Assembly: GCA_947473475.1 (NCBI GenBank)
Contig: CANJBZ010000039.1
Span: 1-36,795 of the forward strand
Direction of reading: 5' to 3'
Source of the DNA: Alphaproteobacteria bacterium
GTDB taxonomy: Bacteria; Pseudomonadota; Alphaproteobacteria; Micropepsales; Micropepsaceae
Length of the DNA: 36,795 nucleotides
Numbering within the stretch: position 1 is the stretch's first letter; each line of letters begins with the position of its first letter. The notes beneath the pieces were generated by a model that did not search any database, was not told where the DNA came from, and saw nothing but the letters and a program-made list of their open reading frames with translations. The position numbers and the translations under genes are program-made. Of the stretch, positions 1-36,795 are shown piece by piece.

Positions 1-67
1 CATAAAGTTCCACTGTGAACATCCTTCCAGCCCCTCCATGCCCTTCAAGACATAAAGACGGCCTAGC

Positions 68-146
68 AGGACCGGTACACTTTGCCGCCGCCTTCCAGCA
101 GCCAAATCAAAGCCGGTTCAGTGGTACACTTTGCTCCCGCGATTTA
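68..146 (+). mobile_element. Remnant of an insertion-sequence end (IS21-like subterminal repeats)
   Basis: Two related blocks occur here: GGTACACTTTGCCGCCGCC from about 74 and GTGGTACACTTTGCTCCCGC from about 121, roughly 47 bases apart. Repeated TGGTACAC-type blocks near the tip are a pattern I associate with IS21-family ends; that assignment is from memory and inferential. The second block runs straight into amidohydrolase coding sequence, whose family similarity begins only after about 135, so the element seems to have replaced the gene's 5' half. A similar arrangement, in opposite orientation, lies at 36647-36690. No transposase gene is visible, so only an end is present. The first 60 bases hold nothing I recognise. 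Confidence 0.4.
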
Positions 147-577
147 TAATCGTCTTTTCAGGCCTGTTCGACAAACTGCCCAATTTGCGCATCATCACGC
201 ATCATTGCGGCGGCATGATCCCCTATTTTTCGGGACGGGCGGAAACGCTGTGGGCGCAGCTTGGATCGCGCACCGCCGATGAAGATTACAGCGAAATCCT
301 CAAACGCATGACCAAGCCGCTGATGGATTATTTCCGCATGTTTTACGGCGATACGGTGCTGGGCGGCTCGTCCTCGGCGCTGCGGTGCGGGCTGGATTTT
401 TTCGGTGCCGACCACGTGGTGTTCGCCAGCGACTGCCCGTTCGATCCGGAGGGCGGCGCCATGTTCATCCGCGAAGGCATCCGCTCCGTCGGAGACTTGC
501 AACTTCCGCCCGAGGTAGAGCGGAAGATTTATTACGACAACGCCATCGGTCTGTTGAAGCTGAACGGAATGAAGTGA
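131..577 (+). pseudogene. Amidohydrolase (ACMSD-like TIM barrel), C-terminal fragment
   Basis: About 148 residues match the C-terminal half of amidohydrolase-2/ACMSD-type metal-dependent hydrolases and decarboxylases, which usually have about 300-340 residues. The signature FSGLFDKLPNLRIITHHCGG carries the conserved histidine pair, and FASDCPFDPEGG holds the catalytic Asp near residue 98. The N-terminal metal ligands and the first half of the barrel are missing. The only available start is a TTG that falls inside the adjacent IS-like block at 121-140, so this is a gene broken at its 5' end rather than a short functional protein. The reading frame is otherwise clean to the TGA, which suggests a fairly recent break. 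An intact relative lies at 8733-9686. Confidence 0.75.
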
Positions 578-579
578 AT

Positions 580-606
580 CCCACCCTCCCCTTGAGGGAG
601 GGTGGG
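580..606. repeat. C-rich hairpin repeat, copy 1 (possible bidirectional terminator)
   Basis: An 11-bp perfect stem (CCCACCCTCCC / GGGAGGGTGGG) encloses a CTTGA loop. It sits in the 36-bp gap between the convergent amidohydrolase fragment and the carboxymuconolactone-decarboxylase-like gene. The core CCCTCCCCTTGAGGGAGGG recurs exactly at 18413-18435 and 36050-36069, and as its reverse complement near 29180-29199. There is no T-run, so a role in intrinsic termination is only possible. Confidence 0.75.
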
Positions 607-613
607 AATAAGC

Positions 614-1147
614 TTACGCGTTCGCGGGCACCCGGAAAATTCGGAGCAAAATCGCTAGACTGGAGTAATAGCCGAGCACGCTGGCGAGTTCGACGACGCC
701 CTTGCGGCCGAACTGCGCAACCGCGCGCTCGAACAGGGAGTCGGGCACATCATGCGTTTCATAAACCGCGGTCGCGAAATCGAACAAAAGCTCGGATTGC
801 GGGTCGCCAAGCTCGGGACGCTCATGCGCCCATAGAGCGTCAATTACGCCCTGCGAAATGCCGGCCTTCACCGCTTCGCGCGAATGGACCGCAAACTCAT
901 ACTCCGCTTGCCAATGCGCCGCCGTTATCAGCACCAGCAGCTCGGACAAATGCGGCGGAAACAGTGTGCGATAGCGGCAGAAGGCGCCCAATGCCTGGGT
1001 CAATGACCCAAGCTCCGGGCTTTCCAGCAACACATGAAACGGCGCGGGCACAACGCCGCCGCGCGGCGCGCCCACGGCGTCGTACATGGTCTGCTGTTCC
1101 GATGTCAGCGCCTCGCGCTGCAACGTGCGGTAACGATCTTCGGTCAT
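614..1147 (-). CDS. Carboxymuconolactone decarboxylase family protein (AhpD-like fold)
   Basis: The 177-residue all-helical protein resembles the carboxymuconolactone decarboxylase/AhpD superfamily. The typical central block is present around residues 70-115 (SELLVLITAAHWQAEYEF, then VHSREAVKAG). It has no CxxC pair, so it is not a peroxiredoxin reductase of the AhpD type. It more likely belongs to the decarboxylase/lactone-processing side of the family, where His and Glu in this block are functional. The ATG lies four bases after the stop of the upstream MFS gene (1152-2501), so the two are probably co-transcribed. That pairing suits uptake and processing of an aromatic-derived acid. The substrate cannot be told. 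Confidence 0.8.
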   Translation of the reverse strand: MTEDRYRTLQREALTSEQQTMYDAVGAPRGGVVPAPFHVLLESPELGSLTQALGAFCRYRTLFPPHLSELLVLITAAHWQAEYEFAVHSREAVKAGISQGVIDALWAHERPELGDPQSELLFDFATAVYETHDVPDSLFERAVAQFGRKGVVELASVLGYYSSLAILLRIFRVPANA

Positions 1148-1151
1148 GGGA

Positions 1152-2501
1152 TCACTCCGCGAGGGCTGGCGCCATTTGCGGCTTGGGTTCGGCCTTCATC
1201 AACAGCGCAATCGCCGCAGCGACGAAGAAAAACGCCGCCAGCGTGATCAGCGCGAGCGTAAAGCTGCCAGTGCTGTCCTTGACGACGCCGATCAGCCACG
1301 GACCGAGACCGCCGAACTGCGCGACAATGTTCACGAAGGCAATCGCCGCGGCAGCAGCCGCGCCCCTGAAGAACGACCCGGCCAGCGTCCAGAATAAGGG
1401 CGATGCCGCAAGCACCGCGCCATTGCCGAAGCACAGCAGCACATAGGCCAGCACCGGATCGGACACCAGCGCACTCGCCAGCAGCCCAATCCCCGCCACG
1501 ATGTAACACCCGGCCATGTGACCCTTGCGGTCGCCGACGCGATCGGACCGCCGGCTGACGAACAGCGCCCCCGCAACGCCAATGGCCGGTGGCACCGCCG
1601 ACAGAAACCCGACCTGCAGATCGCTGAGTTGTCCCATTTCCTTGATGATCTGGGGCAACCAAAGAAGCAGGCCGTAGAGCCCAATAAGACCGCAGCCGAA
1701 GAGAATCCCGAGGCTCCACACCCGCACGTCCTTCACCACGGCGAACGGGCTGACCTCCGGGGGCATCGCGGCCCTTTCACGCGCCAGCGTCGCAATCAGC
1801 CAATTGCGCCCGTTCGCATCCAGCCACTGGGCCTGTTCAGGGCGGTCGGTCAGCCAGATCAGCACAAAGAAGGCCAGAAAGATCGGCGGCGAACCTTCGA
1901 GCAGGAACATCCACTGCCAGCCGTGCAGGCCGGAAGCCTGATCCAAATAGGTGATGATGGCCGCAGCGATCGGCCCGCCGATGATGCTGGAGCAGGATGT
2001 CGCGATGATGTAGCCCGCAATCGCGCGGGCGCGATACTTCTCCGGAAACCAATACGTTACATAAAGGGCCGCCGCCGGAAGAAATCCCGCTTCCGCAAGA
2101 CCTAGAATGAAGCGCAACGTGTAGAAGCTCGTCGCGTCCCACACGAAGGCAGTTGCGGTGGAAATCGTGCCCCACGCCGCCAGGATGACCGCCAGCCAAA
2201 CACGCGCGCCCAGCCGGTGCACCATCATGTTGCTGGGGATCTGGAGCAGCACATAACCCGCAAAAAAGATGGTCGCGCCGAAACCGTAAACGGACGCCGA
2301 GAAGCCCAAATCCTGGTTCATCCGCAGCGCGGCGAACCCGACATTCACCCGGTCCACATAGTTGAAGAACATCAACAGGAAAAGCATCGGCACCAGCCGC
2401 CAATACACCTGACTGACCGTCCGCTTTTCGATGGCGCTTTCCAAATTCCGTCCCCGAATATCTTTGTTGTCCAGACAGTCTGCCGCAGGCGGTTTAACCA
2501 C
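1152..2501 (-). CDS. MFS transporter, anion:cation symporter (ACS) family
   Basis: The 449-residue protein has about 12 hydrophobic segments and the ACS-type opening YWRLVPMLFLLMFFNYVDRV followed by NVGFAALRMNQDLG. Families with this opening import organic anions such as phthalate, 4-hydroxyphenylacetate, tartrate or hexuronates across the inner membrane with protons. The start is uncertain. GTG at 2501 gives an unusually long N-terminus. TTG at 2444, 19 codons in and preceded by a GGGGACGG stretch, would start just before the conserved SAIEKRTVSQVYWR block. The gene is divergent from the VOC-FAD hydroxylase-RidA operon, sharing a control region of about 75 bases, and precedes the carboxymuconolactone-decarboxylase-like gene by four bases. 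It probably imports the substrate of one of these. Confidence 0.88.
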   Translation of the reverse strand: MVKPPAADCLDNKDIRGRNLESAIEKRTVSQVYWRLVPMLFLLMFFNYVDRVNVGFAALRMNQDLGFSASVYGFGATIFFAGYVLLQIPSNMMVHRLGARVWLAVILAAWGTISTATAFVWDATSFYTLRFILGLAEAGFLPAAALYVTYWFPEKYRARAIAGYIIATSCSSIIGGPIAAAIITYLDQASGLHGWQWMFLLEGSPPIFLAFFVLIWLTDRPEQAQWLDANGRNWLIATLARERAAMPPEVSPFAVVKDVRVWSLGILFGCGLIGLYGLLLWLPQIIKEMGQLSDLQVGFLSAVPPAIGVAGALFVSRRSDRVGDRKGHMAGCYIVAGIGLLASALVSDPVLAYVLLCFGNGAVLAASPLFWTLAGSFFRGAAAAAAIAFVNIVAQFGGLGPWLIGVVKDSTGSFTLALITLAAFFFVAAAIALLMKAEPKPQMAPALAE

Positions 2502-2576
2502 ACAAGGAAGGCTGGGCTTTTGCCTGTCCGGCCAAAGTCGAATATATCCAATTCATCGCTATAAGGAGTGCAACCC

Positions 2577-2969
2577 ATGGCCAAGCTTCGCCACATTGCG
2601 TTGATCGTTACCGATCCCGAAGCCTCCGCAAAATTCTATGAACAGGCCTTCGATCTGAAGGTTGTCGGGCGCGCCCGGCGCGGGATTTACATGTCTGACG
2701 GCACCATCAACATGGCTCTTCTGAAGGTTGAGGGCGACGAGAAGCCGGGCGTCTATCATTTTGGCGCCTGGGTGGACGACCTTGAGGCGGGCGAAAAAAA
2801 GGTGGCTGACGCGGGCGGGCGCTATCTCGCCGGGCGTCCGTCTTCGCCCAATTCCTTCTATGAGTGCAAATATCGCGATCCCGACGGCATCGTCTTCGAC
2901 ATTACGCACAACGGCTGGGTCGGTGCGGTGAAAGAGGTCGTGCCGGCCAAAGAAGAAGCCGGCGCTTAA
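2577..2969 (+). CDS. VOC family protein (glyoxalase/extradiol-dioxygenase fold)
   Basis: The 130-residue protein is one vicinal-oxygen-chelate module pair: LRHIALIVTDPEASAKFYEQ at the N-terminus, a second beta-alpha-beta unit from about residue 58, and the closing strand after YRDPDGIVFDIT. Likely metal ligands are His6, His61 and an acidic residue in FDIT, where many relatives have Glu. ATG at 2577 is chosen over an upstream GTG (2568) because AAGGAG at 2562-2567 stands nine bases before it. It is the first gene of an operon with a FAD hydroxylase and RidA. A role as isomerase, lyase or dioxygenase on the hydroxylated product is likely. The single-module size argues against a classical two-domain extradiol dioxygenase. 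Confidence 0.82.
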   Translation: MAKLRHIALIVTDPEASAKFYEQAFDLKVVGRARRGIYMSDGTINMALLKVEGDEKPGVYHFGAWVDDLEAGEKKVADAGGRYLAGRPSSPNSFYECKYRDPDGIVFDITHNGWVGAVKEVVPAKEEAGA

Positions 2970-2991
2970 CGCTATTGCGGGATTGCAAACC

Positions 2992-4212
2992 ATGGATCGA
3001 TCTTCCGATCGCGTGCTGATTATTGGCGCCGGCCCCGTGGGGCTTTGCCTCGCGCTGAAGCTGGCCAAAGAGGGCGTGCCCAGCACCGTCCTCGAGCAGC
3101 TTCGCGATGACAATTTTCTGGATCAAGTGCCGCGCGCGGGAACAAACCACCCCGCGACGCTGGAAATGTACGACGACATCGGCCTGTACAACCGGCTGGA
3201 GCCGCGCGGCATCATCGCGCCGCTGTTTCACTATTGGGACCGCGCGAAAGCCGAACGCATCGCCGAGTTCGACCATGCCGTCCTGAAAGACGACACGCGC
3301 TTTCCCTTCGCGCTGCAATGCGAGCGCATCAAGATCGTGGAAGAGGCCCTCGCCATGGCGAAGGACAATCCGCTGATCGTGGTGCGGATGGGCATGACAT
3401 TCACTGGATTTACCCAGGATGCGGAGTCCGTAACCGCCTTTGCCGATAACGAAACGGGCGAAACGGAAGCGTTCAAGGGCCGGTACATCGTCAGCGGCGA
3501 AGGCGCCCGCAGCATCGTGCGCAAGGAATGCGGCATCGAGTTCGAAGGGTTTACCTACCCCGACCGCACCCTGAACATTGAAGTGGCCTACGACTTCAAG
3601 AAGCACGGCTATGCCGACCGCAATTACATTTCCGATCCCGATGAATGGTCGAACCTGTTCCATTGGAAAGGGCCGCCGGAACGCTGGCGCGTGCATTTCC
3701 CAACGCAGGAAGATGAAGACCCCGATGCGCTGATGGCGCCGGAAGCGATGCAGAAGCGGTTGCAGGGATTTCTGCCGACAGGCGCGCCGTTCAACATCGT
3801 CGGATGTAATCTGTACACGGTGCATCAGCGTGTGGCGGAAAAATTCCGTTCCGGACGCGCGATCCTGGCCGGCGACTCCGCCCATGTGAACAGCCCTATC
3901 GGCGGCATGGGATTGAACAGCGGCGTCCACGATGCCTTCAATCTGGCGGTGCGTCTTGGCCGCATCTGGCGCAAAGAAGGCGATGGCTCGCTCCTGGACC
4001 AATACGACCGTCAGCGCCGCCACATCGCCGTGCAGCACACCCAGTTGCAGACCATCCGCAACAAGAAGCTGCTGGCCGAGAAAGACCCGGCCGTCCGCCA
4101 GAAAGATCACGACGAGCTGCGGCGGCAATCGGAAGACCCGAATCTCGCACGCGAATTCCTGCTGCGTACCTCGCTCATCAACAGCGTGCGCGAAGCCGCG
4201 CAAATTCCGTAA
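2992..4212 (+). CDS. FAD-dependent aromatic hydroxylase (PHBH/TfdB-type class A flavoprotein monooxygenase)
   Basis: The 406-residue protein has the N-terminal dinucleotide fold VLIIGAGPVGLCLALKLAKE (GAGPVG at residues 12-17) and the second FAD motif GRAILAGDSAHVNSPIGGMG (GDSAH 294-298). The intermediate DG motif reads GEGARSIVR (about 169-177), with Glu where most relatives have Asp. The family hydroxylates aromatic acids or phenols using NAD(P)H and O2 in the cytoplasm. The C-terminal thioredoxin-like domain of the phenol-hydroxylase subgroup is absent. ATG at 2992 is preferred to TTG at 2983 because it begins just before the first beta strand. It lies 22 bases after the VOC gene and nine bases before RidA, so the three form one operon. 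Confidence 0.9.
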   Translation: MDRSSDRVLIIGAGPVGLCLALKLAKEGVPSTVLEQLRDDNFLDQVPRAGTNHPATLEMYDDIGLYNRLEPRGIIAPLFHYWDRAKAERIAEFDHAVLKDDTRFPFALQCERIKIVEEALAMAKDNPLIVVRMGMTFTGFTQDAESVTAFADNETGETEAFKGRYIVSGEGARSIVRKECGIEFEGFTYPDRTLNIEVAYDFKKHGYADRNYISDPDEWSNLFHWKGPPERWRVHFPTQEDEDPDALMAPEAMQKRLQGFLPTGAPFNIVGCNLYTVHQRVAEKFRSGRAILAGDSAHVNSPIGGMGLNSGVHDAFNLAVRLGRIWRKEGDGSLLDQYDRQRRHIAVQHTQLQTIRNKKLLAEKDPAVRQKDHDELRRQSEDPNLAREFLLRTSLINSVREAAQIP

Positions 4213-4221
4213 AGGATCACC

Positions 4222-4605
4222 ATGGCCGACATCGAACGCATCTTGACGCCGGACGCGCCAAAGCCCGCCGGTCACTATTCCCAAGCCGTCTGTCACGGCG
4301 ATCTGGTGTTCGTATCGGGCCAGCTTCCGGTAACGCTCGAAGGCAAGATCATCGCGGACGCGAGTTTCGAGGAGCAGGCGCGGTTGGCGCTTGCCAACCT
4401 CCTGGCCATCGTAAAGGCGGCGGGGAGCAGCCCCGAACGCGTCCTGAAAGTGACGGTCTTTCTCGCGGGCGTGGAATATTGGCCCAAGTTCAACGCGATC
4501 TACGCCGAAGCGTTCGGCGACGCGCGCCCGGCGCGTTCCGTCGTCCCCGTCCCCGCCCTGCATTATGGGTCCCTGGTCGAGGTGGAGGCCATCGCCGCGC
4601 GATAG
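4222..4605 (+). CDS. RidA family (YjgF/YER057c/UK114) enamine/imine deaminase-like protein
   Basis: This 127-residue single-domain protein has the typical RidA size and the family landmarks GDLVFVSGQLP (about 26-36), ANLLAIVKAAGSS (58-70) and PARSVVPVPAL (103-113). Arg105 and Glu120 fall at the positions of the active-site residues of E. coli RidA. Members speed hydrolysis of 2-aminoacrylate-type enamines/imines. Members embedded in catabolic operons often deaminate or isomerise a ring-cleavage intermediate. AAAGGA stands a few bases before the ATG. The position directly behind the FAD hydroxylase suggests a pathway step that yields an enamine, imine or unstable enol, possibly from an N-containing aromatic. 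Confidence 0.9.
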   Translation: MADIERILTPDAPKPAGHYSQAVCHGDLVFVSGQLPVTLEGKIIADASFEEQARLALANLLAIVKAAGSSPERVLKVTVFLAGVEYWPKFNAIYAEAFGDARPARSVVPVPALHYGSLVEVEAIAAR

Positions 4606-4611
4606 AGATTT

Positions 4612-4790
4612 CCTCCCCCGTGGTTACGGGGGAGTGGGACCGCGAAGCGGTGGAGGGGGCGGCCACCGCTCAGGACTTCACAGCTTCGCGCTCCCTTGTT
4701 TGAACCAAATCGAGCGCGTGGCAGCCCCCTCCACCGGCTACGCCGGTCCCCCTCCCCCGAACCGCTTCGCTATTCGGGGGAGGATCAACG
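4612..4790. repeat. C-rich hairpin repeat, copy 2 (compound)
   Basis: The 245-bp gap between RidA and the citryl-CoA lyase-like gene is mostly repeat. It contains CTCCCCCG / CGGGGGAG (4613-4634), a small hairpin around CCGCGAAGCGG (about 4640-4650), a block CCCCCTCCACCGGCTACGCC (about 4714-4733), and a final C-run/G-run pair around CTCCCCCGAACC and GGGGGAGG (about 4750-4790). The two halves are roughly inverted copies about 60 bases apart, so a long folded structure is possible. No coding sequence is seen in the gap. Confidence 0.7.
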
Positions 4791-4850
4791 GCACTTGAGC
4801 ATCCGCCGCTGCCGACGCAATCTCGGTTTGTCTTTTTTGGGGCGGGTGCA

Positions 4851-5705
4851 ATGACCGAACGTGCGGAAGGCCTATCGCTGGAGGCGGTCACCGATTGGTG
4901 GGAAACGGCGATAACGGACATCGCGCCCGGATCGATCCGCATGCGCGGCTATGCGATCGAGGACTTAATCGGCACTATCAGCTTCCCGGCCATGATCTGG
5001 CTGATGCTGCGGGGTGAATTGCCCACCAAGCGCCAAGCGGATTTGCTAGGGGCCGTTCTTGTCGCCGGCGTCGATCACGGCCCGCAAGCCCCCTCCATCG
5101 CCATCGCGCGCATGGCCATGAGCTGCGGCCTGGGCCTGAACGGCGCCATGGCGAGCGCTGTGAATTCCCTGGGCGATGTCCATGGCGGCGCGGGGCAGCA
5201 GTGCATGGAGCTACTGGCCGATATCGGCAAACGTGAAACAGAGACGGGAAATCTGGCGCAGGCCGTAACGGAAGGGCTGGAAGCCTTCCGCGCTGAAAAC
5301 GGCCGCTTCATTCCGGGCTTCGGGCACCGCTTCCACGCCGTCGATCCGCGCGCGGCGCGTCTTTCCGAGCTTATCCGTTCGGCCGCCCGCGATGGCGTTC
5401 TGGATGGGCGCTATCTCGCCATCGGCGAAGCGGTGCAGATGCAACTCGCGAAAGGAAAGACCGCCGGGCCGCCAATGAATGTCGATGGCATTACCGCCGT
5501 GCTGTTGCTGGGCCTCGGCTTTCCGGCGCCTTTGGGACGCGGAATTTTCATCCTGTCGCGCAGCGTCGGCATTTGCGCCCACGCATTCGAGCAATCGCAA
5601 ACGGGCGAACGCATCAAAGGCCCCACACCGCCGCAATTCGGCTTCCATTACACCGGCGTCGGCCCGCGCACGCTGCCGGACGACGCGAAAGACCCCGCGC
5701 AATGA
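4851..5705 (+). CDS. Citrate synthase-fold protein, citryl-CoA lyase-like
   Basis: The 284-residue protein is a short member of the citrate synthase superfamily; full-length citrate synthases have about 370-430 residues. The catalytic triad can be placed: His111 in DVHGGAGQ, His159 in GFGHRFH and Asp212 in MNVDGITAVL. Stand-alone small members are usually citryl-CoA lyases or related enzymes that cleave a citryl-type CoA thioester to acetyl-CoA and a 2-oxoacid. It is followed with a 4-bp ATGA overlap by a CaiB-type CoA transferase, and then with another overlap by a D-2-hydroxyacid dehydrogenase. This suggests CoA activation, retro-Claisen cleavage and 2-oxoacid reduction. Condensation in the other direction is also possible. 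Confidence 0.85.
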   Translation: MTERAEGLSLEAVTDWWETAITDIAPGSIRMRGYAIEDLIGTISFPAMIWLMLRGELPTKRQADLLGAVLVAGVDHGPQAPSIAIARMAMSCGLGLNGAMASAVNSLGDVHGGAGQQCMELLADIGKRETETGNLAQAVTEGLEAFRAENGRFIPGFGHRFHAVDPRAARLSELIRSAARDGVLDGRYLAIGEAVQMQLAKGKTAGPPMNVDGITAVLLLGLGFPAPLGRGIFILSRSVGICAHAFEQSQTGERIKGPTPPQFGFHYTGVGPRTLPDDAKDPAQ

Positions 5706-6856
5706 CGGGCGCCGCAACAAAGCCGCTGCCGCTTGCGGGCATCCGCGTTCTCGAATTCGGTCATACGATCCTTGGCCCCTGCTGCGGCATGGTGCTGGCC
5801 GATTTCGGCGCAGAAGTGATCAAGATCGAGCCGCCGGGCGGCGAGCGCACGCGCCGTCTGAAAGGCTTTGGCGCGGGCTATTTCGCGTTTTTCAACCGCA
5901 ACAAGAAAAGCGTCACGCTGGATTACAAAACGCCCGAGGGACTGGCGACGGCACGGGCGCTGATTCAAACCGCCGACGTGGTGATCGAGAACATGGCCCC
6001 CGACGCGCTGACTCGCGCAGGGCTGGGGCCGGACGACGCGCGCGCTCTGAACCCGCAACTGATCTATTGCTCGCTCAAAGGGTTCCTCGGCGGGCCTTAC
6101 GCCAATCGCGCCGCACTGGACGAAGTCGTGCAGATGATGAGCGGTCTTGCCTATATGACGGGACCGCCGGGCATGCCGCTTCGCGCCGGCACATCGATTT
6201 CCGACATGCTGGGCGGCATTTTCGGCGCGATGGGAATTTTGGTTGCCTTGCGCGAACGCGACCGCACGCATGAGGGAGCGATCGTGGAAGCTGCGCTGTT
6301 CGAAACGGCGGCGTTTCTGATGGGCCAGTTTATGGCCGCCAGCGCGTTGACCGGTAAGCCTGTTCCTCCCATGCCGGCGCGTGTTTCCGCCTGGGCGGTT
6401 TATGAATTGTTTGAAACAGCCGATGCCAAACGCGTGTTTATCGGCATCACCAGCGACCATCATTGGGCCAGCTTCTGCCGCGAATTCGGCCGCGCCGATC
6501 TGTTCGCCGAACCAGCCTTCACGACAAACGAAATGCGCGTCGAAGGCCGCAACCGGCTAATCCCCGAATTGATTGCGTTGTTCAAATTCCTGCCGGCCGC
6601 CGACATTGAGCGCCGCTGCGTTGCCGCCGGCTTGCCATTCGCCAATGTCGGACGTCCCGAAGATTTGTTCGACGATCCGCACCTCAACAGCAATGGCAGC
6701 CTCGCGGCGACGGTGATTCCCGGCGACATTCACACCAAGCTTCCCACCCTGCCGATCCGCATCGACGGCGATGCTTTCGCGTTGCGCAGCGATCCACCGA
6801 AGGCTGGCGAACACACTGACGAGATTCTCAGCGCCTTGAAGCGAGACCAAGCATGA
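5702..6856 (+). CDS. CaiB/BaiF family (class III) CoA transferase
   Basis: The 384-residue protein has the family opening LPLAGIRVLEFGHTILGPCC with GADVIKIE-like AEVIKIEPPGGERTR (38-51), the VVIENMAPDAL block (93-103), and RAGTSISDMLGG, where Asp168 matches the catalytic Asp that forms the aspartyl-CoA thioester in formyl-CoA transferase. These cytosolic enzymes move CoA between carboxylic acids. The ATG at 5702 overlaps the stop of the citryl-CoA lyase-like gene by four bases, so translation is probably coupled; an in-frame upstream extension would run through the previous gene and is rejected. It likely activates the acid cleaved by its neighbour. Confidence 0.92.
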   Translation: MTGAATKPLPLAGIRVLEFGHTILGPCCGMVLADFGAEVIKIEPPGGERTRRLKGFGAGYFAFFNRNKKSVTLDYKTPEGLATARALIQTADVVIENMAPDALTRAGLGPDDARALNPQLIYCSLKGFLGGPYANRAALDEVVQMMSGLAYMTGPPGMPLRAGTSISDMLGGIFGAMGILVALRERDRTHEGAIVEAALFETAAFLMGQFMAASALTGKPVPPMPARVSAWAVYELFETADAKRVFIGITSDHHWASFCREFGRADLFAEPAFTTNEMRVEGRNRLIPELIALFKFLPAADIERRCVAAGLPFANVGRPEDLFDDPHLNSNGSLAATVIPGDIHTKLPTLPIRIDGDAFALRSDPPKAGEHTDEILSALKRDQA

Positions 6857-7809
6857 CCCCCATCAAAGTCGGCATCCTCGACGATTTCCAGAACGTCACA
6901 CGCACCTTTGCCGATTGGAGCCGCCTGCCGCCGCATGTTTCCGTGACGGTCTTCAACCAGCATTTCGAAGACGAGGAATTGGTCACCCGCATCGCGCCCT
7001 TCGACGTGCTGGTGATCACGCGCGAACGCACGCCTTTCCCGCGCGCACTGATCGAACGCTTGCCCAACCTGAAGCTTCTCGTCACCACCGGCTGGCGCAA
7101 TCTCGGCATCGACGCGGCGGCATGCCGCGAGCGCGGCATTCTCGTGTGTGGGACGGAAGCGGGAAGCTCGCCAACAGCCGAATTGGCGTGGGGACTCATC
7201 ATCGCCGCAGCGCGCCACATCGCCGCCGAAGATCACGCCCTGCGCTCCGGACGCTGGCAATCGACTGTCGGCGTGTCGCTGCAAGGCAAGACGCTGGGCA
7301 TTTTGGGCTTGGGCCGCCTGGGTTCACAAATGGCGCGCGTCGGCGATGCGTTCGGCATGAAGGTGATCGCCTGGAGCCAAAATCTCACCGCCGAACGCGC
7401 CCGCGATGGCGGGGCCCAGCGCGTGGACAAAGACGAGTTATTCGCGCAATCGGACGTGCTGAGCATCCACCTGATCCTCAGCGACCGCACCCACGGCCTT
7501 GTCGGTGCGCCGGAAATCGCCCTGATGAAGCGCTCAGCTATCCTGGTGAATACCTCGCGTGCGCCCATTGTGGACGAGGCGGCACTCATCGCAGCCCTGC
7601 ATGAGGGGCGCATCGCCGGGGCGGGTATCGACGTTTACTCCAAAGAGCCACTGCCAGCGGACGCGCCGATCCTGAAAGCACCCAATACCGTGCTGACGCC
7701 CCACCTCGGCTACGTCACCCGGGAGACATACGAGATTTACTTCCCGCAGGCGCTTGAGGACGTCGAAGCCTGGCTAAATGGGTCACCAATCCGGATAATT
7801 GGAGATTGA
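6853..7809 (+). CDS. D-2-hydroxyacid dehydrogenase family protein (NAD(P)-dependent)
   Basis: The 318-residue protein has the two-domain architecture of the D-isomer-specific 2-hydroxyacid dehydrogenases. The NAD-binding motif is LGILGLGRLGSQMA (GLGRLG 152-157), and the catalytic residues are Arg236 in NTSRAPIVDE, Glu265 in YSKEPLP and His284 in LTPHLGY. The family reduces 2-oxoacids to D-2-hydroxyacids, or the reverse, in the cytoplasm. The ATG overlaps the CoA transferase stop by four bases. In this operon it could reduce the 2-oxoacid released by C-C cleavage or oxidise a hydroxyacid feeding the pathway. The substrate is unknown. Confidence 0.92.
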   Translation: MTPIKVGILDDFQNVTRTFADWSRLPPHVSVTVFNQHFEDEELVTRIAPFDVLVITRERTPFPRALIERLPNLKLLVTTGWRNLGIDAAACRERGILVCGTEAGSSPTAELAWGLIIAAARHIAAEDHALRSGRWQSTVGVSLQGKTLGILGLGRLGSQMARVGDAFGMKVIAWSQNLTAERARDGGAQRVDKDELFAQSDVLSIHLILSDRTHGLVGAPEIALMKRSAILVNTSRAPIVDEAALIAALHEGRIAGAGIDVYSKEPLPADAPILKAPNTVLTPHLGYVTRETYEIYFPQALEDVEAWLNGSPIRIIGD

Positions 7810-7934
7810 CCGCCGGAACCGTGAACATTCGGGGCACAATCGCGTTTCTGTTAACTTGGGAGGTCTTGCAAAACCTCATGCGCCCGTCGACGATTTCGTC
7901 CTGACAGGCTTTTTTCGCGAGATTGGAGACTTCT

Positions 7935-8600
7935 ATGTCCCCTAAGCTCACTGCGTTTGCCTTGCTGATTTCTGTTATTGCCGCGCCGCCCCTTGCCACC
8001 GCACCTGCATACGCAGCGCCGGCGCAGCAGAAACTGGTCTATTCGGTCCAGCATTCGCGTTACGGCACGATCGGCACCTACAGCAATTCGGTCGAAAAAT
8101 CCGGCGATATGACGACCGTGACAACGGACGCCCATATCGAGGTCTCGCTCCTGGGGATCGTGCTCTACAAGCAAGACGCCCAGCGCCAGGAACGCTGGAA
8201 TGGGGATCGTTTGGTAGCCTTCCACGGCGTGACGACCGTGAACGGAAAGCCGATGGAGATCAGCGGCGCCGCCCAAGGCAACCAGTTCGTCATGATGGGG
8301 CCGGAAGGCGACACCATTGCCCCGGCCAGCGTGAAGCTCGCCAATCCGTGGTCGCCGGATGTTTTGCGGGGCAAGACTCTGCTCACCCCTGACCGCGGTC
8401 GCATGGAAGACGTACAGGTCAAAGGCGGCGAAGAAGCGATGGTCAGCGTCAACGGCAAACAAACCCGCGCCAAGCGGTATGAGATCGACCGTGTAAACGG
8501 CCAAAAGCGTTACGAAGTCTGGCTGGACGACCGCGGCACCCCCGTAAAATTCACCACCTACAACCCCAACGGCAGCATCACGTTTACCCTGAACGGCTAA
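7935..8600 (+). CDS. Secreted DUF6134 family protein
   Basis: The 221-residue protein starts with a clear Sec signal peptide (MSPKLTAFALLISVIAAPPL, cleavage near the AYA-AP site at residues 27-29). The mature part is beta-rich, with the pattern of the DUF6134 family: a GTIGTYSNSVEKSGD segment, LGIVLYKQDAQRQERWNGD, and a late IDRVNGQKRYEVWLDDRGTP strand pair. The family's function is unknown; the fold pattern suggests a periplasmic or envelope beta-barrel-like domain. ATG at 7935 is chosen over TTG at 7923 because GGAG at 7925-7928 is correctly spaced. The gene lies 125 bases after the dehydrogenase operon, with no strong terminator between, so separate transcription is uncertain. Confidence 0.75.
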   Translation: MSPKLTAFALLISVIAAPPLATAPAYAAPAQQKLVYSVQHSRYGTIGTYSNSVEKSGDMTTVTTDAHIEVSLLGIVLYKQDAQRQERWNGDRLVAFHGVTTVNGKPMEISGAAQGNQFVMMGPEGDTIAPASVKLANPWSPDVLRGKTLLTPDRGRMEDVQVKGGEEAMVSVNGKQTRAKRYEIDRVNGQKRYEVWLDDRGTPVKFTTYNPNGSITFTLNG

Positions 8601-8604
8601 CTTT

Positions 8605-8657
8605 CTTCCCCCGCGGTTGCGGGGGAAGTGGCGCGCGAAGCGCGACGAAGGGGGCGC
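8605..8657. repeat. C-rich hairpin repeat, copy 3
   Basis: A perfect 10-bp stem CTTCCCCCGC / GCGGGGGAAG with a GGTT loop (8605-8628) begins five bases after the DUF6134 stop. It is followed by a GCGCGCGAAGCGCG hairpin and a G-rich tail. It resembles the first half of the compound repeat at 4612-4651 (C-run, GTGGTTAC/GCGGTTGC loop, G-run, then a CGCGAAGCG hairpin). Confidence 0.75.
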
Positions 8658-8732
8658 GGCGAGCGTCCCTGTTCCCTTCCGCTCCGCCCTTCCCTAGATT
8701 GCGCGCCATACGAATCCCAACACGAGAGCGTC

Positions 8733-9686
8733 ATGGCGAAGCCCCTTATCATTGCCTTGGAAGAACATTACGGCGACCCCGAAGTCGAAGCGACCTTCAC
8801 CGGTCCGGACGCGATGAAGCCGCCGCGCATCACCGAACGCATGCCGCTCGGCGCACTTCGCTTGAAGGAGATGGACGACGCCGGCATCGACATGCAGGTG
8901 CTGTCGCACACCAATCCTGGGGTACAGAAGCTCGATCCCGAAACGTCCGTCCGCATGGCAACGGCTGCCAATGACCGCTTGTATGAGACGGTGCGCGCGA
9001 ACCCCACACGCTTTGCCGCATTCGCAACCCTGCCGACGCCGGACCCGAAAGCCGCCGCCGACGAACTGGAACGCACGGTCACAAAGTATGGCTTCAAGGG
9101 CGCCATGGTGCATGGCCTGACGGGCGGCAAATTCTTCGACGACAAGATGTTCTGGCCGGTGTTCGAACGGGCGCAGGCGCTCGACGTGCCGCTATACATG
9201 CATCCGGCAATTCCGCATCCCGCCGTGATCGAGGCGTATTACAAGGATTACGCCAAGGACTTCCCGATGTTCATTCGCGCCGGCTGGGGCTTCACGGCCG
9301 AGACGGCGACGCAAGGGATTCGCTTGGTCCTAAGCGGCGTGCTCGACGCCTATCCCAAGACCAAGATCATCATGGGGCATTTGGGCGAAGGCCTGCCGTT
9401 CCTGCTGTGGCGCATCAGCCATTCGATGAAGCGCGAAGGCAAGGACACAAAAGTCTTCCGCGATTATTTCTGCGAGCACTTCTACGTCACGACGAGCGGC
9501 TTCTTCTCCAATCCGGCGCTGCTCTGCACCGTGATGGAAATGGGCATCGATCGCGTGATGTTCTCGGTCGATTACCCGTTCGTCGACAATTCCCTCGGCA
9601 CAAAATGGGTCGATAACATCCCGCTGTGCGACGAAGACAAAGTGAAACTGCTCAGCGGTAATGCCAAACGGCTTCTGAAAATGTAA
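8733..9686 (+). CDS. Amidohydrolase-2 family protein, probable metal-dependent decarboxylase (resorcylate/ACMSD type)
   Basis: This 317-residue TIM-barrel protein has the complete metal site of the gamma-resorcylate/2,3-dihydroxybenzoate decarboxylase branch: Glu10 and His12 in ALEEHYG, His157 in LYMHPAIP, His216 in IIMGHLGEG and Asp280 in MFSVDYPF. Such enzymes remove CO2 from hydroxybenzoates, or hydrolyse related compounds, without cofactors other than a divalent metal. The ATG at 8733 starts directly before the ALEEH strand; an in-frame extension upstream would read through the repeat. It stands alone between a hairpin repeat and a foreign-looking gene. It resembles a whole version of the fragment at 131-577. 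Confidence 0.9.
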   Translation: MAKPLIIALEEHYGDPEVEATFTGPDAMKPPRITERMPLGALRLKEMDDAGIDMQVLSHTNPGVQKLDPETSVRMATAANDRLYETVRANPTRFAAFATLPTPDPKAAADELERTVTKYGFKGAMVHGLTGGKFFDDKMFWPVFERAQALDVPLYMHPAIPHPAVIEAYYKDYAKDFPMFIRAGWGFTAETATQGIRLVLSGVLDAYPKTKIIMGHLGEGLPFLLWRISHSMKREGKDTKVFRDYFCEHFYVTTSGFFSNPALLCTVMEMGIDRVMFSVDYPFVDNSLGTKWVDNIPLCDEDKVKLLSGNAKRLLKM

Positions 9687-9784
9687 CCCACGCCCTTTTC
9701 CATCGCATGGCAAAGCAGGCGTGAATAATTTGCAGTATTCTGCTCAACGGGTGACAATCAATTGCCACTCGGAGATCGGAACCA

Positions 9785-11077
9785 ATGGCTGAAGAACCCG
9801 AGCACTATCGCTGCCCACTGTTCGCCGTGGATCAACGGCTTGAGGACTTGCATCGCCAATGGCACGCCGCTGAGGGGGCATATTTTGATCCTGATGCGTT
9901 CCGTGTAGCCATCCAGACAGCAATCCAGACATCAAGAACGGTCACTTTTATCCTTCAAAGCAACAAAGGCACTATTCCAAAATTCGACGAGTGGTACACG
10001 GGATGGCGAGAAAAATTAGCCTCTGTTCCGCTCATGCGTTGGATGGTTGATGCCAGAAACAAGATAGAGAAGCAGGGCGATCTTGAGACTTACAGCGTAA
10101 TCCGCGCGGAAATTGTCGGCTCATATTTGGAAGAGGGACCGCGCGTTGAGGTGCCTGCCGTGCTTTCAGATGTGCCTCTTAAGTTGTTAAGGAGCGTGCC
10201 ACAAAATTCGCTCGGCGATCACTTGCGCAAGAGTAGAATCCTCCGAATTCAGCGCCGCTGGGTCGAAAACACTCTTCCCGAACACGAACTCCTCGATGCT
10301 GTGGCAATTGCGTATGGCTACTTGGCAGAGCTAATTCGTGACGCGCACCTTACACTTGGACTAGATGGGCCAAGTACGACTGACAATGCCACCGGCGAGG
10401 TGTATGCCAACGATCTTTGTGCTGGACGGTTGCCTTGCATGATCGGTCACGCCGATATGCGTTCCCTAGACATTCCCCTCGCAACTGGACGGCCGGTTGA
10501 GATTAAAACGCATTCCTACGAGATCGATAAAAAGAAAGGAGAGGCCGCAGCCGAGCGTTATGGATTACAGCCCGAAGAGGTCTTCCCAGATTCTAAGAAT
10601 CCTGAGGATACTCTCCGAAGCCTTTTTTCAACTGCCCGAAGGATGTTCTTAGCGGACGGCTATCACATCACGATCATATTTCTATTGAGGGATGGCGCTC
10701 TCATACACATGATGCAAATCGCTCCGGAAGACCAAGGTGAAAAATATCTCTTGATGCGCTCGATAGGGCATGAAGTAGTCAAGCGGGGAGCAGACGCAGT
10801 TGTAATGCTTGGCGAAGTCTGGACGGCCGCTTACGATGCAACGGCTCCCTATCGGCGGGCTGGCGACGCACCAGAAAAGAGCGAAGCCGTTATGGCTACT
10901 CTTGTGTCAAAGACTGGAGAGCCCATTCAGCTCAGTGCGATCATTCATCGGAAAGATGGCGGCCAAGCCCTCGATGACACGGTCGAAATACAGGGCGGCG
11001 CACAATATATGTTTGCTCCCATTTACGAAGCGTGGGGACGCGCGATACCGAACGAGTGGCTGAAAAACGGGCCGTAG
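9785..11077 (+). CDS. Hypothetical protein, A+T-richer orphan gene with a HEPN-like N-terminal region
   Basis: I do not recognise a named family for this 430-residue soluble protein. Residues 35-130 look helical and contain MRWMVDARNKIEKQGDLE (about 84-101). RNKIEK resembles the RNxxxH motif of HEPN-type domains, but with Lys where the catalytic His would be. The remainder is mixed alpha/beta, with EIKTHSYEIDKKKGEAAAER near 240-260 and hydrophobic strands near 295-315. Codon use is clearly less G+C-biased than in its neighbours, suggesting transfer. It lies between a catabolic amidohydrolase and the convergent molybdenum operon, ending 9 bp from the latter. No toxin, antitoxin or transposase partner is visible. 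Confidence 0.7.
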   Translation: MAEEPEHYRCPLFAVDQRLEDLHRQWHAAEGAYFDPDAFRVAIQTAIQTSRTVTFILQSNKGTIPKFDEWYTGWREKLASVPLMRWMVDARNKIEKQGDLETYSVIRAEIVGSYLEEGPRVEVPAVLSDVPLKLLRSVPQNSLGDHLRKSRILRIQRRWVENTLPEHELLDAVAIAYGYLAELIRDAHLTLGLDGPSTTDNATGEVYANDLCAGRLPCMIGHADMRSLDIPLATGRPVEIKTHSYEIDKKKGEAAAERYGLQPEEVFPDSKNPEDTLRSLFSTARRMFLADGYHITIIFLLRDGALIHMMQIAPEDQGEKYLLMRSIGHEVVKRGADAVVMLGEVWTAAYDATAPYRRAGDAPEKSEAVMATLVSKTGEPIQLSAIIHRKDGGQALDDTVEIQGGAQYMFAPIYEAWGRAIPNEWLKNGP

Positions 11078-11086
11078 CCGTAGCCG

Positions 11087-13423
11087 CTACTGTGCGTGCG
11101 CTCTTCGCTCGCTAGAATTGTTGGATTGGAATGAGCCTTCGGTGGGTCCGCTAGATAACTCAGTCTGAATCATCTTCCAGACACGTGCGGGTGATAGCGG
11201 TAGTGCGTTGGGCTGCACGTTGAAATCGCATAATGCCGCGGCGACGGCGTTGGCGATAACGCCGCCGACGGGGATGATGCCACCTTCGCCCGCGCCCTTG
11301 GCGCCGAGCGGGTTGTGCGGCGCCGGGTAGGTTTCTGTGGCGTGGACGTGGATGTGAGGGAACTCGCAGGCAGTTGGAAGCAGATAGTCCGCCAGCGATG
11401 TGGTCAGCAGTTGGCCGCTGGCGTCATAGACCAGATGCTCCATCAGCGTGCCGCCCAAGCCCTGCATGATCGCGCCGAGCGTTTGCCCGTGCAGCGTCTT
11501 GGGGTTGACGATGCGGCCCACATCTTCGACGCCGACATAATCGAGCACCTCGATAGCGCCAGTTTCGACATCGACCGCGACATGGGCGGCGTGCGCGCCG
11601 TAGCTGTAGGTGCGCTTGGTGCTGCTGAAGCTGCCGTCGGCTGACAATCCCGCAAATGCCGAAAACGGAAGGGATTGTTTGCCCGGTCCCACAACACTGT
11701 CTTCGGTGATCGAGACGGCGGAAACATCGCAACCGAGCCGCTCCGCCCCGGCAGCGCGCAATGCCTGCCGCAATTTCTGCGCCACGACGACAATGGCCGA
11801 ACCGCCCATAACCGTCGAACGCGAGCTGTAGGAGCCGAAGCCTTCGCTCACATAATTGGTCGAGCCGTGGAAAACCCCAGCTATGCGCGAAAGCGGAATC
11901 TCCAGTGCGTCGGCGGCAATTTGCGCGAAGGCGGTTTCTATTCCCTGCCCCACGCCTGACGATCCGACGAAAACGCCGATACGGCCATCGGCTTGGATTT
12001 CCAAACGCGCGTGCTCACGCGGGCCCGATGCGCCGCCTTCGAAATAACAGCCCACGGCGAGACCGTGATAACGGCCATCGACTTTCTTTCCGTTCAGCGC
12101 CTGTTTTTCGTTCCAGCCAATTTCAGCCAAGCACTGGTCGAGTGTCGCCGCGTAATCGCCGGAATCCGTTTCGCTCTCGATTTTCAGGGGCATCACGGTT
12201 GCCAGCGGATAGGGCATTTCGTCCGGTGCAATCAGGTTCAACCGGCGAAACGCCACGCGGTCCATTCCCAATTCTTCCGCGACGATGTCGAACAGCCGCT
12301 CGCGAAAGAAATCCGCCTCATAGCGCCCCGGTCCGCGATAGGTGCCGGCGGGCGTCTTGTTGCTGAGCAGCAGCGATACGCCCAGATCGATATGCGGTAC
12401 GCGATAGGGCCCCGACAGAACCGATATGATGTTGCGCGCCGGCGTCACGCCCACGGTGCGGATATAGGCGCCAATGTCCGCCCACACCTCACCGCGCAGC
12501 GCCACGATGCGCCCGTCAGCAGCGACGGCAATCTCGATTTCGCATTCGGCTTCGCGCGCATGATTGGTCGTAAGCAGATTCTCGCGACGGTCCTCGATCC
12601 ATTTGACGGGGCGGCCCAAATGCCGTGCCGCGAAGGGAACCAAAAAATCTTCCGGATAAAATTCGCCGCGTGCACCAAAGGCGCCGCCGACATCGTTCTC
12701 GATCAGCGTTACGCTCTGCTCCGGCAGGCCCATAAATTTCGCGAGAATGCGCCGGTTGGTAAACGGCACCTTGGCGGCTCCGGACAACGTCATGTGCCCG
12801 CGTGCGTCGTCCCATTGCGCGAGCAGACCGCGGCCTTCCATAGCAACCGCCGTATGACGGTGAACGCGGAACGATTCGCGCCGCGTGTAGCCCTTATGCG
12901 CCGCAAACGCCGCCGCGGCGTCGCCCTTCACCGCCGAGAGTTGCGCCGCGATGTTGCTGCCGGGTTCCTCGAACAGCAGCGCGCCGCCCGCCACGGCGGC
13001 AGCGCGATCCACCACGGCCGGCAATTCGTCGATGTCGAGATCGACGGCCGCCGCCGCGTCTTCCGCACGATCACGCGTATCGGCCACAATGAGCGCAACC
13101 GGTTCGCCCACATAGCGGACCTTTCCGTCTGCAATCACCGGCTGCTCGAACGGCGTCAGTTCCGGCATGGGTTCCTGCCGCATCGGAATGCGCGGCAGCG
13201 GACGCATATCGTCCGCCGTGTAAACGCCATGCACGCCAGGCATCGCGCGTGCTTCCGTCGCATCGATCCGCACAATCCGCCCATGCGCGACCGGGCTGCG
13301 CAGAATTACGGCATGCAGCAACCCTTCCGGATGCAGATCGCCGACATAGATTCCGCGCCCGGTGAGAAAGCGGGCATCTTCGAGACGCGGAATGCCCGCC
13401 CCGATATAGGCGTTGCGCGCCAT
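11087..13423 (-). CDS. Xanthine dehydrogenase family protein, molybdopterin-binding subunit (copy A)
   Basis: The 778-residue protein has the two large-subunit domains of molybdenum hydroxylases: an N-terminal a/b hammerhead (GIPRLEDARFLTGRGIYVGD onward) and a long Mo-cofactor-binding part with TPAGTYRGPGRYEADFFRER, SSGVGQGIETAFAQIAADAL and GAKGAGEGGIIPVGGVIANA. Glu713 in GEGG is the conserved catalytic base. The AYRCSFR signature of CO dehydrogenase is absent, so it more likely hydroxylates an N-heterocycle, aldehyde or aromatic acid. It begins immediately after the cupin stop (zero gap). The FAD and 2Fe-2S subunits that normally accompany it are not in the window, so it needs partners from elsewhere or from the paralog at 13979-16267. 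Confidence 0.92.
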   Translation of the reverse strand: MARNAYIGAGIPRLEDARFLTGRGIYVGDLHPEGLLHAVILRSPVAHGRIVRIDATEARAMPGVHGVYTADDMRPLPRIPMRQEPMPELTPFEQPVIADGKVRYVGEPVALIVADTRDRAEDAAAAVDLDIDELPAVVDRAAAVAGGALLFEEPGSNIAAQLSAVKGDAAAAFAAHKGYTRRESFRVHRHTAVAMEGRGLLAQWDDARGHMTLSGAAKVPFTNRRILAKFMGLPEQSVTLIENDVGGAFGARGEFYPEDFLVPFAARHLGRPVKWIEDRRENLLTTNHAREAECEIEIAVAADGRIVALRGEVWADIGAYIRTVGVTPARNIISVLSGPYRVPHIDLGVSLLLSNKTPAGTYRGPGRYEADFFRERLFDIVAEELGMDRVAFRRLNLIAPDEMPYPLATVMPLKIESETDSGDYAATLDQCLAEIGWNEKQALNGKKVDGRYHGLAVGCYFEGGASGPREHARLEIQADGRIGVFVGSSGVGQGIETAFAQIAADALEIPLSRIAGVFHGSTNYVSEGFGSYSSRSTVMGGSAIVVVAQKLRQALRAAGAERLGCDVSAVSITEDSVVGPGKQSLPFSAFAGLSADGSFSSTKRTYSYGAHAAHVAVDVETGAIEVLDYVGVEDVGRIVNPKTLHGQTLGAIMQGLGGTLMEHLVYDASGQLLTTSLADYLLPTACEFPHIHVHATETYPAPHNPLGAKGAGEGGIIPVGGVIANAVAAALCDFNVQPNALPLSPARVWKMIQTELSSGPTEGSFQSNNSSERRAHAQ

Positions 13424-13951
13424 CTACGATGTCAAATGCGCGTCGCGCCGCTGAAACAGCGATTCATCCGCATAGCCCATGGTTTCAGGCTGCGCCCGCC
13501 CCAACATCACCTGGAAATAGACGGGCTCCAGACTTTCATTTTGGTAGCCATGAATCACGCCGGGCGGACAGGAAACGCATTCCCACGGTCCCAGCGTGCG
13601 GCTTAGGCGGCGGCCGTCTTCGTCCTCGACAAAGACGGTCAGATAGCCGCGCAGGACGAAGAACACTTCCTCAACTTCATGCGTATGCGCGGCGTTACCC
13701 TGCCCCGGCGGCACGAACATGATCGACAGCGTAAACCCGCGCGCCGGGATCACATTGGGATCGCCGTGCTTGCCGGAGCCGCCCGCGCCGATGAAACGAT
13801 GTTGCGCGCGGCGAAAGCCGTCGATCTTGGCGTCCTCGAACGCTTCCCAATCGCCGCGCTTCTCGCTGAAGCGCCCCGTGTGGGTACGCAAAATTTCTTC
13901 CAGCGAAACGCCTTCCAATTCCTTGGGCTTGGGATGACGCGCAACAGACAT
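13424..13951 (-). CDS. Cupin-domain protein between two molybdenum-enzyme subunits
   Basis: This 175-residue protein has one cupin barrel. Motif 1 is GNAAHTHEVEEVFFVLRG with His89, His91, Glu95 and Gly102 in canonical spacing; motif 2 is CPPGVIHGYQN with His134. A divalent metal site is therefore expected. The first 75 residues (PKPKELEGVSLEEILRTH, then GDWEAFEDAKIDGF) precede the barrel and are not part of the minimal fold. The domain layout resembles small dioxygenases or ligand-binding cupins. It starts 27 bases after the upstream Mo-subunit gene and abuts the next one exactly, so all three are surely co-transcribed. A dioxygenase acting on the hydroxylated product, or a substrate sensor, are both possible. 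Confidence 0.85.
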   Translation of the reverse strand: MSVARHPKPKELEGVSLEEILRTHTGRFSEKRGDWEAFEDAKIDGFRRAQHRFIGAGGSGKHGDPNVIPARGFTLSIMFVPPGQGNAAHTHEVEEVFFVLRGYLTVFVEDEDGRRLSRTLGPWECVSCPPGVIHGYQNESLEPVYFQVMLGRAQPETMGYADESLFQRRDAHLTS

Positions 13952-13978
13952 GAGAAGACCTTTCTGTACCGAGCTATT

Positions 13979-16267
13979 TCATTCCGCCGCGTGCGCGTGC
14001 GCCGCGGCGTGGATCAACTGCCAAACATTCGACGGCGACAGCGGCAAATCATGCACGCTGACGCCAAGCGGTTTCAGCGCGGACGATACGGCGTTGGAAA
14101 TGACGCCGCCCACCGGAATAATGCCGCCTTCACCCGCGCCCTTCGCGCCCAGTGGATTGATCGGCGAAGGCTCCTCTTCCATCAGGAAGACGCGGATGTT
14201 GGGAAAGTCCGGCGCAGTCGGCATGAGGTAATCCGCGAATGTCGTGCTCAGCGGTTGACCGTTTGCGTCATATGCAAAGCGCTCCAGGAACGTGCCGCCC
14301 AATCCTTGCACGAGCGCACCCAGCACCTGTCCGCGCAATGTCGCGGGATTCATGATGCGGCCCACATCTTCCGTCGCGACGTAATCGAGAATCTCGATAT
14401 GGCCGGTGTTGGGATCGACCGCGACATGCGCGGCGTGCGCCCCATAGGAATAGGTGTGATGGTGATTGGCAAAGCTGCCTTCCGCCGACAGCCCCGCGAA
14501 ATCGCCGAGCTTCACAGACTTGCCACCGGGGCCTGTCACCTTGTCGTCGTCCAATGTGATCTCAGCCACCGAACAGCCGAAGCGCGCGGCCGCAGCATCG
14601 CGGATTTGCTCTCGCAATTTTTCCGCCGCCAGCAGCATGGCCGAGCCACCCATTACGACGGCGCGCGAATGATACGAACCATACCCCTCGTTCAGCAGCG
14701 TCGTGGAGCCATGCAAAATCCGCACGCGATCGAACGTGACTTCCAGCGCATCGGCGGCGATCTGCGCGAACACGGTTTCTAGCCCCTGCCCGATGGCCGA
14801 TGACCCCACATGAATCGTAATCGAGCCGTCCGGCTCGATTGTCATGCGCGCGTTTTCTTTGGGGCCTGCCGCGCCGCCTTCAATGAAGCAACCAACGGCA
14901 ATCCCGTGGTGACGCCCACCAATGAAGCGGCCGTCGATTTCGCTTTTCTTCTTCCAATCGAATTCCGTCAGACAGCGTTGCAGCGCGCTGGCATAATTGC
15001 CGCTGTCATATTCGGTATCCGCCTCAAAGGGCGTGATATGCGCGATGTGATAGGGCATCTCGCTTTTGGTCACGAGATTGCGGCGGCGAAACTCGACGCG
15101 GTCGAGTTTCAGATCGGCGCAGACCAGATCGAACATCCGCTCACGGAAGAAATCCGTCTCGTAACGCCCCGGCCCGCGATACGTGCCCGACGGCGTCTTG
15201 TTCGTGAACTGAACGTGCGATTCGAGATGAATGTTCGGAATACGATACGGCCCGGACATGAACTGCACGACATTGCGCGGAGCGACCAGGCCGTTGGTCC
15301 GGATGTAAGCGCCGACATCGCACCAGGCATTGCCGCGTAAGGCCAAAATCGTACCGTCTCGGGCGCAGGCGATCTCGATCTCGCAATCGGCATCGCGCGC
15401 GTGCTGCGTCGCCATCAGGTTTTCGCGGCGGTCTTCCGTCCATTTCACGGGACGCCCGGTGTGGCGCGCCGCGAAGGGAATGAGAAAGTCTTCAGGGTAA
15501 AATTCGCCACGCGCACCAAAGCCGCCACCGACATCGTTCTCGATCAGATCGACGGCTGATTCCGGCAAGCCCATTTTCTCCGCGAGCATACGACGGTTGA
15601 AAAATGCGACCTTCGCCGCACCATTGACGGTTAGCCTGCCCGCTTTGGCGTCCCATTCCGCCAGCAAGCCGCGTGGCTCCATGGGTACGGCGGCGTGGCG
15701 GTGAACGCGGAATTTTTCGCGCCGCGTATACGGGGCTGTGCGGAAGACAGCATCGGCATCGCCGAAAAACGCGGTGTATTTCACCGCCAGATTGCTGCCA
15801 TGTCCTTCGTGGACGAGCGCCTGATCGGCACAAGATTCCGCACGCGTGGTGACCGGCGTCAACGCTTCGATGTCCAAGCCGATGGCGGCGGCGGCATCCT
15901 CCGCACGGCCCGGACTGCTGGCCAGCACCACCGCAATCGGCTCGCCGACATAGCGAACCTTCTCATAAGCAAGCACCGGCTGATGAAACGGCACCAGCGA
16001 AGGCATCGGCTGCAGCCGGATGTTCACGGTCGGAAAGGGGCGCGGCAGATCGGCGGCGGTGATGATGCTGTGAACACCGGGGAGGCTCAGCGCCCGCGCG
16101 GTGTCGATGGCGAGAATACGCCCGTGCGCGACGGGACTGCGCAAAATGCAGGCGTAAAGCTGGCCCTCGCGCCTCACATCGTCGATGTACTGCCCGCGCC
16201 CGCGCACAAAGCGCAGGTCTTCCGTCCGTTTGATGGCGCTGCCAATAAGCCGATTGGTGGTTCTCAA
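13979..16267 (-). CDS. Xanthine dehydrogenase family protein, molybdopterin-binding subunit (copy B)
   Basis: The 762-residue paralog of the 11087-13423 product has the same landmarks: LIGSAIKRTEDLRFVRGRGQ at the N-terminus, TPSGTYRGPGRYETDFFRER, SSAIGQGLETVFAQIAADAL, and GAKGAGEGGIIPVGGVISNA with catalytic Glu713. The two proteins are clearly homologous along their whole length but well diverged, an old duplication. The start is TTG at 16267; no in-frame ATG or GTG is found within the upstream 79-base gap, and the predicted protein begins right where relatives do. GGAGGGG from the hairpin repeat 16268-16341 lies directly before the TTG and may serve as ribosome-binding site. The gene follows the decarboxylase-like gene 16347-17342 in one operon. 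Confidence 0.92.
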   Translation of the reverse strand: MRTTNRLIGSAIKRTEDLRFVRGRGQYIDDVRREGQLYACILRSPVAHGRILAIDTARALSLPGVHSIITAADLPRPFPTVNIRLQPMPSLVPFHQPVLAYEKVRYVGEPIAVVLASSPGRAEDAAAAIGLDIEALTPVTTRAESCADQALVHEGHGSNLAVKYTAFFGDADAVFRTAPYTRREKFRVHRHAAVPMEPRGLLAEWDAKAGRLTVNGAAKVAFFNRRMLAEKMGLPESAVDLIENDVGGGFGARGEFYPEDFLIPFAARHTGRPVKWTEDRRENLMATQHARDADCEIEIACARDGTILALRGNAWCDVGAYIRTNGLVAPRNVVQFMSGPYRIPNIHLESHVQFTNKTPSGTYRGPGRYETDFFRERMFDLVCADLKLDRVEFRRRNLVTKSEMPYHIAHITPFEADTEYDSGNYASALQRCLTEFDWKKKSEIDGRFIGGRHHGIAVGCFIEGGAAGPKENARMTIEPDGSITIHVGSSAIGQGLETVFAQIAADALEVTFDRVRILHGSTTLLNEGYGSYHSRAVVMGGSAMLLAAEKLREQIRDAAAARFGCSVAEITLDDDKVTGPGGKSVKLGDFAGLSAEGSFANHHHTYSYGAHAAHVAVDPNTGHIEILDYVATEDVGRIMNPATLRGQVLGALVQGLGGTFLERFAYDANGQPLSTTFADYLMPTAPDFPNIRVFLMEEEPSPINPLGAKGAGEGGIIPVGGVISNAVSSALKPLGVSVHDLPLSPSNVWQLIHAAAHAHAAE

Positions 16268-16341
16268 GTCACCCCTCCCCGAACCCGACTTCGCCCTTCG
16301 GGCTACGTCGCGGTTCGACCCTCCCGCAAGGGGAGGGTGGT
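16268..16341. repeat. C-rich hairpin repeat, copy 4, at the start of a Mo-subunit gene
   Basis: The gap holds CACCCCTCCCCGAACCCGAC, a small CGCCCTTCGGGC hairpin, a GTCGCGGTTCGACC stretch, and then CCCTCCCGCAAGGGGAGGG. The same modules in the same order occur at 36122-36187. The repeat fills almost the whole gap within an operon, so it would be transcribed between two genes and reaches the TTG start at 16267. Confidence 0.75.
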
Positions 16342-16346
16342 TTAAG

Positions 16347-17342
16347 CTAGACCTTATTCATTTCGATGACCGATGCGGGAAACAGGTCTTCGGCCGTGAG
16401 TTTACGGCTGACGAGGCCCTGCTCGTAGGCGTAGCGCGTCAGCGTATCGATTTCCTTGATGTTTTCCTGGACGCCGTAGCGCCAGAAATCCTCGCCCATC
16501 AGATCCACCGTTTCCTGCGCCTCGGCGACAAGCCAAGGCAGCGTCACGGGAAGGGCGTTGATCTCCTTCACCTCATGCAGCGCGATCTGCTTGGCCGCCA
16601 GGAAGGCCTTGTACAGGCTTGCCGGCAGCCAGGGATGCTGCTCCACAATGTGCCGCTTGATGCCGATCAGATGCATCACCGGAAACAGGCTCGTCTTGCG
16701 GTAATAGGCCTTTTCCACGTCGCGGAAATTCGGAAACAACCGCGCGACATTGGGCGCGCCGCGCAGGAAGCACGACGGCGCCCGCGCGCTGTACAGCGCG
16801 TCCAACTCGCCCGATTCCAGCATGCCCGAAAGCGTCTTATCGGACGGGATGGATTGCAGCTCGATTCCGGGAATGGGCTTCAGCGGCGTGCGCTCCATGC
16901 GGCCCGGCTCTTCGATGCCGCCTTGCCGCCAGCGGATGTCCGTGGGCTTCACGCCGTATTCGTCCTGCATGATCCCGCGCAGCCAGACCACCGCCGTGAT
17001 TTGATATTCGGGAAGACCGATCAGCTTGCCCTTCAGGTCGGCGGGTTCGCGAATGCCGCGGTCGGTGCGAATGTACACGGCGGAGTGACGAAACAGCCGC
17101 GAGACGAATGCCGGAATGCCGACAAAGGGCGCGTTGCCCGCGTCGATGGTCCGCAGGTAGGAGCTGAACGACAGCTCGCTGGCGTCGAATTCCCGGTGCT
17201 TGAAGGCGCGGTGAAACGCTTCCTCCGGCTCCATGGGCAGGTAGTTGATGGCGCAGCCTTCGACCTTGACCCGCCCGTCCCGAATGGCTCGCGTGCGGTC
17301 ATAATCGCCGCAGGCCAGCGTCAGATGTACTTCTGCCCCCAT
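16347..17342 (-). CDS. 4,5-dihydroxyphthalate decarboxylase-like protein (periplasmic-binding-protein fold), copy A
   Basis: The 331-residue protein opens with VHLTLACGDYDRTRAIRDG and EEAFHRAFKHREFDASELS, the pattern of proteins annotated as 4,5-dihydroxyphthalate decarboxylase, which share the type-2 periplasmic-binding-protein/NMT1-like fold. There is no signal peptide, so it should be cytoplasmic, in line with an enzyme rather than a transport receptor. Further blocks are ADLKGKLIGLPEYQITAVVW (about 100-120) and YYRKTSLFPVMHLIGIKRHI (about 212-232). It is the first gene of the minus-strand operon with two Mo subunits and a cupin, and divergent from a paralog at 17418. True activity in this family is established for few members. 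Confidence 0.82.
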   Translation of the reverse strand: MGAEVHLTLACGDYDRTRAIRDGRVKVEGCAINYLPMEPEEAFHRAFKHREFDASELSFSSYLRTIDAGNAPFVGIPAFVSRLFRHSAVYIRTDRGIREPADLKGKLIGLPEYQITAVVWLRGIMQDEYGVKPTDIRWRQGGIEEPGRMERTPLKPIPGIELQSIPSDKTLSGMLESGELDALYSARAPSCFLRGAPNVARLFPNFRDVEKAYYRKTSLFPVMHLIGIKRHIVEQHPWLPASLYKAFLAAKQIALHEVKEINALPVTLPWLVAEAQETVDLMGEDFWRYGVQENIKEIDTLTRYAYEQGLVSRKLTAEDLFPASVIEMNKV

Positions 17343-17417
17343 CGCCGCACCCTATTATCCGTTGACACTCTATAGCGCGGCGGACAGGTTCTGGTCAGGG
17401 AAATTCGGGGGCAGACA

Positions 17418-18410
17418 ATGGCAGACCTGCGGCTAACAATCGCGTGCGGACCGTATGACCGCACGCAAGCCTTGCGCGACGGCACGATCAAGCCGGAGGG
17501 CATCGAGCTGACCTACATCAACCTGCAGCCAGCGGAAATTTTCTGGCGCATGCTGCAGTACAAAGAATTCGACGTCTCCGAGATGTCGCTGTCGAACTAC
17601 ACCAGCCTGGTCAGCGCGGGGAATTGCCCCTTTATCGCCATTCCGGTTTTCCCCTCGCGGGTGTTCCGCCATTCCTATTTCTTCATCAACACCAAAGCCG
17701 GCATCACGCGCCCCGAAGATTTGAAGGGCAAACGCGGCGGCGTGCCGGAATATTCCATGACGGCGGCGGTCTATATGCGCGGGCTGCTGCAGCACGAATA
17801 TGGCGTCAAGCCCAGCGACGTTGCCTGGACGCAAGGCCGCGCCGACCGTCTGGGACGCAAGCTCCCAGACGACATTCGGCTGACACAGGCTGCGCCGGGC
17901 ACGGAGCTTGGCGACATGCTGGAACGCGGTGAGCTGGATTTCCTGATGACCGCCAACAATCCACTCTCGTTCCGGCGCGGCTCGCCCAATGTGGCGCGTC
18001 TGTTTCCGAACTACATGGACATCGAAAAGGACTATTACCGCCGCACGAAAATTTACCCGATCATGCACACGGTGGTGATCCGGCGCGACATTTACGAGCG
18101 CGATCCCTGGGTCGCGCTAAGCCTTTACAAATCGTTCCTGCGCGCCAAGGAGCTTTCGTTCCGGCTGCTTCTGGAAACCGGTTCGCCCAAAGCATCGTTC
18201 GCCTGGCTGCAACCGATGATCGAGGAAGAACAGCGCATCATCGGCAAGGATTGGTATCCGTATGGGATCGAGGCAAACCGCCCGACCATCGACGCGCTGC
18301 TGCAATACACGGTGGAGCACGGCCTCTCCGACCGGCGTTTAACCGTCGAAGATCTGTTCGCCCCAAGCACCTTGCGCGACATTCCCCTAAGCGAAGGCCA
18401 ACAAGTTTAA
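17418..18410 (+). CDS. 4,5-dihydroxyphthalate decarboxylase-like protein (periplasmic-binding-protein fold), copy B
   Basis: The 330-residue protein parallels copy A throughout: LRLTIACGPYDRTQALRDGT, FWRMLQYKEFDVSEMSLSNY, PEDLKGKRGGVPEYSMTAAV, and YYRRTKIYPIMHTVVIRRDI. No signal peptide is seen, so a cytosolic role is expected. The two genes are back-to-back with 75 bases between their starts, sharing a control region; GGGGG stands six bases before this ATG. The paralogs have diverged most in the middle third (about residues 130-190), which may mean different substrates. The gene is followed at once by a hairpin repeat and the convergent heme-propeller gene, so it seems to be transcribed alone. 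Confidence 0.82.
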   Translation: MADLRLTIACGPYDRTQALRDGTIKPEGIELTYINLQPAEIFWRMLQYKEFDVSEMSLSNYTSLVSAGNCPFIAIPVFPSRVFRHSYFFINTKAGITRPEDLKGKRGGVPEYSMTAAVYMRGLLQHEYGVKPSDVAWTQGRADRLGRKLPDDIRLTQAAPGTELGDMLERGELDFLMTANNPLSFRRGSPNVARLFPNYMDIEKDYYRRTKIYPIMHTVVIRRDIYERDPWVALSLYKSFLRAKELSFRLLLETGSPKASFAWLQPMIEEEQRIIGKDWYPYGIEANRPTIDALLQYTVEHGLSDRRLTVEDLFAPSTLRDIPLSEGQQV

Positions 18411-18412
18411 CC

Positions 18413-18436
18413 TACCCTCCCCTTGAGGGAGGGTGG
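18413..18436. repeat. C-rich hairpin repeat, copy 5 (convergent gap)
   Basis: ACCCTCCC and GGGAGGGT arms around CTTGA fill the 29-bp gap between two convergent genes. The core matches copy 1 (580-606) base for base, and its placement between convergent stops is also the same. This suggests it may end transcription from both sides, though no T-run follows. Confidence 0.75.
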
Positions 18437-18439
18437 TGC

Positions 18440-20560
18440 TTAATGCGCCAGCGGGTCGGGGCGGAGTTGGAAGCGCACCGCCTTGGGCTTGTTCGCTTTG
18501 CCGCCTTCCAGGTGGAACATGGTGCGCTGGCCGTAGGTGGACCATAGCGACTTGCCTTTCCAGCCGGCGTTTGGATCGTCCACGCGGCCGTCGACGTTCT
18601 TGGCGAAGAAGCCCATCGGATAGGGCACGGTGATGTTCACGAACTTGCCGTTCACCAGCGCCAGGATGCTGCTGTTCTGGTTGCCCATGGCGATCGGCAC
18701 ATCCTTGCCGAGTCCGAAGGTGTCGTAGCGGTCAACCCAGGCGTAATAGCTGGACTCCGCGCTGCCGGGGTCTGTCACGCCCTGCATTTGCGGGCCGGGT
18801 AACGGATAGAACGTCCACCCCTCAGGGCAGTGCGTACCGGACGCGACGGCGGGGCCTTTCAGCACCTTGCATTTGCGCCGGTCGAAGCTGCCGAGATGAC
18901 CGCTGGACAACGCCGCCCAATAGACGCCTTGCGAATCCACATCGCCGCCACGCGGACCAAAGCCCGGCGCTGCGACTTCGTACACTTCCGACAGCGCCGT
19001 CTCGTTGGGGTTCGGCCCCGGCACGGTGCGCATGATGCGGCCGGGATAGGCGACTTCCGTTCCCCACACTGCGCCATCGGGCGAAACCGCGACGGCATAT
19101 GGCGTTACTTGAATGCGCTTGTCTTTCTTCGGATCGACCGGCTGGTTCGGCTCGACATAATCGTCGCGCTTGCCGTTGCCGTTGGTGTCGACGATGAAGG
19201 GCGTCCAGCCCTGGCTCTTCGCCTCATCGCCAGTTTCTTCAAACATCTTGCGATTGAACCAGCCGATATAACCCGGCCCGCCGATGCCGCTCGACAGCCA
19301 CAGCGTGTTGTTGACGTCGGCGGCGAAATTCAGATGGTGCGTCGAGAAGCACGTATCGATCAGCGTGAACTTGCCCGTCTCCGGCGCGTACATCGAAAGC
19401 TGCCGCCCGGATGTCGTCAGCGGCATCACCTTGGCGGACGGATGGTTCGAACCGGCCTTGCAGAAATCGGGATTGCGCGCGGGCCGGATGCGGGCGGTGA
19501 ACCAGACGTGGCCCTTTTCGTCCATCATCGGATTGTGCATCAGCGTCTTGCTGTCCCAGATGGGCTTGTCGCCCCAGATCGCCGACGGCGCGAACAGATC
19601 GTTCTTGGTCGAGGGCGTTTTGGGATCGCGCACCGGGTGCAGCACTTCGGTCGCTGTCGCCGATTTCGGATCGAGGATCGGCACGTAGTCGGTGGAGTTT
19701 TCCGGCGAACCGAAAATCTTTCCGTTGGCGTTGACGCGCGGATTGCGCCGGTCGGTTGCCACCGCATCGTGCAGATAGGCGGTGGTGCGGCCCCAATCCC
19801 ATTCCGTGATGACGACGTTGCGCGCGATGCCCGTCGGACGATCCGGCTTCGCGGACGGAAGCTCGCCCTTGCCCATGCGCGTCGTCCAATCGGCGAACAG
19901 CGTTAGCGCGCGTCCGGGCTCGAGATTCCCGATGTCGCGCGCCATCTGCGATTGCGCCCCGCCCGATTGGATACGCCGCGTCCAGGCATCGGTGGGTTCG
20001 TGAAACTCATCTGTGAATTGCTTGGGCACTTGCCGCGTCCAGGGCGTGCCCAGACCGTGACAACCGACGCAGCCACCGGTCTTCAGCGTGTTCAGCCAAT
20101 CGCCCTGGCTCTTCACGCGGCCCAACGGAAACTCGTTCTTCGCCGGCACTTTCAGCATGGCGAACCAGTAGATCGCCGGATAGTACGCAGCCGCTGCGGC
20201 TTCGCTCGGGGCGACGACGGAATTGAGGTTGAGCGTCTTTCCCGGCGCGCTCTGCACCTTCGGCGAATCCACAAGGCCGTAGCCGCGCACGAAAACGCTG
20301 TAATTGCCCTTGGGCAGATCGGGGATGAGGTAGCGGCCGCGGTCATCGGTCACGACGATCTTGGTATATTTCGTCGGCAAGTCGGTGGTTTCGGCAATCA
20401 CCCAGACGCCCGCTTCGGGACCGGCCTTGCCGGTTACCACGCCGCCAATGTCGGCCACACCGACCGTCTGCGCCTGCGCGGGCGCCAAGCCCAGCGCGAT
20501 CATTAGCGCGGCAGCTCCGGCCCCGGACTGGAAGCAACTGACGATCTTGCGCTGCAACAT
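18440..20560 (-). CDS. Exported one-heme protein with carboxypeptidase-regulatory-like domain and Vgb-type beta-propeller
   Basis: The 706-residue protein has a Sec signal peptide ending near AQAQT (28-32) and a CarbopepD_reg-like beta-sandwich (about 35-112: DIGGVVTGKAGPEAGVWVIA, DDRGRYLIPDLPKGNYSVFV). A single CxxCH heme c site follows (CVGCH, 164-168), then a long repeat-rich region resembling the streptogramin-lyase (Vgb) propeller. A DTNGNGKRDD loop resembles an EF-hand calcium site. It should therefore be periplasmic and possibly redox-active. ATG at 20560 is chosen because AAGGGG stands six bases before it; an in-frame upstream extension of 32 codons would precede the signal peptide. 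It is divergent from the TctC gene (83 bases). The enzymatic role is unknown. Confidence 0.82.
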   Translation of the reverse strand: MLQRKIVSCFQSGAGAAALMIALGLAPAQAQTVGVADIGGVVTGKAGPEAGVWVIAETTDLPTKYTKIVVTDDRGRYLIPDLPKGNYSVFVRGYGLVDSPKVQSAPGKTLNLNSVVAPSEAAAAAYYPAIYWFAMLKVPAKNEFPLGRVKSQGDWLNTLKTGGCVGCHGLGTPWTRQVPKQFTDEFHEPTDAWTRRIQSGGAQSQMARDIGNLEPGRALTLFADWTTRMGKGELPSAKPDRPTGIARNVVITEWDWGRTTAYLHDAVATDRRNPRVNANGKIFGSPENSTDYVPILDPKSATATEVLHPVRDPKTPSTKNDLFAPSAIWGDKPIWDSKTLMHNPMMDEKGHVWFTARIRPARNPDFCKAGSNHPSAKVMPLTTSGRQLSMYAPETGKFTLIDTCFSTHHLNFAADVNNTLWLSSGIGGPGYIGWFNRKMFEETGDEAKSQGWTPFIVDTNGNGKRDDYVEPNQPVDPKKDKRIQVTPYAVAVSPDGAVWGTEVAYPGRIMRTVPGPNPNETALSEVYEVAAPGFGPRGGDVDSQGVYWAALSSGHLGSFDRRKCKVLKGPAVASGTHCPEGWTFYPLPGPQMQGVTDPGSAESSYYAWVDRYDTFGLGKDVPIAMGNQNSSILALVNGKFVNITVPYPMGFFAKNVDGRVDDPNAGWKGKSLWSTYGQRTMFHLEGGKANKPKAVRFQLRPDPLAH

Positions 20561-20643
20561 AGATGGCCCCTTCTCACGCGTTCGCATTCGCTGATTATGC
20601 GGGCCGATGGTTGACCTGCGCAACTGTCTGCTATGCTGATGCA

Positions 20644-21666
20644 ATGACCGCCCCACAGACGCGACGCGGCATCATCACCGGCCTTGCCGGGACGGCCGTC
20701 GGTTTGGCTTCGCGCGCGCAAGCCGCGCCGGCGGATTTTTATCGCGGCAAAACGCTGAACGTGATTGTGGGCTTTGCGCCGGGCGGCGGTGTCGATACCG
20801 CAGCGCGCGTCGTAGCACGCCATCTCGCGCGCTTCATTCCGGGAGCCCCTCGCGTGATCGTGCAGAACATGGAAGGGGCGGCAGGCATCGTCGCCTCCAA
20901 TTACCTGTATCAGCGCATCGCCGCCGACGGATTGACCATCGGCGTGCCGGGCCGCTCCTGGTTCGTGGAAGGCGCCATTCGCGTGAACGGCGTGCGCTTC
21001 GATGCCACTCGCTTTTCCTATATCGGCAGTCCCGGCGCGGTGAATTCCGTTGTCTATGTCCGCTCCAGCACCGGCGTGAAGACCTTTCAGGACCTGAAAG
21101 CCGCCAAGAAGACATTGACCTTTGGCGCGCTTGGTAACCTCGCCCCCACGGCCATGGTGCCGTTTCTGCTGGCGGCACAAGGGCTGCCCGTGAAAGTGGT
21201 CGTCGGCTACGTCTCCAGCGCCCGCATTATGCTGGCCCTGGAGCAAGGCGAGGTAGACGGCTTCTTCACGGTCGAATCGGTCTTTGGGCTGCGTAAAGAG
21301 CTGGCCGATAAGAAGATCATCCTGCCGATCCTGCAGAACAAGCCGGTCCACCCCGGCGTGCCGCTGATTGGCGATGTGCTGCCCAAAAGCGACCAGCCCG
21401 TCCTAACGGTGGTCATGGCCCTGGAGACGTTCGGCCTGCCCGTTATCGGCCCGCCCGGCATCCCGGCGGACCGGCTGGAGATTTTGCGCAATGCTTTCAT
21501 GACGATGTGCCGGGACAGGGACTATCAGGCCGATGCGGTCAAAGTGGATTTGCCGGTCGGTACCCCCCTGCCGGGCTCGCAGCTCGAAACCATGATGAAA
21601 GAGCTGGTGGCCACGGCCACCCCGGCGGTCATTGAGCGCTACAAACGTCTCGGAACTCCGGCGTAA
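20644..21666 (+). CDS. Tripartite tricarboxylate transporter substrate-binding protein (TctC/Bug family)
   Basis: The 340-residue protein has the Bug receptor pattern: a signal region with a twin-arginine look (TRRGIITGLAGTAVGLASRA, cleavage near AQA-AP), GKTLNVIVGFAPGGGVDTAA (about 35-54), VIVQNMEGAAGIVASNYLYQ, and EQGEVDGFF near residue 200. Bug proteins bind carboxylic acids in the periplasm and pass them to a TctAB membrane pair. TctA and TctB are not in the window, so it either uses a distant transporter or serves as a sensor. ATG at 20644 is preferred because the upstream in-frame extension has no signal-peptide character. It heads a plus-strand group with DUF6152 and WEGD-motif proteins. 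Confidence 0.9.
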   Translation: MTAPQTRRGIITGLAGTAVGLASRAQAAPADFYRGKTLNVIVGFAPGGGVDTAARVVARHLARFIPGAPRVIVQNMEGAAGIVASNYLYQRIAADGLTIGVPGRSWFVEGAIRVNGVRFDATRFSYIGSPGAVNSVVYVRSSTGVKTFQDLKAAKKTLTFGALGNLAPTAMVPFLLAAQGLPVKVVVGYVSSARIMLALEQGEVDGFFTVESVFGLRKELADKKIILPILQNKPVHPGVPLIGDVLPKSDQPVLTVVMALETFGLPVIGPPGIPADRLEILRNAFMTMCRDRDYQADAVKVDLPVGTPLPGSQLETMMKELVATATPAVIERYKRLGTPA

Positions 21667-21705
21667 ATGGGTTAAATTGGCCGCCTCGATATTGGAGGAA
21701 ACCTC

Positions 21706-22092
21706 GTGCTCAACAGATATTCCGTTACCGCGGCGCTTTTGCTCGCCACTGCTGTCCCGGCCTTCGCGCACCATTCGGACGCGATGTTCTCCAACGACAA
21801 AGAGGTCGTCCTGAACGGCACGGTGCGGGAATTCCAATACACCAACCCGCATTCCTGGATTCAGCTGATGGTCGCGGGCAATGCCGGCGCGCAGCCGGTC
21901 GAATGGAGCATCGAAACCGCAGCCCCGATTGTGCTGCTTCGCGCCGGCATCAAGCCCGCCGCGCTGAAGCCCGGCGACAAGATCACCGTGCGCGCACGTC
22001 CTCTGAAAAACGGCGGTCCTGGCGGCAGCCTGATCGACATCAAGAAGGACGACGGCACCACGCTCAGCCTGCGCGGCCCCGGCGGCAATTAG
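21706..22092 (+). CDS. Secreted DUF6152 family protein
   Basis: The 128-residue protein has a signal peptide (VTAALLLATAVPAFA, cut before HHSDAMF) and a mature domain of about 105 residues with the DUF6152 pattern HHSDAMFSNDKEVVLNGTVR, YTNPHSWIQLMV and LKPGDKITVRARPLKNG. The HH right after the cleavage site and the NPHSW motif are typical; these His residues may bind metal. The fold is probably a small OB-like barrel in the periplasm. The start is GTG at 21706 with GGAGGAAACC just before it. The gene follows TctC by 39 bases. DUF6152 genes often sit beside WEGD-motif proteins like the next gene. The function is unknown. Confidence 0.82.
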   Translation: MLNRYSVTAALLLATAVPAFAHHSDAMFSNDKEVVLNGTVREFQYTNPHSWIQLMVAGNAGAQPVEWSIETAAPIVLLRAGIKPAALKPGDKITVRARPLKNGGPGGSLIDIKKDDGTTLSLRGPGGN

Positions 22093-22095
22093 ATT

Positions 22096-22193
22096 CCCTC
22101 TCCCCCCTGGGGGAGAGGGTTAGGGTGAGGGGGTGATCTATCCTCCGCCACCGCCCCCCTCACCCCGGCCCTCTCCCCGAAAAGGGGAGAGGG
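22096..22193. repeat. C-rich hairpin repeat, copy 6 (double hairpin)
   Basis: Two hairpins, CCCTCTCCCCC / GGGGGAGAGGG (22096-22119) and CCCTCTCCCC / GGGGAGAGGG with a GAAAA-type loop (22169-22193), flank a further pair GTGAGGGGG / CCCCCTCAC. The whole 98 bases could fold into one long structure. It fills the gap between the DUF6152 and WEGD-motif genes and ends 17 bases before the latter's ATG, near its ribosome-binding site. The sequence differs in detail from copies 1, 5 and 8, so it may belong to a subfamily. Confidence 0.75.
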
Positions 22194-22210
22194 AGATTGC
22201 GGACATTCCC

Positions 22211-23092
22211 ATGACGAACAGCGATTTTCCCAACCGCCGTAACATCGGAGCGGGCCTTATTGCCGCCAGCGCCTTTGCGGCGACGCGGCCCGCGCAAGCG
22301 GCAGCGCCAACGCATGACGACGTGGTGAAGAAATTCGCCGCGCTGCCGGATTGGACGGGCGTGTGGACCGGCACCGGCACGTTGTTCGATCAGAAAGACG
22401 GCGCGCGTTCGCCCAACGGCAATCCCAACGCGCGCGATTTTCCGCCCTACAAACCGGAATGGGAAGCGGCTTACGTCAAATTCCTCGACGAGGTGGTGAA
22501 GACGGACAAGTTTTCCGATCCGCTTTCCGTCGGCTATCCCGGCGGCATGGTCCGCATGATGTCGCCCGCGCGCGGGCTGCAATTCGTGCTGCGCCCGGAG
22601 CAAATCTGGATCGTCTATGAGCGGCCCGATGTGCGCTACATCTACACGGACGGACGCTCGTTCCCGCCGGCCGATGAGCTGTGGCCAACCTTCGAAGGCT
22701 ATTCCATCGGCCATTGGGAAGGCGACACACTGGTTGTCGAAACGCGCAGCATCCGCGGCGGCATCCCCATCGACCGCACCGGCGCCTGCCTGTCGGACGA
22801 AGCCCGCGTCATGGAGCGCATCCGCAAGACGGACGCGCGCACGCTGCAAGCCGATATCACCATCGACGACCCGGTTGCGTTCACCGCACCATGGAAAGTG
22901 ACGCGGCGCTACTTCAAGCGGGCCGAAGAATTTCCCCGCATGGAAAACGTCTCCAGCCTGGAGAACAACCGCAACCCCGTCGTCAACGGCGAAACGACAA
23001 TCCGGCTGGCCAACGATTCCGACGCCTCCTCTCCGTACCCGGACGATCTCCGCGCCGTCGCCGTGCCGAAATTTCCATTTCCGAAGAAGTAA
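22211..23092 (+). CDS. Exported protein of unknown function, WEGD-motif family, paralog 1
   Basis: The 293-residue protein starts with an RR-containing export signal (NRRNIGAGLIAASAFAATRP, cleavage near AQA-AA at 28-32), suggesting Tat or Sec export. The mature part contains DWTGVWTGTG (47-56), a WIVYERPDVRYIYTDGR strand pair (133-149) and the marker GHWEGDTLVVETRS (167-180), then DDPVAFTAPWKVTRRY near 225. The same plan (W-x-G, Y/H-W-EGD-LV-T, DP-FT-PW) recurs at 25629-26543 and 31714-32613. The pattern suggests a lipocalin-like beta barrel; the function is unknown. Its ATG follows the hairpin repeat by 17 bases, and it ends a plus-strand group with TctC and DUF6152. Confidence 0.75.
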   Translation: MTNSDFPNRRNIGAGLIAASAFAATRPAQAAAPTHDDVVKKFAALPDWTGVWTGTGTLFDQKDGARSPNGNPNARDFPPYKPEWEAAYVKFLDEVVKTDKFSDPLSVGYPGGMVRMMSPARGLQFVLRPEQIWIVYERPDVRYIYTDGRSFPPADELWPTFEGYSIGHWEGDTLVVETRSIRGGIPIDRTGACLSDEARVMERIRKTDARTLQADITIDDPVAFTAPWKVTRRYFKRAEEFPRMENVSSLENNRNPVVNGETTIRLANDSDASSPYPDDLRAVAVPKFPFPKK

Positions 23093-23197
23093 TTCAGTTA
23101 TGTCCGCTTTTCGCCAAATTGACACGTAAGCCGCGACGAGAAAATTCGATCAGACACGTCTCAGTCACTGATACAAGCTTGGTCGTCACCCAAACGA

Positions 23198-23225
23198 AAA
23201 CGGCGGCCTTTGGGCCGCCGTTTCT
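23198..23225. terminator. Rho-independent terminator, probably bidirectional
   Basis: A perfect 11-bp stem AAACGGCGGCC / GGCCGCCGTTT with a TTTG loop lies about 105 bases after the WEGD-motif gene stop. The plus strand continues TTTCT and the minus strand TTTTCGTTT, so it could end transcription from both sides. Confidence 0.8.
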
Positions 23226-23329
23226 AGAACCACCTAACGCGCATTGTCTGCATGCCGTCCATCCTCAGGTCCCTCTCATGAGAATGGCAGCCGCATAGTT
23301 GAGTGCCTGCAAGTACCTTCGCTCAAAAG

Positions 23330-23353
23330 AAGAGCCGCCCGAAGGCGGCTCTT
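23330..23353 (-). terminator. Rho-independent terminator of the PEP-CTERM gene 23378-24124
   Basis: A perfect 10-bp stem AAGAGCCGCC / GGCGGCTCTT lies 24 bases after the gene's stop. Read on the minus strand the loop is a stable TTCG tetraloop and the tail is T-rich (TCTTTTG), so the minus strand is the likely target. Confidence 0.85.
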
Positions 23354-23377
23354 TAATTCAAACACGGGGACCGTGGA

Positions 23378-24124
23378 TCAAGCGGTCATCAATGCAGGCT
23401 TGTTCTTCCGGCGACGTGCCATGAAGCCGGTGCCAGCGAAGCCGATCAAGCCAACGATCATCATCGCCCAAGTGGAGGGTTCGGGGACTGCGGCCACCGC
23501 GGCCACCGTTACGGGCGCGTAGCCATCAAAGTGGTTCGTAATATAATAGTCTGGATACCAATGTTGTTGACCGTTGTAATTGATGCCACCAACCAGCCAG
23601 ATGGTATCACCTGCACCTACTGCCATAGAACTGATGGGTATCTTGACCTCCCAGACGCGGTGACCCGTAGCAAACGAATCTGCTGCTAAAAGGTCACCAG
23701 GAATTAAGACTGCAGGAGGAGACTGAGCGTTGATCCGGAAAGCCGACACAAGCCCATTCATTGTCCCTGAACTGCCGTCGTTTCCCCAAGCGGCTTGAGT
23801 TGTCGACTGCTGGAACTCGACGCCCGGAGCGGTGGGGTAACTATTATTTGCTCCCCAAACACCAAACCCCAGGAGGTTGCCCTGCGAGCCTGAGCCCATC
23901 GCTGCTGTCCAGCCGGTTATGTCGAAGGCCCCATAGACATAACTCTGGTTGGCCAAGAAAGAAGCCGTGCCGCCGCCGTTGCCGATGGTGAAGGTTGCTG
24001 CCCCTGCCCACTCGCCAGCGTTGATTGTACCGTCAATGATAACGGCGTGGGACGGAGCGGCTGTAAAGCCAAGAACCGCTGCGGCAAATGCTGTTGATGC
24101 CAAAAACGTTCTTAAAGAGGTCAT
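23378..24124 (-). CDS. PEPxxWA-CTERM sorted exported protein with CBM9-like start
   Basis: The 248-residue protein has a Sec signal peptide (cut near SHA-VI at about 26), a beta-rich middle beginning [20 protein letters not shown], which resembles the opening of CBM9-like domains, and a C-terminal sorting tail [20 protein letters not shown] followed by RRRKNK. PEPxxWA tails are recognised by an exosortase/EpsH-type membrane protease that anchors or releases the protein at the surface; no exosortase is in the window. AAAGGA eight bases before the ATG supports the start. A sigma-54-like element lies 75 bases upstream. The middle is rich in Gly, Asn and Ser, as in extracellular matrix or floc proteins. 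The exact function is unknown. Confidence 0.85.
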
Positions 24125-24198
24125 TAGTCATTTCCTTTGTTGCCTTTAAAGAAGGCTACATCGAGAGCGCCATGCCTGAATGAAACGTAATCTGCTGC

Positions 24199-24213
24199 GC
24201 TATGAGAATGCCT
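24199..24213 (-). promoter_or_regulatory. Weak sigma-54-like promoter before PEP-CTERM gene 1
   Basis: On the minus strand this reads AGGCAT-TCTCA-TAGC, with the essential GG and GC dinucleotides correctly spaced for a -24/-12 promoter but two mismatches to TGGCAY-N5-TTGC. A start site would fall near 24187, giving a leader of about 63 bases. The call leans on the clearer element at 25323-25338. Confidence 0.3.
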
Positions 24214-24286
24214 GGGGAGTCCTAAAAGGGCTTTCTTCAGTCGTCTGAACAGCGTTTCTCAAATTAAGACACCACCGGCGAAATGA

Positions 24287-24321
24287 AAGGGCGGGACTTG
24301 GCCCGTTTTGGTCCCGCCCTT
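24287..24321 (-). terminator. Terminator-like hairpin after PEP-CTERM gene 2
   Basis: An 11-bp perfect stem AAGGGCGGGAC / GTCCCGCCCTT with a 13-base loop lies 12 bases beyond the stop of the gene at 24334-25251. The minus-strand tail (TCATTTCG) is only mildly T-rich, so the terminator is probably weak. Confidence 0.65.
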
Positions 24322-24333
24322 AGCTATCGAAGT

Positions 24334-25251
24334 TCAGACTGTTTTTCTTGTCTTGCGGAGTCCGGTGGCGCCCAGGCCCAGCAAAGCTGCCATGAAGAGC
24401 GCGAGAGAGCTTGGCTCGGGCACATTCGCCGGCAAGGCGGTGTCTGCATCGAACACAACGTTGTTCGTCCCGAGGCCGTTCAGCGAGATCATCACGGTGT
24501 TTCCGATCGGCCCGATGCCCGTGAAGTTTGCGTTTTTGCTGAACGGATTGCTCACGCCGTACAACGACTGCATGGCGTCCAGGTCGAAAAACATCTGGTA
24601 AGACGCCGATTGGGCAAATGCGCGGAAAGCCCAATCGTAGCTGACCCCGCTACCGATACCGCCGACCAGTTGCTGCTGGTTATTCGGTCCACCATTGGAG
24701 GTGCCGTTGCCCACCTGTTCGGTCAGCACGCCGCCCCTCCAGCTGTTGGCGCCTTCGAACTGGACCGTGAAATCCTTGCCTTCGGACCATGACGTGAAGC
24801 TCGTCCGACCGTTTCCGCTCCCAACTGTGGGAGAATCAGCAAGGTAGCTGTCTGCATCCAGATCGAAGCGAACCGTCGGCGTAAAGTTAGTGATGGACCC
24901 GCCGCTGCCCACACGAACACCGATGCCTAGGATACGGTCGCCATTGGCAAACGCCCCACTAGTGAAGGCACCGGTTCCGAACCCAGTAGCCCCGCCGGTC
25001 GGACCACCGCCCGTCGGACCGCCGCTAACGGAATGGTTGTTGAAGGAAAAAATCGTTCGATAGACTTCATATACCGCCGTCGTCGATCCGGAACCATAAA
25101 CGCCAAGGGAGTTCGACATACCCTCGCTTGTCCAGCCGCCCCACGACGAGCCGCCATTGATGTCAACCGGTACAGCATTAGCGCTGCCAACCGTGGCCAA
25201 AGTGAGAATTCCGGCCGCGACAACCGCCGAGAATAGACGCCGATTTTTCAT
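24334..25251 (-). CDS. PEP-CTERM sorted exported protein
   Basis: The 305-residue protein has a signal peptide (FSAVVAAGILTLATVGSANA, cut after ANA) and a Gly/Ser/Asn-rich beta domain without recognisable catalytic motifs. There is a short GGPTGGGPTGGATG repeat near residues 77-90 and a C-terminal tail VPEPSSLALFMAALLGLGAT followed by LRKTRK. This is the classic PEP-CTERM form (PEPSSLAL), unlike the PEPxxWA form of the next gene. The protein should be processed by an exosortase elsewhere in the genome and act at or outside the cell surface. AGGTAGGA stands just before the ATG. A good sigma-54-like promoter lies 72 bases upstream, so regulation by an enhancer-binding protein is likely. Confidence 0.85.
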   Translation of the reverse strand: MKNRRLFSAVVAAGILTLATVGSANAVPVDINGGSSWGGWTSEGMSNSLGVYGSGSTTAVYEVYRTIFSFNNHSVSGGPTGGGPTGGATGFGTGAFTSGAFANGDRILGIGVRVGSGGSITNFTPTVRFDLDADSYLADSPTVGSGNGRTSFTSWSEGKDFTVQFEGANSWRGGVLTEQVGNGTSNGGPNNQQQLVGGIGSGVSYDWAFRAFAQSASYQMFFDLDAMQSLYGVSNPFSKNANFTGIGPIGNTVMISLNGLGTNNVVFDADTALPANVPEPSSLALFMAALLGLGATGLRKTRKTV

Positions 25252-25322
25252 GTCCTACCTTCGATATGCCCGTAATCTGTTAATTGGTGAACGAACGGGC
25301 TTGGCGTCCAGTGCATACGCCA

Positions 25323-25338
25323 AGCAATTTATATGCCA
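25323..25338 (-). promoter_or_regulatory. Sigma-54-type (-24/-12) promoter of PEP-CTERM gene 2
   Basis: Read on the minus strand, TGGCAT-ATAAA-TTGCT fits the RpoN consensus TGGCAY-N5-TTGCW exactly, with GG and GC at the required spacing. The start site would be near 25312, giving a leader of about 60 bases to the ATG at 25251. It sits in the only clearly A+T-rich part of this gap. Sigma-54 control through a PrsK/PrsR-type system is established for some PEP-CTERM systems. Confidence 0.6.
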
Positions 25339-25628
25339 AAAAAACGACTTATTTATCAAGGACATAAAAAGTCCTGCACTCTAAGTGTAAAGTAATCTGA
25401 AGCCCCCTCCCCAGCATGATGCTACCGATGGGTCCCACGCTCTCCCGCCGGGGCCAAACGCGCGATGCGGTATCGTGATACCCGGCGACTTTCTCGGTTG
25501 CTCGGCATCGTGAACCCCAAAAAACCGGGGGTGGTGAACAGCTGGCGCAATAGGGTCATCAGCGGACCATCGCCATTGGCGCGACTAAGGCGCGCTGGAT
25601 GAAGTGCTTAAACCCTCCAATGTGATGG
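25339..25628. other. Intergenic region without recognisable gene
   Basis: The first 60 bases are A+T-rich and could hold an enhancer-binding site for the sigma-54-like promoter. Further on are a 14-bp palindrome GGTATCGTGATACC (25469-25482), which may be an operator, and a short CCCC-AAAAAA-CCGGGG hairpin near 25515. No open frame with family resemblance was found on either strand. Confidence 0.5.
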
Positions 25629-26543
25629 TCAGAAATCCGGTGGCTGTGCGACCGGAAGCTGAGACTGCGTTCCCGGAAACCATTCTGGGTTTTCTGCGCA
25701 AACCGATTCGAACGGTTCGGCTAGGGGCCGGCGGAAGGTGAGGGTCGCGGTCCACGGCATTGTGAATGCGCCCGGATCTTCGAAAGTCAGTTGGATTTGC
25801 AAACCCTTGCCTTTGTAGTTGGGGTCGGCGGGCGATCCGTTGTCGGGATTGGGTTGGTGGAAATGTTCTTTCGCGTCCCGTTCGAGCGCCACCATCGTCT
25901 CGGGATAATCGAGAAGTCGGTAACGTTCGACGACATGCAGGCTTTCGGTGAAGGGCGTACCGAACCAATCGATCATCGAAAAAGGGCCAACCTTCTGACC
26001 AACCGTATCAATGACCAGGGCGTCGCCTTCGTAATACCCGACGGAATCGCCATACCAGGATGGCGTCACATGCTCCGGATGAGCTGCATTCATCCGTATT
26101 TGGCGATATTGATGATCGTAGTTGTAGAGGATCGTGACTTTGTCCTTCTGCTGCAGCAGCTGCATTCCGTAGTTGGCTAGAATAAAGGGCACTTGCTCGG
26201 GCCAGCACTGATTGCGGGGCGAGGGGTAGCCTTTGCCTGCAAGCGACTCCTCGCCAAACTTCTTCACCACATCTGCCGCCCATGGCTGCAGAATTGGGTT
26301 ATTGAAATCGCCTACAAGAAGTTGACGGTTGCCTACGCCACTCGGCTCGCGCGATTTGTTCCGCACGGGTCCGGGGCCGGACAGGGGTAGTTCTAGACCA
26401 TTCAAGGCCGGGTGGCTCCACTTGCCAGACAAATCCGGCACCGTTGCAGCGGCCTCGGCACGTGCGGCGAGGCAGGCTGTGATACACGCTGCAACAAGCA
26501 AGCCGATCTGGACGGTTGCTGAAATCCCGCGCAGCAATGGCAT
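25629..26543 (-). CDS. Exported protein of unknown function, WEGD-motif family, paralog 2
   Basis: The 304-residue protein has a signal peptide (VQIGLLVAACITACLAARAE; cleavage near AEA-AA) and a mature part with PDLSGKWSHPALNG, QCWPEQVPFILANYGMQLLQ, HVTPSWYGDSVGYYEGDALV and DPGAFTMPWTATLTFRRPL. It matches paralog 3 (31714-32613) along its length and paralog 1 at 22211 in the core motifs, here as YYEGD in place of HWEGD. It ends LPVAQPPDF, close to LPTAEKPDF in paralog 3. The start is uncertain. AGGAG directly abuts the ATG at 26543 and is better placed for TTG two codons further on (26537). It stands alone, with 390 bases free upstream. The function is unknown. Confidence 0.78.
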   Translation of the reverse strand: MPLLRGISATVQIGLLVAACITACLAARAEAAATVPDLSGKWSHPALNGLELPLSGPGPVRNKSREPSGVGNRQLLVGDFNNPILQPWAADVVKKFGEESLAGKGYPSPRNQCWPEQVPFILANYGMQLLQQKDKVTILYNYDHQYRQIRMNAAHPEHVTPSWYGDSVGYYEGDALVIDTVGQKVGPFSMIDWFGTPFTESLHVVERYRLLDYPETMVALERDAKEHFHQPNPDNGSPADPNYKGKGLQIQLTFEDPGAFTMPWTATLTFRRPLAEPFESVCAENPEWFPGTQSQLPVAQPPDF

Positions 26544-26813
26544 CTCCTACGGTTTACGATATCGAGGTTGATTCCTGGATATCACAACACTGCTGCTTCA
26601 GCAGCCCAAACCGCGCTGACCGGTTCATAGCAGCAGACGCAGAACCTCGCCGAGTCTGCTATTCGCCAATTGCAGACATCGGTGCCCGCTATCTTTCAAG
26701 CGAACCTATTCACACCGGGGGCGCCGGGCTTCGCATGGGAGATTCTTGGCCAGAGAAAGAGTTTCCGTGCGAAAGCCGGCGCTCACACGCGCCAGCTTGC
26801 GATGCGCATTAGA

Positions 26814-26857
26814 GCGCAATCCGACGAAGTGGACGCCGGTTCGTCGTTAGATTGCGC
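26814..26857. repeat. Imperfect palindrome (REP-like)
   Basis: GCGCAATCCGACGAA and TTCGTCG-TTA-GATTGCGC form a 15-bp stem interrupted by a 3-base bulge, around a GTGGACGCCGG loop. It stands 16 bases from a second palindrome. The rest of the gap 26544-26813 shows no gene. Confidence 0.7.
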
Positions 26858-26872
26858 GCCAAACTAAGGAAT

Positions 26873-26914
26873 CTAGAGCATGATTCGATTCACTTTGATC
26901 GGATCATGCTCTAG
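26873..26914. repeat. Palindromic repeat of the AGAGCATGATC type
   Basis: Arms CTAGAGCATGATTCGAT and ATCGGATCATGCTCTAG pair over 17 bp with one mismatch around TCACTTTG. AGAGCATGATC palindromes are widespread in alphaproteobacterial genomes, which I state from general knowledge. It lies just beyond the stop of the SMP-30-like gene and could act as its terminator. Confidence 0.75.
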
Positions 26915-26932
26915 GCGCGGAGGGGCGTTTTC

Positions 26933-28018
26933 CTAAGCGGTCCTAAACATCAGCTTCTTGGCCTTCACCTTGACCCGCAGCACTCGGGTCGACGAGGCGA
27001 GGTAGAGGTAGCCGTCTGCCCCAAACTCGCAGTTGGAAACACCCTCGTCGGTCGAGATGAAGCCCAAGTGCGCGCCCTCGGGGCTGAAGACGGTGACACC
27101 TTCGCGGGTGGCGGCCCACATGTTGCCGGCCGTGTCGATCTTCAGGCTGTCGCCGCCCTGCACGCCGGAATCGCGCCCGACGAAGAGCCGCTTGTTCGAG
27201 GCGTTTCCATTGCGGTCCAGATCCCACATCACCCAGCCCGTGGCCTGGTCCGAGGAATAGAGCTTGGTCCCGTCCGGCGAGACGCCGATGCCGTTGGGCG
27301 CGAGCGTGGTGTCGATCAGGTGCAGGCTGTTGTCGGGCGCCAAGCGGAATATCCCCGAGTAGGGCTGGTCGCGGTCGGCATTGCGGTCAAGCAGGCCGTA
27401 GGGCGGATCGGTGAAGTAGATCGAGCCGTCGGGGCCGGTCGCACAGTCGTTGGGGGTGTTGAGCCGCTTGTCCATGTAGTGGTCGACCAACACCGTCCGC
27501 TTCTTGGTGGCGAGGTCGAAGCGGTAGATGGCGCGTCCGCCGCTGCCCGCCGCGATCACTCCGCCGCGCGCCAGGAATAGACCGTTGGTGCCGGGCTCGC
27601 GTATGGCGGGGTTCCAGTTCATTCCGTTCACGTCGTAGCCGGACGGCGACACCCAGATCGAGCGCCCCTCCGTGGGCGACCACTTGACGATTTGGTTGGT
27701 AATGGTGTCGGAGACCAGCAGATAGCCGTCCGGGCCGCCGACCCAACAGGGCCCTTCGGCGTGCAGGAAGCCGTCGCAGACCTTCTCCACCTTGGCGTCG
27801 GCGTCGATCAGGATGTCGAGGCGCGGGTCGAGCCGGTTGACCTTGCCCGCGGCAGGATAGGGCGCCTTCAGGTCGGTGGGCGGCGCCCCGACCTGCGGGC
27901 CGGTGATGGGCTTGGGCGGCGGGGCAGCGGCCGGCGCGGCGGCCTGGGCCAGGGCTGCGGCCGGCGCCATGGCGGCGAGGCCTCCGATGAGTGTGCGGCG
28001 CGTAAGACGGCTCTGCAT
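26933..28018 (-). CDS. SMP-30/gluconolactonase/LRE family protein, Tat-exported
   Basis: The 361-residue protein has a twin-arginine signal (RLTRRTLIGGLAAMAPAAAL), a low-complexity Ala/Pro linker to about residue 60, and a six-bladed propeller. Candidate metal ligands by analogy with SMP-30 are Glu88 (HAEGPCW), Asn190 (NTPNDCATGPDG), Asn242 (APNGIGVSPDG) and Asp290 (GGDSLKID). Family members hydrolyse lactones of sugar acids or other small lactones, here in the periplasm. The gene is noticeably more G+C-rich than the flanking WEGD-motif and PEP-CTERM genes, so it may have arrived separately. It stands alone, bounded by palindromic repeats and a 215-base gap (28019-28233) in which I see nothing. 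Confidence 0.88.
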   Translation of the reverse strand: MQSRLTRRTLIGGLAAMAPAAALAQAAAPAAAPPPKPITGPQVGAPPTDLKAPYPAAGKVNRLDPRLDILIDADAKVEKVCDGFLHAEGPCWVGGPDGYLLVSDTITNQIVKWSPTEGRSIWVSPSGYDVNGMNWNPAIREPGTNGLFLARGGVIAAGSGGRAIYRFDLATKKRTVLVDHYMDKRLNTPNDCATGPDGSIYFTDPPYGLLDRNADRDQPYSGIFRLAPDNSLHLIDTTLAPNGIGVSPDGTKLYSSDQATGWVMWDLDRNGNASNKRLFVGRDSGVQGGDSLKIDTAGNMWAATREGVTVFSPEGAHLGFISTDEGVSNCEFGADGYLYLASSTRVLRVKVKAKKLMFRTA

Positions 28019-28233
28019 GGCCTGACTCCCCTACAGTTGTTGCTCTGACCAGCAGCCTAGGCCGAGCGTGCGGCTCTGTCGATGGACTACGACCTCCAGG
28101 ACCGCAACCTATCAGACCGGATCGGGCGTCCGTAACGTCCGGTTTGGGTCATAAACAGACGTTGGCAGCAGGGCGGTTCTTGCGAATTGCTGGCGGACGA
28201 TTTTGTTCGTACGGGTGATCCGTCGGCCTCAAG

Positions 28234-29079
28234 TCAAACACCTGCCCCGACATCTTCCAACAGACGCATCACCGCGCGGGTAAGGATGCCGTTCGGCGAT
28301 CGTAATTGCTCCATGATCGTGTAGTGATTGGCATTGGGCACGGGAATGAGCGGCCCGGGCAGATGCGCCTGCGCGCGATGCGCGTGAAAATTGCGGCTGT
28401 CGGCGACAAGAGGAAAAAGCTCTGCGGTGCCATACGCAATGGCAAGAGGTTTGGCGGGGCCCTTTAGCCGAAGCGGAGAAAGACCGGCAATCTCCTCATC
28501 GGTCAGTTTCAAGCGTTCGTTCAAATAGGTATCGCGTATCGGCCCGAGTTCGTAGAGGCCGGAGATCGCCAATCCAGCCCGCACGCTCGGATGAGCCAGC
28601 GTCATGGCGGTCAGATGTCCGCCCGCCGACCAGCCGGAGAGAATAATCGGCCCGCGAATTCCATGCGCGCTGCGGTGCGTGGCGAACCAATCGAGCGCGC
28701 TTCGTATCTGCCGGACAATCTCGGTCAGTGTCGCCTCTGGCGCCAACGTATAGCCCGGCAGAGCAGCGGACCAACCGTGCGCAAGAATGCCCTCCGCAAA
28801 GCAGGCAAAGCCTTCCCGGCTGCGCGCCTGCCAATAGCCGCCATGAATCCACACAAGACAGGGCGCGTCGGGATTAGCCCCGGGAAACAAATCCCATTTG
28901 TTGCGCTCGCCTGTCCCATAGGCGAGATCAAGATGTTCCCGCCGTTCGTCGCGGAAGCGCTTGGATGCAGCGATCCAGCCGTCGATGATGTGCGCGCTAT
29001 CGCTCACCGCCGCACCGTTGTTGTAGGCGGCATCGCGCGCGGCAGAAGACATCGTTTCCCAGGTCATGCGGTCAATCAT
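28234..29079 (-). CDS. Alpha/beta hydrolase, kynurenine-formamidase/esterase-like
   Basis: The 281-residue cytosolic protein has the oxyanion motif WIHGGYWQ (78-84), the nucleophile elbow GWSAGGHL with Ser151, and a late His252 in PNANHYTIMEQ. HGGYW and SAGGHL are typical of kynurenine formamidases and related BD-FAE-like esterases. The acid residue is not obvious: the expected region reads GTAELFPLVADS, so Glu or the later Asp may serve. ATG at 29079 is preferred because the in-frame extension upstream runs into a hairpin repeat; ATG at 29067 is another option. No tryptophan-pathway gene is nearby, so an esterase or amidase role in the same catabolic setting is as likely as formylkynurenine hydrolysis. 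Confidence 0.82.
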   Translation of the reverse strand: MIDRMTWETMSSAARDAAYNNGAAVSDSAHIIDGWIAASKRFRDERREHLDLAYGTGERNKWDLFPGANPDAPCLVWIHGGYWQARSREGFACFAEGILAHGWSAALPGYTLAPEATLTEIVRQIRSALDWFATHRSAHGIRGPIILSGWSAGGHLTAMTLAHPSVRAGLAISGLYELGPIRDTYLNERLKLTDEEIAGLSPLRLKGPAKPLAIAYGTAELFPLVADSRNFHAHRAQAHLPGPLIPVPNANHYTIMEQLRSPNGILTRAVMRLLEDVGAGV

Positions 29080-29136
29080 ACATGCAGCTGCTCGCGGGAC
29101 ACATAGGATATGGGGCGTGCTGGCGGGCGCGAACTC

Positions 29137-29200
29137 TCCCCTCCCCGAAATTTCTTTCGCTTCGCTCAAGAAATTTCGACCCTCCCTCAAGGGGAGGGTT
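29137..29200. repeat. C-rich hairpin repeat, copy 7
   Basis: TCCCCTCCCC is followed by a 10-bp stem GAAATTTCTT / AAGAAATTTC (29147-29156 and 29168-29177) and then CCCTCCCTCAAGGGGAGGG, the reverse complement of the core of copies 1, 5 and 8. It fills the 5' flank of the alpha/beta hydrolase gene and adjoins a segment at 29205-29258 that is duplicated at 31711-31763. Confidence 0.8.
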
Positions 29201-29204
29201 TAAC

Positions 29205-29258
29205 GATTTCAAAAATCCGGCTTCTCTGCCGTCGGGAGCCGCGCGTCTTCCTCGGTGC
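29205..29258 (-). repeat. Segment duplicated at 31711-31763 (possible 3' relic of a WEGD-motif gene)
   Basis: From GATTTCAAAAATCC to CCTCGGTGC this stretch matches 31711-31763 with one indel and one substitution. Read on the minus strand both encode TEEDARLPTAEKPDF and a stop; at the other locus this is the C-terminus of WEGD paralog 3. Here the upstream frame has no family similarity. It is either the tail of a lost fourth copy or a mobile intergenic repeat. The rest of 29259-29498 shows no gene. Confidence 0.7.
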
Positions 29259-29498
29259 GCCGCCAACCTTTGCGGGTGCCACGTTGGCTCAGAGTAGAGA
29301 GCAGCTTCAGGCGTAAGCGGCACATCGCCGCCCGTAAGCTGACAGGCCAAAAACCAGCTCTCAAGATGAAGGAGGTCTGGGCTATTCGCACCGGATTACA
29401 GTTGACCAGAAAGACCGTGAGCTGGCGCTGTTTAATATGGCCATCGACAGCAAGCTACGCGGCTGTGACCTCATACGTTTAAGGGTTGAACCCGGCGC

Positions 29499-30641
29499 TC
29501 AGCATATTGCTGATGCGGGAAGCCGCCGTTGTACCGCCGGGATTGGAGCTGTGGGCCCATTCCCGTCCGCCACACCCACACGTTTCAGGAACCGGAAATG
29601 CGAGCGGATCATGCGCGGCAACGTGGTGACGTGGTATGGCACCCCGAATTCGGCTGCGGTCTCTTCTACGATGGGCGTGATCTTGGGATAGTGCGCATGG
29701 CTAATATTCGGGAAGAGATGATGCGCGGCGTGTGAATTGGCACCGCCACCGATGAAATGGGCAATGCGACTCTTGGTATTCCAGTCGAGCGCGGTCAGCA
29801 TGGCGTGGGTTGCCCAGTCGCCTGCGATTACACCGTTCGCGTCGATCTCGGGAAATTGCGTTTCCTCCGCGAAATGCGTTCCGATCAGGAGATAGACGAA
29901 GAGGCTCGAGGCAACGAAGCTCATAGCGAGTACGCCGATCAGCACCTGCCACCATGGCACAGGCAGCAGCAGCATCGGGATGACGAAGACGATCAATAAA
30001 TATGCCGCCTTGCACAGCACGAAGGAGACATAGGCGCTCGCGGGGTGGCGGATATCGACCATGTTCGCGAGGTTGCGCTTGAACAAGTAAAACAGATCCT
30101 GGATGAACACGGTGTGGATATCGACCAGCCAGAACACGAACGGCGCATAAAGATGCTGATAGCGGTGGTACCAGCGTTTGGGATGGTTAGGCGATAGGCG
30201 CAGTAGCCAGTTGCTGTCGATGTCGATGTCGCAGCCGTTCACATTGGGGAAGACGTGGTGCGAGCGGAGATGCCGGAACTGCCAGAGATAGGGATCAGCG
30301 CCAATCAGTGAAAAGCTGAAATAGAGCACCGCCTGGTTGATCCAGCGGTGCCGCGACAAGGCCGCATGCGCCCCGTCATGGCCAGCATTGATCGCCAGGA
30401 GCAGCGTTGAGACGCCAAAAATATTGGCAAGCGCAAGCATCGTCCAGGGCCCGAACCGCCCAGACAAGATAAGCCCGTACGACGTGACAACCGCCGTGAA
30501 ATAAAGCGCCACCTTAACCCAAAGAGCCGTTGTTGCGTAGCGGCTTTTCCCCGCTTTGGCGAAGTACTCGTCCACGCGTGTCCTGACAGCCCTGTAAAAC
30601 GGCCCGCCCCGTCCGTCGCTGAATCGTATCGTCGCGCTCAT
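29499..30641 (-). CDS. Membrane fatty-acid desaturase (acyl-lipid/acyl-CoA type)
   Basis: The 380-residue integral membrane protein has the three histidine boxes of di-iron desaturases: HDGAH (88-92), HLRSHH (124-129) and HAAHH (304-308), with several hydrophobic spans between. Such enzymes insert a cis double bond into acyl chains using O2 and electrons from a ferredoxin or cytochrome, in the inner membrane. ATG at 30641, with GAAGG about nine bases upstream, is chosen over an in-frame start 28 codons earlier because the extension is Arg/Lys-rich and atypical. A perfect TTGAC-ATGC-GTCAA box lies 174 bases upstream, suggesting control by an FNR/FixK-type regulator, sensible for an O2-requiring enzyme. 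No electron-transfer partner adjoins it. Confidence 0.9.
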   Translation of the reverse strand: MSATIRFSDGRGGPFYRAVRTRVDEYFAKAGKSRYATTALWVKVALYFTAVVTSYGLILSGRFGPWTMLALANIFGVSTLLLAINAGHDGAHAALSRHRWINQAVLYFSFSLIGADPYLWQFRHLRSHHVFPNVNGCDIDIDSNWLLRLSPNHPKRWYHRYQHLYAPFVFWLVDIHTVFIQDLFYLFKRNLANMVDIRHPASAYVSFVLCKAAYLLIVFVIPMLLLPVPWWQVLIGVLAMSFVASSLFVYLLIGTHFAEETQFPEIDANGVIAGDWATHAMLTALDWNTKSRIAHFIGGGANSHAAHHLFPNISHAHYPKITPIVEETAAEFGVPYHVTTLPRMIRSHFRFLKRVGVADGNGPTAPIPAVQRRLPASAIC

Positions 30642-30814
30642 CCTTTTCAACCTTCTTCGATTACCCCTTGGATTTGTGGTCTGTCTCTTTGTTCTCAAAT
30701 AAGGGCACTTGCCGGTCCTAGGCATTCAGAGATGAGAAACAACGCTTCGCTGAAAATCGAAACGTCTGCGGAATGCAAGTGTTGCTAAACATAGCGCCTG
30801 GCGCATCCGGGGTT

Positions 30815-30828
30815 TTGACATGCGTCAA
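30815..30828. promoter_or_regulatory. FNR/FixK-type operator upstream of the desaturase
   Basis: TTGACATGCGTCAA is a perfect dyad (TTGAC-N4-GTCAA) of the FNR/FixK/CRP-superfamily type, 174 bases before the desaturase ATG and within the 293-base gap 30642-30934. Its target is probably the desaturase, since the other flanking gene ends here. The rest of the gap holds no gene. Confidence 0.6.
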
Positions 30829-30934
30829 AGTTGGCTGTCCGGGATCTTGGCTTTATTCGGAGGCGGATAGTCTCAGGGCAAATGCGGTAATGGGTACACG
30901 ACCGACCGCAGCATGAGGCGAAGAGTGTGCCTTC

Positions 30935-31456
30935 CTATTTCCCCGCCGCCCTCTTCGGCGAAGCCGGATACTCACAGTCCAGCTCTTCGCCATAGCCTTT
31001 CAAATAAGACCGCCGCACAGTGCCCGCGATCAGCGCCTCGTTTATCTCGCGCGCCCGTTTCTCCGCGCCCGTGACGTAGCGAACCACGCCACGAAATGGA
31101 ATTAGCCCCGACACCGCGCTGCGAGCAAGATCGAGGTCCGGTCCCAATGCTTTATCCAGGTCGCCGATTTCGGAACTCAACGCCCGGCAATCGCGGCCCA
31201 TAGGCGCCTCATATGGCGCATCCTTGGCGCGTAATAGTATTGCCGGGATTTCAGGCTGGGCCACATTGAAATCGTTCAGAGGCTGCGTAATGACGGCCTT
31301 GGCCTTCTCTTTCGAGGTCTCGGACAGAGTAGGCTTAGGCGCCGTTGCCGCAAACGCGACTTGCCCTACCCATGTTGCCAAAATGGCAGCGCCTGCGACG
31401 ATCATCAGCTTCGAAGAATGCGCATTTGCATGTTGGCCAATCATCAGCGCCTCCAT
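30935..31456 (-). CDS. Conserved periplasmic protein of unknown function
   Basis: The 173-residue protein has a signal peptide (KLMIVAGAAILATWVGQVAF, cut near AFA-AT) and a conserved block GRDCRALSSEIGDLDKALGP, then SGLIPFRGVVRYVTGAEKRA and a C-terminal RRSYLKGYGEELDCEYP. The two Cys residues could form a disulfide. I have seen this block in many alphaproteobacterial hypothetical proteins, but no function is known to me. The start may be the ATG at 31444, because GGAGG stands five bases before it, inside the first codons of the longer frame. A hairpin (31462-31481) and a TTGA-N6-TCAA box (31519-31532) lie just upstream, so oxygen-linked control is plausible. Confidence 0.75.
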   Translation of the reverse strand: MEALMIGQHANAHSSKLMIVAGAAILATWVGQVAFAATAPKPTLSETSKEKAKAVITQPLNDFNVAQPEIPAILLRAKDAPYEAPMGRDCRALSSEIGDLDKALGPDLDLARSAVSGLIPFRGVVRYVTGAEKRAREINEALIAGTVRRSYLKGYGEELDCEYPASPKRAAGK

Positions 31457-31461
31457 GTTCC

Positions 31462-31481
31462 CCGGGCTTACGTTAGCCCGG
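31462..31481 (-). promoter_or_regulatory. Leader hairpin before the periplasmic protein gene
   Basis: CCGGGCT / AGCCCGG with a TACGTT loop forms a 7-bp perfect stem in the 5' leader, ending five bases before ATG 31456 and 17 before ATG 31444. It could affect start choice or translation. No known riboswitch pattern is visible. Confidence 0.45.
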
Positions 31482-31518
31482 TGATTGTAATGTGTAACGC
31501 GTGCTTAGCCAACTTACG

Positions 31519-31532
31519 TTGACTTGCATCAA
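31519..31532. promoter_or_regulatory. FNR/FixK-type operator upstream of the periplasmic protein gene
   Basis: TTGACTTGCATCAA fits TTGA-N6-TCAA, 63-75 bases before the two possible starts of the gene at 30935-31456. That is a suitable distance for an activator site. It closely resembles the box at 30815-30828. Confidence 0.6.
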
Positions 31533-31690
31533 GCGTAGGTTTGGCACGCTCTGAAGGTTTCCTGATCGCCGACGAGGCATGAGGCCAGGCGTCCCTATTC
31601 TCGGGAAGCATTGCGGTTCAATGTTGGAACCTCGCCCGTGCTCCAAAGAGACAGGTGGGACGTGGAAGAAGCGAACAAGGCGCAGTGCTT

Positions 31691-31704
31691 GAGGGGGGGG
31701 GGGG
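31691..31704. repeat. G12 homopolymer tract
   Basis: Twelve consecutive G follow CTTGA at 31693-31704, nine bases beyond the stop of WEGD paralog 3. The context CTTGAGGGGG resembles the right arm of the C-rich hairpin repeat (CTTGAGGGAGGG) that lost its A, so this may be a decayed repeat half prone to slippage. It may also be a sequencing or assembly weak point. Confidence 0.7.
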
Positions 31705-31710
31705 TAAATG

Positions 31711-31763
31711 GATTCAAAAATCCGGCTTCTCTGCTGTCGGGAGCCGCGCGTCTTCCTCGGTGC
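31711..31763 (-). repeat. Segment duplicated at 29205-29258, encoding the C-terminus of WEGD paralog 3
   Basis: This stretch includes the last 15 codons and stop of the gene at 31714-32613 and is nearly identical to 29205-29258. Both copies are flanked on the same side by C/G-rich hairpin sequence, so the duplication may involve a longer unit. Confidence 0.7.
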
Positions 31764-32613
31764 CGTATTTGTGGGGATTTTCGCCGCAGATGTTTTCCAC
31801 CCATTCGCCGCTGGGGCGGCCATAGGTGACGGTTGCCGTCCAGGGCGTGGTGAAAACGTTCGGGTCTTCGACGGTGAACTGCACCTGGAGATGCTTGCCG
31901 CGGTAATCCAAATCGATCATCAGGGGATTTGGCGGCAGCGTGTTTTCTTTTGAGGCGCGATCCAACCCGTCCCTGGCAGCGGCGTAATCCAGCAGCCGGT
32001 AGCGTTCGACCACGTGCAGCGCGGGGGTCTGCGGCGTGCCGTACCAATCGACCATAGCGAACGGTCCCGGCTTGATCCCGATGGTGTCGATGACCAGCGT
32101 GTCGCCTTCCCAATGCGCGACGGAATCGCCGTACCAGGTTGGTGTCACTTTCGCCGGATGCACTCCGTTCATACGGGCGTGACGCACCTGATGATCGATT
32201 TGATAGATGAACGTGATCGTATCGCCGCGCTGAAAAACCTCCATACCATCGGTGGCCAGAACGAAAGGCACGCCATTGGGCCAGCATTGATTGCGCGGCG
32301 TCGGATAGCCGTAATGGTCGCGAGACATTTCACCGAGGCGTTTGACGGTAGCGGCCGCATCCGGTTTCAGAATCGGATTGTTGTAATCCCCCACCAGCTG
32401 GAGCGAATTTGCCACGCCCCGCCGCCGCGAAAGGTTCGTTAGCGAGGTAGGACCGGACGCCATGGGCTCGTAACCCGGTATCCACGGATGCGACCACATA
32501 CCGGCAAAGTCCGCCACGGACGGCGTGGGCGAAGCGGCTCCTGCGAAACCGGGTGATAGAAGGGCAATGGCCGAGATCATCGAGAGGAGGAAGTTCCGCT
32601 GCCCCTTGCGCAT
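31714..32613 (-). CDS. Exported protein of unknown function, WEGD-motif family, paralog 3
   Basis: The 299-residue protein has a signal peptide (LLSMISAIALLSPGFAGAAS) and a mature domain with VADFAGMWSHPWIPGYEPMA, NQCWPNGVPFVLATDGMEVF, HPAKVTPTWYGDSVAHWEGD and DPNVFTTPWTATVTYGRPSG. It is the closest relative of paralog 2 and shares the HWEGD marker with paralog 1. The last 15 residues (TEEDARLPTAEKPDF) lie in a duplicated DNA segment. GGAG stands seven bases before the ATG at 32613. It follows the MFS gene by 26 bases, so it is the third gene of the TauD-MFS operon. That ties this unknown family to a catabolic unit; a periplasmic binding or enzymatic role is conceivable. Confidence 0.78.
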   Translation of the reverse strand: MRKGQRNFLLSMISAIALLSPGFAGAASPTPSVADFAGMWSHPWIPGYEPMASGPTSLTNLSRRRGVANSLQLVGDYNNPILKPDAAATVKRLGEMSRDHYGYPTPRNQCWPNGVPFVLATDGMEVFQRGDTITFIYQIDHQVRHARMNGVHPAKVTPTWYGDSVAHWEGDTLVIDTIGIKPGPFAMVDWYGTPQTPALHVVERYRLLDYAAARDGLDRASKENTLPPNPLMIDLDYRGKHLQVQFTVEDPNVFTTPWTATVTYGRPSGEWVENICGENPHKYGTEEDARLPTAEKPDF

Positions 32614-32639
32614 GTCATTGCTCCAGCATTTTTGTCTTT

Positions 32640-33938
32640 CTATGCCGCACGCGCTTGCGGAGCAGCCGCAACCGCAGCCGCTGGCACATCGTCATCGGTG
32701 AAGGGTTTGTCGGGGCGCATGAAATAAGCGAGCACCGCACCCAAGACCAACAATGCGATCGACACCGTGAACGGTACCGTCCACGTGCCGGTCAGGTCGA
32801 TCATGCGGCCGAAGAACCAGGGCATCAGAATGCTGGACATGCCGAAGCCGAAATTCATCATGCCGCTGGCGGTACCGGCGTAACGTGGCGCGATGTCCAT
32901 CGGCACCGCCCAAATCGGACCGACGATCAATTCGGCAAACAAGAACGCCAGTGACAAACATAAAGCCGCAATCGTCAAATCGTGCACGAAGATCACCGGC
33001 ACCGTGAAGATAGCCGCGCCAACAAAGCCCAGGATAATCACGCTGCGCCGCGCCAACGACAGATTGCCGGTACGATGGAATATCCAATCGCTGAGCACGC
33101 CGCCAAGCGTGTCGCCGATTATGCCGGCAAACAGCACGCCCGCGGTGAAAAGGGCGGTGCGGTTGAGATTCAGCCCATAATTCTGGACGAAGAAATTCGG
33201 AATCCAGGTCTGGAACAGCGTCAGAAACCAGCCGTAGCAGAAGTCGACGCACGTCACGGGCGCGATGCACCGCGCCAGCCGCATCCACGGAATTGGCCCC
33301 TTCCCGCCACGGGCGCGCTGCGGCAGCGCGGTCAGATCGTCGGGCCTGATGCTGGGGTGCGAGGCCGGGTCGTCGCGGAAATACCAGAACCAGACCGCGC
33401 CCCAGATGAGATTTATCGGGGCCAGCCAGTAAAAAGCGCCGCGCCACGTCAGCAGAAGAATCATCTGCCCGACGATCAATGCGGTCGCTGCGTTGCCGAC
33501 ACGCGAGAACGTGTGCGTGATGCCTTGCGCAAATCCCCAGCGGGCGCGCGGCGTCCATGCCGACATGGCGCGCGTCGCTGTGGGGAAGGCCGCGCCTTCG
33601 CCGATGCCCAGCAAGATGCGCGCGAAGAACAGAGACATGAATCCGCCGACGGCGCCCGTCCAGGCGGTTGCGACAAACACCAGAAACACCGACACGGTCA
33701 GCGTCCAGCGTGGCCCAAAACGATCGCCGATGAAGCCGCCGAACAATTGAAACAACGCGTATGGAATGCCGAACGCGGAAAACGCCAGGCCCAAATCGGT
33801 GTTGGATAGCTTCAGGTCCGACTGCAGCAGTGGTGCGGCAATCGCCAGATTGGTGCGGTTGACGAACAGCAGGAAATACATCCCGCAGAGCAGCGCGAGC
33901 ACAACCGTCGGTGGACGGATGAATCCGGAGCGCGTCAT
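32640..33938 (-). CDS. MFS transporter, ACS-type organic-anion symporter
   Basis: The 432-residue protein has about 12 hydrophobic spans, the ACS-type opening VLALLCGMYFLLFVNRTNLA and the cytoplasmic-loop motif GGFIGDRFGPRW (about 67-78). It should import a small organic anion by proton symport. It overlaps the upstream TauD-type gene by four bases (ATGA), so translation is coupled and transporter and oxygenase probably share a substrate. It is only distantly similar to the MFS protein at 1152-2501. A WEGD-motif gene follows 26 bases downstream. The specificity cannot be read from the sequence. Confidence 0.9.
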   Translation of the reverse strand: MTRSGFIRPPTVVLALLCGMYFLLFVNRTNLAIAAPLLQSDLKLSNTDLGLAFSAFGIPYALFQLFGGFIGDRFGPRWTLTVSVFLVFVATAWTGAVGGFMSLFFARILLGIGEGAAFPTATRAMSAWTPRARWGFAQGITHTFSRVGNAATALIVGQMILLLTWRGAFYWLAPINLIWGAVWFWYFRDDPASHPSIRPDDLTALPQRARGGKGPIPWMRLARCIAPVTCVDFCYGWFLTLFQTWIPNFFVQNYGLNLNRTALFTAGVLFAGIIGDTLGGVLSDWIFHRTGNLSLARRSVIILGFVGAAIFTVPVIFVHDLTIAALCLSLAFLFAELIVGPIWAVPMDIAPRYAGTASGMMNFGFGMSSILMPWFFGRMIDLTGTWTVPFTVSIALLVLGAVLAYFMRPDKPFTDDDVPAAAVAAAPQARAA

Positions 33939-34807
33939 GCCGCCGGACGCGCTTCGCCTTTGATTTGCGTGCGATGCATAACGCGCCGCGCCGATGAATC
34001 GAAGGGGTCACGCCGGTGCATGGTGCAGCGATTGTCCCACATCACCAGATCACCCACCCGCCATTCGTTGTACCAGGTGAATTCGTCGCGCGTGGCGTAG
34101 CTCCAAACCTCGTCCAGCAGCTTTTCGGAGTCGGCCAGCGGCATGCCCATGATGTAGCCGTTGCGGCGCCGCCCCAGATACAGCACGCGCCGCCCAGACT
34201 CGGGATGGGTGCAGACCAGCGGATGCACGGCGCCGGGCGAGGTCACAGGATCGTCCACGGCGGTGATCCCCTGCCGCACATAGCCGCCGCTGTTATAGGT
34301 GCCGTCGTGCTTCAGCATCAGCCCCTCGATCCGCTGCTTCAGCGCGGGGGGCAGGACGTCATAGGCGGCGTACATATTGACGAAGCCGGTATTGCCGCCG
34401 GAGGGCGGAATCTCCAGTGCGTACAGCATGCTCGCCTTCGGCGGGTCCTGAATATAGGACATGTCGGTGTGCCAGACGGCCTCGCCCGCTCCTAAACTGC
34501 CGATGGGCTCGCCCTTCTCGATGACGTTGGAGACGACGTAAATCTCGGGCTTGCCGTCAACGAAGCGGCGGCCTGTTTCCTGAACGGGCGCCCAATCCAG
34601 ATCGCCGAAACGCCGGGAAAAGGCGATCAGATCGTCGTCCGAGAGCGTTTGCCCGCGAAACAGCAGCACGAGATGATCGACCCAGGCGCGATGGATGGCC
34701 TTGAAGGTCGTCTCGTCTACGGCGCGCAGATCGACGCCTCTAACTTCTGCGCCAAGGGCGGCCATATTCGACCGGACGTCCAATCGGACGGCTTCGCTGG
34801 TAGGCAT
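33935..34807 (-). CDS. TauD/TfdA family 2-oxoglutarate- and Fe(II)-dependent dioxygenase
   Basis: The 290-residue protein has the complete iron site His113-x-Asp115 in VWHTDMSY and His264 in CTMHRRDPF. Arg275 lies 11 residues after the last His, the position that binds 2-oxoglutarate in TauD, and Arg279 matches the TauD arginine that contacts the substrate's acidic group. It therefore probably oxidises an acidic substrate (sulfonate, aryloxy acid or similar), often releasing it from a heteroatom. GGAG stands about seven bases before the ATG at 34807; a longer in-frame start at 34867 would overlap the divergent oxidase start. It heads the operon TauD-MFS-WEGD and is divergent from a flavin amine oxidase. 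Confidence 0.9.
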   Translation of the reverse strand: MPTSEAVRLDVRSNMAALGAEVRGVDLRAVDETTFKAIHRAWVDHLVLLFRGQTLSDDDLIAFSRRFGDLDWAPVQETGRRFVDGKPEIYVVSNVIEKGEPIGSLGAGEAVWHTDMSYIQDPPKASMLYALEIPPSGGNTGFVNMYAAYDVLPPALKQRIEGLMLKHDGTYNSGGYVRQGITAVDDPVTSPGAVHPLVCTHPESGRRVLYLGRRRNGYIMGMPLADSEKLLDEVWSYATRDEFTWYNEWRVGDLVMWDNRCTMHRRDPFDSSARRVMHRTQIKGEARPAA

Positions 34808-34866
34808 GAGATGCTCCTCTCTTGGAACCCAATTTGCCTGGAGACGAAAGCGGTTACAATCGCCCA

Positions 34867-36036
34867 ATGAAGCAATGTGACGTTCTTGTCCTGGGTTTGG
34901 GAGCCGCCGGCAGCGCGGCCACCTATCAGCTCGCCAAACGCGGGGTAAAAGTGGTCGGCCTGGACAGCTTTGCCCCGCCGCATGACCAGGGCTCCTCGCA
35001 CGGGGATTCGCGGATTACGCGGCTAGCCATCGGCGAAGGCGTCGCCTATTCGCCGCTGGCCATGCGCTCGCACCAGATCTGGCGCGACATGGAACGGGAA
35101 ACGGGCGCCGATTTGATGCGGCAAACCGGCGGGCTGATCATGACCAGCCCGGGCAAGACCTCCGTGCTGCCTGTCGATAATTTCTTTTCCACCACAGTGG
35201 CAGCCGCGAAGGTGCATGGCATCGCCCACGAAATCCTGGACGCGCGGGAGATTGCGCGCCGGTTTCCGGCATTCAACGTGCGCGAGGATGAGGTCGCCTA
35301 TTACGAGCAGGAAGCCGGATACCTCAAACCTGAAAACTGCCTGCGAACACAGCTGGCGCTGGCGGAAAAATATGGCGCGGAGTTACGGACCGGAGAAAAG
35401 GTGCTGGGCTTCGAACCCTCGGCGCATGGCGTTCGGGTGACGACGGAACACCAGGTTTACGAAGCCGGTAAACTTATCGCCGCGGCGGGCGCCTGGATGC
35501 CGCAACTGATCGGCGCGCGCTATGCGAAGCTGTTCACCGTGCGGCGGCAAGTGCTGTTCTGGTTTGCGGTGAACGGCCCGATCGAGCCGTTCCTGCCCGA
35601 TAACTTCCCTATCTACATCTGGGAGCTGCAGGGGCCGGAACGCGGCATCTACGGCTTTCCCAGCAGCGGCAATGCCGGCGATGGCGTGAAAGTCGCGACG
35701 CACGGCTTCGGGCCGGTGACAACGCCGGACACGATAGACCGCACTGTGAACGCTGACGAAGCGGCCGAAATGCACGCTGAATACGTTGCGCCTTATCTGC
35801 CCACGCTTGACCGGCGCTGCATCAAGGCCGTCGTCTGCATGTACACAGTCCTGCCGGGCGACCGCTTCTTGATCGATGTTCTGCCCGAGTCGGACCGGAT
35901 CATCGTCGCCTCGCCCTGTTCCGGGCACGGCTTCAAACATTCCGCCGCCATCGGCGAGGCACTCGCGGAGATGGTAACCGCAGGCAAAACGCGCCTGGAC
36001 CTGTCGCCTTTCAGATTTTCTGAGTTCGGAATTTAG
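34867..36036 (+). CDS. Monomeric sarcosine oxidase/N-methyltryptophan oxidase-like FAD enzyme
   Basis: The 389-residue protein has the DAO-fold dinucleotide motif VLVLGLGAAGSAATYQLAKR (GLGAAG 10-15), the sarcosine-oxidase hallmark GSSHGDSRITR (42-52), and CMYTVLPGDRFLID with Cys324 at the position of the cysteine that covalently binds FAD in MSOX and MTOX. SPCSGHGFKHSAAIGE follows near the C-terminus. It should oxidise a secondary amine or N-methyl amino acid to an imine plus H2O2 in the cytoplasm. ATG at 34867 is chosen because it starts right before the first beta strand. Its start is 59 bases from that of the TauD-type gene, so the two may be co-regulated. Confidence 0.9.
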   Translation: MKQCDVLVLGLGAAGSAATYQLAKRGVKVVGLDSFAPPHDQGSSHGDSRITRLAIGEGVAYSPLAMRSHQIWRDMERETGADLMRQTGGLIMTSPGKTSVLPVDNFFSTTVAAAKVHGIAHEILDAREIARRFPAFNVREDEVAYYEQEAGYLKPENCLRTQLALAEKYGAELRTGEKVLGFEPSAHGVRVTTEHQVYEAGKLIAAAGAWMPQLIGARYAKLFTVRRQVLFWFAVNGPIEPFLPDNFPIYIWELQGPERGIYGFPSSGNAGDGVKVATHGFGPVTTPDTIDRTVNADEAAEMHAEYVAPYLPTLDRRCIKAVVCMYTVLPGDRFLIDVLPESDRIIVASPCSGHGFKHSAAIGEALAEMVTAGKTRLDLSPFRFSEFGI

Positions 36037-36043
36037 CCAGCCG

Positions 36044-36187
36044 TTTCGACCCTCCCCTTGAGGGAGGGTCGAAATTCGTCAAGCGAAGCGAAGGCGGGTT
36101 CGGGGAGGGGAGAGGGCGCGGTCCCCTCCCCGAACCCGCCTTCGCCCCGCAGGCGAAGTCGCGTTCGACCCTCCCTCAACGGGAGGC
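36044..36187. repeat. C-rich hairpin repeat, copy 8 (longest)
   Basis: A perfect 13-bp stem TTTCGACCCTCCC / GGGAGGGTCGAAA around CTTGA (36044-36074) follows the oxidase stop by seven bases. Then come a GCGAAGCGAAGGCGGGTTCG stretch, a GGGGAGGGGA run, its near inverse TCCCCTCCCC at 36122, and a second set ending CCCTCCCTCAACGGGAGG. The two halves are broadly inverted copies. The right end includes the stop codon of the NrsF remnant. Confidence 0.8.
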
Positions 36188-36739
36188 TGGGAATCGCCGC
36201 AATGCGTGAAACGGCCGCGCAAGCCTGCGCCTGCCCACCATCGTCGTAACCGCAATCACGATTCCAACCGCGATGACGTGGATGGCGAGGTCGATCACCG
36301 TCACATCAAAGGGATGATAGAATTGCAGGGTCGCCGCCGAGAGCGCGGCGACACCAAGCCCGCCAATCATCAGAACGCGCGTGACATCCAGCGGCACCGC
36401 CCGGCGCAGCACCCAATAAAGCGCGAGCGCCACGGGAATGCTCATAGTGAGAATGAAAATGAAGCAATCACCCGAACGTCCCAGCCGCCAGCCTTGCGGG
36501 CCGAATTCGATCCAATTGCGGTAGCATTGATACCCGCTGCTCCCTAGCCACAGCGCCAGCGGCGGCAGCGGCAGGAAAGTCCAGAAGCGGCTGCGGTCCG
36601 GTACGCTCAAATAAAAAGCGGCAACCACGGCAGCGAGCCTGTAAATGGCGGAGACAAAATGTGCCGGATGGCGGCGTGATTGTGTACCAGTCTGGTTAAG
36701 AGAAAAGGGCTTTGAAGCCCCGGTTTGGTGTTGTGCCAT
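36176..36739 (-). pseudogene. NrsF-like (DUF1109) anti-sigma factor, 5'-truncated remnant
   Basis: From about residue 30 on this matches the rear two thirds of NrsF/DUF1109 membrane proteins: AAFYLSVPDRSRFWTFLPLP, the GDCFIFILTMSIPVALALYW helix, VLRRAVPLDVTRVLMIGGLG and FYHPFDVTVIDLAIHVIAVG. NrsF proteins hold an ECF sigma factor (SigF-type) at the inner membrane. The family's first one or two transmembrane segments are missing. The first 30 codons (HQTGASKPFSLNQTGTQSRR) look like translated noncoding DNA and overlap an IS-end-like sequence at 36647-36690. No cognate sigma-factor gene is in the window. A degenerate remnant is most likely, though a shortened expressed protein cannot be ruled out. 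Confidence 0.6.
36647..36690 (-). mobile_element. Remnant of an insertion-sequence end, related to 68-146
   Basis: Read on the minus strand: ACTGGTACACAATCACGCCG, then GGCACATTTTGTCTCCGCCA running into ATTTA and NrsF coding sequence. The copy at 68-146 reads CGGTACACTTTGCCGCCGCC, then TGGTACACTTTGCTCCCGCG running into ATTTA and amidohydrolase sequence. The shared order and the shared tip before ATTTA suggest the same or a sister element. The IS21 label is an inference. Confidence 0.35.
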
Positions 36740-36790
36740 CGCGGGCTGTGAGGCGCGCGTAGCGGAGCGAAGCGCGGGTCACAGCCCGCG
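36740..36790. repeat. Inverted repeat at the window edge
   Basis: A perfect 12-bp pair CGCGGGCTGTGA / TCACAGCCCGCG encloses a GCGCG-rich centre that can form its own stem (GCGGAGCGAAGCGC). It differs from the C-rich repeat family. It lies directly before the ATG of the NrsF remnant, and nothing else is visible to the end of the window. Confidence 0.75.
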
Positions 36791-36795
36791 GAACC

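Follow-up and report, generated by a model that had tools for sequence, protein, structure and literature searches.

The analysis of the window, that is, the whole 36,795-nucleotide stretch of DNA presented here, which is itself a complete contig (C39) in an assembly of 66 contigs and 3.87 Mb, reveals a gene for a citryl-CoA lyase (CCL) family protein coupled to a gene for a class III CoA-transferase. This transferase-lyase pair is a conserved unit over a wide taxonomic range; for the trio that it forms with the D-2-hydroxyacid dehydrogenase gene behind it, such conservation is not supported. The best explanation, and in our view a probable one, is that the pair constitutes a two-step CoA-dependent acid-cleaving module, of which we infer the direction, the type of acid used and the role of the dehydrogenase. 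The component families are known; new here is most likely the combination of a class III transferase with a CCL-type lyase in acid cleavage by CoA transfer and CoA lyase.

The studied locus and its enzymes

The three genes of the trio overlap by ATGA at both joints, lyase with transferase and transferase with dehydrogenase (Table 1), and the position given for them in a preliminary description was confirmed, as were its ATGA overlaps, its family assignments (lyase by NF004864, transferase by PF02515, dehydrogenase by PF00389/PF02826) and the numbering of the catalytic residues it named (His111, His159 and Asp212; Asp168; Arg236, Glu265 and His284). The transferase frame is listed as 427 aa from an upstream TTG start; read from the ATG at 5702, it overlaps the lyase by 4 bases. 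Scans for promoters and terminators near the trio gave no signal above chance.

Table 1. Features of the studied cluster, with positions in the window
Feature	Position	Strand	Evidence
Single-domain VOC/glyoxalase protein	2577..2969	+	PF00903
FAD-dependent aromatic monooxygenase	3013..4212	+	PF01494; PnpA and HspB are the nearest solved relatives
RidA-family protein	4222..4605	+	PF01042; congener L018 has it immediately 5' of the lyase as well
Dispersed intergenic inverted-repeat element, between RidA and lyase	4606..4790	no strand	About 104 partial matches genome-wide
Citryl-CoA-lyase family protein, 284 aa	4851..5705	+	NF004864; 6hxp; predicted model; invariant columns
Class III (CaiB/Frc) CoA-transferase, 384 aa, catalytic Asp168	5702..6856	+	PF02515, E 1.8e-107; 4ed9, 9br6
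D-2-hydroxyacid dehydrogenase, 318 aa, Arg236/Glu265/His284	6853..7809	+	PF00389/PF02826; orthologue in L017
DUF6134 protein	7935..8600	+	PF19630; 3' of the lyase also in congeners L016 and L018
Amidohydro_2 protein, gamma-resorcylate / 5-carboxyvanillate decarboxylase type	8733..9686	+	PF04909; 3' of DUF6134 in L016 and L018

Both its sequence and its predicted fold place the lyase clearly in the CCL family. It scores 410 bits against the NCBIfam citryl-CoA lyase model NF004864 (cut-off 261) and at most 88 bits against citrate-synthase models with cut-offs of at least 330 (the best-scoring synthase model gives 88 against a cut-off of 550). Identity as a citrate or 2-methylcitrate synthase, from which the preliminary description had set the lyase apart, is thus rejected by model scores and by length, the protein of 284 aa being without the N-terminal part of citrate synthase. 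This assignment is further strengthened by structure: the closest solved relative is the Hydrogenobacter citryl-CoA lyase 6hxp, and a Foldseek search with the AlphaFold model (mean pLDDT 84.5, pTM 0.82) returned 6hxp first (E 9.6e-16), followed by CCL modules from bacterial and human ATP-citrate lyases. TM-scores of these structural matches are about 0.7, and the rmsd is large for several of the top ones, which means that some portions of the model differ in placement.

Across 103 aligned lyases, including Hydrogenobacter 6hxp, the residues His76, His111, His159, Arg160, Arg167, Asp212 and Arg237 are invariant, and, judging by the alignment, we take all of these except Arg160 to correspond to the catalytic and 2-oxoacid-binding set of citrate synthase. 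The family differs from 6hxp at His162 (Tyr in Hydrogenobacter) and in an Arg254-Ile-Lys-Gly-Pro stretch (R-x-K-G-P, 254-258). Gly221 occurs in the studied lyase alone, with Glu in 102 of the 103 sequences, and the substrate of this particular lyase could therefore differ.

The transferase is spanned over its whole length by PF02515, its Asp168 is invariant in 119 transferases, and its closest solved relatives are 4ed9 and human succinate--hydroxymethylglutarate CoA-transferase (SUGCT) 9br6, the latter, the nearest with a name, being named after a 3-hydroxy-3-substituted glutarate. It falls below the cut-offs of the named substrate equivalogs (succinate--glutarate, mesaconate, formyl/oxalate), with best scores of 226.6 bits against 750 and 182.7 against 442. 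The dehydrogenase likewise stays below the cut-off of any named substrate equivalog (best 221 bits against 454). The second strand of its nucleotide fold ends without an acidic residue (WSQNL), which hints that the enzyme may use NADPH and, by extension, may act in the direction of reduction. Paralogues about 50% identical to it occur elsewhere in the genus.

The transferase-lyase pair across genomes

Relatives of the lyase were gathered in a scan of GTDB genomes (458 relatives, 80 loci kept) and from 29 plasmid records; the kept loci lean towards close relatives of the query, a bias that is absent from a separate even draw over the phylum. Genes in unannotated loci were called with our own codon-model caller, checked against one annotated plasmid region (L096), and neighbours were labelled by BLAST to annotated representatives. 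The loci include Cupriavidus, Azospirillum, Pandoraea, Mesorhizobium, Aromatoleum, Thauera, Pectobacterium, Streptomyces, Nocardia and a Chloroflexota bin; the family is found in Actinomycetota as well.

Of the 96 non-redundant loci, 71 have a class III transferase directly adjoining the lyase in the same orientation, and another 12 have a CoA-acylating aldehyde dehydrogenase (SauS-like) in its place. Within 7 kb of the lyase one or the other of these genes is present in 86 of the 96 loci, with both in a single locus, which suggests that two routes of thioester supply substitute for each other. When the lyase loci were thinned to less than 75% identity, the transferase was adjacent in 23 of 38, against a mean of 2.8 and a maximum of 9 in 1000 draws of random genes from these loci; the adjacency is not due to chance. 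The even draw of 397 Pseudomonadota genomes contained the lyase in 27, the studied genome included (26 of the 396 others, about 7%), and in 27 neighbourhoods taken from the genomes other than the studied one the transferase was adjacent in 18 and a dehydrogenase of the studied type was present in 0. In two congeners, G002 and G003, the lyase has no transferase next to it, and none of close similarity was found in the rest of these incomplete genomes, several genomes of the genus being incomplete bins.

Conservation of gene order, which the preliminary description had put forward as a check on a joint function, therefore holds for lyase and transferase and is not supported for the full trio. 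The complete order is shared with one congener only (L017; 69, 76 and 68% identity for lyase, transferase and dehydrogenase). It is interrupted in L165, where an alpha/beta-hydrolase gene separates the transferase from a dehydrogenase of 35-39% identity, followed by RraA-like, AllD-like and LeuCD genes; this distant instance looks like an independent recruitment. The studied dehydrogenase is a local addition to the pair.

Relatives of the transferase were found in 48 other genomes among 385 sampled Alphaproteobacteria. In 40 neighbourhoods of its clade an HMG-CoA-lyase-fold gene (PF00682) was present in 20, a CCL-type lyase in 2 (L163, L165) and both in 0, which suggests that two unrelated kinds of C-C lyase are interchangeable beside one transferase clade; LeuCD genes adjoin several members of this clade. 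In the transferase tree the sequences closest to the studied one are mostly lyase-paired, followed by HMGL-paired ones, and the lyase-paired transferases of the Cupriavidus type lie far off. The lyase family, for which only a quick tree was built, is consequently partnered with two well-separated transferase clades.

Gene neighbourhoods vary among the relatives. The order RidA-lyase-DUF6134-amidohydrolase is kept in congener L018 without the transferase and dehydrogenase and with an MFS transporter, congener L016 has lyase-DUF6134-amidohydrolase, and a PrpF-family gene precedes the trio in L017. The lyase-transferase pair lies 3' of PrpF and aconitase genes in Streptomyces iranensis and in G005, where gene fragments suggest an operon spread over two contigs. 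From the differing neighbours in L016, L018, G005 and S. iranensis it would appear that the pair moves between feeder pathways. Its flanks in relatives carry genes for hydratases and isomerases that form or rearrange citrate-like acids, namely aconitase (L019, L009, L072, L102), PrpF (L017, L019), TcuA-like (Azospirillum, L072, L102) or LeuCD genes (L165), with quinate-type genes adjoining some relatives, and the aconitase, PrpF, TcuA-like or quinate genes point to citrate-like acids as substrates. Further neighbours of the relatives are catabolic and comprise tricarboxylate transporters, TRAP and ABC importers, and acetate kinase and phosphate acetyltransferase genes. At other lyase loci the follow-up genes encode an aldehyde dehydrogenase, a ThDP enzyme, a TcuA-like flavoprotein or an iron-containing alcohol dehydrogenase. 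For the amidohydrolase of the studied cluster, a role as 4-oxalomesaconate (OMA) hydratase was considered and rejected (36 bits, against 217 bits to gamma-resorcylate / carboxyvanillate decarboxylases).

Proposed reaction and alternative readings

In the proposed scheme the class III transferase would take CoA from succinyl-CoA, acetyl-CoA or a similar donor and, through an acyl-enzyme at Asp168, pass it to a tertiary 3-hydroxy acid with a carboxylate on its hydroxyl carbon, R-C(OH)(COOH)-CH2-COOH, as in citrate-like acids; the thioester would form at the CH2-COO(-) arm. The citryl-CoA-type lyase would then break the bond beside the hydroxyl carbon, with the 2-oxo acid R-CO-COOH and acetyl-CoA as products. 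In the studied genome and one congener the translationally coupled D-2-hydroxyacid dehydrogenase probably reduces this 2-oxo acid to a D-2-hydroxy acid, the plainest reading of the locus, while other follow-up enzymes would act elsewhere. The main evidence for thioester formation followed by C-C cleavage is the exchange of partners: two lyase folds share a transferase clade, and the lyase family uses two transferase clades as well as an unrelated thioester maker. The follow-up genes for dehydrogenases, ThDP enzymes and aldehyde dehydrogenases are consistent with a product that is a 2-oxo acid or an aldehyde, and the common logic is likely that the lyase yields such a product, of which each lineage disposes in its own way. 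Of the earlier claim that the operon cleaves a citrate-like acid and then reduces the 2-oxo acid, CoA-dependent acid cleavage is supported by how widely the pair is conserved and by the exchange of its partners, whereas conservation of the trio as a unit is not supported. A wider extension is more tentative: the CCL-type lyase with an exchangeable thioester maker may represent a general, undescribed cleavage of citrate-like skeletons to acetyl-CoA and a 2-oxo acid that serves several pathways, among them a non-aromatic breakdown of quinate or shikimate with ThDP-dependent ring opening in sister clades.

The substrate might be defined more narrowly, as an aromatic ring-fission product, with the monooxygenase, VOC, RidA and amidohydrolase proteins making a citrate-like acid (e.g., 4-carboxy-4-hydroxy-2-oxoadipate) that the trio cleaves. 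This substrate-specific version of acid cleavage draws on the similarity of the amidohydrolase to gamma-resorcylate and 5-carboxyvanillate decarboxylases and of the monooxygenase to PnpA and HspB, on the grouping of RidA, lyase, DUF6134 and amidohydrolase with the transporter in L018, and on the RraA/4-carboxy-4-hydroxy-2-oxoadipate-aldolase-like gene of L165. We nevertheless regard it as unlikely, given that no ring-cleaving dioxygenase was recognised in the studied cluster, that the L018 arrangement is without transferase and dehydrogenase, and that the pair occurs with PrpF or aconitase in L017 and G005. Plain citrate, for which the two proteins would form an ATP-free citrate lyase, is suggested by the family name and by the Ruegeria pair, which lies 3' of genes for a tripartite tricarboxylate transporter and next to those for acetate kinase and phosphate acetyltransferase. 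The clade-to-clade differences in dedicated aconitase, PrpF, TcuA-like and quinate-type neighbours argue instead for several non-standard acids, and to our knowledge aerobes with a full TCA cycle have no need of a citrate lyase, which makes citrate a quite improbable substrate.

The three genes would also be sensible in reverse, with the dehydrogenase oxidising a D-2-hydroxy acid, the lyase joining the resulting 2-oxo acid to acetyl-CoA and the transferase recovering CoA from the product; the CCL reaction is reversible in principle, and citrate synthase has the same fold. Set against the catabolic neighbours in relatives, the missing N-terminal part and scores far below the synthase cut-offs, a condensing direction is improbable. 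That unrelated catabolic genes merely overlap by chance, with no joint pathway, would agree with a dehydrogenase that is not conserved beside the pair, but it is hard to reconcile with the ATGA overlaps that couple both joints, with a pair adjacency far exceeding that of random genes and with a trio in the same order in L017; we consider it very improbable, and for the pair it is already disfavoured by the adjacency counts. If acid cleavage by the transferase-lyase pair is correct, the annotation "citryl-CoA lyase" can mislead surveys of carbon fixation, and several catabolic routes for polycarboxylic acids come within reach of a simple two-enzyme assay.

Comparison with known systems

The succession of CoA transfer and lyase cleavage is established for malate, citramalate and HMG, the families involved here are known and NCBI provides an equivalog model for the lyase; the route proposed in the preliminary description is "unrecorded" in the sense that no described pathway was found in the open-access literature. 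That literature yielded no paper in which a class III transferase and a CCL-type lyase act together, none on citryl-CoA with quinate or aromatics, and no pathway for the lyase family outside carbon fixation, although about 7% of sampled Pseudomonadota have the lyase. Citrate lyase CitDEF follows the same overall logic of transferase and lyase, but relies on an ACP-bound prosthetic group, an unrelated transferase and a CitE lyase, none of which is present here, and no gene for a CitE-type lyase or acyl-carrier protein was found in the studied neighbourhood.

The malyl/citramalyl-CoA lyase systems of the 3-hydroxypropionate bi-cycle and the itaconate pathway share with the proposed route the transfer of CoA to a hydroxy acid, which is then split into acetyl-CoA and a 2-oxo acid, whereas their lyases have the CitE TIM-barrel fold and the studied lyase a citrate-synthase-type fold. 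Mct is a class III CoA-transferase according to PMC9813914. SUGCT with HMG-CoA lyase offers a parallel through the transferase, as HMGL-fold lyases adjoin the transferase clade in many Alphaproteobacteria, but the fold of HMG-CoA lyase is unrelated to that of the studied lyase, and its acid has a methyl group where the proposed acid has a carboxylate. The Hydrogenobacter citryl-CoA synthetase / citryl-CoA lyase system (6hxp) and the CCL module of ATP-citrate lyase match the studied enzyme in lyase family, fold, catalytic residues and the predicted cleavage of a citryl-type CoA thioester; in those systems CoA is attached with ATP, whereas here it would be attached by a CoA-transferase and in sister clades by an acylating aldehyde dehydrogenase.

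Genes shared with congeners beyond the trio

The comparison with congeneric loci reveals that the portion of the island common to the window and L017 exceeds the trio of lyase, class III CoA-transferase and D-2-hydroxyacid dehydrogenase, since genes located elsewhere in the window recur immediately behind the L017 trio (58-78% identical). For the molybdenum-subunit stretch, another congener, L018, carries a homologue (71%) immediately behind the amidohydrolase gene of its lyase neighbourhood.

Features of the window
Feature	Position	Strand	Remarks
Contig end with repeated element	1-577 region		bases 1-135 recur at 15 other genome places, 99-100% identical
Amidohydrolase gene	131-577		at contig end
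Palindromic intergenic element	4606-4790		immediately upstream of lyase gene; ~104 partial matches in genome
Stretch similar-looking to the palindromic element	~8605-8690
Two xanthine-dehydrogenase-type molybdenum subunits (~760-780 aa)	11087-16267	minus	either side of a 175-aa gene
Genes shared with L017	21784-23092 and 34867-36036		two of unknown function, one amine-oxidase-like

Repeats and the contig boundary

Because copies of the first 135 bases lie mostly at contig ends, the sequence argues that the window contig itself ends in a repeated element, which appears to have cut off the amidohydrolase gene there.

Gene company of the transferase and lyase elsewhere

In a recurrent cluster (L170, L172, L174, L178 and L179), a transferase of the window clade is accompanied by LeuCD-type hydratase genes and a gene of the HMG-CoA-lyase fold; this cluster has the look of a pathway acting on a branched unsaturated or hydroxy dicarboxylic acid. 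At L220 and L104 the neighbours of the lyase include an iron-containing alcohol dehydrogenase and an aldehyde dehydrogenase.

Sister-clade lyases are grouped with a ThDP enzyme, shikimate dehydrogenase, dehydroquinate dehydratase and QuiC-like genes at L023, L040, L060, L078, L080, L093, L094, L238 and L245, and these loci additionally carry the transferase or a CoA-acylating aldehyde dehydrogenase. Since the citrate skeleton is present at C1 of quinate, the sister-clade cluster could encode a non-aromatic quinate route whose last step is citryl-type cleavage.
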